Below, in pieces: positions 1-64,000 of a stretch of DNA of 64,000 nucleotides. The position numbers and the translations under genes are program-made. This DNA comes from Mucilaginibacter arboris (GTDB lineage: Bacteria; Bacteroidota; Bacteroidia; Sphingobacteriales; Sphingobacteriaceae): contig NZ_WPIK01000007.1 in the NCBI RefSeq assembly GCF_009754915.1, positions 124,001-188,000 on the forward strand, in the 5' to 3' direction. Position 1 is the first letter of the stretch, and every line of letters starts with the position of its first letter. The notes under the pieces are model-generated. The model saw nothing but the letters and a program-made list of their open reading frames with translations, did no database searches and was not told the DNA's origin.

Positions 1-1087
1 CTTCAATTATCGCTTTTTGCTTTTCGATTTGTGCAACAATAGCTTTTTGTTCATTAATAGAAGGCAAAGGAATTTCCCAAGATTTCATATCTTCAAACTT
101 AAAGTTTATTCTTACACCGCCATTAGCTTTATCATTTACATAACCTAAAAAGCCTTTACTTTTAAAAAGCGCATCCAAATATTTTGGATTAAGTTCATCT
201 TCTTTACAAGCGAAAACAATATATGCACCGCTTATGATTTGATTGTCGTAATCATTCGTATTTAAACCAATGCTACCTACATTTATTCTGTAAGGGTTGC
301 AGCAAAACTCATTTTTAGCTACTACAAAATAGCTTTGGTTCGTTTCTTCTGCTTGCAGTTTTTCATTTAAGAAAATTCCAACCTCGTTGCTTACTCCAAG
401 AACTTCATAATTTACATCAGAATTTTGGGAAGGTTTAACTTTATGTTCATTCAATATCAAATAGTCTTTCAACTTAACCATTGGATATTTTGCACCACTT
501 TTCAATACTTCTTTTATCACATAAATTTCTTTATGTTCTGCAATGAAATCAATAGGTACATCGCCCAGCAAATCTGTTTTTAATAAACGTAATTCTTCAA
601 TATCGTTTGCTACAATGCTTATTACTTCGCCAAGATTTCCGGTATTTACGTTATTGGTAAAGTTTGAATTATTGAAAACTTCCTCGATTAAAACTAATTG
701 GTCTTGTACTTTTTGTGGTAAATTTCCTTCAAATACTTGTCTCGCAATGTGCTGAATGCTTGAATAAAATGGAAAGAAGTTATCGTTAAGTTCAGATAAA
801 ATTTGTTCGTTAGAAACGGTTGGTAAATAAGAAAATAAACGGTTTTCATTTGTTTCTTCTACTCCTGTTTTTGGGTTTTTCCAAATATTATCTTTAGAGA
901 AAAGCTTTCGAAGTGGCTTAAACTCATCGTCCTGCTTTATTTTAGTTTCAAAAATTTTTAGAAGAAGTAATTCGATTATATATTCTACCCGTTGTGCTGG
1001 TGTTCCTGCCGGACGAAGTTTATTATGCAGCTTTTTTAAAGCGTTATTAGTTTTATTATCTGCGTAATGTACTGTTGATCGTCCCAT
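1..1087 (-). CDS. Partial type I restriction-modification protein: HsdM-like N-terminus joined to an HsdS-like specificity domain
   Basis: The frame is open from an ATG at 1087 down to the window edge, so the C-terminus is missing. The first ~60 residues, with TPAQRVEYIIELLLLKIFE, look like the helical N-terminus of HsdM/N6-adenine methylases. From about residue 180 the protein reads as a target-recognition domain and ends in the typical HsdS helix start, PLPSINEQKAIVAQIE. No SAM-binding (DPxxGxGxF) or catalytic NPPY/DPPY motif is seen between the two parts, where an HsdM core would be expected. It may be a natural HsdM-HsdS fusion that lost its methylase core, or an HsdS with an unusual N-terminus. 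The missing end may hold a second recognition domain. The HsdS assignment is firm; the fusion reading is an inference. Confidence 0.75.
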   Translation of the reverse strand, partial: MGRSTVHYADNKTNNALKKLHNKLRPAGTPAQRVEYIIELLLLKIFETKIKQDDEFKPLRKLFSKDNIWKNPKTGVEETNENRLFSYLPTVSNEQILSELNDNFFPFYSSIQHIARQVFEGNLPQKVQDQLVLIEEVFNNSNFTNNVNTGNLGEVISIVANDIEELRLLKTDLLGDVPIDFIAEHKEIYVIKEVLKSGAKYPMVKLKDYLILNEHKVKPSQNSDVNYEVLGVSNEVGIFLNEKLQAEETNQSYFVVAKNEFCCNPYRINVGSIGLNTNDYDNQIISGAYIVFACKEDELNPKYLDALFKSKGFLGYVNDKANGGVRINFKFEDMKSWEIPLPSINEQKAIVAQIEKQKAIIE

Positions 1088-1235
1088 AATTTATAGAGAT
1101 CGAAGTTAATAATATAACAGAATTTTATGAGACGGTTTTGATATCTATTTTGTATTATATCGCATGATCAGCTTGTTAACAATAGGCAATGTCCGATTAA
1201 AATAATTACCAATTGTAATAAGTGAACCAATTTAC

Positions 1236-2339
1236 CTAAAAACCCAACCCATACCTAACCGATCTTCCTGCTCCTTCCACAACCAAAGCGCCAATTTCAT
1301 ACAAGTACTGCAAATCGCGCGTTGCTGTAGCTTTAGAAGCACCAGTTATTGCCATATATTTTTTTGCAGTCATTCCGCCTTCAAATCCTTCTGCTCCTTT
1401 ATCAAGCATTTTATTAACCGCTTTTAGCTGCCGGTCGTTCAATTGATTTTTATATTGCTCAAAATACCGGGCTTTTTTTAAAGAGAATTGAACCATTAAT
1501 TTGGCATCCACTTGTGCTTCCAGCGTAACCGTAGCAAAATATTTTATCCAGTCGGTAATCTCTAAGGTACACTGGGCTTTTTTCAGTTCTTCGTAATACG
1601 CTTTTTTGTTTTTCTCTATGGTTTTAGAAAGGCTAAGCATAACAGGCCTTTTTAAGGATTGCGACAAAGCTTTTTCTGCTATTGCGCGGCCAATCCGGCC
1701 ATTACCATCTTTAAAAGGATGAATGGATTCAAAATACAAATGGGCAACAGCAGATTTTAATAGCGCCTGGGCAACATCTCCTTCTGTTTCAGAAGCAGCA
1801 AGATTAAACCAAGTCAAAAATTTTTCCATTTGACTGGGCACTTTTGAGGAAGGAGGCGCTTCAAAGTGAACCGTTTCGCTACTATAAGCACCGGAAACCA
1901 CTTGCATAGTTGCTGTCCCTTTCCGCCATTCCCCGGCTTTTATATGGCTTGAGCCTGTCATCAAAAATTTGTGCCATTGTTTTAGCATTGCTGTACTTAA
2001 TGGTTCCTGAAAAGATTTTCTGACTTCTACCATTAGCTGAGCTACTCCGGCTGCTTGCAGATCTTTAACAGGAACAAGTGTTTCATTCAATCCCAGGTTA
2101 TTTCTGATAGATGATATTACATCCTCCCTGCTTACAAACTCGCCTTCTATTTCTGAAGTTTTAACTGCTTCAGCAAGCATGAGCTGCAATAATGTTTCTT
2201 GCTGCAAATTATCTGGTAGCGCTTGTACAATGCCATTCACCTCGCCTGTTTCATGCGCAAAACGAACAACCAAATGTTGGATTTCTTTTAAATTATAAGT
2301 AAAATTTGGCCAGCCTTGAATTTGCCAGTTATACAACAT
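1236..2339 (-). CDS. Fic family AMPylase-like protein with N-terminal DUF4172-type region and C-terminal helix-turn-helix
   Basis: Fic proteins transfer AMP or another nucleotide group to target hydroxyls. The core motif HPFKDGNGRIGRA is complete near residues 206-218, with catalytic His and the nucleotide-binding Asn/Arg. An inhibitory-helix motif SEIEGE lies near residue 62, as in class II Fic proteins that carry their own N-terminal inhibitor. The N-terminus (YNWQIQGWPNF) resembles DUF4172. The last ~90 residues, with ASKATATRDLQYLYEIGAL, look like a winged helix that could bind DNA. No separate antitoxin gene is adjacent. The start codon abuts a strong inverted repeat at 2341-2422, which suggests autoregulation. 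Targets cannot be told from sequence. Confidence 0.9.
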   Translation of the reverse strand: MLYNWQIQGWPNFTYNLKEIQHLVVRFAHETGEVNGIVQALPDNLQQETLLQLMLAEAVKTSEIEGEFVSREDVISSIRNNLGLNETLVPVKDLQAAGVAQLMVEVRKSFQEPLSTAMLKQWHKFLMTGSSHIKAGEWRKGTATMQVVSGAYSSETVHFEAPPSSKVPSQMEKFLTWFNLAASETEGDVAQALLKSAVAHLYFESIHPFKDGNGRIGRAIAEKALSQSLKRPVMLSLSKTIEKNKKAYYEELKKAQCTLEITDWIKYFATVTLEAQVDAKLMVQFSLKKARYFEQYKNQLNDRQLKAVNKMLDKGAEGFEGGMTAKKYMAITGASKATATRDLQYLYEIGALVVEGAGRSVRYGLGF

Positions 2340-2340
2340 G

Positions 2341-2422
2341 AGCCGATTGCATTTATTAATTGGCTCAAATATAATAAAATAATGAGCCGATTAATTATTT
2401 AATCGGCTCATTATTTTATTAT
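2341..2422. promoter_or_regulatory. Inverted-repeat operator and/or terminator upstream of the Fic gene
   Basis: A perfect 24-bp inverted repeat (2371-2394 and 2399-2422) with a 4-nt loop contains GAGCCGATTAA and its complement. A second, looser pair (AGCCGATT at 2341-2348 and AATTGGCT at 2358-2365) uses the same half-site directly before the Fic start codon. The stem could terminate mnmE transcription coming from the right. The repeated half-site next to the start codon also fits an operator for the Fic protein's C-terminal HTH. Confidence 0.6.
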
Positions 2423-2430
2423 ATGCTAAG

Positions 2431-3831
2431 TTACTTTCCGATACAAAACCGGCTAAAAATATTCTCCAGCAAATCGTCCGTCGTAACCGTACCGGTAATC
2501 TCGCCCAGATAATACAAAGCCTGTTTAATGTCCATCGCTAAAAAATCAGAAGTTACCGGGTTTTCCATGCCGTATAAAACACGTTCTAAAGATTCCTGGG
2601 TTCTTTGCAGGGCTTCCAAATGGCGGATATTGGTAATAACCGTTTCTTCGCCGGTTAAACGGCCTTGAATGGCAGTGTCATAAATCAGTTGTTTCAATTC
2701 ATCGATGTGTTGTTTTTCTTTGGCAGAAATTTCTAAGTATTTTATTGCTTCCGAAGAACCAAACGTAATGCTTCTTTTAACAGGCAAATCTATTTTATTA
2801 GCAATGGCAAGGGTTGGAATTCCTGGCCGTTGTAAACTTTCGATATCGCTTTTGAGTTCTGCTTCGGATAATTCGTTCACATCAAAAACATAAACCAATA
2901 AAGCAGACGTGCTAATTTTATCCATCGTTTTTTGCACACCAATCGCCTCAATTGCATCAGTTGCTTCGCGGATACCTGCTGTATCAATCAACCTAAAATT
3001 AACGCCGTTAATGTTTAAAATTTCTTCAATCGTATCACGTGTGGTTCCGGGAATTGGGCTGATAATGGCGCGGTCTTCATTCAGCAAAGCATTTAATAAG
3101 GTTGATTTTCCGGCATTTGGCCTTCCGGCGATAACGGTGTTTACGCCTTGTTTAATTACGTTTCCAAGTTCAAAAGAACGGACCAGCTCAAAAATGACTT
3201 TGTTGATTTCCAGGATGAGGCTTTTTAACTGATCGCGGTTGGCAAACTCTACATCTTCTTCACCAAAATCCAGTTCGAGTTCAATCAGCGAAGCAAAATG
3301 AATTAACTGGTCGCGCAAAACCTGCAACTGGTTGCTAAAGCCGCCGCGCAGTTGCTGCATGGCAATTTGGTGCGAAGCTTTAGAATCGGAAGCAATCAAA
3401 TCGGCAACGGCTTCGGCTTGCGATAAATCCAATTGTCCGTTTAAAAAAGCACGTAAGGTAAATTCGCCCGGTTTGGCTGCGCGTGCCCCTTTTACCATCA
3501 ATAATTTAATAATGGATTGAATGATATAAGGCGAGCCGTGACAACTTATTTCCACCACGTTCTCTTTGGTATAAGATTTTGGGGCGATAAAAAGCGAAAC
3601 CACTACTTCATCCAGAACCACTTCGCCATCTGCAATAAAACCAAAATGAAGCGTGTGCGAAGCTTGTTTCAACAGGTTTTTGCCCTTAAAAACAGTATGG
3701 ACAATTTGGATAGCCTGCGGACCGGAAAGCCGGATAACGGCAATAGCGCCCGCACCGTTTGCGGTAGCTAAGGCAACAATAGTATCTTCTGTTTGGATTG
3801 GTGTTGAAGTGCTTTCATTTATCATCGGCAC
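2431..3831 (-). CDS. mnmE: tRNA uridine-5-carboxymethylaminomethyl modification GTPase MnmE
   Basis: MnmE works with MnmG to make the cmnm5 modification at the tRNA wobble uridine, in the cytoplasm. The 466 residues show the N-terminal folate-binding region (IVALATANGAGAIAVIRLSG), a P-loop GRPNAGKSTLLN near residue 234, switch DTAGIRE, G4 NKID, and the diagnostic C-terminal end FSRFCIGK with the invariant Cys. Length is normal for the family. A second in-frame ATG two codons downstream could equally be the start. It is monocistronic, with a likely terminator stem downstream and a TACGTTTG -7 box upstream (3893-3900, minus strand). Confidence 0.97.
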   Translation of the reverse strand: MPMINESTSTPIQTEDTIVALATANGAGAIAVIRLSGPQAIQIVHTVFKGKNLLKQASHTLHFGFIADGEVVLDEVVVSLFIAPKSYTKENVVEISCHGSPYIIQSIIKLLMVKGARAAKPGEFTLRAFLNGQLDLSQAEAVADLIASDSKASHQIAMQQLRGGFSNQLQVLRDQLIHFASLIELELDFGEEDVEFANRDQLKSLILEINKVIFELVRSFELGNVIKQGVNTVIAGRPNAGKSTLLNALLNEDRAIISPIPGTTRDTIEEILNINGVNFRLIDTAGIREATDAIEAIGVQKTMDKISTSALLVYVFDVNELSEAELKSDIESLQRPGIPTLAIANKIDLPVKRSITFGSSEAIKYLEISAKEKQHIDELKQLIYDTAIQGRLTGEETVITNIRHLEALQRTQESLERVLYGMENPVTSDFLAMDIKQALYYLGEITGTVTTDDLLENIFSRFCIGK

Positions 3832-3892
3832 AAATTTCGCGAAATGATTTGATTTAGTAATTTGACAATCCGCTAAGATTACAATATTAGGG

Positions 3893-3900
3893 CAAACGTA
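3893..3900 (-). promoter_or_regulatory. Candidate mnmE promoter -7 box (TACGTTTG)
   Basis: An exact match to the Bacteroidota -7 consensus TAnnTTTG on the minus strand, about 60 bases upstream of the mnmE start. No clear -33 TTTG was identified. The rest of 3832-4148 holds one degenerate copy of the dispersed TGCTTCTTTTA repeat (near 3967-3999) and no gene. Confidence 0.4.
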
Positions 3901-4148
3901 GCTTTAGAGGCCAAATGAATTATGTTAACTGCCCGGACAAAACCGGCCGTATTAAAAGTTTGGGCAGATGCTTTTTTTATGCCGGTAAAAAGAGTATCTG
4001 CAAAAATATAAATGCCGAAATTTAAGTGGTAAAAGAAGTATTACCAGATATTTAACCCTGCATTATTCATTTTTTAAAAATCATTTACCGATAGATTCTG
4101 TTTAAAGTATAGGTTAATTTGTTGTATTTTAAAGGAGATGATGAGACG

Positions 4149-4949
4149 ATGAAAAAAAAGGAAGAGATCAACCAGTTGGATAAGCTTTGGAAAAATATGA
4201 AAAAGCCTTTAAAAGCTTTTTTAGCTTCCGGAAACCAGGAAGATTTACATCAGTTCAGGGTGAATGTAAAAAAGTTAAAAGCCCTGTTAACGCTATATGC
4301 GTTCGCCCCGGATAGCAAAGATCTTTTAACGCATTTTAAACCGGTTAAAAAGATTTTCAGAAAAGCAGGAGATATCCGCAGCGCTTACATCAACCTCAAA
4401 TTGGCAAAAGAACATCAGCTTAACAACCAGGAATTTAATGATCATCAGCAGCAAATACTGGATAAAGGTACCGGAGAGTTTAAAAAGAAAGGCAGCAAGT
4501 ATTTAAAGCAGCTCAAAAAAGCGCATATAGCGCTGCAAAATAATATCCAGCCTTTACAAAACCGTACCATTCGTCATTTTTATAAGGATAAAATTACCCA
4601 AATCGAAAGTTTTTTTGCAAACCCTGCTTTTAACGATGAGCTGCATAATGCCCGGAAAAACATCAAGCTGTTAACCTACAACCAGAAAGTGGCAGCTAAA
4701 GCATTGAAAAATAAAGTGGCGGTAAAGCAGTCTTACCTCGATCAGTTGCAGGAAATTATTGGCAACTGGCACGACCATAATGTAGCGATTGAAGTTTTAG
4801 ACGGCACCGGAAAAGCAGGCGATAACGCAATTAACAACATCAAGGCCAGCAATGCCGGTTTAGAAAAAACGATTACCGAACAAGGGAATAATTTTAGGGA
4901 AAAGGTTAGTGCCGGCAAAGAAATACCGGTTAAAAATCAGCCGCAATAA
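4149..4949 (+). CDS. CHAD domain-containing protein
   Basis: CHAD domains are alpha-helical bundles rich in conserved His and basic residues that bind polyphosphate. The sequence has the family signature HQFRVNVKKLKALL near residue 37 and a second helical half (HNARKNIKLLTYN) with the usual His-x-x-Arg pattern. No signal peptide or membrane segment is seen. I place the start at the ATG at 4149 because AAAGGAG lies about 11 bases before it; a longer frame can open with TTG at 4119. About 220 bp downstream is a CYTH gene, the usual partner of CHAD, which supports a role in polyphosphate or triphosphate metabolism. Both genes are on the plus strand, but a MITE-like element separates them. Confidence 0.85.
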   Translation: MKKKEEINQLDKLWKNMKKPLKAFLASGNQEDLHQFRVNVKKLKALLTLYAFAPDSKDLLTHFKPVKKIFRKAGDIRSAYINLKLAKEHQLNNQEFNDHQQQILDKGTGEFKKKGSKYLKQLKKAHIALQNNIQPLQNRTIRHFYKDKITQIESFFANPAFNDELHNARKNIKLLTYNQKVAAKALKNKVAVKQSYLDQLQEIIGNWHDHNVAIEVLDGTGKAGDNAINNIKASNAGLEKTITEQGNNFREKVSAGKEIPVKNQPQ

Positions 4950-4957
4950 TCTAATAA

Positions 4958-5143
4958 TTGTTTAAACTTTCGGCTGCTTTTGAATTTGAACAATCCTTCG
5001 ATATGCTCAGGCTCGGCACTCATGCTTCTTTTACCAGGTAAAAATTGGTGTTTACATTTAATCAATCTAAAAAATGATTAACATTTTTAGGCGATAAAAG
5101 AAGCATCAACCCAAAAAGGAAAGCCAGAAAAAAGTTTAAACAA
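4958..5143. mobile_element. MITE-like element with perfect 13-bp terminal inverted repeats
   Basis: The element starts with TTGTTTAAACTTT (4958-4970) and ends with its exact reverse complement AAAGTTTAAACAA (5131-5143). Inside are two facing TGCTTCTTTTA/TAAAAGAAGCA half-sites. An inverted relative lies at 7991-8196 and further relatives at 36.4-36.6 kb and 43399-43557. It has no coding capacity, so any movement would depend on a transposase elsewhere. Confidence 0.65.
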
Positions 5144-5168
5144 CTGCGTATTTAAAAAAGCAATAAAC

Positions 5169-5651
5169 ATGGGTTTAGAGATAGAAAGAAAGTTTTTGGT
5201 TGATCCAGAAAAGTGGGAACAATTTAACAAGCCCGAAGGCAAAGCTTACCGGCAAGGCTATCTGGTAAACGAAAAAGAAAAAACTGTACGCATCAGGATT
5301 GCAGGCGATCAGGCTTTTATCACCGTAAAAGGGGCAACAGAAGGTTTCACGCGGAAAGAATACGAGTATGAAATCCCGCTTCGGGATGGAAAAGAGTTAT
5401 TGGAAAACTTTAAGCTGACCGGGACTTCCAAAACCCGTTACCGCATACCGCTGGGCGGAAAAGTTTGGGAAGTGGATGTGTTTGGCGGAGAAAACGAAGG
5501 TTTGATTGTGGCAGAAATTGAACTGAAAAGCGAAAGCGACCTGTTTGAAAACCCCGGTTTTTTACTGGAAGAAGTAACTTATGATCCAAGATATTACAAT
5601 TCTAATCTCGCCACAAATCCTTATTCTAATTGGAAAGGAGGAACAAAATAA
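5169..5651 (+). CDS. CYTH domain protein (triphosphate tunnel metalloenzyme family)
   Basis: CYTH proteins form a beta-barrel tunnel that binds triphosphate-containing substrates with divalent metal; bacterial members include inorganic triphosphatases and class IV adenylate cyclases. The diagnostic N-terminal EIERKF motif is present as GLEIERKFLV, followed by alternating charged strands (VRIRIAGDQAFITVKG, EYEYEIPL, EVDVFGGENEGLIVAEIEL). At 160 residues it is a stand-alone CYTH domain. The upstream CHAD gene is the common genomic partner, so inorganic tri- or polyphosphate is the likely substrate. Cyclase activity cannot be excluded. Confidence 0.9.
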   Translation: MGLEIERKFLVDPEKWEQFNKPEGKAYRQGYLVNEKEKTVRIRIAGDQAFITVKGATEGFTRKEYEYEIPLRDGKELLENFKLTGTSKTRYRIPLGGKVWEVDVFGGENEGLIVAEIELKSESDLFENPGFLLEEVTYDPRYYNSNLATNPYSNWKGGTK

Positions 5652-5713
5652 TATTCTGATGCTGTTTTTATCGGCATAAAAATAGCATCTTGCAGTACCA
5701 ATTCAAACCAACT

Positions 5714-6553
5714 ATGAAACTGCAAACACGAAGAAACTTTATCAGATCAACCGCTATGCTTACTGCCGGTGCCGCCTTATATTCTTTTCCTGCTGCTGCC
5801 ATGCCGGTAAAAAATGCAGGCATCCAATTATATTCTGTACGAAAAGATATGCTGGCCGATGCAACCGGAACGTTGAAAAAACTGGCTGCCATCGGCTATA
5901 AAAACCTCGAATCTGCCGGAAGCGAAAAAGGCAGTTACTACGGTTTGCAGCCCAAAGAATTTAAAAAAATTGCTTCGGATTTAGGGATGAGGTTATTGAG
6001 CGGACACGTACACATCGACCCAAAAAACTGGCAAAAAACAGTAGATGAAGCTGCCGAAGCCGGTCAAACTTACCTCATTTGTTCTACCATGCCTTCTAAC
6101 GGACAAACCGTTAGCAATTACAAGCATTGCGCAGATATTTTTAACCAATCTGCTGAAATTGCCCAGAAATCCAACTTAATCTTTGGTTACCACAACCACG
6201 AATACGAGTTTGAAAAAGAGAACGGGCAGGTTTTGTACGATGTTTTGTTAACGGAAACAGACCCTAAAAAAGTAATTTTTGAAGCGGATCTGGGCTGGAT
6301 GATCCTTTCTGGTAATGATGCAACTGCTTACTTTAATAAATATCCGGGCCGTTTCCCGCTGTGGCATTTAAAAGATATGAGCAAAACGTTAAAACACAGC
6401 ACCGAATTTGGTAAAGGCGATATTGATTTGAAAGCTTTATTGGCACAAGCCAAACAAGCCGGCATGAAAAATTACTTTGTAGAGCAGGAAGAATATACGC
6501 TGGAACCGTTGGCTGCCATGCAATATGACCTGGATTATCTGAAGAAGTTGTAA
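5714..6553 (+). CDS. Secreted sugar phosphate isomerase/epimerase-like TIM-barrel protein
   Basis: The product matches the xylose-isomerase-like TIM barrel (AP endonuclease 2 family) found in many Bacteroidota sugar-catabolic loci. The N-terminus has a twin-arginine-like export signal (TRRNFIRSTAMLTAGAA), so it probably acts in the periplasm. Barrel motifs include GIQLYSVRKDM, FGYHNHEYEF and EADLGWM, the His/Glu/Asp residues of which usually bind metal. The start at 5714 puts the signal at the N-terminus; a frame opening with TTG at 5690 is less likely. The substrate is unknown. A degraded copy of the last ~60 bases of the gene occurs at about 6998-7060. Confidence 0.88.
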   Translation: MKLQTRRNFIRSTAMLTAGAALYSFPAAAMPVKNAGIQLYSVRKDMLADATGTLKKLAAIGYKNLESAGSEKGSYYGLQPKEFKKIASDLGMRLLSGHVHIDPKNWQKTVDEAAEAGQTYLICSTMPSNGQTVSNYKHCADIFNQSAEIAQKSNLIFGYHNHEYEFEKENGQVLYDVLLTETDPKKVIFEADLGWMILSGNDATAYFNKYPGRFPLWHLKDMSKTLKHSTEFGKGDIDLKALLAQAKQAGMKNYFVEQEEYTLEPLAAMQYDLDYLKKL

Positions 6554-6621
6554 GCCAATGCTTCTTTTACCACCTAAAAATCATGGGCCACATTAAACTT
6601 CCTGCACCATCAGGCAAATTT

Positions 6622-6834
6622 TTACTTTTTCCCCTGCGCTTTTTTTTCTATGGAGTTTGCATACATCACCACACCGGCGCCAAAAACAATCAGGCCGCCA
6701 AAAAATATCGCTGCATTGGCCGAAACTCCATTGTTGGAATCAGCAGGGTTAAAAGAATGGGCAGGTGTTAAAATTACCGTACAAGCAAGGATCAGGATAC
6801 CAATAAATCCAACAAGAAGGCCTAAAGTTTTCAT
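6622..6834 (-). CDS. Small membrane protein with two transmembrane helices
   Basis: The 70-residue product has two hydrophobic stretches (LGLLVGFIGILILACTVIL and AAIFFGGLIVFGAGVVMYA) joined by a short polar loop, and a basic tail ending EKKAQGKK. I do not recognise the family. It is a lone minus-strand gene between plus-strand genes. The clear two-helix pattern and positive C-terminus argue for a real gene. Confidence 0.6.
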   Translation of the reverse strand: MKTLGLLVGFIGILILACTVILTPAHSFNPADSNNGVSANAAIFFGGLIVFGAGVVMYANSIEKKAQGKK

Positions 6835-6997
6835 AAAAATGTTTTAACTGCAGCAAATATAATTATGTTTTTATGATTTTTATGGTCTGTTTGGTATAGT
6901 CGGCCAAAAATATTATTTAAAAAAGGATGAGAAGCTTAAAACAACAATCAGCATGAAAAATTTTTTATTGTGCAGCAAGAATATAATTTGTGCCTTT

Positions 6998-7060
6998 GGC
7001 TGCATGCAATATGACCAGTATTATCTGAAGAAGTTGCAAGCCAATGCTTCTTTTACCGGT
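6998..7060 (+). repeat. Partial duplication of the isomerase gene 3' end plus adjoining palindrome half-site
   Basis: This segment repeats the end of the upstream gene (about 6507-6570) with a few mismatches and one missing base; it includes the sequence encoding the last ~17 residues, the stop region (TAA changed to CAA) and the following TGCTTCTTTTACC. It is a non-coding remnant. The rest of 6835-7181 shows no other gene. Confidence 0.7.
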
Positions 7061-7181
7061 ACTATTTTGGGATAAAAATAGGATGCAGGTAATCCATCCT
7101 GAAAAACTCAAAAATTAAATTAAGCGAAAATCTTGCTGTTAAATTTCATTAATTTCACTATTCTTAAATTCAATTAACCTC

Positions 7182-7946
7182 ATGAAACCTTTCAAACTTT
7201 TTCTTGCTGTTTTTATGCTGCAATTAACTTTTGCTTTTACAGCAACAGCGCAAAAGCAGTTTAAAGTATTATTGGTAACCACCACCAGGGGCTGGCACCA
7301 CGAATCTATACATGCAGGCGTATTGGCCCTGCAACAATTAGGTGTGCACAATTATTTTGATGTGGTTTTGTGGGAAGACCCTAACGGATTTACCGATAAA
7401 TACCTGGAGCAGTTTCAGGCCGTGATTTTTTTAAATACCACAGGAGATATTTTTGATGCCAACCAGCAAAAAGTAATGGAACGCTTTATCGAATCCGGTA
7501 AAGGATTTGTAGGCATTCACAGTGCATCCGATACAGAGTACGATTGGGAATGGTACACCAAGCTGGTTGGCCGGATGTTCCATATTCATCCAACGGTGCA
7601 AACGGCTAAAATGAAAGTGCTCGACCCCAAGTTCCCAGGTTTGCAAGGTTTTGCTGACGGTAAACTATGGACGGAGGAATGGTATGAATTTGGCCCTGAA
7701 AAAGTTTCGGGCTTAAATTATATTTTGGGCGTAGATGAATCTACTTATAACCCAAAAGCCGACTGGGGCGCGCGGGGAAAAGGCGAAGGAATGGGAAAAT
7801 TACATCCGCTTGCCTGGTACCACAATTATGATGGCGGCAGGGCTTTTTACACCGCTTTAGGCCATTTGCCAACCAACTTTAGCGAACCTGCTTTTCTGGA
7901 CCATTTATATGCGGGGATTTTGTGGGCAGCTACCGGGAAAAAATAG
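7182..7946 (+). CDS. Secreted ThuA-like domain protein
   Basis: ThuA-like proteins have a class I glutamine-amidotransferase-like fold and occur in Bacteroidota carbohydrate-use loci; some act on keto-sugars, but the reaction is not settled for this subgroup. A signal peptide (residues 1-~23, ending TATAQ) leads into FKVLLVTTTRGWHHESIHAG, typical of the family. Later motifs are FVGIHSASDTEYDWEWY and LGVDEST, with the C-terminal GRAFYTALGHLPTNF. At 254 residues it is a single-domain protein. Nearby secreted sugar-related genes (5714-6553 and the broken 10205-11491) suggest a common glycan theme, though they are not one operon. Confidence 0.9.
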   Translation: MKPFKLFLAVFMLQLTFAFTATAQKQFKVLLVTTTRGWHHESIHAGVLALQQLGVHNYFDVVLWEDPNGFTDKYLEQFQAVIFLNTTGDIFDANQQKVMERFIESGKGFVGIHSASDTEYDWEWYTKLVGRMFHIHPTVQTAKMKVLDPKFPGLQGFADGKLWTEEWYEFGPEKVSGLNYILGVDESTYNPKADWGARGKGEGMGKLHPLAWYHNYDGGRAFYTALGHLPTNFSEPAFLDHLYAGILWAATGKK

Positions 7947-7990
7947 TTGGCAGCGGCTGTTGTTATAATTTGTATAATTTGAAAAAGAAG

Positions 7991-8196
7991 TTGTTTGAAC
8001 ATTTTTTTTGGCCTTCTTTTTTGGGTTGATGCTTCTTTTATCACCTAAAAATGTAACCATCATTTTTTGGATTGATTAGATGTAAACACCAATTTTTACC
8101 CGGTAAAAGAAGCATGGGCGCCGATCTTGAGCATATCGAATCCTGAACATATCGAAGGATTGTTCAAATTGAAAAGGAGCCTAAAAGTTTAAACAA
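7991..8196. mobile_element. MITE-like element, inverted relative of 4958-5143
   Basis: The left end TTGTTTGAACATTTT and right end AAAAGTTTAAACAA (8183-8196) form imperfect terminal inverted repeats. The interior carries the same facing half-sites as the 4958-5143 element in opposite orientation, TGCTTCTTTTATCACC and GGTAAAAGAAGCA. It lies in the 424-bp gap between the ThuA and PIN genes. That gap otherwise holds only a doubtful 31-codon ORF. Confidence 0.6.
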
Positions 8197-8233
8197 CCTC
8201 AAAGTTAGAGTAAATAAAATTGCAGTATTGGGA

Positions 8234-8329
8234 ATGAAAAGTATTTACAAGATAACTTATCACAACGATAAAATAGATGTGAAAAGGTTTTACACAACAT
8301 GTATTTTAAATTATAATATTAATTTGTAA
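8234..8329 (+). pseudogene. 31-codon ORF resembling the start of a GIY-YIG-type domain; possible remnant
   Basis: The peptide begins MKSIYKITYHNDKIDV, similar to the YKITYPNGKIYIG opening of GIY-YIG nucleases, but loses the motif and stops at once. It may be a decayed fragment or a chance ORF. Confidence 0.2.
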
Positions 8330-8371
8330 AGAAAATATAATTGATTAATTTGGTTATCCAATTTCTGTTTA

Positions 8372-8833
8372 ATGCGGCCAAGAATTTACATAGATACTTC
8401 TGTTATTGGTGGATATTATGGTGAAGAATTTGAGGATTCAACAAAGCGTTTATTCGACAGGATTTACAACAAAGATTTTGATGTTTATTTTTCGGAAGTT
8501 AATGAAACGGAGCTAAGCCTTGCGCCTCAACATATTCAAAATGTGAAAAATTTTAGTCCTGTAGAATGTTATCATTATGTTGATCTTAATTCTGATGCAA
8601 AAATACTTGCTGAAACTTACATTTTTGATAAGGCTTTAGGTAAAGCAAGTACAAATGATGCTTATCATATTGCAATTGCATCTGTAAACAGATTAGATTG
8701 TTTGGTAAGCTGGAACTTTAAACATATTGTTAATTTTGATAAGATTAAACAGTTTAATTCGATTAATTTAAAATTAGGCTATCCTTTAATTGATATCAGA
8801 ACTCCTTTAGAATTTTTAAAATATGAAGACTAA
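8372..8833 (+). CDS. PIN domain protein, VapC-like putative ribonuclease toxin
   Basis: PIN domains are metal-dependent ribonucleases. The N-terminal acidic motif IYIDTSVIGGYY, the mid Glu (VNETELSLA), the third motif STNDAYHIAIAS and the C-terminal LVSWNFKHIVNFDK together give a complete PIN active-site pattern in 153 residues. The neighbouring small ORF starts 11 bases before this gene stops and could be the antitoxin, in toxin-first order. RNA target and actual toxicity are unknown. Confidence 0.85.
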   Translation: MRPRIYIDTSVIGGYYGEEFEDSTKRLFDRIYNKDFDVYFSEVNETELSLAPQHIQNVKNFSPVECYHYVDLNSDAKILAETYIFDKALGKASTNDAYHIAIASVNRLDCLVSWNFKHIVNFDKIKQFNSINLKLGYPLIDIRTPLEFLKYED

Positions 8834-8972
8834 AACAGAAAAAACATTTGATACAGTTGCATTTTTTAGGGCAATCAAAGAAAAGTTAGCAGCAAGGATG
8901 GAAGGTATGACTTTAGAGCAGCAGAAAGATTTTATGCGAAAAGTTAGAGAAGGGGAAATAAAAATTGCATAG
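8823..8972 (+). CDS. 49-residue protein overlapping the PIN gene; putative antitoxin
   Basis: An ATG at 8823 overlaps the PIN stop by 11 bases (ATGAAGACTAA), a translational-coupling arrangement. The peptide is mostly charged helix (FFRAIKEKLAARMEG, QQKDFMRKVREGEIKIA), typical of small antitoxins. No known DNA-binding motif is evident, and it was found by reading the overlap rather than by similarity. Confidence 0.55.
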   Translation: MKTKTEKTFDTVAFFRAIKEKLAARMEGMTLEQQKDFMRKVREGEIKIA

Positions 8973-9093
8973 AAATTTCTTTCAAAACATATTGATTTTT
9001 ATCCCTTAAAAGCAGCATTTATACAAAACCCTGCAATCTTACCTCAACAACCAAACCCAAACCCCTAATTTCGCAGCAGCTAATGCTGTTTTT

Positions 9094-10149
9094 ATGATCT
9101 CTTTTTTTGAAGCTTCCCTTGCCCAACTTTCCATCCACCGCGTGGGCAATAAATTGCAGGATGAATTTTATGTTTTATCGGAAGCGCCCGTTCCGAAGTT
9201 GGACGAAACGCTGAACAAACTATTGATGCAGTACTTTTTAAGTCCGTATGAAAAGGTGAACGAACGCTATCGCCTGCATCATTCCAGCGGGGATTTAAAC
9301 CTGAACGAAGTTTATCATTTTGTATCTGCTATTTTTGAGCAGCCTGAAAACTTCCACCAAAACAGCGAGCAGTTGGCTAAATATTTATACGATGTTTCCA
9401 ATCACCCCAAAATCAAATCTGGTGAATTGTATGTGGCTTTGTTTAAAGATTTACAATTGGACGGCGAACTGCTGGATGCCATTGGCATTTTTAAATCGGA
9501 AACAAAAGAAACCTATTTAAAAGTTTACCCTGAGCAAAGCGGTTTTGGCCTGAGTTATGAGCAGGAAGCCATTAATATCAGCAAATTGGATAAAGGCTGT
9601 TTGATCTTCAATACCGAAAAGGAGCAAGGTTACCAGGTTGCCGTAATCGATCAAACCAACCGCAACACCGAAGCGGTTTACTGGAAAGATGATTTCCTGA
9701 AACTGAAAATCCGCAATGATAATTACAACCAGACGCAGCAGGTTTTGGGCGTTTACAAAAGTTTTGTAACGAATAAACTGGACTCAGAATTTGAAGTTTC
9801 TAAAGCAGATAAAATCGATCTGCTGAATAAATCCATCAATTACTTTAAAGAAAAAGAACAGTTTGACCTGGAAGAATTTTCCAAGGAAGTCATTGGCAAC
9901 GAACAAGGCATCGCTTCATTTTTAGATTATAAAAAGAGCTTTGAAGAAGAATTTGAAACGCCGGTCGATGATTCTTTTGCTATTTCTGATGCGGCCGTTA
10001 AAAAGCAATCGCGCGTTTACAAAAGCATTTTAAAGCTGGATAAGAATTTTCATGTTTATATTCACGGCCGTAAAGAACTGGTAGAAAAAGGTTTTGATGA
10101 TGATAAAGGCATGAACTTTTACAAGCTGTATTTTAAGGAGGAAGCGTAA
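9094..10149 (+). CDS. Nucleoid-associated protein, NdpA/YejK family
   Basis: The 351 residues match the 37-kDa nucleoid-associated protein family, whose members bind DNA but have a poorly defined role. Recognisable features are the N-terminal IHRVGNKLQDE, a central region with KSGELYVALFKDLQLDGELLDAIGIFKSETKETYL, and the late VYKSILKLDKNFHVYIHGRKELVEKGFD. It is cytoplasmic, with no signal or membrane segment. It stands alone. The ATG at 9094 is the first that gives the usual family N-terminus. Confidence 0.87.
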   Translation: MISFFEASLAQLSIHRVGNKLQDEFYVLSEAPVPKLDETLNKLLMQYFLSPYEKVNERYRLHHSSGDLNLNEVYHFVSAIFEQPENFHQNSEQLAKYLYDVSNHPKIKSGELYVALFKDLQLDGELLDAIGIFKSETKETYLKVYPEQSGFGLSYEQEAINISKLDKGCLIFNTEKEQGYQVAVIDQTNRNTEAVYWKDDFLKLKIRNDNYNQTQQVLGVYKSFVTNKLDSEFEVSKADKIDLLNKSINYFKEKEQFDLEEFSKEVIGNEQGIASFLDYKKSFEEEFETPVDDSFAISDAAVKKQSRVYKSILKLDKNFHVYIHGRKELVEKGFDDDKGMNFYKLYFKEEA

Positions 10150-10204
10150 AAATTAAACAACTGCTTGGGGTTTTTAGGGTAGAAGTGAAGTTTTCGTTTT
10201 GTTT

Positions 10205-11491
10205 TTAATGCTGTTTTATTTTAGCCGGATTTATAATTTCAACAGTTACGTTAGGCGGATAAGCAAAGTAATGCCATGCTGCTTCTGCTTTTGCCTGGTT
10301 AAAATGGCCGTTAAATACCACAAACCGGTATTTCAGCACATAATCATTTCCCGGGGTTAGTAGCCAGTCTTTATCTTTGGTTGGAGAAAAATTAGCGTAA
10401 ACATCACCACGGCCATTCATATCAGATTTCCATACTCTTAAAGGTTCCGGGAAATTGTAGTTGGTGGGGAATGACATCATCACTGCACCTGCATATTCCT
10501 GGTCGATCTGGCCTTGTACAATTACCCAGCGCGCTTTGCTGCCATCTGCTTCATCCCGTGTTTTCCCTTCAGAAGTTAGCATCATACTGTTTTTACCATC
10601 CCATTTTTCGGTGGCACGCCATCCGAGGCCGCCATAGCGATAAGCTAAAAGCTTAACTGCACTCTCTAAACAATTCAACTGTATGGTAATATCGGCAATA
10701 TAATAATCCGCAGTAGTTGCAGGCTGATAAATGCGTACAGACTGCAATTCGTTTAAAGCTACTTTTTCTTTTTCCGGGCCTTGCTTTTTAAACGCAATAT
10801 GTTGCTGCAAAACCTGAAAATCAGCATAAACAGCACCACTGGTTAACGAGGTGAAATTTGCAAAGCGCACAGTTCCCTGCTTTTCTTTCAGGTTTCAGAA
10901 ATCTACTGTATCACCTTCAAAATAAGTATGTGTCCAGGGGTCCCACAAACCAAAATGGTGGTAATGGTCGGGCGCACCTATCCGGGTTAACCTTTGTCCT
11001 TTAGGAGACCATAGCGGATGGATAAAGCCACTTCTTTTAAAAACAGTATCTACACCTGCCGGAGGATAAACGGTTTTGTAATTATATCGTAACAGGTTTT
11101 TATGATTTGCTGTAATGGTTACATAACCGCTGTCTTTTACTATTTGGATAGCTTCTTTTACTTCGGGCGTGCGGGCTTTTACCAGTTCATAGCGATGTTT
11201 TCCGGGATTAGCGTTTGCTTTTACTAAAAAAAATAAAAAGCGCCGGCCTTTATTTTCTATTTGAAAAGGGATAACGTTTCGTTTGTTACCAGCTATTTCA
11301 AACAAGTTAATCGCAGAATCAGGAATGGTGGTTATTTTATCCAGGTCAACACTTACAGGCACAGCAATATTTTCAGTTTTACCATCAAGGTTAACCATTA
11401 AAACAGCAATTTTTTGTGCCTCTGCCGGCAAAGTAATAAGCAGGACAAAAGCCATAAAAAAGAAGCTTTTAAACAACTTTATGTAATCCAT
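10205..11491 (-). pseudogene. PmoA-like (DUF6807) secreted protein gene interrupted by an in-frame TGA
   Basis: Two minus-strand ORFs (11491-10895 and 10870-10205) are in the same reading frame and are separated only by a TGA at 10895-10897. The first half has a signal peptide ending PAEAQ and the family motif RIGAPDHYHHFGLWDPWTHTYF followed by EGDTVDF. The next codon is TGA where related proteins continue ...DFWNL. The second half carries on with NLKEKQGTVRFANFTSLTSG and runs to a normal end. TGG to TGA is one base change, so this looks like a recent nonsense mutation or a sequencing error. The full protein would be 428 residues. The family is named after a methane-oxygenase annotation but is generally a secreted carbohydrate-locus protein. 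Confidence 0.85.
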
Positions 11492-11596
11492 TTTTTAAGG
11501 GTTTGGTAGTTGATGCTATCAAAAGTATTTAAATAGTTGCTTCTGATTTTTCTAAAGTAGAAAATTAAGGTTGATTTGTAACATTTGAAATAAGGA

Positions 11597-11648
11597 TGCT
11601 TCTTTTAGTATCCATTTTTTTAAATTATTTGCCTGTAAAAGAAGCATG
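11597..11648. repeat. Facing pair of TGCTTCTTTTA half-sites
   Basis: GATGCTTCTTTTAG and TGTAAAAGAAGCATGG form an inverted pair around an AT-rich loop. A further half-site, TAAAAGAAGCATGA at 11782-11795, contains the ATG chosen as the cupin start. Confidence 0.6.
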
Positions 11649-11790
11649 GACAGTTTAATTTCTTCACCTGCATGGTAAAACCATATTGTTTTTTAATATT
11701 TATATCATCAGATGGAAAGCACAAGGAAGTATAATAGGACGGATAAGTTGCAGCCATCCTCGAATAACAAAAAACCTAAATAAAAGAAGC

Positions 11791-12372
11791 ATGAACAGGA
11801 CCCGGTTTTTATCATTGCTCGGTTTATCGTCTTTTACGCTATTCAATATAAAAACAATGGCAGAAAATATAGTTAAACCTGAAACTCATTTTTTTAAAGA
11901 TGATGGCATTATCCCTAACAGCCAATATCCGCTGCTGCATTATCAAAAAGCTTTTACAGCAACCGGTCCGGCTGGGGCAAGCTGGCTGGAACAACATTTT
12001 GCCCAATATAAATGGACCAATTCCTGGCGCAACGGCGTTTATCCGTTTCATCATTACCACAGCACCTCGCACGAAGTTTTAGGCATTTACAACGGCTCAG
12101 CCTTGCTGCATTTAGGCGGAGAAAGAGGACAAAAAGTTAAGGTTGAAGCCGGAGATATTATCGTAATCCCGGCTGGAGTTGGCCATAAAAATTTAGGCAG
12201 CAGTACTGATTTTGGTGTGGTTGGCGCGTACCCGGATGGAAGAAGCTGGGATGTAATGAGAGGACAACCTGGCGAAAGGCCAAAAGCGGATGAACGGATT
12301 GCGGCCTTGCCGGTTCCTGATTTTGACCCGTTTTTGGGGAAAGCGGGTGGTTTGGTTGGGCTTTGGACGTAA
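11791..12372 (+). CDS. Cupin domain protein, YjlB-like
   Basis: A single-domain cupin of 193 residues. The metal-binding pattern is visible as HHYHSTSHEVLGIYNGSALL (cupin motif 1) and VEAGDIIVIPAGVGHKNLG (motif 2). The N-terminus (RTRFLSLLGLSSFTLFN) resembles a weak export signal. I use the ATG at 11791, where this signal begins; the longer frame opens at 11686 with sequence lacking family features. The substrate is unknown. Its TAA stop (12370-12372) shares its last base with the first degenerate CRISPR repeat, so cupin transcripts could run into the array. Confidence 0.85.
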   Translation: MNRTRFLSLLGLSSFTLFNIKTMAENIVKPETHFFKDDGIIPNSQYPLLHYQKAFTATGPAGASWLEQHFAQYKWTNSWRNGVYPFHHYHSTSHEVLGIYNGSALLHLGGERGQKVKVEAGDIIVIPAGVGHKNLGSSTDFGVVGAYPDGRSWDVMRGQPGERPKADERIAALPVPDFDPFLGKAGGLVGLWT

Positions 12373-12416
12373 TTGTGATTTGCTTTGGTTATTTGAATTA
12401 CTGATATTAACCCAAT
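12372..12416 (+). repeat. Degenerate terminal CRISPR repeat
   Basis: Aligned to the consensus, it has A for the first G, GGTTA in place of CATTC in the middle, one T lost from the ATATTTAA run and a final T for C. Degeneration at one end normally marks the oldest, adaptation-distal end. Its first base is the last base of the cupin stop codon. Confidence 0.9.
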
Positions 12417-15400
12417 AAAGGCTAAAATCCTATGCTGGCCATTATAGTTGTGATTTGCTTTCATTCTTTGAATTACTGATATTTAACCCAACCCGAAGTA
12501 AAACCGCTGGAAGAACTAAAATGTTGTGATTTGCTTTCATTCTTTGAATTACTGATATTTAACCCAACAATAAGGACGACGTAAAAAAATGGCAAATTGT
12601 TGTGATTTGCTTTCATTCTTTGAATTACTGATATTTAACCCAACGCAACTCAAAGCGAGCCTTACACTTATCGGGTTGTGATTTGCTTTCATTCTTTGAA
12701 TTACTGATATTTAACCCAACTTACCCTAATCCTGTTAGTTACCAATGGTAGTTGTGATTTGCTTTCATTCTTTGAATTACTGATATTTAACCCAACGATG
12801 AAGTAATAAGCGACGAACCGCAAGGGTTGTGATTTGCTTTCATTCTTTGAATTACTGATATTTAACCCAACAGAAATTGCTGCCGAAGAAAAGATTAAAT
12901 CGTTGTGATTTGCTTTCATTCTTTGAATTACTGATATTTAACCCAACAATTGATGAAGGCTGTAAACATGCGGTATTGTTGTGATTTGCTTTCATTCTTT
13001 GAATTACTGATATTTAACCCAACTTAATTATCCGCAGCAATATGTTTCCGATGGTTGTGATTTGCTTTCATTCTTTGAATTACTGATATTTAACCCAACG
13101 TTCAATTGGTACATCGAATCCGATAGCTTGTTGTGATTTGCTTTCATTCTTTGAATTACTGATATTTAACCCAACACCAACTGCAATAACCTCATTATTG
13201 CCATAGTTGTGATTTGCTTTCATTCTTTGAATTACTGATATTTAACCCAACTATATAACAAATGACATAGGTACTTATTTTGTTGTGATTTGCTTTCATT
13301 CTTTGAATTACTGATATTTAACCCAACGCAGCCAACATAGTTAACCAATCAAATAGCGTTGTGATTTGCTTTCATTCTTTGAATTACTGATATTTAACCC
13401 AACCTTTATTAGCAAAATCACCAAGTGTTCCTGGTTGTGATTTGCTTTCATTCTTTGAATTACTGATATTTAACCCAACTCAAAAAGATTTTAGTGCGCA
13501 AATTATACAGTTGTGATTTGCTTTCATTCTTTGAATTACTGATATTTAACCCAACTAGGGTACGCGTTACCATCGCAACCTATATGTTGTGATTTGCTTT
13601 CATTCTTTGAATTACTGATATTTAACCCAACTGCACACTTGCGAAACCAACCAGCGCAGGTGTTGTGATTTGCTTTCATTCTTTGAATTACTGATATTTA
13701 ACCCAACAAGTGTTTTTTCATTTCCATACACCAAAGCGTTGTGATTTGCTTTCATTCTTTGAATTACTGATATTTAACCCAACATTAGAAATTAAATCTT
13801 TATTGCAAGGTATGTTGTGATTTGCTTTCATTCTTTGAATTACTGATATTTAACCCAACCACTTCTATTGCATTTATGCCGTTGTTTACGTTGTGATTTG
13901 CTTTCATTCTTTGAATTACTGATATTTAACCCAACATATAATGAACAAGCAAAAAACGGTCGCTGGTTGTGATTTGCTTTCATTCTTTGAATTACTGATA
14001 TTTAACCCAACGTTGCCAGGCGTTTTGCCCCGGTAGATATTGTTGTGATTTGCTTTCATTCTTTGAATTACTGATATTTAACCCAACAAGTGGGCCAAAA
14101 TGGATTTAATAGACCGGGTTGTGATTTGCTTTCATTCTTTGAATTACTGATATTTAACCCAACCTAAACGATGTTTATACACCTACAGCAGACGTTGTGA
14201 TTTGCTTTCATTCTTTGAATTACTGATATTTAACCCAACTATTTTGGTTCCGGTTAATTATTCTTCTGTGTTGTGATTTGCTTTCATTCTTTGAATTACT
14301 GATATTTAACCCAACAACGATTACTGTACGGGCGATTTTGATACGGTTGTGATTTGCTTTCATTCTTTGAATTACTGATATTTAACCCAACAAGATTTAC
14401 ACGAATACCAGATAACGGGTAGTTGTGATTTGCTTTCATTCTTTGAATTACTGATATTTAACCCAACAATGCGTTGTTTATAAGCACGCCGCGTGGCGTT
14501 GTGATTTGCTTTCATTCTTTGAATTACTGATATTTAACCCAACCAAACTTGAAATCACATCCGCAGGACTTCCGTTGTGATTTGCTTTCATTCTTTGAAT
14601 TACTGATATTTAACCCAACTGCCGCTTATTGGCTGGCATCTGCTTGCAAGTTGTGATTTGCTTTCATTCTTTGAATTACTGATATTTAACCCAACTATTG
14701 CCAGGCGATGGCAAGCCATTTATTCGTTGTGATTTGCTTTCATTCTTTGAATTACTGATATTTAACCCAACTGCTGCCGGACGCTGCAATAAAAAGCAGT
14801 AGTTGTGATTTGCTTTCATTCTTTGAATTACTGATATTTAACCCAACCAATCAAAGGAAACTTAGCAACGTTTTTTGGTTGTGATTTGCTTTCATTCTTT
14901 GAATTACTGATATTTAACCCAACTTTCACATGGGCAACCCACCACATTCACGGTTGTGATTTGCTTTCATTCTTTGAATTACTGATATTTAACCCAACTT
15001 GAAGTTTCAAACCTGATTTCAGAAGCTGGTTGTGATTTGCTTTCATTCTTTGAATTACTGATATTTAACCCAACTCATAATTTTGCTATGTTGTATAGTG
15101 CTGGTTGTGATTTGCTTTCATTCTTTGAATTACTGATATTTAACCCAACGATATAACGTTTTGTACCGTCTTGTTTGGGTTGTGATTTGCTTTCATTCTT
15201 TGAATTACTGATATTTAACCCAACACGAACAGTTGCCAATGCTTACAGACTGGGGTTGTGATTTGCTTTCATTCTTTGAATTACTGATATTTAACCCAAC
15301 ATGTAGTTTTTTTATATAATACTCCAACTAATTGTGATTTGCTTTCATTCTTTGAATTACTGATATTTAACCCAACTAAATAAGATGAATCAACCCAGTA

Positions 15401-18400
15401 AGCATGTTGTGATTTGCTTTCATTCTTTGAATTACTGATATTTAACCCAACGGTATCAAACTTGTTAAGTGGGGTACAATAGTTGTGATTTGCTTTCATT
15501 CTTTGAATTACTGATATTTAACCCAACTGACCCTCGTTACTTTTAACCAGGGCTTTGGTTGTGATTTGCTTTCATTCTTTGAATTACTGATATTTAACCC
15601 AACAGATAAAAAAGCCGGCGAGATCAGCGCCGAGTTGTGATTTGCTTTCATTCTTTGAATTACTGATATTTAACCCAACCAACCTCAATTCCAAATGTTT
15701 ATTCCACTAGTTGTGATTTGCTTTCATTCTTTGAATTACTGATATTTAACCCAACGCTCCATATTATACTTCATTTTACTTTGTAGTTGTGATTTGCTTT
15801 CATTCTTTGAATTACTGATATTTAACCCAACTGGAAGACTACATGCAATTCCTGAGAAATAGTTGTGATTTGCTTTCATTCTTTGAATTACTGATATTTA
15901 ACCCAACCCAAAGCAGAATCTGATAAATCGCTATAATGTTGTGATTTGCTTTCATTCTTTGAATTACTGATATTTAACCCAACACTTCTGTTCATAATTG
16001 CATTATTAAATGTGTTGTGATTTGCTTTCATTCTTTGAATTACTGATATTTAACCCAACGTGATAAAATCGAAGGTATATTATCATAGTGTTGTGATTTG
16101 CTTTCATTCTTTGAATTACTGATATTTAACCCAACCCATGATGTGTAAGGTTGTTTAAGGTTATTGTTGTGATTTGCTTTCATTCTTTGAATTACTGATA
16201 TTTAACCCAACTGGTTGTTTTGATACCTCCGGCAGAACTTGGTTGTGATTTGCTTTCATTCTTTGAATTACTGATATTTAACCCAACAAAATTGCAAGAG
16301 TACCTCAACCAATCGGAGTTGTGATTTGCTTTCATTCTTTGAATTACTGATATTTAACCCAACCGCGGTTTTCAAAATCATCCGTTAACAACTGTTGTGA
16401 TTTGCTTTCATTCTTTGAATTACTGATATTTAACCCAACAAGTACCTATGTCATTTGATATGTAGGATAGTTGTGATTTGCTTTCATTCTTTGAATTACT
16501 GATATTTAACCCAACCCTGCTAATTCTCTTTATCATATTAAGTATGTTGTGATTTGCTTTCATTCTTTGAATTACTGATATTTAACCCAACTTTGTGGCC
16601 GGCAAACCCTTTGCAATTACTGTTGTGATTTGCTTTCATTCTTTGAATTACTGATATTTAACCCAACAATGTACCAAAACAGCGCGTTCCAATACGCGTT
16701 GTGATTTGCTTTCATTCTTTGAATTACTGATATTTAACCCAACACTGATCAGCACCAGGTAAAAGGCAACTTGTTGTGATTTGCTTTCATTCTTTGAATT
16801 ACTGATATTTAACCCAACATACACAAAATAAAAAATATGCTGGCCGTAGTTGTGATTTGCTTTCATTCTTTGAATTACTGATATTTAACCCAACACGCTG
16901 CACGCGAGAACCAAAGCACAAGTTGTTGTGATTTGCTTTCATTCTTTGAATTACTGATATTTAACCCAACGTCTGCATGTGTTGGTAAAAACTTCATCAA
17001 GTTGTGATTTGCTTTCATTCTTTGAATTACTGATATTTAACCCAACATATCCAAAAATATTTACCCTTTATCAAGTGTTGTGATTTGCTTTCATTCTTTG
17101 AATTACTGATATTTAACCCAACTGGATTGGTCGCGAGCTGTTTTGATTACCGTTGTGATTTGCTTTCATTCTTTGAATTACTGATATTTAACCCAACTTT
17201 ATGCTTGATCTGATACAACCATTGCTTGTTGTGATTTGCTTTCATTCTTTGAATTACTGATATTTAACCCAACATTAGAATTTACGCGAAAAGCGAAAGG
17301 CATGTTGTGATTTGCTTTCATTCTTTGAATTACTGATATTTAACCCAACGTCTTGTTTCAAAGCCCATTTAAAAAAGAAGTTGTGATTTGCTTTCATTCT
17401 TTGAATTACTGATATTTAACCCAACCATAGCGTTACCGGAAATGCGAGCATCATCGTTGTGATTTGCTTTCATTCTTTGAATTACTGATATTTAACCCAA
17501 CCATGGACGGAAAAGGGGTTTTGAATGCGGAGTTGTGATTTGCTTTCATTCTTTGAATTACTGATATTTAACCCAACTTCTGTATTTTTCATAAGCTTCT
17601 TTGCTTTGTTGTGATTTGCTTTCATTCTTTGAATTACTGATATTTAACCCAACGATAAAAAATACCATGTTTTACACGATTTGTTGTGATTTGCTTTCAT
17701 TCTTTGAATTACTGATATTTAACCCAACTGTTCAAAAAGATAATCTATTTCAGGTTAAGTTGTGATTTGCTTTCATTCTTTGAATTACTGATATTTAACC
17801 CAACATTATGGTCTTTCAGAACCCTGATCCTTTGTTGTGATTTGCTTTCATTCTTTGAATTACTGATATTTAACCCAACTAAGGCAACCAATAAATAAAA
17901 GGCGATAATGTTGTGATTTGCTTTCATTCTTTGAATTACTGATATTTAACCCAACATTTGAGCTGCTGCTCATCATCATCAGTATGTTGTGATTTGCTTT
18001 CATTCTTTGAATTACTGATATTTAACCCAACTTTCCCATAACATGGGGTTATCATACTGCTGTTGTGATTTGCTTTCATTCTTTGAATTACTGATATTTA
18101 ACCCAACCATCAGGCACGAGCTTAATACTTGAATCTTGTTGTGATTTGCTTTCATTCTTTGAATTACTGATATTTAACCCAACTTTTTCATTTTCTAAGT
18201 CTTTGAATTTCGGTTGTGATTTGCTTTCATTCTTTGAATTACTGATATTTAACCCAACAAAAACCCAATTTTCGCCAACGCGGTATTTGTTGTGATTTGC
18301 TTTCATTCTTTGAATTACTGATATTTAACCCAACGTACTTGAAAAAATAACCCTGAAGTTTGTAGTTGTGATTTGCTTTCATTCTTTGAATTACTGATAT

Positions 18401-21400
18401 TTAACCCAACATGAAAATGAAAGTCAATGTAGGCATTATTGTTGTGATTTGCTTTCATTCTTTGAATTACTGATATTTAACCCAACTTGTTTTAGAATTT
18501 AAAGAGCCATTAACTGTTGTGATTTGCTTTCATTCTTTGAATTACTGATATTTAACCCAACAGAAGAAGACATTAGCTGGATGCAGGAACTGTTGTGATT
18601 TGCTTTCATTCTTTGAATTACTGATATTTAACCCAACCTTCCATTTTGTTTCGGTTAACGGCTATCTGTTGTGATTTGCTTTCATTCTTTGAATTACTGA
18701 TATTTAACCCAACTACCTGTGTGTAAGCCTTTTTACTTGTGTGGTTGTGATTTGCTTTCATTCTTTGAATTACTGATATTTAACCCAACTATGGTTTGGG
18801 CATAAAAAAACCTTAACTTGTTGTGATTTGCTTTCATTCTTTGAATTACTGATATTTAACCCAACTACATAGTATTGCCAAAGCCTTATCGGCGTGTTGT
18901 GATTTGCTTTCATTCTTTGAATTACTGATATTTAACCCAACTAACGTAAATAACAAATGAAATCTAGCTGCGTTGTGATTTGCTTTCATTCTTTGAATTA
19001 CTGATATTTAACCCAACTTACTTCGCAGCGGTTAAAGCTTTTCTTCCGTTGTGATTTGCTTTCATTCTTTGAATTACTGATATTTAACCCAACTTCTTTT
19101 GAAGAGTTTCCATACAAATATTGGTTGTGATTTGCTTTCATTCTTTGAATTACTGATATTTAACCCAACAAACAGCACCGATGGGCGCATTGCCTAATGG
19201 TTGTGATTTGCTTTCATTCTTTGAATTACTGATATTTAACCCAACAAAAATCAACAGAAGAACTGCTGGAACGGGTTGTGATTTGCTTTCATTCTTTGAA
19301 TTACTGATATTTAACCCAACGCCGCTCAGGTCTGTAGTTTCCCTGCTGCTGTTGTGATTTGCTTTCATTCTTTGAATTACTGATATTTAACCCAACCCGG
19401 ACAAAAAACTATTGCCGTCATCTGCAGTTGTGATTTGCTTTCATTCTTTGAATTACTGATATTTAACCCAACCCCGAGCAACTTCCACCCTCCGAGCAGT
19501 ATGTTGTGATTTGCTTTCATTCTTTGAATTACTGATATTTAACCCAACATAAGTATTAAATGCAATCAATTGATCTTTGTTGTGATTTGCTTTCATTCTT
19601 TGAATTACTGATATTTAACCCAACAACGGCGGCGGGTTCAGACAACTGGCAGCAGTTGTGATTTGCTTTCATTCTTTGAATTACTGATATTTAACCCAAC
19701 TAATGGAATTAAAAATATCTCAAATTCAATGTTGTGATTTGCTTTCATTCTTTGAATTACTGATATTTAACCCAACTAAACTGGTGCAGCATGCCCATAA
19801 TTAAATGTTGTGATTTGCTTTCATTCTTTGAATTACTGATATTTAACCCAACAATCAATAGCTTAAAAATTGGCGACGAAGTGTTGTGATTTGCTTTCAT
19901 TCTTTGAATTACTGATATTTAACCCAACAAATTACACAACAAAATTAAACGGAATTAAGTTGTGATTTGCTTTCATTCTTTGAATTACTGATATTTAACC
20001 CAACCAATCCCTTTAAACTTATGTTCCTTATCATGTTGTGATTTGCTTTCATTCTTTGAATTACTGATATTTAACCCAACTAAGTGTAATGCGTGTGATT
20101 CTGGTATTGTGTTGTGATTTGCTTTCATTCTTTGAATTACTGATATTTAACCCAACGCTTAAAAAAGTTATCCTATCAATTCCGCGTTGTGATTTGCTTT
20201 CATTCTTTGAATTACTGATATTTAACCCAACAAAACGGTGTGGAATACGACCTGGCAGAGCGTTGTGATTTGCTTTCATTCTTTGAATTACTGATATTTA
20301 ACCCAACGTAATAAACAGCGGCTGGTACGCCAAATTGTTGTGATTTGCTTTCATTCTTTGAATTACTGATATTTAACCCAACGAGCCATTGCCCGATCCA
20401 GATGTTTGTATTGTTGTGATTTGCTTTCATTCTTTGAATTACTGATATTTAACCCAACTCATCCGCCCGCTCCATCTGATAGTATTCGGTTGTGATTTGC
20501 TTTCATTCTTTGAATTACTGATATTTAACCCAACAACGCGTTGTTTATAAGTACTCCGCGTGGTGTTGTGATTTGCTTTCATTCTTTGAATTACTGATAT
20601 TTAACCCAACCTTTACACCTACTATCCAACTTCCGTCCGGTTGTGATTTGCTTTCATTCTTTGAATTACTGATATTTAACCCAACTAAAAAGTTATTTAA
20701 ATTATCGTTGTCTGTGTTGTGATTTGCTTTCATTCTTTGAATTACTGATATTTAACCCAACAAGCACAGATTATTAATCTTTTTGTGTCGGGTTGTGATT
20801 TGCTTTCATTCTTTGAATTACTGATATTTAACCCAACTAATTGCTGTTTAATACCTAATTGCTGTTTGTTGTGATTTGCTTTCATTCTTTGAATTACTGA
20901 TATTTAACCCAACGTTTGTCATTTCCACCAACATATTTAGTCAGTTGTGATTTGCTTTCATTCTTTGAATTACTGATATTTAACCCAACCCGCAAATTTG
21001 GCAAGTATCATCTATATATGTTGTGATTTGCTTTCATTCTTTGAATTACTGATATTTAACCCAACTTACCCTGTAAGTTGGGCATCGGATTTTTAGTTGT
21101 GATTTGCTTTCATTCTTTGAATTACTGATATTTAACCCAACGCACGCTATGCCAACGAGTTAAACAGTATTGTTGTGATTTGCTTTCATTCTTTGAATTA
21201 CTGATATTTAACCCAACCAATTTGCGAAGCAACAGCAGCAATAACATGTTGTGATTTGCTTTCATTCTTTGAATTACTGATATTTAACCCAACTTATGAT
21301 GCTCAACTACCCATGTTGGTGTAGTTGTGATTTGCTTTCATTCTTTGAATTACTGATATTTAACCCAACATGCCGAAAAATATATAATTGGGCTAAAAGG

Positions 21401-21596
21401 TTGTGATTTGCTTTCATTCTTTGAATTACTGATATTTAACCCAACTTTGAGCATTTATAGCCTTCACAGATTCAAGTTGTGATTTGCTTTCATTCTTTGA
21501 ATTACTGATATTTAACCCAACAGATATTAATTATCAATAGCATTTCCATTGTTGTGATTTGCTTTCATTCTTTGAATTACTGATATTTAACCCAAC
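12372..21596 (+). CRISPR. Type II-C CRISPR array, 122 repeats and 121 spacers
   Basis: The repeat is 46 bp, beginning GTTGTGATTTGCTTTC and ending TATTTAACCCAAC. I counted repeat by repeat: one degenerate 45-bp copy (12372-12416), then 121 full copies from 12447, the last ending at 21596. Of 121 spacers, 105 are 30 nt and 16 are 29 nt; the sum equals the 9225-bp span exactly. Full repeats look identical except the copy at 15331, which starts with A instead of G. The plus strand is the crRNA strand because the tracrRNA anti-repeat (28801-28816) is complementary to the 5' end of the plus-strand repeat. The degenerate copy marks the older end, so new spacers probably enter next to cas2. No leader promoter precedes the first repeat; repeat-internal starts or cupin read-through are needed. 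Confidence 0.98.
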
Positions 21597-21857
21597 CTAT
21601 CAGCTTATAAGGAGTTAAATATCAGTAGTTTAATCAAAAAATCAGAAAATAAAAAACTCGGTTGCTTTAGCTTCCGGGGTTTTTATTTTTGTTGTTTTGT
21701 TTTTCTAATGGAAAGGGGTAGCTACTCTTTACTGCTTCTTTTACCTTATAAAATCATTAAACTTTCTTTTTTATCTGTTCTATATTTAAAAATATAAGTG
21801 CAGATTTTTTATTGCTAAAAGAAGTATGGCTGAGCTGGTAATACGAAATGGACCACC
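21597..21857. promoter_or_regulatory. Cas-proximal flank of the array (candidate adaptation leader)
   Basis: This 261-bp AT-rich stretch separates the last repeat from the cas2 stop codon. TTAAATATCAGTA at 21615-21627 is the exact reverse complement of TACTGATATTTAA in the last repeat (21578-21590), so a 13-bp stem with a 24-nt loop can form across the array boundary. It also holds a terminator-like hairpin (21652-21684) and a facing pair of dispersed half-sites (about 21731-21829). No gene is present. Confidence 0.5.
21652..21684. terminator. Bidirectional terminator between array and cas2
   Basis: AAAAACTCGG pairs, with one wobble and a bulge, with CCGGGGTTTTT 12 bases later, giving a GC stem flanked by A and T runs. 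It lies between the plus-strand array and the convergent cas operon and could stop transcription from both. Confidence 0.55.
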
Positions 21858-22187
21858 TTAAAATAGTTCTAATTGTTGTGGCGTGTTTGGCAGGGCTTTT
21901 TCTTCTTTCCCATAAAACAGTTCCATCATCCCGAACTGCTTGTCGGTTATCGTGATAATGCCTACATGCCCTTTGGCAGGCAATGCTTTTTTTATCCGCT
22001 TAATATGTACGTCGGCATTTTCGCGGCTACTGCAATGGCGCAGGTAAATCGAAAACTGGAACATGGCAAAGCCATCTTTCATAATGTCCTTACGAAACTT
22101 ACTGTAAATCTGCCTTTCCTTTTTAGTTTCGGTAGGCAGGTCGAACAATACTAATATCCACAAGATGCGGTATTCATTTAAACGCAT
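21858..22187 (-). CDS. cas2: CRISPR-associated endoribonuclease Cas2
   Basis: Cas2 is the dimeric scaffold of the Cas1-Cas2 integrase that inserts new spacers. The 109 residues open with the ferredoxin-like strand RILWILVLFDLPTETKKERQ, containing the conserved Asp, and continue with FRKDIMKDGFAMFQFSIYLR, as in type II Cas2 proteins. It begins 3 bases after the cas1 stop, so the two are cotranscribed. It is the cas gene nearest the array. Confidence 0.96.
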   Translation of the reverse strand: MRLNEYRILWILVLFDLPTETKKERQIYSKFRKDIMKDGFAMFQFSIYLRHCSSRENADVHIKRIKKALPAKGHVGIITITDKQFGMMELFYGKEEKALPNTPQQLELF

Positions 22188-22190
22188 TCA

Positions 22191-23216
22191 TTAAAAAGGT
22201 AAATCTATATCATCAATTGCTGTTTTATAACCTGTTTCCGCTTCGGCAGCTTTGCTGAAGTCACCCTCGGTAAAGGCTTTATAATTTCGTTTAGCTTCAA
22301 AGTTTCTGATAAAGGGGTAGGCAATCTTCCTGGCCGTCCCTTCATAACACTTGGCAAGCGAAGCCGTAGTGTTTTGCAGGCCAACCATTAAAGGGCTGCG
22401 GCCTTTTTCAAATTCCACGTCAACCGTTGCAATCCCAAGCAATTGTGTTTTAATGGAAGTGCCCAGCTCCAAAAAGTTCTCGCCATTATCAATGATCTTT
22501 AAAACGATCCGGTCAACATAAGGGCGGTAAGGCTCCATAATATCATCGGCCAGGCAATAGGCATTGTATTTGTTGCGGTGATGGATGCCAAGGGTAGGGA
22601 GCAGGCCGGAGCAAACCAGTCCCCTTGCTACAATAGCCCTTAAAATAGCATAACCATAATTTAAAAGGTTGTTGGGCGGATCTCCTTCGCGCCCGCGAAA
22701 GAATTCTATTTTCTTCGGAAACACATTCTTCCAGTAATAAGCTGCTGCCCGGCCTTCGTAATTATCCGGATCGCCTGATTTTACTGATTTTGCCCAGTGC
22801 AGCATATTCTCGTACGCGATACCGCGATCTGCCAATACCGCAGCCTGGTTTAGTATTTTAGCCTGCATAGTTTGCTGCCACAATTGCTTTTTTAAAGGTT
22901 GGGAAGCATCTATCTGATAACGGAAACGCTCGCTTTGAGTATCGTGCCCGTCAATCGGCAGCATCATTCCGGTTGGATGATGCGTATGGTTGCAGGTAAT
23001 GATGGCTGCATTGTTTTCCAGCAATGCAGCCATACAACCATGGGTAATGGTAATTTGCTGATGGTCTAATACCACAATCCCAACATCTTCAACCGGCACT
23101 GTTTTTTTAGATTCCTTTTCGCCTAAAACTTTTAAATGCGGCAGGTCTATTTGTAACTGGCTTTCTTTTAGGCTGAGGTAGGCCGGGTTGCTGAAATGGA
23201 GGGTGCGTTTGATCAT
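22191..23216 (-). CDS. cas1: CRISPR-associated endonuclease/integrase Cas1 (type II)
   Basis: Cas1 is the catalytic subunit of the spacer integrase. The 341-residue protein starts MIKRTLHFSNPAYLS and has the N-terminal beta domain with VEDVGIVVLDHQQITI. The helical catalytic domain carries NLLNYGYAILRAIVARGLVCSG followed by LPTLGIHHRNKYNAYCLADDIMEPYRPYVD, supplying the conserved Glu/His/Asp metal ligands. Length and motifs are those of type II-C. It lies 126 bp downstream of cas9 on the same strand, with a degenerate dispersed half-site in the gap. Confidence 0.97.
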   Translation of the reverse strand: MIKRTLHFSNPAYLSLKESQLQIDLPHLKVLGEKESKKTVPVEDVGIVVLDHQQITITHGCMAALLENNAAIITCNHTHHPTGMMLPIDGHDTQSERFRYQIDASQPLKKQLWQQTMQAKILNQAAVLADRGIAYENMLHWAKSVKSGDPDNYEGRAAAYYWKNVFPKKIEFFRGREGDPPNNLLNYGYAILRAIVARGLVCSGLLPTLGIHHRNKYNAYCLADDIMEPYRPYVDRIVLKIIDNGENFLELGTSIKTQLLGIATVDVEFEKGRSPLMVGLQNTTASLAKCYEGTARKIAYPFIRNFEAKRNYKAFTEGDFSKAAEAETGYKTAIDDIDLPF

Positions 23217-23342
23217 AGAGGTAATTTACATTTAACTTCCAAGTTTGTCAATGCTTTTTTTACGTGTTTAAATTACATCATTTGTGCAGTCCAGAATTTC
23301 AGTTCTAAATTTTAGTCGTAAAAGAAGTGTTTTATTAAAATG

Positions 23343-26300
23343 TTAAATTTGAGTATTAAAAACAGGTTTAATATTTCCTAAACGATCAATAGAAAGTTTT
23401 ATACAAAACTCTTTAATCATTATATCATCAACTGATTTTTCTGTTTTGTTTAAAGCAGAAAACTCTACTTTGTTTACAATTGATGTTGCAATATCATTTC
23501 GTATAAAAAAGCATTGATAAGAGGTTGAACTTGCCATTTTATAAACTCTTTTTACATGCTCTTTATCAAGATTGCTAAAGTTGATGTTTGAAATATGTTC
23601 TCTTTCTTCTTTGGTCGGTACATAAACAAGATCATTCGGAGATAGAAACATTAAAAGTTTTTGTTCATCTACGTTACTTTCTGGCACAGATAATAGTTTT
23701 TGCTTTTGGCGCTCGATTACAATATTTAAAGGAATGGTTTCAAAACTTCGTTTGCCGTTTTCATCTTGGTAAATTGCAAAGAAAAGGTTTGTGCCCTTTG
23801 CAGCCTCAACAAATTTTGTTTTCTTATTGCCTGATTGACCTACTGCAAACTTATTTCCCTTAGTTTCATAAGTTCGTACTTTTAAAATGGGTTGATGAAA
23901 TTTTCCATTGTTTAACACAACAATGTTTTTGTTCATTTCCTCAATTCCTTCAGGCGAAAAAGCAATTTCAGGATTGTCTTTACTGTTTTCGAGGTGTTTC
24001 AATAGAATTTTTTGAATACCAGTATCAGTAATACTTTCAATTCTTGCTTTATTAAAAGTAATGTCAAGGCTTACTCTGGATGCAACATTATCATTTTCCC
24101 AATAGTAAATGCCTACTTTGGAAATATCTTGCCCATATAGCTGATTGTTATTTTCTTTAAAGTGCTTTACTAATTTCTTCTTGTCCAAGCCTTCTGCAAT
24201 TAGTTTTTTTATATATTTTCTTAAAGGCTTATCAATAATATTTTCAGGTGATTCAAAGGTAGTGGATAATGAAACTGGTTTTGTTTTTCTTAATGAAACC
24301 GATCCTGATACTGTATCTTTGTGCAATGGTTTTCTGATTGCCCAACTTTCCCCTTTTTGCTGTTTTAACTTATCTTTTTTTCCGCCCTTTATTATAATGT
24401 CATGCTGATTGACAGTTTTATTAATGATCCGCAAATTTTGTTTAAAACTTACCACAACTTGTTCTAATTTACTTTTTGCTTCGGGGATAAATCCTACCCA
24501 CGGTTGTTTAAATACCCATTTGTAATTTTCAGAAGAACCGTCATTGTATTTTTTATCGCAAAGCGTTTTTCTTAAATTATAACGACCTTGTTGCTTTTGC
24601 TCTATTGATTTATTTTTATCTAAAGCGTTTTGGTTATTTAAGAAGTTGATGTGGCTACGGGTAGCACAAGCTATTACTAATGCATCCATAGCATGGTGGC
24701 GGTGGTCTATCCTTTTCTTTTGGAACCCTCTTTGTAATTCTAATGGAACAGCCGGTAAGTATTTTTGGTATTTTTCATTGTAAACTGTAAAGTGAGTTGT
24801 ATTCGTTATTTGGTTCAGTCTTTCAAAGCGTGGTAAGATCAATTCATTCCAAATAGCATCCATTCCCCAGTCCTGTTTCAGTTTAGTCGTAATTTGTCCA
24901 TTGCTTGCCAATATATTCTTAGAGTTTGCGCCGTCATCATCTTTGTCTGTTCTTACAATATTTGATAAGACCTGCATAATAAACTTGCTGATGTAACGGG
25001 TATCATTCATTTGCCGTTCAATCATTTTTTCAGGAATATCTAATGCTAACAGTTTATTTTTCTTTGTTCGGCTTTTATCGTAGTACTGTTTTACGAAAGA
25101 TGTGTAGGCGTCCTCAGTAAAAACCATAACAGTTTTACCCATACCTACTTCTACAATTTGCCCATAATGATTTTGGATAAATTGTAAAGCAGTTTGACCG
25201 CCTTTTAAAGTATTTACAGCTGCTTCACATATTACTTTATTACTAAAGCTATCATCAAAATACCGGCTTTGAGGAATAATATGTTCTATTTCATAGGCTG
25301 GTGTAAATAGTTTGTTTAATGGGATAATTTCACCTGTATAAGGCGAACGATATTTTTGTTCAAGCCAAAGCTTGTATCGCTGCAACTCAGAACTTGTAGG
25401 TTGTGCTTGTGTGCTGATTTTTTCAATATCCTCAGGTATTTCGATAGCTGCATTTAATACAAAATCCTCATATATCTTCAAAATATCCTGCTGAGTAGGT
25501 GAATAAGGCCGTACATTCTCAACAGAATTATCGTTTAGCATTTCGGCTAATAAAGCTTTAATTCGGAGATTGGTATTTTCGTTTTTAGTTACTTGTTCTG
25601 TGATTCGCTTTCGTTCAACAGCGGGATTTTTCATATCACGGCCTAACTCAATATGAATTTCATCAAAGAAGCCTTCAACTCCATCTCCATAATACTGCCA
25701 AATATCTTTTACAGTTCTAAGTGATTCGGTAATTACCTGTTCTACTATTGGGTTTTTCAAAGAATGTTGTCTAAAAGATTTCAAATATTCTTCTAAGTCG
25801 CTAACAGTTTTCCATTGTCCTAAATCACTTTTTTCCGAATGATGATCATACACTACATATTTAGCCAACCATTCTGGTAATCCCTGAAAATGATTGGTAT
25901 CTGTTAAATTAATAGCTTTATCCCTGACCCTATTTTGTATCGTTTCATCTACTTCCGCATTAATAATTTTTGTAATTCTATCTTTTGTTTTTTCGTATAT
26001 ATTTTCTTCATTCCAATATTTACCCATACGCATTAAGGGTAATAATTTTTTTATTGCCTTTGCTGAGTAAGAACCATAATTACTTGGAAACGGAGGAAAT
26101 TTCTTGAATGCATCATAAAAACTAACTAAATCAAGGCCGTTTTTATGTGCAAAAGATTTCAATGCTTTTTCGTATTCAATTTTATCAGTTACAGAATAGA
26201 TAATATGCCATAATTCTTCTTCCGTTTTTTTAGTTAAAAATCCTTGTGGTACGTCATTTACCTTTTCCAATCTGCTAACTATCATAGAATGGGTTTCATT

Positions 26301-27842
26301 GCAAGGATATTTTTTATCCTCTACATAGTTCCAGCGGTAATTGCTTCCCTTTAATTTAAAATATTTCAATAACGACTGTTGGTCTATTTCTTTTCGTTCA
26401 TTTAAAAAATCGAATAGTGCAGTGAAATCGTCAATAGTCTGCAAATGATTTTCGGTTTCATTAGCATCATTTCCTCTGTTAATAATACGCAAGTTGCTTA
26501 TCCATTGCCATAAGCGAAACTCTTGATACAATGGATGTGATTTTGAAATACACTTTATAGGTTCTGTTTTTTTTACACCTTCGAGTATAAAAGTTCTTGA
26601 CTCTAAGGGGCAATTACTGATAGAGCTTTTTTGACTGCGTAATGGTCTTTGATAGTACAAAATATCTTCTACAATAAGGTGCAGAAAGTCCTTATTTAAT
26701 AAGGTAGATTGATGATGTAAATTGTGCGGATATAACTCTTCTACGCATTGTTGATACAGATTTCTATCTTGCAACGAATTATGCAATTCAATTTGCTTTT
26801 TCAGAATTTGTTCTAACTCGCTCTTGTAAAATTTTCTTTCAATAGTGCGTATAAGTTTACCCTTTATTTTTTGATTAGGCTTTTGTAAAAGCGCATCATA
26901 AACATATTCGCCTACACTTTTATCAGATTTTTCAATGTCATTTTCAGTCTTCTTTTTCAGTAATTGCCAATCATCTTCTTTTGGTAAACGGAAGCTTCTT
27001 TTTTCTTTTCCTTCTTTGTCTTTTTTAATACTGCCATCTTCGTTTAGGTCAGTAGTCACAATAAAATCACGAATCTTATCTTTCCAATCAAACAATGGTA
27101 ATTTGCTTGCACGACGGTAAATCCAGCCATTTTCTAAAATAATATTATACCAGATTTCATTCTTGCCCTTTTGTGGTTCATCTGCGGTTACGTCAACTAT
27201 TTTTAGTGAGTAAAAATCTTCCAGTTTATTCGGCTTATTGTCAGTTTCTTCACCACGTAATTGATAATAGCCACGCTTTTGGTTAAAATGCAAAAGCAAC
27301 CAGGCTAATTCCTCTTTTTCTATCTTTTTGGTTAATGCTTTTTTTCTCAAATAGTAAATTGTCCAATCGTAAGGTATCTTTGCATCTTCACCTTTCTTGT
27401 TTTTTCTGTTCATTAACTCAGGTTGGTGTTTTAGAAAATCTGTAAGCATTTCTTCAAAAGATTCTTTGAAGATGAAATTGCCGTTATCATCGTAAACTAG
27501 TTTAGTTTCTGTTTCTGGTAAAAATTTACCTAAACGGGCATTAAAGTCAATTTTATTAGCATAATGCTGAGGAAGAAATTCAAGTGTATTTAATATTCTG
27601 TGTAGCCTTTCTCTGCGTAATAAATGACGCTCCCTTAATCTTCTCGTACCTCTTAAACGGGTACGTTCAGCCGTCTGTGAAATAGAATTTCCTCTTTCAA
27701 ATTCTCCTAAAATATCTTGAGACATGGGAATAATCCTACTTCCCAAGCCAAGAATTTTCCCTTGTTTATTTTCAAAATCTTGTTTTATCAAAGCCCAGCC
27801 GATCGAGTTAGTCCCAAGGTCAAGTCCTAAAATTTTTTTCAT
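23343..27842 (-). CDS. cas9: Type II-C CRISPR RNA-guided endonuclease Cas9
   Basis: Cas9 cuts DNA matching the spacer, guided by crRNA and tracrRNA. The 1499 residues contain RuvC-I LGLDLGTNSIGW with catalytic D8, the arginine-rich bridge helix (TRLRGTRRLRERHLLRRERL), RuvC-II IHIELGRD with E732, the HNH motif YEIEHIIPQSRYFDDSFSNK with H854, and RuvC-III DHRHHAMDALVIACAT with H1050 and D1053, so both nuclease sites look intact. The C-terminal ~400 residues form the wedge/PAM-interacting part. No csn2 or cas4 accompanies it, which together with the cas9-cas1-cas2 order gives type II-C. A -7 box lies at 27993-28000. The ~150-nt leader contains a repeat-like sequence (27900-27915). Confidence 0.98.
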   Translation of the reverse strand: MKKILGLDLGTNSIGWALIKQDFENKQGKILGLGSRIIPMSQDILGEFERGNSISQTAERTRLRGTRRLRERHLLRRERLHRILNTLEFLPQHYANKIDFNARLGKFLPETETKLVYDDNGNFIFKESFEEMLTDFLKHQPELMNRKNKKGEDAKIPYDWTIYYLRKKALTKKIEKEELAWLLLHFNQKRGYYQLRGEETDNKPNKLEDFYSLKIVDVTADEPQKGKNEIWYNIILENGWIYRRASKLPLFDWKDKIRDFIVTTDLNEDGSIKKDKEGKEKRSFRLPKEDDWQLLKKKTENDIEKSDKSVGEYVYDALLQKPNQKIKGKLIRTIERKFYKSELEQILKKQIELHNSLQDRNLYQQCVEELYPHNLHHQSTLLNKDFLHLIVEDILYYQRPLRSQKSSISNCPLESRTFILEGVKKTEPIKCISKSHPLYQEFRLWQWISNLRIINRGNDANETENHLQTIDDFTALFDFLNERKEIDQQSLLKYFKLKGSNYRWNYVEDKKYPCNETHSMIVSRLEKVNDVPQGFLTKKTEEELWHIIYSVTDKIEYEKALKSFAHKNGLDLVSFYDAFKKFPPFPSNYGSYSAKAIKKLLPLMRMGKYWNEENIYEKTKDRITKIINAEVDETIQNRVRDKAINLTDTNHFQGLPEWLAKYVVYDHHSEKSDLGQWKTVSDLEEYLKSFRQHSLKNPIVEQVITESLRTVKDIWQYYGDGVEGFFDEIHIELGRDMKNPAVERKRITEQVTKNENTNLRIKALLAEMLNDNSVENVRPYSPTQQDILKIYEDFVLNAAIEIPEDIEKISTQAQPTSSELQRYKLWLEQKYRSPYTGEIIPLNKLFTPAYEIEHIIPQSRYFDDSFSNKVICEAAVNTLKGGQTALQFIQNHYGQIVEVGMGKTVMVFTEDAYTSFVKQYYDKSRTKKNKLLALDIPEKMIERQMNDTRYISKFIMQVLSNIVRTDKDDDGANSKNILASNGQITTKLKQDWGMDAIWNELILPRFERLNQITNTTHFTVYNEKYQKYLPAVPLELQRGFQKKRIDHRHHAMDALVIACATRSHINFLNNQNALDKNKSIEQKQQGRYNLRKTLCDKKYNDGSSENYKWVFKQPWVGFIPEAKSKLEQVVVSFKQNLRIINKTVNQHDIIIKGGKKDKLKQQKGESWAIRKPLHKDTVSGSVSLRKTKPVSLSTTFESPENIIDKPLRKYIKKLIAEGLDKKKLVKHFKENNNQLYGQDISKVGIYYWENDNVASRVSLDITFNKARIESITDTGIQKILLKHLENSKDNPEIAFSPEGIEEMNKNIVVLNNGKFHQPILKVRTYETKGNKFAVGQSGNKKTKFVEAAKGTNLFFAIYQDENGKRSFETIPLNIVIERQKQKLLSVPESNVDEQKLLMFLSPNDLVYVPTKEEREHISNINFSNLDKEHVKRVYKMASSTSYQCFFIRNDIATSIVNKVEFSALNKTEKSVDDIMIKEFCIKLSIDRLGNIKPVFNTQI

Positions 27843-27899
27843 AGAAAGGTATCTAAAGGTTTTGTTTTAAAAATAAGAAAAGATGGGGAATTAAAAAGG

Positions 27900-27945
27900 G
27901 AAAGCAAATCACAGCCTACAGTACTGTATATAATGTTCCAAACAT
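27900..27945 (-). promoter_or_regulatory. crRNA-like sequence in the cas9 5' leader
   Basis: On the minus strand, 27915-27900 reads GCTGTGATTTGCTTTC, which matches 15 of the first 16 bases of the CRISPR repeat and could pair with 14 consecutive bases of the tracrRNA anti-repeat. The bases before it (27945-27916) occupy the spacer position. They contain the palindrome TACAGTACTGTA (27918-27929) and the stem AATGTT/AACATT. The last ten pseudo-spacer bases, AGTACTGTAG, recur at 28010-28019 beside the cas9 promoter. Function is inferred only. Confidence 0.5.
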
Positions 27946-27992
27946 TATTTATAGTAATATAGAAATATCCCACCTTTTCTATTTTTTATCCT

Positions 27993-28000
27993 CAAATATA
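27993..28000 (-). promoter_or_regulatory. Candidate cas9 promoter -7 box (TATATTTG)
   Basis: An exact TAnnTTTG match on the minus strand about 150 bases upstream of the cas9 start; the predicted start near 27986 gives a leader that includes the crRNA-like sequence. The -33 element is not obvious. The AGTACTGTAG copy at 28010-28019 sits about where a -33 region would be. Confidence 0.5.
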
Positions 28001-28047
28001 GTTAATATTAGTACTGTAGAAAAATTTGTTTTCTAATTATTTAAACT

Positions 28048-28055
28048 ATATTTGT
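28048..28055 (+). promoter_or_regulatory. Candidate NYN gene promoter (TTTG ... TATATTTG)
   Basis: TATATTTG at 28048-28055 matches the -7 consensus exactly and TTTG at 28026-28029 lies 18 bases upstream, close to the usual -33 spacing. It diverges from the cas9 promoter. The predicted leader contains the stem CCAAAGAT/ATCTATGG (28092-28110), then the anti-repeat that covers the NYN start codon. Confidence 0.55.
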
Positions 28056-28139
28056 ATTAAACACGAAACGCCCCATTACTGGAGCGTCTATCCAAAGATA
28101 CTATCTATGGAGCTGTTCTTGTAATGCAAAGATAATATA

Positions 28140-28165
28140 TTCAAAGAATGAAAGCAAATCACAAC
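28140..28165 (+). promoter_or_regulatory. 26-nt perfect CRISPR anti-repeat covering the NYN start codon
   Basis: This segment (TTCAAAGAATGAAAGC followed by AAATCACAAC) is the exact reverse complement of the first 26 bases of the CRISPR repeat. It spans positions -8 to +18 of the NYN gene, including the ATG at 28148-28150. The mRNA would pair with the repeat part of any crRNA over more bases than the tracrRNA does (16). The following bases, AAGAATTATTGCG (28168-28180), match 11 of 13 in the tracrRNA nexus region AAGGATTATTCCG. Confidence 0.75.
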
Positions 28166-28771
28166 GAAAGAATTATTGCGTATATAGATGGTTTTAATCT
28201 TTATTTTGGTATGAAACAAAGCGGCAATGATACGCTTTGGCTAAATCCGAAAAAATTGGTATTATCTTTACTTAAGCCTAATCAAGAATTAGTACACTTA
28301 AATTATTTTACTTCTAGGATCCGCAATAATCCAGATAAGGAGCGAAGGCAAAATACGTATATAGAAGCGATAGAAACATTAAGTGATTGTAAGATAGTTT
28401 ATGGGCACTACCAATCTCATATCGAAGAATGTAGAAAATGTGGTCATACCTATCCTTACTCAAATGAAAAAATGACCGATGTTAATATTGCAGTTTCGAT
28501 GATGGAAGATGCCTTTAATGATAAATATGATGCGGCATTTTTAATTACAGGCGATAGTGATTTGGTCCCACCTATTAAATCTATCCAATCTTTGTTTCCG
28601 TCAAAACGCGTTTTTGTCGGATTTCCTCCCAATAGGTTCAATGTTAGTGTTAAAAATGTTTCAAAAGGGAATATGATCATTGGCAGGAAAAAATTAAAAG
28701 ATGCTCAATTTGAAGATGAAGTGCAAAAACCGAATGGATTTATTTTAAAAAGGCCTAATGGATGGAGGTAA
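28148..28771 (+). CDS. NYN domain (PIN-like) ribonuclease-family protein between cas9 and tracrRNA
   Basis: NYN domains belong to the PIN-like nuclease superfamily and are predicted metal-dependent RNases. The acidic active-site pattern is complete: IAYIDGFNLYF (D14), EKMTDVNIAVSMMEDAF (D111) and FLITGDSDLVPPI (D136, D138). The protein has 207 residues, no signal peptide, and a CRKC pair near residue 95. Its first six residues, MKANHN, are encoded by the anti-repeat at 28140-28165; the conserved domain begins just after, at ERIIAYIDGF. The only ATG near the domain start is the one inside the anti-repeat. The gene lies on the plus strand, divergent from cas9 and upstream of the tracrRNA. I know of no established role for NYN proteins in type II CRISPR systems. 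Confidence 0.88.
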   Translation: MKANHNERIIAYIDGFNLYFGMKQSGNDTLWLNPKKLVLSLLKPNQELVHLNYFTSRIRNNPDKERRQNTYIEAIETLSDCKIVYGHYQSHIEECRKCGHTYPYSNEKMTDVNIAVSMMEDAFNDKYDAAFLITGDSDLVPPIKSIQSLFPSKRVFVGFPPNRFNVSVKNVSKGNMIIGRKKLKDAQFEDEVQKPNGFILKRPNGWR

Positions 28772-28788
28772 GTGTTAAATATATTTTT

Positions 28789-28796
28789 TACTTTTG
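28789..28796 (+). promoter_or_regulatory. tracrRNA promoter -7 box (TACTTTTG)
   Basis: An exact TAnnTTTG match ending five bases before the anti-repeat, 18 bases after the NYN stop codon. This spacing predicts a transcript starting at or just before the anti-repeat. A clear -33 TTTG is not visible. GTTAAATAT at 28774-28782 also matches the distal part of the anti-repeat, so a longer pairing form is possible. Confidence 0.6.
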
Positions 28797-28800
28797 TTGT

Positions 28801-28869
28801 TGAAAGCAAATCACAATAAGGATTATTCCGTTGTGAAAACATTTAAGGCGGGGCAACTCGCCTTTTTTT
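28801..28869 (+). ncRNA. tracrRNA of the type II-C CRISPR-Cas9 system
   Basis: The RNA opens with the anti-repeat TGAAAGCAAATCACAA (28801-28816), complementary to bases 2-17 of the plus-strand repeat. It continues with a nexus-like hairpin GGATTATTCC (28820-28829) and a linker, and ends in a Rho-independent terminator: AAGGCG, an 8-nt loop, CGCCTT, then seven T (28845-28869). This order of anti-repeat, short nexus and terminal hairpin is that of compact II-C tracrRNAs. Its strand fixes the crRNA strand of the array. Confidence 0.92.
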
Positions 28870-28877
28870 ATTTTCCC

Positions 28878-28885
28878 TATTTTTG
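28878..28885 (+). promoter_or_regulatory. Candidate promoter -7 box of the ClC gene (TATTTTTG)
   Basis: An exact TAnnTTTG match directly after the tracrRNA terminator and 20 bases before the GTG at 28906. This supports that GTG as the start, with a very short leader. Confidence 0.45.
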
Positions 28886-28905
28886 CCCAACCAAACCCAG
28901 TTTAC

Positions 28906-30750
28906 GTGACAGATTTTACCCGTAAAAAAAAGTATGCGCAATTCATCCATCTTTTAAAAAGCTTTAAAAAGAGCAGCATACTCAAAGCCAAAAGTTACGA
29001 AATCATCCTGATGTGGGTCCGTAACAATGTTTCACGCAGCCAGTTCCTGCTGCTTTCGGGTATTTTTGTTGGCCTTACTTCCGGCCTGGCAGGCGTTTTC
29101 CTCAAATCGCTGGTGCATTACATCGAATACCTCATTCATGATAAAGTCCATTTTGAAGAGCAGGTGATTTACTACATGCTGTTTCCGGTTATCGGTATCG
29201 TTTTAACCACTTTAGCTTCTATTACTTTTTTCACAGGAGAAAAACGAAAAGGCGTACCAGCAATTTTATATGAAATTGCACAAAATTCCAGCCTCGTTGC
29301 TTCTACAAAAATGTACTCGCAAATTGTACAAAGCGCTTTAACCGTTGGTTTTGGCGGTTCTGCCGGTCTGGAAAGCCCCATTGCGGTAACCGGTTCTGCC
29401 ATTGGTTCTAACTTTGCACGGACTTATAAACTGGATTATCGGGAGCGGACTTTGTTGCTGGCAGCAGGCGCATCTGCGGGTATTGCGGCAGCCTTTAATG
29501 CGCCTATGGCCGGAATTATGTTTGCGTTTGAAATTTTGCTGACAGGCGTGGTCTTTACCGATTTTATTCCGCTGGTTGTAGCAGCCGTTTGCGGAAGCTT
29601 GCTTTCTAAAATTATCCTGAACGAAGCTACCTTGTTTCAGTTTCGTACACGCCATCCTTTTGATTATACCAATATCCCTTATTATATTATTTTAGGGATT
29701 TGCTGCGGCCTCTATGCCCGCTATTTTGTGGTGATCTCACAGCAGGTAGAACATTTTTTCAAGCATTTAAAAAGAAACCGTTTTCAAAAAGCCGTTATTG
29801 GCGGGCTGATGCTTTCGGTGCTGTGCGTTTTATTGCCGCCGCTTTTTGGCGAAGGCTACCAATCGGTAAAAAGCCTGGCGAACGGACAAGTGCAATCGGT
29901 TGTTTCCGTTAGTTTTTTAAAATATTTCCCGTATCATTCCTGGTTTATCCTGCTGTTTTTGGGCTGTGTTTGCATCTTCAAGGCTTTTGCTACTTCTATT
30001 ACTATTAATAGTGGTGGCGTAGGCGGTAACTTCGCACCTTCATTGGTTTGTGGTGGCACGCTTGGTTTTTTCCTGGCTTCGGTTTATGTGCAGTTGGGTT
30101 TTCCTAACGTTCCGGTTAATAACTTGCTTATTGTTGGAATGGCAGGTGTGATGAGTGGCGTAATGTATGCGCCTTTAACAGCTATTTTTTTAATTGCAGA
30201 AGCGAGTTCTGGTTACGACCTGTTTATTCCGCTGATGATCGTTTCGGTTATTTCTTTTGTAATATCCAAATGGTTCTCGCCCATCTCCCCGGACCTGAAA
30301 CAATTGGCGGAAGAAGGACAAATTTTTACAACCGAGCACGACCGTAACCTGCTTTCGCTGCTCCATACGCCAGACCTGATCGAAAAAAACATCCAAACCA
30401 TTAACGTGCACGCTTCTTTTCCAGAGTTGCTTGATCTGGTGAGGCAGGGCCATCGTAATTTTATTGCCGTGCTCGAAAACAGTACCCTGGTTGGTATTAT
30501 TACTTTGGATGATATTCGCCCCGTGATGTTTAACCACGAAATGTACGAAGAATTGGATGTGGAAAAAGTAATGAAAGCGCCGCCGGCAACCATACAACTG
30601 GAAGATGATATGCGCAGCATTATCCGCAAGTTTGACGATACCAATACCTGGAATTTGCCTGTTGTTGCAGGCGAAAACTTTGTTGGTTTTATTTCCAAAT
30701 CAACCGTGTTAAACCAATACCGCGAGTTGCTAAAAGGTTATTCTGCTTGA
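28906..30750 (+). CDS. ClC family chloride channel/antiporter with C-terminal CBS pair
   Basis: An integral membrane ClC protein of 614 residues that should move Cl-, perhaps in exchange for H+. Selectivity-filter motifs are present as GFGGSAGLESPIA (gating Glu kept; the usual GxEGP has Ser in place of Gly), GVGGNFAPSL and a region around MSGVMYAPLTA. The last ~130 residues hold two CBS domains (TLVGIITLDDIRPV and NFVGFISKSTVLNQY), which usually sense nucleotides. The start is a GTG supported by a -7 box just upstream. No functional link to the CRISPR locus is evident. Confidence 0.92.
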   Translation: MTDFTRKKKYAQFIHLLKSFKKSSILKAKSYEIILMWVRNNVSRSQFLLLSGIFVGLTSGLAGVFLKSLVHYIEYLIHDKVHFEEQVIYYMLFPVIGIVLTTLASITFFTGEKRKGVPAILYEIAQNSSLVASTKMYSQIVQSALTVGFGGSAGLESPIAVTGSAIGSNFARTYKLDYRERTLLLAAGASAGIAAAFNAPMAGIMFAFEILLTGVVFTDFIPLVVAAVCGSLLSKIILNEATLFQFRTRHPFDYTNIPYYIILGICCGLYARYFVVISQQVEHFFKHLKRNRFQKAVIGGLMLSVLCVLLPPLFGEGYQSVKSLANGQVQSVVSVSFLKYFPYHSWFILLFLGCVCIFKAFATSITINSGGVGGNFAPSLVCGGTLGFFLASVYVQLGFPNVPVNNLLIVGMAGVMSGVMYAPLTAIFLIAEASSGYDLFIPLMIVSVISFVISKWFSPISPDLKQLAEEGQIFTTEHDRNLLSLLHTPDLIEKNIQTINVHASFPELLDLVRQGHRNFIAVLENSTLVGIITLDDIRPVMFNHEMYEELDVEKVMKAPPATIQLEDDMRSIIRKFDDTNTWNLPVVAGENFVGFISKSTVLNQYRELLKGYSA

Positions 30751-30898
30751 AGCTATTAGCTTTAAGCAGTCAGACATCAGCGAAAGAAAAAAAGCACACT
30801 TCGTATATAGCTTTAACTAATGTTTTTTGTGAATACTATATTTTTGTTCGTTAAATTTTAGCTGAAAGCCGATTGCTGATAGCTGTAAACCTTTTAAA

Positions 30899-31309
30899 AT
30901 GTCAGCAATAATTAAATCCATTACTGCGGAACAAACCTGGCCAATCAGACAAAAAGTAATGTATCCTGAATTTGAAATTGATAAAGTAAAACTTGCCGAC
31001 GATGCACAAGGCCGCCATTTCGGCTTGTTTGTTGCAGATGAATTAACCGTAGTGGTTTCACTTTTTGTTAAAGATGAAGCTTTACAATTCCGAAAATTAG
31101 CAACGCTGACAGCACAACAAGGAAAAGGTTACGGCAGGCAAATGATGGAATTTATTCTTGACCTGGCATCCGCAGAAAACCTCGAAACTATTTGGTGCAA
31201 TGCAAGATTAACCGCATCAAAATTTTATAAAACTTTTGGTTTGGAGGTTTCCGGAGAAAGCTGGCAGCAGAACGGCCATGAATTTGTGATGATGAAAAAG
31301 CAGCTTTAA
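30899..31309 (+). CDS. GNAT family N-acetyltransferase
   Basis: A 136-residue single-domain acetyltransferase. The acetyl-CoA binding motif A is FRKLATLTAQQGKGYGRQMMEFIL with the Q-x-x-G-x-G signature, and motif B follows in ETIWCNARLTASKFYKTFGLE. It is cytoplasmic and stands alone. The acceptor could be a small amine or a protein terminus and cannot be predicted. Confidence 0.9.
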   Translation: MSAIIKSITAEQTWPIRQKVMYPEFEIDKVKLADDAQGRHFGLFVADELTVVVSLFVKDEALQFRKLATLTAQQGKGYGRQMMEFILDLASAENLETIWCNARLTASKFYKTFGLEVSGESWQQNGHEFVMMKKQL

Positions 31310-31388
31310 CAGTTTTATGTTGATAAAAGAAGCATGGCCTCACCTTAAAAGGGCGCTAAACATTTTCCCCGCTTTTTAGTTGGATTAC

Positions 31389-31396
31389 TATATTTG
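31389..31396 (+). promoter_or_regulatory. Candidate promoter -7 box of the M42 peptidase (TATATTTG)
   Basis: An exact TAnnTTTG match 38 bases upstream of the ATG at 31435. The -33 region is not clear. Confidence 0.45.
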
Positions 31397-31434
31397 CTTT
31401 TAAACAAACCGTTTAAAAGGATTTTATAGAAAAC

Positions 31435-32550
31435 ATGCCCGAAAATACAGAGAAACCCGAAAAAGTACACGTGCCCGTTGTAACACCCGAATCCCTTTCT
31501 TTTTTAGAAAAATACATCAATAACTCTTCGCCAACCGGTTTTGAAGCAGAAGGCCAGAAAATGTGGCTGGAATATTTAAAGCCTTATATCGATACACAAT
31601 ACGTAGATAATTATGGAACGGCTGTAGGAATTATCAACCCTGATGCTGAATACAGGGTGGTAATTGAAGCACATGCAGATGAAATTTCCTGGTTCGTTAA
31701 TTATATTACCAGCGATGGTTTAATTTATGTGATCCGTAACGGCGGTTCCGATCATCAAATTGCGCCTTCCAAACGCGTAAATATTTACACCGAAAAAGGG
31801 GTGGTAAAAGCAGTATTCGGCTGGCCGGCCATTCATACCCGCGGCGGCGAAAAGGAAGAAGCGCCCACTTTAAAAAACATTTGTCTGGATTGCGGCTGCA
31901 CCACCAAAGAAGAAGTAGAAAAATTAGGCGTGCACGTAGGCTGCGTGATCACTTATGAAGATGAATTTATGGTACTGAACGACCGTTATTACGTTGGCCG
32001 CGCGTTGGATAACCGTGTTGGCGGTTTCATGATTGCCGAAGTTGCACGCTTATTAAAAGAAAACAACGTAAAACTGCCTTTCGGTTTGTATATCGTTAAC
32101 GCTGTGCAGGAAGAGATCGGACTGGAAGGCGCAGCCATGATTGCTGAATATATTGAACCGGATGTTGCCATTATTACCGATGTTACCCACGATACGCAAA
32201 CACCAATGATCAATAAAATAACACAAGGTGATTTGGCTTGCGGCCGTGGCCCGGTTGTTTCTTATGCGCCTGCAGTACAACGAAACGTCAATAAATTATT
32301 GGTGGAAACGGCAGAAAAAAACAACATTCCGTTCCAGCGCCAGGCTTCTTCCCGTTCAACCGGCACCGATACCGATGCTTTTGCTTATTCCAACGCAGGC
32401 GTTCCCTCAGCCTTGATTTCTTTGCCTTTGCGCTACATGCACACCACGGTAGAAATGGTGCATAAAGAAGATGTGGACAATGTAATCAGCCTGATCTATC
32501 AAAGTTTGCTGAACATTCAGGATGGCCAGGATTTTAAATATTTTAAATAA
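31435..32550 (+). CDS. M42 family metallopeptidase (glutamyl/tetrahedral aminopeptidase type)
   Basis: M42 enzymes are large cytoplasmic dinuclear-metal aminopeptidases that trim peptides. The 371 residues show the metal ligand His in VVIEAHADEISWFV, the bridging Asp in RALDNRVGGF, the catalytic Glu pair in VQEEIGLEGA, the Asp in ITDVTHDTQTP and the C-terminal His in MHTTVEMVHKEDV, so the active site is complete. Length is normal. Endoglucanase (CelM) annotations of relatives are generally considered peptidases. It is monocistronic with a -7 box upstream. Confidence 0.93.
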   Translation: MPENTEKPEKVHVPVVTPESLSFLEKYINNSSPTGFEAEGQKMWLEYLKPYIDTQYVDNYGTAVGIINPDAEYRVVIEAHADEISWFVNYITSDGLIYVIRNGGSDHQIAPSKRVNIYTEKGVVKAVFGWPAIHTRGGEKEEAPTLKNICLDCGCTTKEEVEKLGVHVGCVITYEDEFMVLNDRYYVGRALDNRVGGFMIAEVARLLKENNVKLPFGLYIVNAVQEEIGLEGAAMIAEYIEPDVAIITDVTHDTQTPMINKITQGDLACGRGPVVSYAPAVQRNVNKLLVETAEKNNIPFQRQASSRSTGTDTDAFAYSNAGVPSALISLPLRYMHTTVEMVHKEDVDNVISLIYQSLLNIQDGQDFKYFK

Positions 32551-32639
32551 AAAAACAAACTTTCGGCTGATAAAAAGAGTATCATGCTTCTTTTATCGGA
32601 TAAAAATCTAAACTTTAAATTTCAATTCAACATAAAACA

Positions 32640-33539
32640 ATGAAACCAACACTTTTAATCTTGGCAGCCGGGATGGCAAGCCGTTACGGAAGCATGAAAC
32701 AAGTGGATGGCTTTGGCCCGAACGGCGAAACCATTATTGATTATTCTATTTATGATGCGATCAAGGCCGGTTTTGGCAAGATCAGTTTCATCATCCGGGA
32801 AGAATTTGTGGATAGCTTTAAATCTAAGTTCGAGCCAAAACTGAATGGTAAAATTGAAACCGAGTACGTTTTTCAAACCTTTAATTTAAAACCTTACGGC
32901 ATCGACCAGGAAATTGAACGTTCTAAACCCTGGGGAACGGCACATGCGGTACTGGAAGCCAAAAACCAGGTACAGGAACCGTTTTGCGTAATTAATGCAG
33001 ACGACTTTTACGGCGCGGAAGCTTTTGAAAAAATGGCAGCGTTTTTAACCGGGGAAGTTACCGATAACCATTTCTCGCTGATGGGTTACCGCATAGATAA
33101 AACTTTATCTGAGCATGGTTCTGTTTCACGCGGCGTTTGTAAGGTTGATGAAAACAACAACCTGTTAGAAATTAACGAGCGCTTGAAAGTTTACGAAAAA
33201 GACGGCGTGATTGTGTATGAAGAAAACGGGGTAGAAACGCCATTGCATGAAGATCCACGTGCTTCGATGAATTTCTGGGGATTTTCTCCGGCCATTTATG
33301 GATTGATGGAACCGTTGTTTAAAGAATTTGTGGGGGAAAATGCCGCCGATCCGAAATCAGAATTTTTACTGCCAAAAGTAGCAGATGAGCTGATTAAAGC
33401 CGGAAAAGCATCTTTTAAAGTGATCCCAACTTCGGCACAATGGTTTGGTGTAACTTATAAAGAAGATAAACCGGTTGTTCAGCAAAAAATATCAGAACTG
33501 GTAGCCAGCGGAACTTATCCAGGTAATTTGTGGGGATAA
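32640..33539 (+). CDS. Sugar-1-phosphate nucleotidyltransferase-like protein
   Basis: The N-terminal LLILAAGMASRYGSMKQVDG is the nucleotide-binding signature of the NTP-transferase family, with the Gly-rich loop, Arg and Lys. INADDFYGAEAFEKM carries the metal-binding Asp. The 299-residue protein lacks the left-handed beta-helix acyltransferase domain of GlmU. It probably activates a sugar phosphate for cell-envelope polysaccharides, but the base and sugar cannot be decided. It stands alone, with a strong hairpin after it. Confidence 0.85.
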   Translation: MKPTLLILAAGMASRYGSMKQVDGFGPNGETIIDYSIYDAIKAGFGKISFIIREEFVDSFKSKFEPKLNGKIETEYVFQTFNLKPYGIDQEIERSKPWGTAHAVLEAKNQVQEPFCVINADDFYGAEAFEKMAAFLTGEVTDNHFSLMGYRIDKTLSEHGSVSRGVCKVDENNNLLEINERLKVYEKDGVIVYEENGVETPLHEDPRASMNFWGFSPAIYGLMEPLFKEFVGENAADPKSEFLLPKVADELIKAGKASFKVIPTSAQWFGVTYKEDKPVVQQKISELVASGTYPGNLWG

Positions 33540-33616
33540 GATTTTAAGCCCAGTTTTTTGCCCGGGGCTGAACTTGTTCCAGTTCTTCATCCAAAAAAAA
33601 ATCGATCATCATTTTT

Positions 33617-33662
33617 AGCCGGTAAAAGAAGCATTCAATTTTGGATGCTTCTTTTACCGGCT
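33617..33662. terminator. 18-bp perfect hairpin built from dispersed half-sites; bidirectional terminator
   Basis: AGCCGGTAAAAGAAGCAT and ATGCTTCTTTTACCGGCT face each other across a 10-nt loop, flanked by T runs on both strands. It lies between two convergent genes. A second hairpin follows at about 33670-33698 (CCCTCTCC/GGAGAGGG), a motif repeated at 41890-41914. Confidence 0.7.
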
Positions 33663-33730
33663 GTTTTTTTGCCTCACCCCGGCCCTCTCCCCTGGAGAGG
33701 GATTTAGGGTGAGGCTTGTGGATTTGCTTC

Positions 33731-34210
33731 TTATCTTTTCATAATTGCCCAACCACTTGCAAGTGAGATCAAATCTTCAATGCCGCCAACAATCGAATCT
33801 TTAGCGTGTAATTTTTTATCTACATATTTCCGCAAGTAAAAAGTAGCGAAAGTAACTGCCAAAGCAGAAGCGCCGCCTAATACTAAACCTTTTGCAATTC
33901 CGGCTTTATTTGCACGGAACAAACCTGCGCCAGCCAAAGCGCCTGATGCAACACGTACAGCTACCTGCGGAAAAATAATGCGGTTCGGCCCGTTAGGCAA
34001 TTGATCGCCTAAAAATTCGCCAGCCGTTAACACTTTTGTGATAACGCCCGTAATTGGTGATTGCAAAAAGCTCAGGCCTGATTTGGCCAAGGCTTTACTT
34101 GGATGTTTGTTTAAAAAGAAACTGAGGGCGGTTGGAGCAACTGTTGCACGCATTCCGGCTACGGCGCCAAGTCCGATTGCTTTTGCAATTATCTTCTTCG
34201 AATTTGTCAT
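33731..34210 (-). CDS. DUF4126 family membrane protein
   Basis: The 159-residue product has the DUF4126 opening GLGAVAGMRATVAPTALSFFLNKHP and several hydrophobic, glycine/alanine-rich segments (VASGALAGAGLFRANKAG, GLVLGGASALAVTFATFYL). It is likely an inner-membrane protein. No function is established for this family. It is convergent with the upstream nucleotidyltransferase gene and divergent from the GH127 gene. Confidence 0.8.
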   Translation of the reverse strand: MTNSKKIIAKAIGLGAVAGMRATVAPTALSFFLNKHPSKALAKSGLSFLQSPITGVITKVLTAGEFLGDQLPNGPNRIIFPQVAVRVASGALAGAGLFRANKAGIAKGLVLGGASALAVTFATFYLRKYVDKKLHAKDSIVGGIEDLISLASGWAIMKR

Positions 34211-34372
34211 AATGTTCGTTTAATTGGAGAGTTAACATGCAGTAGCTCTTATGGTTTGCTTTTTAACATAATCTACTAAATATGCTAATTTGTTATTATT
34301 TTTAGCTGATAAAAGAAGCATCAACCATTGCTCTGGAAACCAAACCAGAACGTTAACTATAGACCGAAAAAA

Positions 34373-36382
34373 ATGAAAAAGCTATTCTTTGCTGTCTTGC
34401 TGTACAGTAGTGTTGCCTGTGCACAAAACAAAGACTATACAATTAGTCCGGTATCGTTTACCAAAGTTAAGCTGGCAGACCAGTTCTGGCTGCCAAAAAT
34501 AGAAACCAACCGAACGGTTACTATTCCGGCTTCTTTTGAACGATGTGAAAATACCGGCCGTGTAAAAAACTTTGAAATGGCGGCAGCAAAAAGCGGAAAG
34601 TTTTGTACTAAATTCCCTTTTGATGATACCGATATTTACAAAACCATAGAAGGTGCATCGTATTCGCTGGCCGTTCATCCCGATCCAAAGTTGGACCATT
34701 ACCTGGATTCCATCATTACCATTGTAGGCAAAGCACAAGAGCCCGATGGTTATTTATATACGGCAAGAACGATTGATCCGCTGCATCCGCATCCCTGGGC
34801 AGGCCCGGAACGCTGGGTTAGGGAAAACGAGTTAAGCCACGAATTATATAACTCCGGCCATATGTTTGAAGCTGCTGCAGCGCACTATCAAGCAACCGGG
34901 AAACGTAATTTCTTAAACATCGCTTTAAAAAATGCTGATCTGCTGGTCAAAACATTCGGTCCGGGCAAAAGGCATGTTGCGCCAGGGCACGAAATTGTGG
35001 AAATGGGTTTGGTGAGGTTGTACCGCATCACCGGTAAAAAGGATTACCTGGATTTAGCCAAATTCTTTATTGATGAACGGGGCAAAAGAACTTACGATAA
35101 AACAAGCACCGATGAATGGAAAAACGGCATGTACTGGCAGGATAACGAGCCGGTTACAGACCAGGACGAAGCTGAAGGCCATGCGGTTAGGGCAATGTAT
35201 TTATATTCAGGCATGGCAGATGTAGCTGCATTAACTGGCGACCAGGAGTATCTAACCGCTACCGACCGGATTTGGGACAACATGGTTTCCAAAAAAATGT
35301 ATGTGCAGGGAGGAATTGGTGCTGTACCAAGCGGGGAAAGGTTTGGATCGAACTTTGAACTGCCCAACGAAACTGCTTATAACGAAACCTGCGCAGCAGT
35401 AGGAAACGTTTTCTGGAACCAGCGGATGTTTCTGCTGCACGGGGATTCAAAATACATCGACCTGATGGAAAAAGTGCTTTACAATGGCTTGATCTCCGGT
35501 GTTGGTTTGGATGGAAAATCCTTTTTCTATACCAACGCGATGCAGGTTAACCCCGGATCGAAAGTAAATAAATCCCTGGAAGCGGTAAGGTCTGGCTGGT
35601 TTGAATGTTCCTGCTGCCCAACCAACCTGGCCCGTTTGCTTCCCGCTCTTCCGGGTTATGTGTATGCACAGAAAGGCGATGCTGTTTTTATCAACCTTTT
35701 TGTGGGCAGCCAGGCAAATCTGCAGGTCAACAAAAAAGCGGTTAAGATCATCCAGGAAAATAATTACCCATGGAACGGTTTGCTGTCGTTTACCTTATCA
35801 CCGGAAACACCGCAAGCATTTACCCTGAAAGTACGTATTCCGGGATGGGTGAGAAATGAGGCAATCCCATCCGGTCTTTATTCTTTTGAAAAGAATCAGC
35901 CAGCTTCTGTAACCATCAAAGTAAACGGAAAACCTGTAAAATATGCCATGCAAAACGGTTATGCCGTGATCAGCAGGGTTTGGAAAAAGAACGATCGGCT
36001 TGCAGTGAATTTGCCGATGGAGGTTAAAAAAGTAATAGCCAGCCCAAGCCTGGCAGAAGATGCAGGTAAAGTTGCTTTACAGCGCGGGCCAATTATGTAT
36101 TGTGCCGAATGGAAAGATAATGATGGCAAGGTAAGTAATATCGTCATCCCGAAAGGGACAACTTTTACACCTGCTTATCATGCTGGTCTGCTGAACGGTT
36201 TAACCGTTTTAAGCGGACATGTTTTAAAAGCTGACACAAGCGATACAAGCAAAATACAGCCTGTTCGGTTTACGGCCATTCCCTACTACTCCTGGGCAAA
36301 CCGCGGAAAAGGGGAGATGACGGTTTGGTTTCCGGAGGTTGCAGGAACAGGTACGGTTTCAGAAAAGAAAACGATGAAGTAA
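34373..36382 (+). CDS. Secreted glycoside hydrolase family 127 protein (beta-L-arabinofuranosidase type)
   Basis: GH127 enzymes release beta-L-arabinofuranose from plant glycans with a zinc-bound cysteine nucleophile. The 669 residues begin with an export signal (MKKLFFAVLLYSSVACAQ). Family markers are DQFWLPKIETNRTVTIPASF, the (alpha/alpha)6 region with YLYTARTIDP and GHEIVEMGLVRLYR, and WFECSCCPTNLARLLPALPG with the metal-binding and catalytic Cys cluster, followed by a C-terminal beta-domain. The ATG at 34373 starts the signal peptide; a longer in-frame start at 34328 is not needed. This suggests use of plant arabinan or arabinogalactan, though no complete utilisation locus is present here. 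Confidence 0.92.
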   Translation: MKKLFFAVLLYSSVACAQNKDYTISPVSFTKVKLADQFWLPKIETNRTVTIPASFERCENTGRVKNFEMAAAKSGKFCTKFPFDDTDIYKTIEGASYSLAVHPDPKLDHYLDSIITIVGKAQEPDGYLYTARTIDPLHPHPWAGPERWVRENELSHELYNSGHMFEAAAAHYQATGKRNFLNIALKNADLLVKTFGPGKRHVAPGHEIVEMGLVRLYRITGKKDYLDLAKFFIDERGKRTYDKTSTDEWKNGMYWQDNEPVTDQDEAEGHAVRAMYLYSGMADVAALTGDQEYLTATDRIWDNMVSKKMYVQGGIGAVPSGERFGSNFELPNETAYNETCAAVGNVFWNQRMFLLHGDSKYIDLMEKVLYNGLISGVGLDGKSFFYTNAMQVNPGSKVNKSLEAVRSGWFECSCCPTNLARLLPALPGYVYAQKGDAVFINLFVGSQANLQVNKKAVKIIQENNYPWNGLLSFTLSPETPQAFTLKVRIPGWVRNEAIPSGLYSFEKNQPASVTIKVNGKPVKYAMQNGYAVISRVWKKNDRLAVNLPMEVKKVIASPSLAEDAGKVALQRGPIMYCAEWKDNDGKVSNIVIPKGTTFTPAYHAGLLNGLTVLSGHVLKADTSDTSKIQPVRFTAIPYYSWANRGKGEMTVWFPEVAGTGTVSEKKTMK

Positions 36383-36387
36383 AAGTC

Positions 36388-36628
36388 TATGCTTCTTTTA
36401 TCAACTAAAAATGTTGGTCGTTAGGTTTGTTTTTAGGGATCGATGCTTCTTTTATCACCTAAAAAATGTTAACCATTCACTAACTGGACCTATAAGGTTT
36501 TCAAAACCTTATAGGTCCAGTTAGTGATTAAATGTAAACATCAATTTTATCCGGTAAAAGAAGCATGGGCATCAAACCCGGGCATGCCGAAGGACCAAAT
36601 TTAAATTGGTGCCAAAAAGTTTAAACAA
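36388..36628. mobile_element. Truncated MITE-like element with a nested palindrome
   Basis: The right end keeps the family terminus AAAAAGTTTAAACAA (36614-36628), and the interior has the usual facing half-sites, but the left terminal repeat is not recognisable. At 36478-36526 a 49-bp palindrome (two 24-bp arms starting CACTAACTGG and ending CCAGTTAGTG, one central base) replaces part of the loop found in the copies at 4958-5143 and 7991-8196. The 734-bp gap 36383-37117 otherwise holds one tiny ORF and two single half-sites (about 36741 and 37043). Confidence 0.55.
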
Positions 36629-36937
36629 CCTCCAATAATAAAAGTGGTTAACCAAACAAAGTTTTTACGGTTAAGCCTGAAATTGTAACTGTTTGTCCGA
36701 AATTTATGCTGTACGAATTGCTGAACTAAGCAGCACTCAGATTTTTAGGTGGTAAAAGAAGCATCGGCAAAAACTTTGCTCAGGATAAAAGAAATGTAAA
36801 AATTTTGTTTCTAAATGCGGTTTAAACAGTTAAATCAATTTTTAATGAAGCAGGAATAAATTTTGGTGCAACTTTTGTAAAACGTTATAAAGTTCTCCTA
36901 CAGAGAAAATTATTTGTTTTAATTAAAGTATTGCCAC

Positions 36938-37033
36938 ATGAATATCCAACATAAACAAACTCAGCCATTATCCATCAACATGATCTTTTTAATCATCTTT
37001 CTGATGATCGTTTTAGGAATGGCCAACAGTTAA
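36938..37033 (+). CDS. Possible 31-residue single-pass membrane peptide
   Basis: The ORF encodes a polar head (NIQHKQTQPLS) followed by one hydrophobic helix, MIFLIIFLMIVLGMA, and stops. The strong hydrophobic pattern in a gene-free stretch suggests a small membrane protein. No family is recognised and no ribosome-binding site decides the start. Confidence 0.35.
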   Translation: MNIQHKQTQPLSINMIFLIIFLMIVLGMANS

Positions 37034-37117
37034 GATCATAAATGGATGCTTCTTTTATCGCCTAAAAATCTTTAAACCAGTATATATAACAAGCCATACT
37101 ATTTCAGCTATTTCTGT

Positions 37118-39106
37118 TTACTTCACCTGCCATAAATTATTCTCCTGTTTTACATCTGCCATTCGTTTAGTTGGGTCTATTTCAATCCGCCACATGTCAG
37201 CTAATTTTCCATTCAGTTCTAAAGTATAGGTTGGATGTGTCCATTTCCATGCTTGTTCTACAACGCGTAATGGTTGTCCAGGTTCAGCAGGTTTTTCGCC
37301 AAACATCAAATACATCGGAATATAATGCAACATTTTTTTCCCGTTCAAAAAAGTAATTTGCAAATCAATGGGCATGGGCATTTTGCCGTTGTTAATTAAC
37401 CTGATCTTCGTTTTATTGCCTTCCTGCCAAACACTGTCGATCCCGTAATCGATCGTTTTTGTGGTGTTGATCCAGTACTCTTTGTACCAGTCCAGCTTCA
37501 TATTGCTTACTTTTTCTGCTACGCGGATAAAATCATTGGCATTAGGATGTTTAAATCGCCATTCGCGGTAATATTGCAGTAAGATCTGGTCGCGTACCTG
37601 CGCGCCGGTAATATAGCCTAACTGCTCCAAAAATATTTCTCCTTTAGAGTAAGAAGAAATACTGTAAGCTGCGTTGGTTTCGTAATGATCAGCATGCGTG
37701 GTTAACGGTTCCTGTAAACCTAACTTTACCAGGTTGTAATAGCTGTTGTAAGCATCTTCATGCGGTTGTTTATTTAGAACTGAATCCAATATTTTTAACC
37801 TCGGGTCATTTGGATTAGCAGCAATCAGATTTTTATACTTAAATTGTGTATAATCCCGGCTCACCAAATCCTCAGCATAACTGGTAAAACCTTCGTCCAT
37901 CCACGGATATTCACTTTCATTTGTACCCATCATGCCCTGGTACCAGCTATGCATCCACTCATGAAAAACAGTACCTAAACCTGGGCCATTAATTAAAGTA
38001 GCCATCGGATATTCCATGCCGCCATCTCCACCATGAACAAAAGAATATTGTTTCCAGGGATAAGGGCCAAAAGTTTTCTGGATATAAGGCAGTTCAGTTA
38101 CAGCCGCATGAAGCACTTCCTGCCATTGGTCGTCCCAGTTTTTAATATAATCTGCTGCGTTCTGATAATTCTGTTTTTTCTCCGGCTTTAACGCTTCAAA
38201 CTCTTGCTGCAACTTTTTTGGGTCGCGGTTATAAATAACGTTGATGGTTTTGCCATCAGCAGTTTGGGCAGATAAATGCTTAAATTCAGGATCTGCAGCC
38301 CACATAAAATCATGCACATTTGGTGCAATAAAATGCCAGGTTAAAGTATTTCCTGCCGGTTGTGTTACTTTTGTTCCCGGCGCTTCGTAACCAAACCCAA
38401 TTTCCTGCGGGTTTTGTAAATAACCGGTTCCGCCAATCAGGTACTTTTTATCAATGGTGATCTTTACATCATAATCTCCCCAAACCCCGTAAAATTCGCG
38501 TGCAACATAAGGAGTTGGATGCCAGCCTTCGTAATCGTATTCGCACATTTTAGGATACCACTGGCTCATGGAATAACGCACGCCGGTTTGCGGATTATCG
38601 CGCCCGCTTCTTCTGATCTGTAACGGTACCTGTGCCTCAAAAACCATATCAAAAACTACTTTTCCGTGTGGCAGAATCGGTTTATCCAGATCAACCACTA
38701 AAATTGTTTCCTCCGTTTTATACTTTTGGGCGATGCCGTTCAACTTTAACGAAAGCACCTTTTGATAGCCAATTTCCTGCGGTGTTAACTTTTGGATCCG
38801 GTCTTTCACGCGGGCATCCCAATCCTGTTTTTTGTTGATGATGGTATTCCCTAATTCACGGCTGCGCATATCCATCATACTGTTGGGCTGGAAAGCGTTC
38901 CAGTACAAATGATAAAAAACACGTTTTAAAGTATCGGGCGAGTTATTGGTGTATTCCAGTTTCTGTATTCCTGTAAAACGGTTGGTCTGCACGTTCATGT
39001 TCACAACCATCGTATAGTTTACGCGCTGCTGCCAACGGTTGGATTGTGCAATAGATTGGGTGACAGAAAAAATCAGTAGTAAAAAAGTGAGCTTTTGTTT
39101 CATCAT
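37118..39106 (-). CDS. Secreted M1 family metallopeptidase
   Basis: Gluzincin aminopeptidases remove N-terminal residues using one zinc ion. A signal peptide (residues 1-~20, ending TQSIAQ) precedes a beta-rich N-terminal domain. The zinc motif HEWMHSWY (HExxH) is followed 18 residues later by the third ligand Glu in WMDEGFTSYAEDL, so the active site is complete. The exopeptidase-type motif GGMEY is visible as GDGGMEYPMATLI. At 662 residues it resembles the periplasmic M1 proteins common in Bacteroidota. A hairpin at 39115-39146 lies in its 5' leader. Confidence 0.92.
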   Translation of the reverse strand: MMKQKLTFLLLIFSVTQSIAQSNRWQQRVNYTMVVNMNVQTNRFTGIQKLEYTNNSPDTLKRVFYHLYWNAFQPNSMMDMRSRELGNTIINKKQDWDARVKDRIQKLTPQEIGYQKVLSLKLNGIAQKYKTEETILVVDLDKPILPHGKVVFDMVFEAQVPLQIRRSGRDNPQTGVRYSMSQWYPKMCEYDYEGWHPTPYVAREFYGVWGDYDVKITIDKKYLIGGTGYLQNPQEIGFGYEAPGTKVTQPAGNTLTWHFIAPNVHDFMWAADPEFKHLSAQTADGKTINVIYNRDPKKLQQEFEALKPEKKQNYQNAADYIKNWDDQWQEVLHAAVTELPYIQKTFGPYPWKQYSFVHGGDGGMEYPMATLINGPGLGTVFHEWMHSWYQGMMGTNESEYPWMDEGFTSYAEDLVSRDYTQFKYKNLIAANPNDPRLKILDSVLNKQPHEDAYNSYYNLVKLGLQEPLTTHADHYETNAAYSISSYSKGEIFLEQLGYITGAQVRDQILLQYYREWRFKHPNANDFIRVAEKVSNMKLDWYKEYWINTTKTIDYGIDSVWQEGNKTKIRLINNGKMPMPIDLQITFLNGKKMLHYIPMYLMFGEKPAEPGQPLRVVEQAWKWTHPTYTLELNGKLADMWRIEIDPTKRMADVKQENNLWQVK

Positions 39107-39114
39107 ATTTTAAT

Positions 39115-39146
39115 CATGCTGTTTTTACCGGTATAAAAACAGCATG
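39115..39146. repeat. Dispersed hairpin, TGCTGTTTTTA subtype
   Basis: CATGCTGTTTTTA and TAAAAACAGCATG are perfect 13-bp arms around CCGGTA. It sits between the divergent M1 peptidase and DUF2490 genes, so here it cannot be a simple terminator. Confidence 0.75.
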
Positions 39147-39257
39147 CTGCTAAAGTAGTGTTACAAGATTATTTATGCAAGCCGTAATCCGGTTTCTGTA
39201 AGTTTTTATAGTAATAAGCAAAACTAATTTGCCCGTAATTTTCTTTAATGAGGAACG

Positions 39258-39962
39258 ATGAAACAGAAATACCTGATCTTAACTGGCCTGCTTTTAAGTT
39301 TGATCACGAAAAGCTATAGTCAATCCACCGAAAACCAATATTCTGGCTGGCTGGCAATTTACCATAAGCAGAAACTTACCGGAAAATGGGGTTATCTATT
39401 CGACGCGCAATATCGTACCGATAAACAGTTTAGCAATACAAGCGCTTATTTGCTAAGGCCGGGAATTAGTTATGATGTTAGTAAAAACCAGGCCGCAGGC
39501 GCAGGTTATGCTTTTTTCGGAAGTTATGAAGATGAAAAAAGCAGCCGGATTTTTTATGCAGAGAACAGAATTTGGGAGCAATACCAGATTGATGCTAAAA
39601 TTGGAAAAGCAACTTTATCAAACCGGTTACGATTAGAACAGCGATTTATCAATATGGAAAATGGCGGATTTTCGCAGCGTTTGCGTTATTACATCCGCAG
39701 CCAGGTTCCGTTGGTTAAAGTTGAAGATAGCTTTAAAAAGGGGATATATATGGCTTTGCAGAATGAACTTTTTGTAAATGTGCAGCATCAGGAAAGAGCA
39801 AGCAATAGTTTTTTAGATCAAAACCGCTCGTATATTTCTTTTGGTTACCGATTAAATAAAAAGATTGATACAGAATTGGGTTACCAGTACGTATATTCTA
39901 AAGACCCGAATGGCAATTTACGGAATAATGTGTTTCAAGTTGCTATTTATACTGATTTTTAA
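39258..39962 (+). CDS. DUF2490 family outer-membrane protein
   Basis: A signal peptide (ending TKSYSQ near residue 22) is followed by alternating amphipathic strands and repeated aromatic belt residues (GWLAIYHKQKLTGKWGYLFDAQYRTD, ISYDVSKNQAAGAGYAFFGSYE), ending in a C-terminal strand with terminal Phe (VFQVAIYTDF). This is the pattern of a small outer-membrane beta-barrel. DUF2490 has no known function. It stands alone. Confidence 0.82.
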   Translation: MKQKYLILTGLLLSLITKSYSQSTENQYSGWLAIYHKQKLTGKWGYLFDAQYRTDKQFSNTSAYLLRPGISYDVSKNQAAGAGYAFFGSYEDEKSSRIFYAENRIWEQYQIDAKIGKATLSNRLRLEQRFINMENGGFSQRLRYYIRSQVPLVKVEDSFKKGIYMALQNELFVNVQHQERASNSFLDQNRSYISFGYRLNKKIDTELGYQYVYSKDPNGNLRNNVFQVAIYTDF

Positions 39963-40047
39963 TGCTGTTTTTATAGGATAAAAGTTAGTGTGTCCGTTGT
40001 CATTCCGTAATCGAAATGACAAAAAAAATGAAATCACAACAACCTTT

Positions 40048-40791
40048 TCAAATCCCTAAAACCTGTTTTAATTTAGCATAACCAGCTTTGCTTACCGGAA
40101 TTTTCGCGCCTGATTTTAGAATCAAAATATGTGTTTCTTTCTCGTAAGGATCGATGCGTGTAATCTGCTCCACCCGGACAATGTAAGAGCGGTGAACGCG
40201 GGTAAACAAATCTGGGTCCAGTATCTTCTCAAAAAAACTCATGGTTTTATTTTTGAGGAAAGCACCGGCAGCGGTATGAATATTGACATAATCATCCGCA
40301 GCTTCCAGATAAATTACTTCCTGAATAGGGATAACTTTGATTTTTGTTCCCGTTTTTACCACAATACGGTCATGTTGTGCCGGAGAGCTGGCTGCTGTTT
40401 CCAGTAAAGCCACTGTTGTTTCCGGTTTTTTAGGCTGATTTTCTAAGAATTTTTCTATCGCTTTGTTAAAACGTTCTTTGCTGAAAGGTTTCAGTAAATA
40501 ATCAACTGCGTGCGCTTCAAAAGCTTTTAGCGCGTATTCATCAAAAGCGGTGGTAAAAATAACAGCTGGCGATTGATCAACCAGTTCCAGCATTTCAAAA
40601 CCGTTGATTTTGGGCATTTGCACATCCAGAAAAATCAAATCCGGTTTGTGCTGCATAATCGCTTTAACACCTTCAAAACCATCGCCACATTCCTGCACCA
40701 CTTCCATTTGCGGAAACTGCTGTAAATATTCGTGCACAATAGAACGTGCCAGCGGCTCATCATCAATAATTAATACTTTTTTTACCTGCAT
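40048..40791 (-). CDS. LytTR family DNA-binding response regulator
   Basis: The receiver domain has the acidic pocket IIDDEPLARS, the phospho-acceptor Asp in DLIFLDVQMPKINGFEM, the Thr in VIFTTAFDEYALKAF and the conserved Lys in YLLKPFSKERF. The C-terminal half is a LytTR DNA-binding domain (VIYLEAADDYVNIHT, FTRVHRSYIVRVEQI). It begins 3 bases after the stop of the sensor kinase gene, so the two form an operon and a cognate pair. Target genes are not identifiable here. Confidence 0.95.
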   Translation of the reverse strand: MQVKKVLIIDDEPLARSIVHEYLQQFPQMEVVQECGDGFEGVKAIMQHKPDLIFLDVQMPKINGFEMLELVDQSPAVIFTTAFDEYALKAFEAHAVDYLLKPFSKERFNKAIEKFLENQPKKPETTVALLETAASSPAQHDRIVVKTGTKIKVIPIQEVIYLEAADDYVNIHTAAGAFLKNKTMSFFEKILDPDLFTRVHRSYIVRVEQITRIDPYEKETHILILKSGAKIPVSKAGYAKLKQVLGI

Positions 40792-40794
40792 AAA

Positions 40795-41862
40795 TTAAGC
40801 ATTGGGTTTAAGATCGGTATTTTGAGGGTTTACAGTTTGCGGGATTTTAAGCGTAATACTAAAAATACTATTTCGGGTTTGAATTTCGATCAGGTCATGG
40901 CGGGCAAACAGCAAATATAACCGTCGTTTTACACCACTCAACCCAAATCCCGTTCCATGCTTTGGATAAGCTGTTTCCGGATCGTATGGATTGCTGATGG
41001 TAATTTGCAGCTGATTGCTAATTACAACAGCATCTAAACTGATCGTTACATCGCCAATGGTATCGTACAACCCAAACTTAATGGCATTTTCTACCAAAGG
41101 TTGCAGCAGCATGGGCGGGATCAGCATAGCATCCGCAGTATCATTATGGCGCAAAATGGTTGTTAACCGGTGGCCAAACCGTACTTTTTCTATATCCAGG
41201 TACAATTGCAAATGCTGCAATTCGTGCTGTAAAGTTACCCATTGCTGTTCTTCTTTCAGCGTTCCCCGCAAAAAATCGGATAGCTGGTGGATCATTTTTC
41301 GGGCTTCATCCGGCTTAAAACCAATTAATGCACTGATCGAGTTCAGGCTGTTGAATAAAAAATGCGGCTGCAATTGCTGGCGGAGTTTGTAAAGTTCTGC
41401 ATCGCGTGCTAAAGTTTCGGCAGCCAGTTTGCGTGCCTCATTGGCTTTCTGGTCTTTTTGCATGTACCGCAATGCACTGAGCATGGCCATGCAAGTGATG
41501 ATGAGGAATGCAATAGAAAAACGGATAGTTAAAGATTGTATCAGAAAAGATTTGTATGCCGGTTCCGGAATTAATTGCGGCAGCAGCCAGCGGCAGGCAA
41601 CTATCCATAGAAAAGTTAAAACCAAACAAAGCACCAGGATAAAAACCGAACGCCCTTTTTCGGGCTGGTAATATTTAAGGTTATTGCTGATGAGGTAGCA
41701 GGCAGCAGCCAATAAAACGCTGGTAGTGCCGGCATCGGTGCTGGCCACTTTCCAGCTAAAGCCAAAATCGTACAAAAGGTAACTTTGCAAGGCAAACCAG
41801 GCCAATAAACCGGCACCTACAATAAAACGGAACTTGTTAAATAAAGAAGGCTGATTTTCCAA
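40795..41862 (-). CDS. LytS-type sensor histidine kinase
   Basis: The N-terminal ~140 residues hold four membrane helices. A short coiled linker leads into the His_kinase box LRQQLQPHFLFNSLNSIS, in which the conserved His is the phosphorylation site. An HATPase domain follows (IPPMLLQPLVENAIKFG and GTGFGLSGVKRRL, the N and G boxes). It lacks a recognisable periplasmic sensor domain. It should phosphorylate the LytTR regulator encoded immediately downstream. Confidence 0.94.
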   Translation of the reverse strand: MENQPSLFNKFRFIVGAGLLAWFALQSYLLYDFGFSWKVASTDAGTTSVLLAAACYLISNNLKYYQPEKGRSVFILVLCLVLTFLWIVACRWLLPQLIPEPAYKSFLIQSLTIRFSIAFLIITCMAMLSALRYMQKDQKANEARKLAAETLARDAELYKLRQQLQPHFLFNSLNSISALIGFKPDEARKMIHQLSDFLRGTLKEEQQWVTLQHELQHLQLYLDIEKVRFGHRLTTILRHNDTADAMLIPPMLLQPLVENAIKFGLYDTIGDVTISLDAVVISNQLQITISNPYDPETAYPKHGTGFGLSGVKRRLYLLFARHDLIEIQTRNSIFSITLKIPQTVNPQNTDLKPNA

Positions 41863-41889
41863 TTTGTGTTAGTTTAGGCAGATGCTGTT

Positions 41890-41914
41890 GTCCCACCCCA
41901 GCCCTCTCCAGAGG
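41890..41914. repeat. CCCTCTCC/GGAGAGGG hairpin in the kinase gene leader
   Basis: CCCTCTCC and GGAGAGGG flank AGA upstream of the kinase gene. The same hairpin occurs at about 33670-33698. Such sequences are a common intergenic palindrome class in Bacteroidota. Confidence 0.5.
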
Positions 41915-42023
41915 AGAGGGGGCAAAAACCGGATAAAAGTCCTTTGTTTTGGAAGTAGTTTGGCTGAGGCATAACCCTGATATTAGTTGTGTTTAATATA
42001 CAAAAATAGGTGTTAAAAGAAGC

Positions 42024-42824
42024 TTAAAAGCTTTTAATATCTACGCCTCCAAAAATAGAAACCCCTTTTAAAACCAACACTTTTCCGTTAGCTGCCATAT
42101 CAGTATGAGGTATGCGCTTGTCGTTAACGCCGCCAAAAACAGGCGCTATATCTGATACTACCTGCCAATGCGGCGGAACAATTAATTTGGTGCCGCCAAA
42201 AAGTTGTACCACATCTACAACTACCCGTCCGCTAATATCAGCATGACTGAAATCTAAGTTTGTGCCACTAAAAATATTCACAATTTCGCCACCTTTAAAA
42301 TTTTTAGACATAATGCTCTTTTTTACATCGCCAAACATCGAAAAAGAGTTCAGGTAATCTTCATTGCCTTCTGTTCTGGTTTGATTTGTATAGGAAGGTT
42401 CTGTTGCTGCCGGTTCTTCAGGATCGGGGTTTAAAAAATCATTATTTACAAAAGCCTCTTTAGAAAACGGTTGCTTATAGTTCACCTTCTCCTGGTTTCT
42501 GCCGAAAATAATCCATAAACCCACGGCAATCAGGATAACCGGCCAGCCCAGGTGTACTACGTTTTCTGCCGGAAATATTCTTTCCAGTAAAAATAAACAT
42601 CCAATTACAATCAGGATCAGCCAGGAAGAATTGTTTTTGGAACGGTTATTTGCCCTTTTTGCCAGCCCGATAATAATCAGGATCATGGGCCAGCTAAACA
42701 GCCAGTTCGGGAAGAAAAACCAATCCAGTTGGTGTACCAGCAATGCCAGGCCAACCACCGTCAGGATAAGTCCGGCTAATGATTTGTTAGATTTTTTTGA
42801 AGGATTATAATGGAAATTATTCAT
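42024..42824 (-). CDS. LiaF-like membrane protein
   Basis: The first ~130 residues contain four membrane helices in two similar pairs (LAGLILTVVGLALLVHQLDW, WPMILIIIGLAK, WLILIVIGCLFLL, WPVILIAVGLWIIFG), as in the LiaI/LiaF transmembrane region. The C-terminal ~100 residues are a beta-repeat domain (IVNIFSGTNLDFSHADISGR, VVQLFGGTKLIVPPHW) like the LiaF C-terminus, which in Firmicutes restrains a cell-envelope stress kinase. It is next to a LytS/LytTR pair on the same strand, so a regulatory tie is plausible but unproven. A -7 box lies at 42845-42852. Confidence 0.8.
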   Translation of the reverse strand: MNNFHYNPSKKSNKSLAGLILTVVGLALLVHQLDWFFFPNWLFSWPMILIIIGLAKRANNRSKNNSSWLILIVIGCLFLLERIFPAENVVHLGWPVILIAVGLWIIFGRNQEKVNYKQPFSKEAFVNNDFLNPDPEEPAATEPSYTNQTRTEGNEDYLNSFSMFGDVKKSIMSKNFKGGEIVNIFSGTNLDFSHADISGRVVVDVVQLFGGTKLIVPPHWQVVSDIAPVFGGVNDKRIPHTDMAANGKVLVLKGVSIFGGVDIKSF

Positions 42825-42844
42825 GTTTTATTTTAAATGCAATA

Positions 42845-42852
42845 CAAATGTA
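42845..42852 (-). promoter_or_regulatory. Candidate promoter -7 box of the LiaF-like gene (TACATTTG)
   Basis: An exact TAnnTTTG match on the minus strand, 20 bases upstream of the start codon at 42824. Confidence 0.4.
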
Positions 42853-42945
42853 TCTGAACAGCTTTGTTGTTTAAACACCAAACAGGCAACTCGTTTTAAT
42901 TAATCGGTAAACAACGTTAAATTTTCGGCGAGTTGTTTTTACGGT

Positions 42946-43308
42946 TTATTGGTTTTCTCGTTTTACAATTAAAATTTCTTCTTCGCTTAAAATTAAATAA
43001 CCGTAATCATAGCAAAAATTATAGGTGTTTCCAGCTTTGGTTTGATAAATACCGGTAAAATAATTGAAGTTAAAGCCCAGCGTATCGAGCTTTTTACGGG
43101 AAGTTTTGGTTTTTCCGGTTGGATTAAGCTGTTGGAGAATACGCCTGTTGCGCCGTAAAATATTGTTAATGTTGCGTACCAGGTTATGGCTGTCGCTGTT
43201 TAGTTGATTGTTAAAATTGCTTCTGCATTGGTCGTTGCAAAACTTTTTATCTGCACGGCCGTGTATGGTTTCTCCGCAATCTAAGCATTGGCGTTCTGTT
43301 GTTGGCAT
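42946..43308 (-). CDS. Small zinc-ribbon protein of unknown function
   Basis: The N-terminus has a four-cysteine zinc ribbon, CLDCGETIHGRADKKFCNDQC, followed by a basic helical region (NLVRNINNILRRNRRILQQL). The C-terminal part (FNFNYFTGIYQTKAGNTYNFCYDYGYLIL) recurs, as far as I recall, in uncharacterised Bacteroidota proteins. It may bind nucleic acid. I choose the ATG at 43308 because it begins just before the ribbon; a frame opening 30 bases earlier is possible. Confidence 0.7.
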   Translation of the reverse strand: MPTTERQCLDCGETIHGRADKKFCNDQCRSNFNNQLNSDSHNLVRNINNILRRNRRILQQLNPTGKTKTSRKKLDTLGFNFNYFTGIYQTKAGNTYNFCYDYGYLILSEEEILIVKRENQ

Positions 43309-43398
43309 GAATATTAAAGCGTATCTAAATATACTCATTTTTCTTATCGTTGCAAGCGGCAGGGAAAAATGACAGGGAGTATTTCAAGGATTAAAGCC

Positions 43399-43557
43399 TG
43401 TTTAAATTTTTACAATGAAAAATGCAATGCTTCTTTTACCCTATAAAAACTGGTGTTTGCATCGATTTAAATAAATCAAAAAAAATGCCCCAATATTTTT
43501 AGGTGATAAAAGAAGCATCAACCCTAAAAAAGACAGCCCAAAAGTAAGTTTAACAAT
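43399..43557. mobile_element. MITE-like element related to 4958-5143
   Basis: The ends TGTTTAAATTTT and AAAGTAAGTTTAACAA are diverged versions of the TTGTTTAAACTTT terminus. The interior has the same facing half-sites (TGCTTCTTTTACCC and GGTGATAAAAGAAGCA). It fills most of the 43309-43656 gap, which has no gene. Confidence 0.55.
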
Positions 43558-43656
43558 TTCTATAAAAAGAATTGAATTATCTAACTTGTTTGGAATTTGT
43601 CACCGTTAATTTCTCATTGTTGGTTTCAAATTAACACTTTATACAGAAGTATTTTA

Positions 43657-44040
43657 TCACACTTCATCATTAGGTTCCCACAATTGAATTTTGTTTCCTT
43701 CTGCGTCAAGGATGTGAACAAATTTACCATAGTCATAAGCCTCTATCGTATCTACAATAGTAACACCTTCTTTTTTCAATTCATCAACAAGTGCTTCAAG
43801 GTCTTCAACCCGGTAATTTATCATAAAATCTTTGGTTGAAGGTTCAAAATACTTGGTTTCGTTTGTAAATGGGCTCCAAGTTGTAGAACCCTTCTTGGTA
43901 GGGTCGGCATCTTCTCGCCACTCAAAAGTTGCTCCATAGTTGTTAGTATCTAAACCAAGATGGGTTTTATACCACTCTTTCATTTTGTTAGGGTCTTTGC
44001 ATTTGAAGAAAATGCCGCCAATACCTGTTACTTTTTTCAT
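43657..44040 (-). CDS. VOC family (glyoxalase/bleomycin-resistance fold) protein
   Basis: The 127-residue protein begins KKVTGIGGIFFKCKDPNKMKEWYKTHLGLD, typical of the VOC beta-alpha-beta-beta-beta unit, with the second unit around INYRVEDLEALVDELKKEGV and FVHILDAEGNKIQLWEPN ending in the usual metal-ligand Glu. It is a single-polypeptide two-unit fold. The substrate is unknown. It is on the same strand as the DUF4199 gene, 43 bases downstream of it. Confidence 0.9.
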   Translation of the reverse strand: MKKVTGIGGIFFKCKDPNKMKEWYKTHLGLDTNNYGATFEWREDADPTKKGSTTWSPFTNETKYFEPSTKDFMINYRVEDLEALVDELKKEGVTIVDTIEAYDYGKFVHILDAEGNKIQLWEPNDEV

Positions 44041-44083
44041 TTTTATTTATGGTTTATAATTTACGAACCTCATTTGATATGCC

Positions 44084-44614
44084 TTAATTTTTAGCTGATT
44101 TTCGTTTCAAAATGAGTGCACTGATCAACGTAACAACTAAACCGACAGGTAAAATTTCTACATAAGTCATTGCCGCATTAAAGAATGGATTTTTATATAT
44201 TCTGACAGAACTTGCCATTTCTTTTGTTTGCTTATCTATTTCTATTTGGCTTGCTCCGCTTGCTTTCAACTTATCAATCATGTGTGCTGAATATTTTTCT
44301 AAAAAATCGGGTATGAAAAAAAAGTAGTCAATTAGCCAGGCAACAACATAAATGGTGGAAGCGATTAAAACAATCATAATCCCTATTTTAAAGGCTTTGC
44401 CAAAACTGATAATTCCTTCATTGTATTTATCCCTGTAATTGCGGATGCCAACAAACACAAGTGAAAAGGCGATGAGCATAGAAGCATACCCAATGAGCAG
44501 GCCTTTATCATAATCAATGTGACCTGCAGCATTGCTTAGGTTTACAGAAAACAGCATTAGAAAAGAAACAACAATGCCTGCGATAAGCCCGTAGATAATA
44601 ATATTCTTTGTCAT
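44084..44614 (-). CDS. DUF4199 family membrane protein
   Basis: The 176 residues contain about four membrane helices (IIIYGLIAGIVVSFLMLF, LIGYASMLIAFSLVFVGI, IGIMIVLIASTIYVVAWLI, ILPVGLVVTLISALIL) and the DUF4199 signature RNYRDKYNEGIISFGKAFKIG. This family is largely restricted to Bacteroidota and has no known role. It sits between the VOC gene and a membrane-bound LuxR-type regulator on one strand. Confidence 0.85.
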   Translation of the reverse strand: MTKNIIIYGLIAGIVVSFLMLFSVNLSNAAGHIDYDKGLLIGYASMLIAFSLVFVGIRNYRDKYNEGIISFGKAFKIGIMIVLIASTIYVVAWLIDYFFFIPDFLEKYSAHMIDKLKASGASQIEIDKQTKEMASSVRIYKNPFFNAAMTYVEILPVGLVVTLISALILKRKSAKN

Positions 44615-44723
44615 TTTTTTAATTTTTGTTGATGCAAATGTGATTATTGCGCAGCTTTTTCCGGGTCATACTTTCGGCTATTTTTCTCCTGTCCCGCTTA
44701 TTTTCATACCCAAGTATGAGGTT

Positions 44724-45203
44724 TTAAGGGATAAGATTTAATCTTTTTGCCTTTTCAACTGCCTGTATCCGTCTTTTCACATCTAACTTTTCAAAGAGAT
44801 TTTGATTATGCGTTTTAACGGTGCTTAATGAAACGAAAATTTTTGCGGCAATTTCCTGATTACTGAGGCCTTGTGCCAACAAACTCAATATTTCCAACTC
44901 TCGTTTGCTTAGTTCAAGTTGAGAGACAAGTAATGTATTTAGAACAAAATTTCCATTTCTGTTTACATATACTTCTTTTTCTACCACTACGGTTTCAATT
45001 TTGGGTTTTGAAAGTTTTAAGGCAAGCCATATACCTAATGCAGTAAAGATGACTGCAATAAACCCGATGTAGATTTCAAATGAATAGTCAAATATTATAT
45101 AACGGATTTCTAACCATTTGAGAAGAAACAGCAGAAAAGCCAAGCTGATGCTGTAAATTATTGTTGCCTTATGTTTCCCCCAAAAGTTAATGTTATCTGT
45201 CAT
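44724..45203 (-). CDS. Membrane-anchored LuxR-type HTH transcriptional regulator
   Basis: Two N-terminal membrane helices (IIYSISLAFLLFLLKWL and IYIGFIAVIFTALGIWLAL) are followed by a short linker and a complete GerE/LuxR HTH: LSKRELEILSLLAQGLSNQE and IAAKIFVSLSTVKTHNQNLF. No receiver or ligand-binding domain is present. This build occurs in Bacteroidota beside DUF4199 and VOC genes, so it may control those two genes directly downstream. It is also the first gene after the cassette-like region. Confidence 0.88.
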   Translation of the reverse strand: MTDNINFWGKHKATIIYSISLAFLLFLLKWLEIRYIIFDYSFEIYIGFIAVIFTALGIWLALKLSKPKIETVVVEKEVYVNRNGNFVLNTLLVSQLELSKRELEILSLLAQGLSNQEIAAKIFVSLSTVKTHNQNLFEKLDVKRRIQAVEKAKRLNLIP

Positions 45204-45260
45204 GGCACAAATATCCCAAATCTTCAGTTATTTCAATATTTACACTGTCGCCATAGAATT

Positions 45261-45460
45261 GCTGTTAAAGTTTGGGCATGGCGAAGAACTGGAATTTAAA
45301 ACCCGTCAGCCGAAACCAAAGTTAAATTAATAATCAAATACTGATGCTTCTTTTACCGGCTAAATTTCTGGTTCATCAGCCGAAACTGAAGCAAAATAGT
45401 AAAACAAAAGCTGATATTTAATTCGTCCGGCAGTTTTGCCAAATCAATATTGGCTGCAGC
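45261..45460. repeat. Cassette-boundary repeat, copy 1 (most diverged)
   Basis: It shares with copies 2 and 3 the left block TGGCGAAGAACTGG, a central TGCTTCTTTTACCGGCTAAATT half-site, a block AAACTGAAGCAAAATAGTAAA and the right block CAGTTTTGCCAAATCAATATTGGC. The left and right blocks are imperfect inverted repeats of each other. Confidence 0.65.
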
Positions 45461-45477
45461 CTTGCTTTCTTTTTAAA

Positions 45478-45927
45478 TTATTGATGTTTTTTAGTAATCA
45501 ATATAAAAGCAATAAAAACATAACTTAAAAAATTGCCAGTCAACATTGGAAGAAACAGCTTTTTAATTGGTTCTTTGTAAATAATTTTAATTGTCATTGT
45601 TTCTAAAAATACACTTCCTAAACACATCAAAATATAAGTTGCAACCCAGTTTATTGTATTAAAGGTTCCATGAACAAAGTTGTCTACTACTAAATGCCAA
45701 AAAAGCATTGCCCAAGTCATAACAAATGTTCCTGCAAAACCAGAAACACAGTTACCAATTAATGAAGCAAAAAAAGATTTTTTCCAAGAAAATTTTAGAA
45801 AGTACTTAATTACGAATAATTCAATAACAATCGTTCCAAAAACCAAAAACCAAAACTTCCAAAAGGTTTCACTGACATAAAGTGCTGGCCAAACCATGTC
45901 GAGTAGAATTGTTTTTGTTACGCTCAT
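45478..45927 (-). CDS. Hypothetical membrane protein in the cassette-like region
   Basis: The 149-residue product has four hydrophobic segments (WFLVFGTIVIELFVIKYFL, SLIGNCVSGFAGTFVMTWAM, WVATYILMCLGSVFLETMTI, LTGNFLSYVFIAFILIT). I recognise no family with confidence. It lies between copies 1 and 2 of the ~200-bp repeat, in the same orientation as its neighbours, and looks more AT-rich than the housekeeping genes, which fits recent acquisition. Confidence 0.75.
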   Translation of the reverse strand: MSVTKTILLDMVWPALYVSETFWKFWFLVFGTIVIELFVIKYFLKFSWKKSFFASLIGNCVSGFAGTFVMTWAMLFWHLVVDNFVHGTFNTINWVATYILMCLGSVFLETMTIKIIYKEPIKKLFLPMLTGNFLSYVFIAFILITKKHQ

Positions 45928-45967
45928 TTTGTTAAATTATGAAAGAATTAGTGCCGTCTTGGTAGGT

Positions 45968-46171
45968 TGCAATCAACGGAAAAGGCTTGGAAGAAGAACT
46001 GATATTTGAAAATCGTCCGTCCAAACCAAAGTTAAATTTATATTTAAAAGCAGATGCTTCTTTTATCAGCTAAATTTCTATTCGTTAAGCTGGAACTGAA
46101 GCAGAATAGCAAAATAAAAGTTGATGTTTAATTCGTCGGCCAGTTTTTTGTCAAACCAATGTTATGTGCAG
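45968..46171. repeat. Cassette-boundary repeat, copy 2
   Basis: The left end CAACGGAAAAGGCTTGG and right end GTCAAACCAATGTTATGTGCAG are imperfect inverted repeats with outer AAC/GTT triplets, as in integron attC sites. The centre has TGCTTCTTTTATCAGC and GCAGAATAGCAAAATAAAAG blocks shared with the other copies. Confidence 0.7.
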
Positions 46172-46175
46172 TGTT

Positions 46176-46895
46176 CTATTTCTCGTACTTATAAAACTTC
46201 AATGTCTTGTTTATTAAGTCGAGTTTTGCAATTCCACTTCTTATTCCTAAAAATACATTTTTTTCGTCAAGAACGGCAATTGAGTTTGGATATAAACCAC
46301 TCCAAAATGCATCATTGAAAATGAGGTCTTTTTTAAAGTTTTGAATTATGTAAAAGTTTTTATATGTCGCAATAAAAAACTTGTTTTTATAAATAGCAAG
46401 TGCTTCAGGAGCATCGTCAAAGTCAACAAGTTTAGTAAATGTAAAGTTGTCGTTTTGTTTATTGAGTTCAAATATTGCGCCTTCACTATAACCATCGTGC
46501 GCAAGTCCTTCTATAAAATAGATTTTATTTTTAAAGTTGAATATATACTTAATATTTCCACTCTTAATTTCAATTGCTTTTTTGGTTGTGTCAGCAGGTT
46601 TAAAGGTTAATTTTCCGCCCCATTCGCCTCTATTTATTCTAACGAGAGTTCCGCCGGTAATTTTAAGTTCACATTTATTTATTTCTTTAACTTGTTCAAT
46701 TTTAAGTTTTTCATTAGCAATATTAACACTAAAACTATTTTGAGAATAATTTACTGAGTACCATTCATTGCTACCAATTTTGGGCAGAACTGTTTCATGA
46801 AATTCATTTGGAATAATTGAGTTTGTCTGCTTACAACTTGTAACAATGAAAGCTTGCAAAATTGTCAATAATAGAAGCAGTCGAGTTGTCGTCAT
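46176..46895 (-). CDS. Putative lipoprotein in the cassette-like region
   Basis: The N-terminus RLLLLLTILQAFIVTSC is a lipoprotein signal with a lipobox-like VTSC, so the mature protein would be anchored by Cys. The rest contains short beta-type segments (YNFKNKIYFIEGL, ALAIYKNKFFIATYKNFYII, FLGIRSGIAKLDL) reminiscent of a small beta-propeller fragment. No family is identified. I prefer the ATG at 46895, which starts the signal peptide; an ATG at 46913 adds six residues encoded at the edge of repeat copy 3. It lies between repeat copies 2 and 3. Confidence 0.7.
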   Translation of the reverse strand: MTTTRLLLLLTILQAFIVTSCKQTNSIIPNEFHETVLPKIGSNEWYSVNYSQNSFSVNIANEKLKIEQVKEINKCELKITGGTLVRINRGEWGGKLTFKPADTTKKAIEIKSGNIKYIFNFKNKIYFIEGLAHDGYSEGAIFELNKQNDNFTFTKLVDFDDAPEALAIYKNKFFIATYKNFYIIQNFKKDLIFNDAFWSGLYPNSIAVLDEKNVFLGIRSGIAKLDLINKTLKFYKYEK

Positions 46896-46913
46896 ATGAA
46901 TTGGCAGGCGCAT

Positions 46914-47115
46914 TGTGCATAACGGAAAAGGCTTGGCGAAGAACTGGGATTTGAAACTCGTCAGCCAAAACTAAAGTTAAATTAATAATTAAAAGTTGAT
47001 GCTTCTTTACCGGCTAAATTTTGTTCCTTCTGCTGGAACTAAAGCAAAATAGTAAAATAAAAGTTTAATGTTTAATTCGTCCGCCAGTTTTTTGCCAAAC
47101 CAATGTTAGCGGCAG
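46914..47115. repeat. Cassette-boundary repeat, copy 3
   Basis: The left block ATAACGGAAAAGGCTTGGCG and right block GCCAAACCAATGTTAGCGGC are imperfect inverted repeats. GGCTTGGCGAAGAACTGG on the left and the complement of CCAGTTTTTTGCCAAACC on the right agree in 15 of 18 positions. It directly abuts the longer start of the lipoprotein gene. Confidence 0.7.
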
Positions 47116-47117
47116 GG

Positions 47118-47642
47118 CTATTTTTGTGTTAGTATGTTTCTTATTTTCTTTATATTTTTTCTGTCTTTATAAACTGTAACAGGTTGGTTTGTTCCATTTG
47201 GTCTGCTATTTACTAAAAATGTATTTCCGTCTTGAATTATTGTTATTAGTTCTCCCCAAGAAAATCCTGTAAGTTTTGTCAAAGCTTCAATTGTTCCTAA
47301 TTTTTCATAAATAAATATAGAGTTTAGTCTAAAGGTATTTTGTATTTGTTGTTTTAGTTCGATTAGATTTAAGTTGCTTTGGTTTTCAATTGTTTCAAAC
47401 GTTACATTTTCATTAAGCCTTTTTAAGGTGAAGTAAGCAAAGAGTAAACCTAATGTTATCATAATTAGCGAAATTAAAAGCGATTGAGTTTCCGCGTTAT
47501 GCATAAAATAACTTAAGAGCAAAATGAATCCAATAAAAGCAATGCTTAAAGGAAAGATAAAAATGAAATAGTTTATATAATCTTCAACATTGCGTTTCGA
47601 CTTTTTCGTTCTTTTAATTTGTTCAATTTCTTTTTTATTCAT
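47118..47642 (-). CDS. Hypothetical membrane protein, first of the cassette-like genes
   Basis: Two adjacent membrane helices (FIFIFPLSIAFIGFILLLSYF and LLISLIMITLGLLFAYFTL) sit between a basic N-terminus (IKRTKKSKRN) and a soluble C-terminal domain that includes LTKLTGFSWGELITIIQDG and FLVNSRPNGTNQPVTVYKD. The family is not recognised. It has an AT-rich composition like its two downstream neighbours and ends within three bases of repeat copy 3. Confidence 0.7.
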   Translation of the reverse strand: MNKKEIEQIKRTKKSKRNVEDYINYFIFIFPLSIAFIGFILLLSYFMHNAETQSLLISLIMITLGLLFAYFTLKRLNENVTFETIENQSNLNLIELKQQIQNTFRLNSIFIYEKLGTIEALTKLTGFSWGELITIIQDGNTFLVNSRPNGTNQPVTVYKDRKNIKKIRNILTQK

Positions 47643-47819
47643 TATGTTTTTAACATTCTAATTTCATCTTGTTTTTATAGAAATTTCCGGTTTTTTAAGA
47701 GCCGCAGTTTACGCCTTGCAGCCAACTCATAAATAAACGCAAGTTCCGTCTGCAAACGCTTATAAACGAAAATATCCAGTTATAACCGCTTACCATCCGA
47801 CTAATATAACCACTCCACC

Positions 47820-47827
47820 CCACCTTT
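47820..47827 (+). promoter_or_regulatory. Candidate ssb promoter -7 box (CACCTTTG)
   Basis: Matches the TAnnTTTG consensus except for the first base, 28 bases upstream of the ssb start. The -33 element was not identified. Confidence 0.3.
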
Positions 47828-47855
47828 GTATCATCAACTTAAAACAAAAGATAAA

Positions 47856-48197
47856 ATGATGAACACTTTAAAAAACAGCGTACGCTTAGTCGGAAACTTG
47901 GGTACCAACCCGGAAGTAAAAAGCTTCGACCAGAACAAAAAAATGGCTAAGATCGCGTTAGCTACCAACGAAACTTACCATAACCAAAAAGGCGAAAAAG
48001 TAACCGAAACACAATGGCACAATTTAGTGCTTTGGGGAAAACAGGCAGATATTGCCGAAAGTTATCTGAAAAAAGGCGACGAGATTAGCATCGAGGGCAA
48101 GCTAACGTCCAGAAATTATACCGATAAAGAAGGTATTAAACGTTACGTGACTGAAATTGTGGTGAACGAAATTTTGATGATGGGAGGGAAGAAGTAA
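47856..48197 (+). CDS. ssb: Single-stranded DNA-binding protein (short form)
   Basis: An OB-fold SSB: NSVRLVGNLGTNPEVKSFDQ, KMAKIALATNETYHN, TQWHNLVLWGKQADIAESYLKKGDEI and IEGKLTSRNYTDKEGIKRYVTEIVVNEILM. At 113 residues it lacks the long acidic tail that recruits repair proteins and ends MMGGKK, so it is probably a secondary SSB. The start is the ATG pair at 47856; an upstream frame to 47826 would add residues unlike SSBs. It stands alone. Confidence 0.92.
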   Translation: MMNTLKNSVRLVGNLGTNPEVKSFDQNKKMAKIALATNETYHNQKGEKVTETQWHNLVLWGKQADIAESYLKKGDEISIEGKLTSRNYTDKEGIKRYVTEIVVNEILMMGGKK

Positions 48198-48282
48198 GGT
48201 AGTTGATGGTTGATAGTTCATGGTAATTGGATAGCGGCTATCAGTTATCGGCCATGAACTATGAACCAAAAAACGATTAGCC

Positions 48283-48987
48283 TCAGGGCGTTGTTACAGC
48301 TACCGGCAACACTTTCCCGTTAAAAAACTTGTGTCCGGTTAAAGCAAAATCAGCAATGTATTTGCCCATTTCAAAAGCCATCACAGGCGATTCGTATCCG
48401 GGGAAAGCGCGTTCCAGCATTTCTGTTTGTGCTGAACCTAATGCTAAACAGTTTACTTTTATTTCCTGTTCAACAAGTTCCTGGGCTAAGCATTCTGTTA
48501 AGGTGTGTAAAGCAGCTTTGCTCGCAGAATAAGCGGATAAGCCCGGAAATTTGGCGCTTCCCTGGTAACCGCCCATACTTCCGATATTTAAAATATGCGA
48601 ATTTTTTGCCATTAAAGGAAGCATTGCCTGGATGATGCGTACATGGCCGAGGTAATTGCTTTGCAGCATTTCTACAAAATCGCTTTCGCCTAATTGTGTA
48701 AAAGGTTTGTTAATTAGAGCGCCGGCATTGTTAATGAGCACGTCAATTCGTGCTTCCAGATGCGAAGTAATAAACTGTTTCAGGTCGATATAATCATCAT
48801 GCACAATATCAAAGGCAACAGGATATAGTACACAATCAGGGTTTAAACTTTGCGAAATTTCCAACAACCGGGCTAATTTTTCTTCCGAGCGGGCAAGGGC
48901 AATAATACGATGGCCAGGTTGTTGAATTAGTTCGATAACAGCTTCAAAGCCAATGCCGCTGCTGGCTCCGGTGATGATGATGTTCAT
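48283..48987 (-). CDS. Short-chain dehydrogenase/reductase (SDR) family oxidoreductase
   Basis: A classical SDR of 234 residues: the NAD(P)-binding loop ITGASSGIGFEAV at the N-terminus, NNAG in the centre, and the catalytic Tyr-x-x-x-Lys in YSASKAALHTLTECLAQEL, with the partner Ser in ILNIGSMGG. The substrate is unknown. It is on the same strand as, and 63 bases downstream of, the flippase-like gene. Confidence 0.93.
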   Translation of the reverse strand: MNIIITGASSGIGFEAVIELIQQPGHRIIALARSEEKLARLLEISQSLNPDCVLYPVAFDIVHDDYIDLKQFITSHLEARIDVLINNAGALINKPFTQLGESDFVEMLQSNYLGHVRIIQAMLPLMAKNSHILNIGSMGGYQGSAKFPGLSAYSASKAALHTLTECLAQELVEQEIKVNCLALGSAQTEMLERAFPGYESPVMAFEMGKYIADFALTGHKFFNGKVLPVAVTTP

Positions 48988-49050
48988 GTTCTAAAAATCG
49001 GGTTTAAATTTTAAGCAAAAACAGCGATGCTGTTTTTATCGGGCAAATCT

Positions 49051-50016
49051 TTATAAATTTTCTTTTGTAAGGGGTGCGATTGCTGGCCCAGGTTCTTCAT
49101 CGTCTGTTTCCGTTGGCAAACCTTCCTGCAGTTTGTCCGAACGGAACACGTAGTACAATCCGCCTAAGGAAATGATTGCCGAAGTAAGATAAAACAGTAA
49201 ACTAACCACTACTGCCAGGTTTGCATTCATGTGGAAAAAACCGGAGAAATGTGTAAAAACAAATTCCCGCGCGCCTAAACCGCCAACCGTAAAAGGAAAA
49301 ATGGCAGATAAAGAAGACACCAAAAATGTAAATAAATAAGGTGAATATTTGCCGTTAAAATTTAATGCCAGCAGAATACAAAGGACAGTTAATACCTGTA
49401 AAGATTGTACGGCAATTGCTTTAGCATGTGCCGACCAGAAATGGCGGGTATATTCTTTGAAAAAGTAATGTGCAACAGCGTAGTAAGCACCAGTTCCAAC
49501 TGCAAAAACTGCGTAGATAATTAACGGACTGAACTCGATCTGCGGAATAAAGGCAACTAAAGCGACAATAATGAGCCCAATGGCCCACAAACCGCTTAAA
49601 CGGTCAAATAATATCGCCCAGAATACTTTTTTTGCAGGCTTTTTATAGGTTTTGTTTAGCAGCCAGATCTTGTAACCGTCGCCGCCAATTCCTCCCGGTA
49701 AAAACAGGTTGTAAAACAGGCCGAGCATGTACAGGCGCATGTTAAATTTTCTTCCTAAGTGAAGGTGGATCGAACGGAAAAAACTAAGTAAACGCGAAGC
49801 TGCAAATAGCATCGAAGTAAAATAAGTAACCAAAGCCAGCAGCAAATAAAGCGGATTGGATGTTTGTAATATCCGTTTTACTTCCGGGTAATCCATTTTG
49901 CGGATCACCAGCCAAAGCAAAAGGCCGGTAAATCCAATTTTCAGCAAGGTTTTCAGCAGGTCCCAAAGCTTTTGTTTCGGGGTTTTTAGTTGGGGGATTT
50001 CTTTGGGTAGGGCCAT
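49051..50016 (-). CDS. Lysylphosphatidylglycerol synthetase TM-region/flippase-like membrane protein
   Basis: The 321 residues hold about eight membrane helices and match the UPF0104 family, the membrane half of MprF-type proteins (LGLFYNLFLPGGIGGDGYKIWLL and IFPFTVGGLGAREFVFTHFSG are the usual glycine-rich motifs). Without the aminoacyl-transferase half it is more likely a lipid transporter than a synthase. A -7 box TAAATTTG lies at 50031-50024 just before the start. Confidence 0.88.
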   Translation of the reverse strand: MALPKEIPQLKTPKQKLWDLLKTLLKIGFTGLLLWLVIRKMDYPEVKRILQTSNPLYLLLALVTYFTSMLFAASRLLSFFRSIHLHLGRKFNMRLYMLGLFYNLFLPGGIGGDGYKIWLLNKTYKKPAKKVFWAILFDRLSGLWAIGLIIVALVAFIPQIEFSPLIIYAVFAVGTGAYYAVAHYFFKEYTRHFWSAHAKAIAVQSLQVLTVLCILLALNFNGKYSPYLFTFLVSSLSAIFPFTVGGLGAREFVFTHFSGFFHMNANLAVVVSLLFYLTSAIISLGGLYYVFRSDKLQEGLPTETDDEEPGPAIAPLTKENL

Positions 50017-50023
50017 TAACAGG

Positions 50024-50031
50024 CAAATTTA
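50024..50031 (-). promoter_or_regulatory. Candidate promoter -7 box of the flippase-like gene (TAAATTTG)
   Basis: An exact TAnnTTTG match on the minus strand, 7 bases from the ATG at 50016, implying a nearly leaderless transcript if used. Confidence 0.35.
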
Positions 50032-50169
50032 ATAAAATTGAAATAAGGTGCTGCGTTTTGTTTAAGCACTGCGTATAAAGCTTTTGATACATAAATACGG
50101 TATTAAAAACAAAAGATGCTGTTTTTATCGCTATTAAATTAGCATGATATTTACTATCATCCTAATTTC

Positions 50170-50177
50170 TATTTTTG
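50170..50177 (+). promoter_or_regulatory. Candidate aguB-aguA promoter -7 box (TATTTTTG)
   Basis: An exact TAnnTTTG match 27 bases upstream of the aguB start. A dispersed TGCTGTTTTTATCG half-site lies just before it (about 50115-50130). Confidence 0.45.
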
Positions 50178-50204
50178 CGGCAATTAAAAAAACTTAGCTA
50201 AAAA

Positions 50205-51074
50205 ATGTCTAAAGTTAAAGTAGGATTGGTGCAGATGGCTTGCACGGCAGATAAGGAAGCGAACCTGCAAAAAGCCATCAGCAAAATAAACGAAGCGGTT
50301 GCAAAAGGTGCACAAATTGTGTGTTTGCAGGAGCTGTTTACATCACTATATTTTTGTGATGAAGAGAATTACGATAATTTTAAACTGGCAGAAGCAATTC
50401 CAGGCCCGTCAACTGATGAACTTTCTAAAGTTGCTGCCGAATTGAATGTTGTAATTGTAGCTTCTCTGTTTGAAAAACGCACGCAAGGTTTGTATCATAA
50501 TACTACGGCTGTTATTGATGCAGACGGAAAGTATCTGGGCAAATACCGGAAAATGCATATTCCGGATGACCCGGGTTTTTACGAAAAATTCTACTTTACA
50601 CCGGGAGATTTAGGCTACAAAGTCTGGAAAACCAAATACGCTACTTTTGGTGTTTTAATTTGCTGGGACCAGTGGTATCCGGAAGCTGCACGAATTACTG
50701 CTTTAATGGGCGCAGAAATCCTGTTTTATCCAACAGCAATTGGCTGGGCAACAACGCAGGATTTACCAACTAATACCGAGCAATACAATGCCTGGCAAAC
50801 CATTCAGCGCTCGCATGGTGTGGCTAACGGCGTGCATGTAGTTAGTGTAAACCGCGTAGGAGAGGAAGCCGGTGTAAAATTCTGGGGAGGATCATTTATA
50901 TCCAATCCGTTCGGAACGGTTATTTATCAGGCTTCGCATGATGAGGAAGAAGTGATTGTGCAGGAACTGAATCTATCAGAAACTGATCGTTATCGTACAC
51001 ATTGGCCGTTTTTGCGTGATCGTAGAATTGATTCTTATCAGCCCATAACTAAGCGTTTGATTGATGAAGACTAA
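50205..51074 (+). CDS. aguB: N-carbamoylputrescine amidase
   Basis: A nitrilase-superfamily hydrolase that turns N-carbamoylputrescine into putrescine, CO2 and ammonia. The Glu-Lys-Cys triad is visible: QELFTSLYF (Glu), KYRKMHIPDDPGFYEKFYF (Lys) and VLICWDQWYPEAAR (Cys). At 289 residues it has normal length and no signal peptide. Its stop overlaps the start of the agmatine deiminase gene by 11 bases, so the two enzymes of the agmatine-to-putrescine route are translationally coupled. Confidence 0.95.
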   Translation: MSKVKVGLVQMACTADKEANLQKAISKINEAVAKGAQIVCLQELFTSLYFCDEENYDNFKLAEAIPGPSTDELSKVAAELNVVIVASLFEKRTQGLYHNTTAVIDADGKYLGKYRKMHIPDDPGFYEKFYFTPGDLGYKVWKTKYATFGVLICWDQWYPEAARITALMGAEILFYPTAIGWATTQDLPTNTEQYNAWQTIQRSHGVANGVHVVSVNRVGEEAGVKFWGGSFISNPFGTVIYQASHDEEEVIVQELNLSETDRYRTHWPFLRDRRIDSYQPITKRLIDED

Positions 51075-52113
51075 TTTGCAAGAACAAGGTTATTATTTCC
51101 CTGCGGAATGGGAAAAACACGAAGCAACGTGGTTAAGCTGGCCGCACAAGGAAGCTTCCTGGCCTTCTAAAATCGGCATGATTTATCGTCATTATACAGA
51201 ATTTATTAAGGTTTTAACAGAAGGTGAATTGGTGCGAATCAATGTTGCAGATGAAGAAATGGAAGCTTTTGCCAAACAGCAATTGCTGGCTATCGGTACT
51301 GATTTAACAAAAGTTCAGTTCTTTCATTTTCCTACCAACGATGCCTGGTGCCGCGATCATGGCCCGGCGTTTCTGTTAAACCGCAATGCTTCTTTTACCC
51401 CTAAAAAAATAGTACTGGATTGGAATTACAATGCTTGGGGAAATAAATATCCGCCTTTCAATATGGATGATATTATTCCAACTCGAATTGCAGAATGTTT
51501 TGATTTTCCTCTTTACGAACCGGGAATTGTAATGGAAGGTGGTTCGGTAGAATTTAACGGAAAAGGAACCGTTTTAACCACAACGGCTTGTTTGCTTAAC
51601 CCAAACAGAAATCCGCATCTCACCCAGGAACAAATCGAAGAATATCTTAAAAAATACTACGGCGTTGAGCAGGTGTTGTGGCTGGGAGACGGAATTGTAG
51701 GCGATGACACCGACGGGCATATTGATGATATCACACGCTTCGTAAATGAAGATACCGTTGTTACCGTGGTGGAGGAAAACCCGGAAGATGAAAATTACCA
51801 CATCTTACAGGAAAACCTCGAAAAACTGAAAGAAATGAGATTATTGGATGGGCGCAAACTTAACATCATTGAGCTGCCCATGCCATCGCCGGTAATTTGG
51901 GAAGAAACAAGATTGCCCGCAAGTTACGCCAATTTTTATATCGCAAACAAAGCAGTGATCGTGCCAACTTATCGCGATAAAAACGACGAAAGGGCATTGC
52001 AGATCTTACAAAAATGCTTTCCTAACCGTAAAGTTGTAGGAATAGATTCTACCGATATTATCTGGGGATTAGGCAGTTTCCATTGCTTAAGTCAGCAGGA
52101 ACCAGCAGTATAA
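51064..52113 (+). CDS. aguA: Agmatine deiminase
   Basis: Converts agmatine to N-carbamoylputrescine and ammonia, the step before AguB. Diagnostic motifs are NDAWCRDHGPAFLLN, MEGGSVEFNGKGTVLTT, GDDTDGHIDDITRFV and the C-terminal GLGSFHCLSQQEPA with the catalytic Cys, in 349 residues. The ATG at 51064 is preferred over a TTG one codon earlier. The stretch NASFTPKK (51385-51408), in the variable loop after the first motif, is encoded by a copy of the dispersed TGCTTCTTTTACC repeat. Confidence 0.95.
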   Translation: MKTNLQEQGYYFPAEWEKHEATWLSWPHKEASWPSKIGMIYRHYTEFIKVLTEGELVRINVADEEMEAFAKQQLLAIGTDLTKVQFFHFPTNDAWCRDHGPAFLLNRNASFTPKKIVLDWNYNAWGNKYPPFNMDDIIPTRIAECFDFPLYEPGIVMEGGSVEFNGKGTVLTTTACLLNPNRNPHLTQEQIEEYLKKYYGVEQVLWLGDGIVGDDTDGHIDDITRFVNEDTVVTVVEENPEDENYHILQENLEKLKEMRLLDGRKLNIIELPMPSPVIWEETRLPASYANFYIANKAVIVPTYRDKNDERALQILQKCFPNRKVVGIDSTDIIWGLGSFHCLSQQEPAV

Positions 52114-52134
52114 AGTTTCATGTTTTTTGATGCA

Positions 52135-52173
52135 GTAAAAAGGCGGCTTCATTTTGAAACCGTCCCTTTTTGT
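52135..52173 (+). terminator. Hairpin terminator after aguA
   Basis: AAAAAGGCGGCTTC and GAAACCGTCCCTTTTT form a stem with a few mismatches around ATTTT, ending in a T run. Confidence 0.6.
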
Positions 52174-52204
52174 TGCTAACGTTGTTTAAGCTTATTTCCT
52201 GGCT

Positions 52205-52745
52205 GTCTTTTTTTTAGTGTTGATGCTTCTTTTATCGCCTAAAAATGTTGGTCAATGCTTTTGGATTTTTTTAGTGTTGATGCTTCTTTTATCACCTAAA
52301 AATGTTGGTTATTGTTTTTGATTTCTTTGGGTTGATGCTTCTTTTATCACCTAAAAATGTTGGTTATTGTTTTTGATTTCTTTGGGTTGATGCTTCTTTT
52401 ATCGCCTAAAATGCTGGTCATTGTTTTTGATTTTTTTAGTGTTGATGCTTCTTTTTCCGCCTAAAAATGTTGACCAAGTTTTGGATTTTTTTAGTGTTGA
52501 TGCTTCTTTTATCACCTAAAAATGTTGGCCATGTTTTTGATTTCTTTGGGTTGATGCTTCTTTTATCGCCTAAAAATGTTGACCAAGTTTTGGATTTTTT
52601 TAGGGTTGATGCTTCTTTTATCACCTAAAAATGCTGGTCATTGTTTTTGATTTCTTTGGGTTGATGCTTCTTTTATCGCCTAAAAATGTTGACCAAGTTT
52701 TGGATTTTTTTAGTGTTGATGCTTCTTTTATCACCTAAAAATGTT
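52205..52745. repeat. Ten-copy tandem array of the TGCTTCTTTTATC element
   Basis: Ten units of about 50-60 bp each contain TTGATGCTTCTTTTATC followed by RCCTAAAAATGTTGG and an A/T-rich spacer that alternates between two types (GATTTCTTTGGG and GATTTTTTTAGTG). All copies face the same way, unlike the inverted pairs elsewhere. It lies in the 982-bp gap 52114-53096, which contains no gene. A 62-codon minus-strand ORF inside is repeat-encoded. Confidence 0.85.
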
Positions 52746-52751
52746 AGGGCC

Positions 52752-53063
52752 TGTTTAAATTTTGTCCTTTTGTTTGATGCCCCTTTTATACCATAATTTT
52801 TTAAATTTTTTGTGTTTTTGGCTAAAGCCCGTTGTCGGTTATCCTTTATCCACGGCCTTAAGGCCGCGGCAACCGCAGTTGGAACCTAATTGGGACATTC
52901 TATCCACACAAAGCCAATCCAGCATTAGTAAAACAAAGATCTGTCGTAAAAACCGGGCTGTAAAATTACCACGGCCTTCAGGCCGTGGATGGCATAAACA
53001 CAGACAGGGGCTTTAGCCAAAAAAAGAAGCACACAAAAAAATTACCGAATAAATTTTAAACAA
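52752..53063. mobile_element. Composite palindromic/MITE-like element
   Basis: The outer ends TGTTTAAATTTT and AAATTTTAAACAA are inverted. Inside, TTTTGGCTAAAGCCC and its exact complement GGGCTTTAGCCAAAA form a second pair, and two further hairpins, CCACGGCCTTAAGGCCGCGG and CCACGGCCTTCAGGCCGTGG, lie within. The GGCTAAAGCC and CACGGCC motifs resemble REP-type palindromes that in other Bacteroidota accompany IS200-like (RAYT) transposases. No transposase is present here. Confidence 0.6.
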
Positions 53064-53096
53064 CTTCTAAAGCAACGGTTTATAAAAAAGCGATTA

Positions 53097-53753
53097 TCAG
53101 AAAAATATGCCCAGGCTTAAAGCCAGATAATCGCTCTTGATATCGTACGAATTGCTTAACGTATTGGTTAAGCCGTGGTTTAGGGTTAAACCGGTTTGCA
53201 GCTTTAAACCCGTACTAAGGTGCCATTCTGCCCCGGCCCCAACTATCAAACTTGCCCTGAATATATTTGCATCCGTTAAGGTGTAGTTACCCGAATTGTT
53301 AACCGATTCTTTGCCGCTGATTTTGATGCCTGTACCCAAACCAAACTGCCCGTAAAAGCGGGCAAGGTCGGTTGGGTTGCTTTTAAGTTTTAACGTAAGC
53401 GGAATCTCAATGTATTGAAGTTTGTAAGTGCCGGTATAATTTGCAGCATCAGCAATTAAAGGTTGGCTCAGGTTTCCGTTGATGCTGGTAACCGTAAAAG
53501 CAGTGGAAAAAAAGTAATTGCGGTCGAAACCAAAATCTCCCAAAACACCGTAGCTGATGCCAGCGCGTGCGCCCGTGCTGATAGCAGAATTGCCGGAATT
53601 GGTAACCCGCATCCAACCGATATTAGGCGATAAGGTAAACCCCAGCTGAATGTTCCGCTCGCTAAAACTTGACTGCCGGCGATAAATTTGCTGTGCCGAA
53701 CTTAAAAACGGTAAAAAAAGCAGGCAAAATAAAAATAAGCAGTTTTTCATCAT
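53097..53753 (-). CDS. PorT-like outer-membrane beta-barrel protein
   Basis: A signal peptide (MMKNCLFLFCLLFLPFLSSAQ) leads into strands typical of small eight-stranded barrels (IQLGFTLSPNIGWMRVTN, GARAGISYGVLGDFGFDRNYFF, LQYIEIPLTLKLKSNP, FRASLIVGAGAEWHLSTGLKLQ), ending in Phe (YLALSLGIFF). At 218 residues it fits the outer-membrane protein beta-barrel (porin) family. The start at the ATG pair near 53753 places the signal at the N-terminus; the longer frame to 53870 runs into the permease gene. Ligand or partner unknown. Confidence 0.8.
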   Translation of the reverse strand: MMKNCLFLFCLLFLPFLSSAQQIYRRQSSFSERNIQLGFTLSPNIGWMRVTNSGNSAISTGARAGISYGVLGDFGFDRNYFFSTAFTVTSINGNLSQPLIADAANYTGTYKLQYIEIPLTLKLKSNPTDLARFYGQFGLGTGIKISGKESVNNSGNYTLTDANIFRASLIVGAGAEWHLSTGLKLQTGLTLNHGLTNTLSNSYDIKSDYLALSLGIFF

Positions 53754-53824
53754 GATGAACGTGTTTTTTATATGTAAAGGTTTAAAAAGCGATACTGTTT
53801 TTAGGCAGGTAAAAACAGTATGGG

Positions 53825-55159
53825 TTAATTTGCCGGTAAAGGTTTTTTGGCATAGCGGATGATTTGCCAAGCTGCTTCTCCGGAAAGTAAAGCGCCAATA
53901 GCAAAAACTGCTGGCTGCCAGGTATTTCCGGAGGCAGAAAAAGCACCGGCAAGTGCAGTTATATAAACACTAAAAGGCAGCAAAGCCATCAACCCTAAAC
54001 CATAAATATTTAAAGGGATTTTAAAAGGGCGAGGCATTTCCGGCAATTTGATACGAAAGATGATCAGCGTAACAAACTCTAAAAATAAAGCTGCGCCGTA
54101 AAGGGTAACATCGATAATCAGCAAATCGGTAAAAGTCCATAAAATCATAAAACTGATAATTACAGAGCAAACCAAAATAGAAACATAAGGCGTTTTGTAT
54201 TTTGGGTGAAGTTTGTTTATTTTTTGGGGAAGCAGGCCATCATCGGCCATAACTTTGGGCACGCGCGAAACCGAAAGCAGAACGGCCGAGTACAAGCCTA
54301 ATGCGCTGGCCATCCCGCCAAAAGAAAGCAATGCGCCAAGCCAATGGCCACCAATTAAAAGCCCAACAACCGGAAAGCCTTCTTTCTCGAGCTTTGCCGG
54401 ATTAATCCCTGCTTGTTGTGCAACAAAAACAGCCAGAAAGTACACCGAAAAAATTAGGATAAAAGCCGTAAATATAGAAATAAGGTAAGTACGGATTGGT
54501 TTGTTCACTTCCTCGGCATAAGTGGTTACGTTGTCCCAACCAATAAAATTCCACATTACGGTATAAAGCCCTAATCCCAGCGAAGAAAAACCAATGCCTT
54601 TTAAAGATAAATGCGGAAAGGTAAAACTGCCGGCATGATGGCCGAACGCCATATAAAAAAGGATGATAAAAGGGGTAAGTACCAAAGCGCTTAAAAACAG
54701 GGAAGCCTTGCCAACAGGAACTATCCCTAAAATATTTAATCCTGCTGACGACCAGATGATGAAAAGGCAGATCGGGATTTTATAGGCATGGGCACCGGGG
54801 AAAAAGAAAGCAGCATATTCTGTAAAAAGCACCGGATAAATGGCCAGGTCAACAAAAGTATAAAGCCAGGTCCACCAGCCTTCATACAAGGCCCAGCGCA
54901 AGCCTAATGCTTTTTTTACCCACTGATAATAGCCGCCGGTAACGGGCATCATACTATTCAATTCGAGTACAGTGAAGATAGTTGGAATATCCCACAAAAT
55001 GGGTGTAATGATGAGCAGCAGGAGCGCGCCATTTTTTCCGGCGTAACCTAATAAGGGCTCCAGGCCATATGGGCCACCAGAAACAGTCAGGAAGATGATG
55101 GCGATTAAAGGCAATATCCCTAACTTTTTTCGGGCGGAAGGAGGAGCGGGTAACATCAT
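53825..55159 (-). CDS. APC superfamily amino acid permease
   Basis: The 444 residues have 12 predicted membrane helices. The first shows the unwound substrate-binding motif of APC transporters (IFLTVSGGPYGLEPLLGYAG), and the sixth region reads TVMWNFIGWDNVTTYAEEVNKP with the conserved E/D before the loop. It probably imports amino acids or related amines by proton coupling. The putrescine genes about 1.7 kb away make a polyamine or arginine substrate imaginable, but nothing shows it. Confidence 0.9.
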   Translation of the reverse strand: MMLPAPPSARKKLGILPLIAIIFLTVSGGPYGLEPLLGYAGKNGALLLLIITPILWDIPTIFTVLELNSMMPVTGGYYQWVKKALGLRWALYEGWWTWLYTFVDLAIYPVLFTEYAAFFFPGAHAYKIPICLFIIWSSAGLNILGIVPVGKASLFLSALVLTPFIILFYMAFGHHAGSFTFPHLSLKGIGFSSLGLGLYTVMWNFIGWDNVTTYAEEVNKPIRTYLISIFTAFILIFSVYFLAVFVAQQAGINPAKLEKEGFPVVGLLIGGHWLGALLSFGGMASALGLYSAVLLSVSRVPKVMADDGLLPQKINKLHPKYKTPYVSILVCSVIISFMILWTFTDLLIIDVTLYGAALFLEFVTLIIFRIKLPEMPRPFKIPLNIYGLGLMALLPFSVYITALAGAFSASGNTWQPAVFAIGALLSGEAAWQIIRYAKKPLPAN

Positions 55160-55366
55160 GGAATAAAGCTAAAAATAAATTACAGTTTGAAGGCTGTAGA
55201 AGTGCTTTATACGAAGCCGCTGATGATATGCTTCTTTTATCAGTGTATTTTATTCAATTTCTGGAAACATCAGGCTTAACAGGTCGTATAACTCCAAATT
55301 AAATTTTGACCTCATTCGATAAAAAAACTACTCCTTTTCTTTAAAATCTTCATCTCATATTCTTTT

Positions 55367-58300
55367 ATGTTAAAACAATTACAAATTCTTATCCTGCTGC
55401 TGTTTTTAGCAGGATTAATTTCTAACAAAGCTTTCGCCCAGTTTCCTTACACAAATGGTTTTACGAATTCTACAGCACCTGGGCTAAACACAGGGGGAAC
55501 GGCGTTGCTTACAGCAACCAGAGTGCCAGGAGATGCGGAAGGTAATGGTTATTTAAGACTGACTTCTAATTCAAATAATCAGGCAGGTTATGCCTTTGTT
55601 TCAAATAGTTTTCCTGCTACTAAAGGTATCTCAGTAGCCTTTGAGTACTCAACTTATGGAAGTAGCAACGGAAACGCAGATGGAATAAGTTTTTTTCTTT
55701 TTGATGGTAGCTTGCCTGATGCTAACTTTAGAGTTGGTTATTATGGAGGTTCTTTAGGGTATTCTAATTCAGGAAGTAATGCAGGCTTATCAAGGGGTTA
55801 TTTAGGTATTGGAATAGATGAATACGGGAATTTCTCTGACCCTAATTTTGGTGTGGGAGGAACAGGACGTGCAACCAACTCAGTAACTATTCGCGGTGCT
55901 TATAATGATCCAAGTGGTGCTTATCGTATGCTTAGAACAGTTCAGCTTTCTACATCCACTCATGGGTTTAATACTATTGCTGGCGGAAACCGTGGTGTGG
56001 TAAATACGGCAGGTTACAGAAAAGCTTATATTGATGTTGTACCTGATGCAAGCGGTGTTGGATATGATATCACAGTAAAGATTCAGCATGATGCAGTTTC
56101 CGCTCCGGTAACTATTATTAATAACTATTATTATAATTATCCGGCTCCTTCAACTTTAAAATTTGGATATGCAGCTTCTACTGGGGCTGAAAATAATTAT
56201 CATGAGATCAGAAATACAACAGTAGATCTTCCGGCGGCTTCTAAAGCTACTTTAACTGCACCAACCCAAACTAACCAAACCTTAAATAGTTGTTCTAATG
56301 GTACCGGAAGTGTAAATATTTCAAGCGGTTTTAGCACAAGTAACGGGCCTAATGGTGTGATAAACACCGCCAGTACCGACTTGGATCCTTCTACTGCAGG
56401 AACCCAAACTACTTATTTTGTTGCATCAAAAGGAACATTTACTTCGGATGGGAGCGGTATCATAACTTTTACACCTTTAAACAGCTCTGTTACCGGTACG
56501 GCAGTTTGTAATTTTACGGTTGGGGATAATTACAACTCAACTTCAAATACAGCAACTGTAACTGCAATAATTAATGCTGTCCCAACACTTACCATTACAA
56601 ATCCGGCGGCAGTATGCGCACCTGCAACAGTTGATCTTACTGCGGCGGCTGTTACTGCAGGCAGTGATGCTGGCCTAACATTTTCTTATTATAGTAATGC
56701 GGCTGCAACTACCGTAATAAGTAGTCCGGCTGCAATAGCAAGTTCGGGTACTTATTATATTAAAGCGGTAAATATCAGCGGCTGTTCCGTAATTCAACCG
56801 GTAACAGTTATTATTAATCCTCAGCCTACAACAGCAAATGCGGGTACTATCCCAATATTAACTACAGCTACAACTACCTCTGCTACTTTAAACGGCAATC
56901 AGCCAACCGCAGGAACAGGTTCTTGGTCGCAAATTAGTGGCCCTACTACAGCCACTTTTGTTAATGCAGCTCTTTATAACACAAGCGTAGGCAATCTTGC
57001 TCCCGGTACTTATGTTTTTCGTTGGTCAATTACAAATAGCTGTAATACATCAACCAGTAATGTTACAATAACCGTTAAGTCTTCCAACGCTAATCTCACT
57101 AATCTTACCTTAAGTGCAGGTACATTGTTACCTGCCTTTACTGCTGCAATAATTTCTTATACAGCTACTGTTGCAGATAATGCTGCTTCAATAACTTTAA
57201 CGCCGTTTACTGCGGACCCTAATGCTACAGTTAAAATCAACAATACAACTGTAGTTAGCGGCAACGCCTCCGGGCCAATAGATCTTCCAGTAGGCTCAAC
57301 CAATGTTCAAATTGTAGTTACAGCTCAGGATGGTGTTACTACTAAAACATATAATGTTAATGTAACGCGCCCGGCAACCATAGCTCCATCTGTTCCTGTT
57401 TTAGTTTCCGGTACAATTACAAACAGTAATACACCAACGATAACTGGTACTTCAGAGGCAGGTTCAACGGTAACATTATACGATGGAACGACAGTGATAG
57501 GCACAGCAACAGCAGATGGCAGCGGTAACTGGAGTATTGTAACCTCTACTTTGATTGATGGAACCCACAGTCTTACTGCTACAGCAACTTTCCCTAATAA
57601 TGTCAGCCCGCGAAGTTCTGCTTTGACAATTACAGTAGATACGACAGCACCGGCTGTAGCAAGTATTCTGGCCCCTGCAAATGGTAATATATCTGCTAAT
57701 ACTCGTCCGGTGATTACTGGAACAGCTGAAGCAAATTCTACAGTATCTTTATATGACGGAACAACATTAATTGGTACCACGACAGCTAATCCAACCGGTA
57801 ACTGGAGCATAATACCTGTTACAGCATTGGCAGATGGCAGTCATAGCCTTACCGTAACAGCAAAAGATGCGGCAGGCAATGTAAGTGCAGCAAGTACTGC
57901 AACAACGATAACAGTAGATACTACTGCGCCATTAGCGCCGTCGGTGCCGGCACTTGCATCGGGAGGTACAATTACAGGCAATAACAGGCCGACAGTTACT
58001 GGGACAGCAGAAGCAGGTTCAACAGTAACGTTATATGACGGAACGACAGTGATAGGTACAGCAACGGCAGATGCAAATGGGAACTGGAGCATAACACCTG
58101 CTATAACACTTGCAGATGGCAACCACAACTTAACAACAAAAGCAAAGGATGCAGCGGGAAATGTTAGTGCAGCAAGCCCTGTAGCAACCATTACAGTAGA
58201 TACAGTGCCACCAGTAACGCCATCTGTACCAGTATTAGCATCGTTAGGTACAATTACAAACAATAATAAACCAACAGTTACAGGTACGGCAGAGCCGGGA

Positions 58301-60451
58301 TCAACAGTTATTTTGTATGATGGAACAACGGTTATCGGAACGGCAACGGCAGATGCAAATGGCAACTGGAGCATAACACCTGCTACAGCTCTTGCCGACG
58401 GAAATCATAGCCTTGCTGTAGCAGTAAAAGATGCTGCAGGCAATATGAGTACAGTTAGTACAGCAACAACGATAACAGTGGATACAATTGCACCAGCAGC
58501 GCCGTCTGTTCCCGTACTTGCTTCTGGTGGTACAATTACAAATAATAATAAGCCAACAATTACCGGTACAGCAGAGCCAGGATCAACCGTAACATTATAT
58601 GATGGCACAACAGTAATCGGCACAACAACAGCAGATGCAAGCGGCAACTGGAGCATCACACCTGCTACAGCCCTTGCGGATGGAAGCCATAATTTAACAA
58701 CAAAGGCAAAGGATGCAGCTGGAAATATAAGTGCAGCAAGCGCAACAACCATAACAGTAGATACAATTGTACCAGCAGCGCCGTCAGTTCCGGTGCTTGC
58801 TTCGGGCGGTACAATCACAAACAACAACAAGCCAACAATTACAGGTACAGCAGAGCCAGGTTCAACAGTAACGCTATACGATGGCACAACAGTGATCGGC
58901 ACAGCAACGGCAGATGCAAGCGGCAACTGGAGCATCACGCCTGCTACAGTCCTTGCAGATGGAAGCCATAACTTAACAACAAAGGCAAAGGATGCAGCAG
59001 GAAATGTTAGTGCAGCAAGTGTTGTGGCAGCCGTTACAGTAGATACAAAAGCGCCGGCTGTACCGGTAATAGCAGGTGATGTTAATAAAGGCAGTGTTAA
59101 TACAACTAAACCTACTATTGCCGGAACGGCAGAGGCAGGCTCAACAGTAAGTATTTATATGGATGGAATACTGCTGGCAACGGTAACAGCAGATGCTAAT
59201 GGTAACTATAGCTATACCCCAACTACTGCTTTGGCCTTAGGCGGCCATAAAGTAAATGTTACAGCAACAGATATAGCCGGAAACGTAAGTGCAAGCACTA
59301 ATGTTATTACTTTTAGTGTAGACTTAGCACCTACAGGCCTTGCATTAAATAGTATAGCGCTTTACGAAAACCAGCCTTCCGGGACATCAGCGGGAACACT
59401 TTCTTCTGCAGACCCTAATGCAAGCAGCACTTTTACTTATGCCTTAGTTTCGGGAGCAGGTTCTGCAGATAATGCTTCGTTTAGCATTACAGGAAACAAG
59501 TTAGTAACTACAAAAAGCTTCGATTACGAGGTTAAGAGCAGTTATTCAGTTAGGATCCGGACGACAAATCAATATGGTTTGTACTTTGAACAAAGTTTTA
59601 CCATCAATATTTCTGATGTAAACGAAGCACCAACGCTTGCCGCTATTTCTAACCAAACAGTTTGTTACACCTATTATACACAAACAATACGGCTAAGTGG
59701 TATTACTGCTGGTTCGGAAACAGGGCAAAGCACTACTTTGAGTGTTAGCTCGACTAATCCTGGATTATTTGCTAATTTGAAAGCGTCTTCTGTATCATCA
59801 GGTCAGGCAACTTTAAGCTATGATTTAGCCACAACAGGATCAGCAGTTGTAACTGTAACGGTTAAGGATAACGGTGGCACAGATAACGGAGGAACTGATA
59901 GTTTTAGCCAAACCTTTACCATTACAGCAAATGAACTTCCGATAGCAGCGATAACATCTGATAAAGGAGCACAAATTTCTAAAGGTGAAACCGTAACACT
60001 TACGGCAACAGGCGGAAGTAGCTATAGCTGGGATACATCGCCAAATGTTAGCGGCACAAGCAGTTCAGCGGTTATTAAAGTTCGCCCAAGCCAAACAACA
60101 ACTTACCAGGTTACAGTAAGCAATGCTTCTGGTTGCAGTGCTAAAAGCAGTATTACCATCAATGTAACGGATGATTATTCGATGATTGATGCAGCTAACA
60201 TCTTAACGCCCAACGGTGATGGTAAGAATGATACCTGGATAGTTAAAAACTTAGACCTGTATCCTGATAATACCGTTTCAATTTTTGATAAAGGCGGAAG
60301 GAAACTACTCGAGGTAAAGCATTACAACAACGATTGGGACGGTAGCTTCCAGGGTTCGCCATTAGCTGAAGGAACATATTATTATGTGATTGATTTTGGC
60401 CCTGGCAAAGGCCCTAAAAAGGGTTTCATTACCATTTTAAGGAACAGATAA
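55367..60451 (+). CDS. Large T9SS-secreted adhesin: lectin-like domain, tandem Ig-like repeats, CHU_C (type B) sorting domain
   Basis: The 1694-residue surface protein has a signal peptide (residues 1-~24, ending NKAFAQ). An L-type-lectin-like domain (GNADGISFFLFDG) occupies roughly residues 25-310. A linker contains Ig-like and cadherin-like-beta-sandwich segments (NLTLSAGTLLPAFTAAI). Seven Ig-like repeats of ~94 residues, each with GTAEPGSTVTLYDGTTVIGT or a variant, cover about residues 675-1320. A cadherin-like domain (ALYENQPSGTSAGTLSSADP) and the C-terminal ~90 residues with ILTPNGDGKNDTW and LLEVKHYNNDWDG follow; the last is the gliding-motility-associated type B sorting signal. The downstream PorP/SprF gene is its usual partner. 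It likely mediates adhesion or glycan binding. Confidence 0.93.
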   Translation: MLKQLQILILLLFLAGLISNKAFAQFPYTNGFTNSTAPGLNTGGTALLTATRVPGDAEGNGYLRLTSNSNNQAGYAFVSNSFPATKGISVAFEYSTYGSSNGNADGISFFLFDGSLPDANFRVGYYGGSLGYSNSGSNAGLSRGYLGIGIDEYGNFSDPNFGVGGTGRATNSVTIRGAYNDPSGAYRMLRTVQLSTSTHGFNTIAGGNRGVVNTAGYRKAYIDVVPDASGVGYDITVKIQHDAVSAPVTIINNYYYNYPAPSTLKFGYAASTGAENNYHEIRNTTVDLPAASKATLTAPTQTNQTLNSCSNGTGSVNISSGFSTSNGPNGVINTASTDLDPSTAGTQTTYFVASKGTFTSDGSGIITFTPLNSSVTGTAVCNFTVGDNYNSTSNTATVTAIINAVPTLTITNPAAVCAPATVDLTAAAVTAGSDAGLTFSYYSNAAATTVISSPAAIASSGTYYIKAVNISGCSVIQPVTVIINPQPTTANAGTIPILTTATTTSATLNGNQPTAGTGSWSQISGPTTATFVNAALYNTSVGNLAPGTYVFRWSITNSCNTSTSNVTITVKSSNANLTNLTLSAGTLLPAFTAAIISYTATVADNAASITLTPFTADPNATVKINNTTVVSGNASGPIDLPVGSTNVQIVVTAQDGVTTKTYNVNVTRPATIAPSVPVLVSGTITNSNTPTITGTSEAGSTVTLYDGTTVIGTATADGSGNWSIVTSTLIDGTHSLTATATFPNNVSPRSSALTITVDTTAPAVASILAPANGNISANTRPVITGTAEANSTVSLYDGTTLIGTTTANPTGNWSIIPVTALADGSHSLTVTAKDAAGNVSAASTATTITVDTTAPLAPSVPALASGGTITGNNRPTVTGTAEAGSTVTLYDGTTVIGTATADANGNWSITPAITLADGNHNLTTKAKDAAGNVSAASPVATITVDTVPPVTPSVPVLASLGTITNNNKPTVTGTAEPGSTVILYDGTTVIGTATADANGNWSITPATALADGNHSLAVAVKDAAGNMSTVSTATTITVDTIAPAAPSVPVLASGGTITNNNKPTITGTAEPGSTVTLYDGTTVIGTTTADASGNWSITPATALADGSHNLTTKAKDAAGNISAASATTITVDTIVPAAPSVPVLASGGTITNNNKPTITGTAEPGSTVTLYDGTTVIGTATADASGNWSITPATVLADGSHNLTTKAKDAAGNVSAASVVAAVTVDTKAPAVPVIAGDVNKGSVNTTKPTIAGTAEAGSTVSIYMDGILLATVTADANGNYSYTPTTALALGGHKVNVTATDIAGNVSASTNVITFSVDLAPTGLALNSIALYENQPSGTSAGTLSSADPNASSTFTYALVSGAGSADNASFSITGNKLVTTKSFDYEVKSSYSVRIRTTNQYGLYFEQSFTINISDVNEAPTLAAISNQTVCYTYYTQTIRLSGITAGSETGQSTTLSVSSTNPGLFANLKASSVSSGQATLSYDLATTGSAVVTVTVKDNGGTDNGGTDSFSQTFTITANELPIAAITSDKGAQISKGETVTLTATGGSSYSWDTSPNVSGTSSSAVIKVRPSQTTTYQVTVSNASGCSAKSSITINVTDDYSMIDAANILTPNGDGKNDTWIVKNLDLYPDNTVSIFDKGGRKLLEVKHYNNDWDGSFQGSPLAEGTYYYVIDFGPGKGPKKGFITILRNR
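57385..59320 (+). repeat. Seven tandem Ig-like-encoding repeats of about 282 bp
   Basis: Successive units begin near PSVPVL or equivalent and share TPTITGTAEAGSTVTLYDG, GNWSITPATALADGSH and KDAAGNVSAAS. Units 5 and 6 are nearly identical in protein and DNA, which points to recent unit duplication; units 1, 2 and 7 are more diverged. Assemblies from short reads could miscount them. Confidence 0.85.
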
Positions 60452-60514
60452 GGTAGCAAGAAAATCCAAGATAAAATAATCATTATTAGCAGGGCTAAAA
60501 AAAGAAACAACACG

Positions 60515-61468
60515 ATGAACAATCAAAATATAAAATTTAACTCAAAGCGGGCAAAAAACTTTAAAGGGATACCCTGCTTATTGCTGCTTACTGCTGTTTT
60601 TATGCAGGTAAAAACAGTAAGCGCACAACTTAACCCTTTTTCATCCATGTACTTCCAGAACCAGTACCTTACCAACCCGGCAATGGCCGGGCTGGACAAA
60701 GGGCTGACTATAAACCTGGGTGTACGCCAGCAATGGACTAACATACCCGGAAGCCCAAAAACACAAATAATTTCTGCGGATTATAATGCCGGTAAAAATG
60801 TTGGCTTGGGCTTTAACGTTAGCAATGATCAGGCTGGCTTGCTCCGTCAAACCAGGGCTGTTGCTACCTACGCTTATCATGTGCAGTTGGGGGGCGATAA
60901 CCAGAAACTAAACTTCGGCCTTTCGGCAGGAATTACTGATGAGCGGATTAATTATAGCCAGGTGGACGGTGATCAGGGCGATGTTCAGGTGGACCGGTAC
61001 AACCAGCAGCGTCCTTATTTAGATGGCGATTTTGGTGTATCTTATACCAGCAATAATTTAACTGTTCAAGGCGCTATCCCTAACTTAAACCACTTTTTTA
61101 AGCATGATAATACCGTACTTGGTGTTGACCGCTCCGTTTTCATGACTTCTGTTAGTTATAAAATTGCTTTGGCCAGTTTGCTTGATGGTTCTGCCATCGA
61201 GCCTAAATTGGTTTTTCGTCGGGTTTATGGTTATAAAGATATTTTGGATGCAGGGCTTAATTTCACTTTAAAAAATGAAATGTTACATTTTTATACCATG
61301 TACCACAGCTCACAAAGTGAAAGCTTGGGTTTTGGGGCGAATATTAATCCAAATGTACAATTGATGCTCTTTTATACCACCGAAACTTCGGCCTTGAAAA
61401 CTTATACCAACGGCGACCTCGAATTAGGTTTAAAACTGCAATTAGCCACAAAGAAAAATAATTTATAA
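60515..61468 (+). CDS. PorP/SprF family type IX secretion-associated membrane protein
   Basis: This family forms outer-membrane barrels that help deliver or anchor type B T9SS cargo encoded next to them. The signal peptide (LLLLTAVFMQVKTVSAQ) is followed by the family opening NPFSSMYFQNQYLTNPAMAG and RQQWTNIPGSPKTQIISAD; the C-terminus has NINPNVQLMLFYTTETSALKTY. At 317 residues it is of usual length and lies 63 bases after the adhesin stop, forming an operon with it. Part of the signal peptide is encoded by a dispersed palindrome (60594-60617). Confidence 0.94.
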   Translation: MNNQNIKFNSKRAKNFKGIPCLLLLTAVFMQVKTVSAQLNPFSSMYFQNQYLTNPAMAGLDKGLTINLGVRQQWTNIPGSPKTQIISADYNAGKNVGLGFNVSNDQAGLLRQTRAVATYAYHVQLGGDNQKLNFGLSAGITDERINYSQVDGDQGDVQVDRYNQQRPYLDGDFGVSYTSNNLTVQGAIPNLNHFFKHDNTVLGVDRSVFMTSVSYKIALASLLDGSAIEPKLVFRRVYGYKDILDAGLNFTLKNEMLHFYTMYHSSQSESLGFGANINPNVQLMLFYTTETSALKTYTNGDLELGLKLQLATKKNNL

Positions 61469-61490
61469 GCTAAGTATTATTTTTAGTTGA

Positions 61491-61526
61491 AAAGGCCTGT
61501 AGCACCAAACGTGCACAGGCCTTTTT
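61491..61526 (+). terminator. Strong Rho-independent terminator after the adhesin-SprF operon
   Basis: AAAGGCCTGT-A-GCAC pairs perfectly with GTGC-ACAGGCCTTT around a 5-nt loop and is followed by a T run. The remaining 61527-61805 holds one TAAAAGAAGCA half-site (about 61632) and no gene. Confidence 0.9.
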
Positions 61527-61805
61527 GTATTTATAAAATAATAAAAGTGTTAAAAGGTTTATAGCTTTTAGTTTAAGCAATAGAACTGGTTTGTTCAAGC
61601 AATAGGATATGTTAAATTTTACAATTATTTGCCGATAAAAGAAGCATTGGAAATAGCCGGAGACATCCTATAAAATCAATAATAGGTTGAAAGTGTTTAT
61701 ACACCAAAAGGCCTTAATTTTATCGCTAACTTTATATCTTTTACAATTAAAAATAACTTTAAAATATTTAAAAAGCCAATAATTAAATTAATAAGAAACA
61801 GTATC

Positions 61806-62459
61806 ATGAAAATAGCATTAATCGGAGCTTCGGGATTTGTAGGTTCTGCCATTTTAAAAGAAGCTTTAAACAGAAAACACCAGGTTGTAGCAATTGTAAG
61901 AAACCCGGAGAACATTACGCTTAAAGATGAAAACTTAACTGTAAAACCAGGTGATGTTTTAAATGAAAATAACGTTGCCGAATTGATAAAAGGTTGTGAT
62001 GCCGTAATTAGTGCTTATAATTCTGGTTGGGGAAATCCGGATATTTATAATGAATTTTTAAAAGGTTCCAAGTCTATCCAAAGCGGTGTTAAAAAGGCTG
62101 GTATTAAAAGATATATTGTAATTGGTGGTGCCGGAAGTTTGGAAGTTGCGCCAGGTGTACAAGCGGTAGATACGCCTGATTTTCCTGCTGCAATAAAGCC
62201 AGGGGCAACTGCTGCAAGGGATTATTTAAACATTCTTAAAGAAGAGCAAGAATTGGATTGGACTTATATTAGCCCGGCTTTTGAAATGCACCAGGGTACT
62301 TCGGGTATTAGAAAAGGGGTTTACCGTTTGGGTTTGGATAATCCGGTATTTGATGAAGAGGGCAGAAGTGTATTATCAGTAGAAGATCTGGCCCTGGCAG
62401 TTATAGATGAACTGGAAAAGCCAAAACACATCCGCAAACGTTTTACTGCGGCTTATTAA
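61806..62459 (+). CDS. NAD(P)H-binding oxidoreductase, YwnB/NmrA-like
   Basis: A Rossmann-fold protein of 217 residues with an atypical-SDR nucleotide motif, IALIGASGFVGSAILKEAL, at the N-terminus, then CDAVISAYNSGWGNPDIY and RYIVIGGAGSLEVAPG. The C-terminal part with WTYISPAFEMHQGTSG and LDNPVFDEEGRSVLSVEDLA matches YwnB-type redox-sensing or quinone-related relatives. No catalytic Tyr-x-x-x-Lys is obvious. The function is unknown. Confidence 0.87.
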   Translation: MKIALIGASGFVGSAILKEALNRKHQVVAIVRNPENITLKDENLTVKPGDVLNENNVAELIKGCDAVISAYNSGWGNPDIYNEFLKGSKSIQSGVKKAGIKRYIVIGGAGSLEVAPGVQAVDTPDFPAAIKPGATAARDYLNILKEEQELDWTYISPAFEMHQGTSGIRKGVYRLGLDNPVFDEEGRSVLSVEDLALAVIDELEKPKHIRKRFTAAY

Positions 62460-62471
62460 AATATTTTTTCA

Positions 62472-62517
62472 AACTTGTGATGCTGTTTTTATCAGCATAA
62501 AAACAGCATCACAAGTT
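62472..62517. terminator. 20-bp perfect hairpin between convergent genes (TGCTGTTTTTA subtype)
   Basis: Two 20-bp arms, AACTTGTGATGCTGTTTTTA and its reverse complement, flank TCAGCA. It is the longest copy of this palindrome subtype in the window and probably terminates transcription from both sides. Confidence 0.75.
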
Positions 62518-62549
62518 AAACAGGATTTAATACCTGTAATTTTCGACTG

Positions 62550-63050
62550 TTATTTGGCCAGGGTATATTTATCCCTTCTGCCTTCTTTAACGGTTGTTAA
62601 AGCGCCTTTTGCTTTAAGGTTAGAAAGTACACTTGCAATTTGTTTAAACAATTTGTCCGGGTCGCTTTGTGGCTCGTATTGTGCCATAGCATTGGCAATA
62701 TCCTGGCCAAAACCTTCGCCAATTTCATTTAACGCAAATGCAATTTTACCGCTTAACCCTAAGTCTGGCGTATATTCAGCAGGAACTTCCAGTGCTTTGT
62801 GTGCTGCTGCTTTGCCACCTTTTGCAGGTTTTGCATCAGCTTTCTTTTTGCTGCCTTTTGCAGAAGTATCTTCTGCTTCCTCTATAACAGCATCCAAAAT
62901 ATTGTCTTTTGTTTGTTTTGCTGATTTAGACGGAGCAGCAGAACCCGAAAAAGCATTTAACAGATCTTCGTACTTTTTAGCTTCTGCCTGAATGGTTTTT
63001 ATCTTTTCTTTAAGATAACTGATGATTTCTTTTTCTGTTACGTTTGCCAT
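62550..63050 (-). CDS. Hypothetical protein with coiled coil, lysine/alanine linker and C-terminal winged-helix-like part
   Basis: Residues 1-35 form a coiled coil (ISYLKEKIKTIQAEAKKYED). Residues ~40-90 are a low-complexity charged and Lys/Ala-rich stretch (SKKKADAKPAKGGKAAAHKA). Residues ~95-166 look like a small helical, winged-helix-like domain (KLFKQIASVLSNLKAKGALT, VKEGRRDKYTLAK). The mix suggests a DNA-binding or nucleoid protein. I recognise no named family. Confidence 0.7.
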   Translation of the reverse strand: MANVTEKEIISYLKEKIKTIQAEAKKYEDLLNAFSGSAAPSKSAKQTKDNILDAVIEEAEDTSAKGSKKKADAKPAKGGKAAAHKALEVPAEYTPDLGLSGKIAFALNEIGEGFGQDIANAMAQYEPQSDPDKLFKQIASVLSNLKAKGALTTVKEGRRDKYTLAK

Positions 63051-63328
63051 GTAAAAATGTATGTAAGGTTGATAATTAACAATAATAGTAAATTTAAAAC
63101 TTAGATTATTCTATAATAATAAATTTTTGTTTTGTTAATGCAACGCCGGCCTGCAAGTATTGTTTTGTATAATTTATTAAATTCAGAATAATTACAATTA
63201 AAAACGGTACTTGTATTGATTTAATTATACTTTCAGTAAAATTATAATTAAATCGATCTTTAAAAAAAAGTGCTCATTATAAGTGCAATTACAATACTTC
63301 TTTTATCACCTAAAAATTGATAAAAGGA

Positions 63329-64000
63329 TTAATTGGCAACTGGTTTTTTACCGTTCATTTCTATTTCTTTATCCATCTCCAAAATATCTACCGGTTGAGA
63401 AAAATCGCCTAACAGATACTTGCAAAAATAGTCTCCTTTTTGCCAGAAAAAATATTCGGCCATATCACCATACGCATGCCGTTGGCCGGGCAATAAAACA
63501 TAATCAAAACGTTTGTTGGCTTTAATCAGGGCATTGATTAAACGGATAGTGTTGGACGGACTAACATTGTTATCAATATCGCCGGTAGAAAGCAGTAAAT
63601 GCCCTTTCAGGTTTTTAGCTAAATCCTGGTTTTTATCAATTGAATATTGGAAAGTTGTATCTCCTTTTGGCGTAACGGCTTCTTTCAAACCATTGTGCTT
63701 TTCGCTCCACCAACGATTGTAAATGCTGTTATCGTGATTGCCGGATTCCGAAACAGCAACTTTAAAAAAATCAGGATAAACCAACATCGCTGCGGTTGAC
63801 ATAAAACCTCCACCCGAATGCCCGGTAATACCAACGCGGTTAATATCGATAAAAGGATAGCGATCAGCTAATTGTTCTGCAGCCGCTTTTTTATCGGCCA
63901 AACCATAATCGCGCAGGTTACCGTAGCCGTAATTGTGGTACCACTTGGACCGTTCCGGGTTGCCGCCACGGTTGCCAACGGTTACTACAATAAACCCAAA
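63329..64000 (-). CDS. Partial S9 (prolyl oligopeptidase/DPP IV type) serine peptidase, C-terminal part
   Basis: The frame is open to the right window edge, so the N-terminal propeller lies outside. The visible part is the alpha/beta-hydrolase domain: VVTVGNRGGNPERSKWYHNY, then the nucleophile elbow GITGHSGGGF, SGNHDNSIYNRWWSEKHNG, the acid region LLSTGDIDNNVSPSNTIRL and the catalytic His in GQRHAYGDMAEYF. All three triad positions are present, so it should be an active secreted dipeptidyl peptidase-like enzyme, as is common in Bacteroidota. A dispersed half-site (TACTTCTTTTATCACC) follows its stop. Confidence 0.9.
   Translation of the reverse strand, partial: FGFIVVTVGNRGGNPERSKWYHNYGYGNLRDYGLADKKAAAEQLADRYPFIDINRVGITGHSGGGFMSTAAMLVYPDFFKVAVSESGNHDNSIYNRWWSEKHNGLKEAVTPKGDTTFQYSIDKNQDLAKNLKGHLLLSTGDIDNNVSPSNTIRLINALIKANKRFDYVLLPGQRHAYGDMAEYFFWQKGDYFCKYLLGDFSQPVDILEMDKEIEMNGKKPVAN

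Follow-up and report, generated by a model that had tools for sequence, protein, structure and literature searches.

HEC-09 is catalogued in PADLOC as an Hma-embedded candidate, an NYN nuclease; its one mention in the accessible literature is a correlation with phage susceptibility, and our search of that literature returned no experimental function for it. Its closest described counterparts come from several fields. In AbiF, an RNase is held by the noncoding RNA AbiFr (PMC12737573), and in the module described here an RNase gene likewise stands beside a small structured RNA (sRNA), among defence-type neighbours that include an Abi_2 protein adjoining one of the sRNA copies. AbiF has a HEPN-type relation to Cas13, whereas the fold here is NYN and a divergent promoter usually serves the sRNA alone. 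In CreTA and CrePA (PMC9458426, PMC12737573), as here, a putative toxin lies in a CRISPR locus with repeat-derived sequence; those modules belong to type I, carry a crRNA-like guide cassette and have their toxin promoter repressed by the Cas effector, whereas the present locus is of type II and carries an anti-repeat or promoter fragment. In type II loci, tracrRNA is recognised as an anti-repeat followed by a nexus and a terminator. Furthermore, in II-C arrays of Flavobacterium and other Bacteroidota, the TTG of the repeat, 33-35 bp upstream of the spacers, has been proposed as a -33 promoter element (PMC8092290, PMC10309648). Finally, in type III toxin-antitoxin systems the RNA antitoxin lies upstream in the same transcript and inhibits the RNase protein by binding it. 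A literature search on NYN proteins together with tracrRNA, type III toxin-antitoxin systems or RNA motifs returned nothing relevant.

The window, a stretch of 64,000 nt of Mucilaginibacter arboris DNA, holds a CRISPR-Cas locus of type II-C layout. An array of 121 repeats of 46 nt (12447..21641, plus strand) is followed on the minus strand by cas2 (21858..22187, PF09827), cas1 (22191..23216, PF01867) and cas9 (23343..27842, RuvC_III and HNH_4). The tracrRNA (28801..28872, plus strand) consists of the anti-repeat AR3 (28801-28816), a nexus and a terminator, and is nearly identical to that of a sister species; its polarity and a degenerate repeat at 12372 indicate that crRNAs are probably read from the plus strand. 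Between cas9 and tracrRNA lies a plus-strand gene for an NYN RNase-like protein of 207 aa (28148..28771), together with two further plus-strand anti-repeats: AR1 (27899..27914), which is partial and without a nexus, and AR2 (28139..28165), which is perfect over 27 nt, its minus strand reading as nt 1-27 of the repeat. The whole genome was searched with nt 1-16 of the repeat, allowing up to one mismatch, a pattern that strongly degenerate repeats would escape. The 121 forward copies are those of the array, and the only reverse copies are AR1, AR2 and AR3, all within 920 bases, between cas9 and tracrRNA with its AR3 included. None of these three copies outside the array forms a repeat-guide-repeat unit, so the genome yields, within the reach of this pattern, no crRNA-like guide from ectopic repeats; on that ground the module, for which the first-pass annotation proposed the part of a type II counterpart of CreTA, is not a member of CreTA.

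The protein matches the Pfam NYN family (E 8.6e-12) and, over nearly its full length, the PADLOC HEC-09 profile (E 5.4e-90, HEC-09 residues 7-207). Its predicted structure is confident (pLDDT 93.8) and its best structural matches (VIA-align) are NYN proteins, namely 2qip (Z 18.6) and the NYN domain of MARF1 (Z 16.6); ToxN is not among the matches listed, an absence that does not exclude a ToxN-like fold. The acidic residues D14, D111, D136 and D138 are invariant. The protein is a candidate defence RNase of NYN/PIN-like fold, and the modelled likeness to known NYN RNases agrees with the earlier naming of the gene. Homologues were obtained by alignment-based search of genome contigs, a single-protein query having matched nothing. 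The relatives of HEC-09 are spread over many phyla, plasmids and viral contigs, and one lies in a mycobacterial prophage near an immunity repressor.

AR2 spans positions -9 to +18 of the NYN ORF. The perfect anti-repeat over the NYN start had been reported as 26 nt long, and it is in fact one nucleotide longer; when the window without its array was simulated 60 times by a first-order Markov model, matches to either strand of the repeat reached 10-13 nt at the longest. The predicted duplex with the repeat reaches -41.4 kcal/mol for AR2, -26.0 for AR1 and -24.3 for the tracrRNA anti-repeat, the best value among 300 random 67-mers of the window being -24.7 kcal/mol. An in-frame stop at 28133 makes 28148 the sole ATG, GTG or TTG start ahead of the NYN core. 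A promoter predicted from sequence only (TTTG, 18 nt, TATATTTG; 28025..28054, plus strand, with TATATTTG at 28047-28054) would start the NYN mRNA near 28061, upstream of AR2, which would thus lie within the mRNA, as the first-pass annotation had assumed. The same annotation likened the bases that follow AR2 to the tracrRNA nexus, a likeness that dissolves on translation: AAGAATTATTGCG encodes the conserved NYN strand (E)RIIAYIDG / RIIAYIDGFN, and the same strand is encoded in homologues without an anti-repeat, for example by GAAAGAGTAGTTGCGTACATAGATGG.

The minus strand opposite the predicted leader of NYN encodes an antisense sRNA (28061..28124) with two hairpins, the second of which is terminator-like. 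A model built from 36 copies found upstream of NYN homologues describes an RNA of ~65 nt, and its matches adjoin HEC-09 genes at 75 of 80 loci; of the five homologues without a match, two start within ~110 bases of a contig end. The sRNA is present once in the genome of the window and twice at several other loci. In six loci, no Rfam family was matched at gathering score, and relaxed searches in the window and in locus L073 gave only sub-threshold matches. In the sources searched, the sRNA is a previously undescribed partner of HEC-09, and the copy in the window sits in a CRISPR locus.

Of the 16 sRNA pairs, 14 have changes on both sides. Non-Watson-Crick cells bear on the strand: 28 of them become G-U when the sRNA strand is read, but only 6 when the NYN strand is. 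Moreover, among 25 loci from Bacteroidota, Chlorobiota and viral contigs, 21 have TAnnTTTG on the sRNA strand at a constant position (background 3%), and in 14 of those 21 a TTG lies 19-21 nt further upstream. Read opposite NYN, a U-rich tract follows the second hairpin, the tract being weak in the window (UUUCGUGUUU). Judged by these signals, the sRNA is encoded opposite to NYN in most loci, the window included; in L064, L075 and L078 it shares the strand of NYN. This arrangement, with the sRNA opposite NYN and under its own predicted promoter, differs from the type III toxin-antitoxin layout. The G-U count, the promoters, the terminators and the existence of inverted and downstream copies led us to reject a reading of the sRNA as a 5'UTR element of NYN. 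A hammerhead ribozyme seems unlikely, its Rfam match being weak (15.5 bits, E 1.6) and its core not evident; a match of the sRNA model in genome G402 (locus L135, 24.9 bits), in which the second hairpin sequence is absent, was taken as chance.

The sRNA was detected in 34 of 395 genomes of the phylum. Among 29 sRNA loci that were fetched, 19 have an NYN relative nearby, in some cases a short remnant only (L197, L200), and because the other 10 have none within ~1.5 kb, the sRNA may have other partners. Genes near the sRNA loci encode Abi_2, AbiEii, HsdM, Eco57I and PIN proteins. The retention of the sRNA where the RNase has decayed or is missing would fit an antitoxin-like role. The loci with a decayed NYN or none nearby (L197, L200, L210-L218), whose neighbours belong to restriction, Abi and toxin-antitoxin systems, come mostly from one genus (g236, family f84). 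At another locus (L115, 10663-11044), four tandem sRNA copies ~100 nt apart lie downstream of NYN, and reverse-strand TTGACA and TAATAT boxes suggest a promoter of its own for each.

The predicted promoter of the sRNA in the window joins the conserved -7 element, here TATCTTTG (28127..28134, minus strand), to a -33 element TTTG (28155..28158, minus strand) that lies 20 nt upstream inside AR2, where it corresponds to positions 8-11 of the repeat. The divergent sRNA and this element inside AR2 had escaped the first-pass annotation. Within the repeat, TTTG stands at 8-11 and GATATTTA at 32-39, again 20 nt apart; GATATTTA or GATATTTG occupies that place in 11 of 13 other repeats of the same kind, and GATATTTA deviates from TAnnTTTG. 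In the array of the window, the TTG is located 35 bp upstream of the spacer, the same repeat position as in the II-C promoters proposed in the literature. Since AR2 keeps the register of the repeat promoter and a promoter role has been proposed for the repeat TTG, AR2 most likely contributes the -33 part of the promoter of the sRNA; the proposed elements would drive the array, whereas here the TTG appears to drive an RNA gene outside it. In homologues, the -33 TTG is present without any repeat. AR2 thus extends over the start codon of NYN as well as over the upstream part of the predicted divergent promoter, which gives two possible ways of wiring the module to the array.

The sister species (L041) offers an empty site, in which cas9, 44 bp and tracrRNA lead up to the chloride-channel gene also present in the window, and NYN is absent. 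As AR1 occupies the position of the sister's tracrRNA anti-repeat and the two tracrRNAs are nearly identical, the module was in all likelihood inserted at the anti-repeat. NYN was found in none of 15 related cas9 loci examined. In L050, an NYN gene is flanked by a II-C cas9 of another kind (~25% identical) and by a tracrRNA of the same type as that in the window, and the two NYN proteins form a clade with support 100/98; rows L130 and L072 of the tree were misread in frame, so that their long branches are meaningless, and the clade is independent of both. The L050 gene has no anti-repeat at its start, an outcome that the first-pass annotation had itself named as one that would refute its model.

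Built on what is seen in these sequences, namely the module, the sRNA family, the empty site and AR2 itself, the explanation that we consider probable is the capture of a small, mobile HEC-09 RNase-sRNA module of defence type by a II-C locus, with AR2 as a repeat-derived promoter half. An NYN-fold RNase with its own sRNA would have been inserted between cas9 and tracrRNA, at the tracrRNA anti-repeat. The conserved promoter elements suggest that transcription of the sRNA leads away from NYN and that a fragment of the CRISPR repeat, in register with the module's own -7, makes up the -33 half of the sRNA's promoter, the junction TTTG, 20 nt, TATCTTTG mirroring the TTTG, 20 nt, GATATTTA of the repeat. 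The fragment also contributes the ATG of NYN, whose start codon thereby lies within a perfect anti-repeat; as an anti-repeat on the NYN mRNA, AR2 may be incidental or useful beside its promoter role. With less certainty, NYN could be a growth-arresting or abortive-infection RNase restrained by the sRNA, which would bind the protein or act antisense to the leader of the NYN mRNA; AR2 could tie the module to the CRISPR locus through an array-type sRNA promoter, and pre-crRNA could possibly block NYN translation through AR2. The identity over 27 nt goes far beyond what a -33 element needs and implies, in addition, that the event was recent or that pairing is under selection. For HEC-09, a widespread candidate defence gene, a mechanism thereby becomes testable, an RNase with an RNA partner, on the basis of a conserved, structured and separately promoted sRNA at nearly all of its sampled copies in many phyla. 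In the window, a piece of the repeat sits at the exact point that could set the expression of both sRNA and RNase, and if it does set both, type II CRISPR and the RNase module would become co-dependent.

Three other accounts of AR2 deserve consideration. The first-pass annotation had read it as a captured or duplicated tracrRNA, and AR2 and AR3 do have 16 nt in common. A second, degenerate tracrRNA copy is nevertheless very improbable, and mostly refuted, for AR2 runs ~10 nt further along the repeat than AR3, ends with the C of the repeat where AR3 has T, and has no nexus, terminator or adjacent promoter, all that it shares with a tracrRNA being an anti-repeat beside cas9. Somewhat more credible, but still unlikely, is a neutral scar, left when the array or tracrRNA region recombined with an incoming module and kept only for its ATG and TTG. 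AR2 occurs in one genome only, three anti-repeats cluster at the insertion, AR1 resembles the left copy of a duplicated anti-repeat, and in L050 two additional anti-repeat-like stretches, at 9591 and 9701, lie towards cas9; a scar, on the other hand, accounts poorly for a perfect AR2 next to a degenerate AR1 and for the exact register of the -33 and -7 elements.

A little above the scar, though doubtful, we place the model of the first-pass annotation, direct control by crRNA or pre-crRNA, which would pair with AR2 and so block the NYN mRNA or have it cut, perhaps with the help of RNase III, NYN being released on loss of the array or of Cas9. The uninterrupted 27-bp pairing across the start codon, stronger in energy than that with tracrRNA, the 121 repeats available in the array and the predicted NYN promoter upstream of AR2 speak for it, as does the fact that the first 25-26 nt of the repeat are common to many related II-C repeats. 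Yet the sister NYN in L050, also II-C, and the homologues outside CRISPR loci do without the element, the bases of AR2 already have a likely promoter role, and tracrRNA and Cas9 normally keep crRNAs bound. The capture of the RNase-sRNA module can be extended in the same direction: the array would control an abortive-infection RNase via the captured repeat fragment, which drives the antitoxin sRNA while pre-crRNA silences the RNase mRNA, so that array loss unleashes the RNase. We hold this extension to be speculative and on balance unlikely.

Some minor observations concern the neighbourhood. In L050, two unlike tracrRNA-like genes and one extra anti-repeat surround NYN (9591-9660, 9701-9716, 11229-11300). 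The cas9 of the sister species is split over two matches that differ in frame, has a TAG in its interior (L041, 12727-14001) and may be broken. In the window, a possible -7 element of cas9 (TATATTTG, minus strand, 28000-27993), if used, would give a cas9 mRNA leader holding the repeat-like complement of AR1, with which the tracrRNA anti-repeat could pair over ~14 nt. A 3.4-kb Escherichia coli plasmid carries, upstream of its HEC-09 NYN gene, another hairpin-rich region with no match to the sRNA model (L186, 280-420), and a distant Cas1 relative (27% identity) is encoded ~9 kb from the HEC-09 gene of L126 (18875-19783). Lastly, intergenic inverted repeats of the window with the core AAAAGAAGCAT (31309-31336, 32583-32607, 33608-33662, 34295-34330) appear to belong to a small dispersed repeat.
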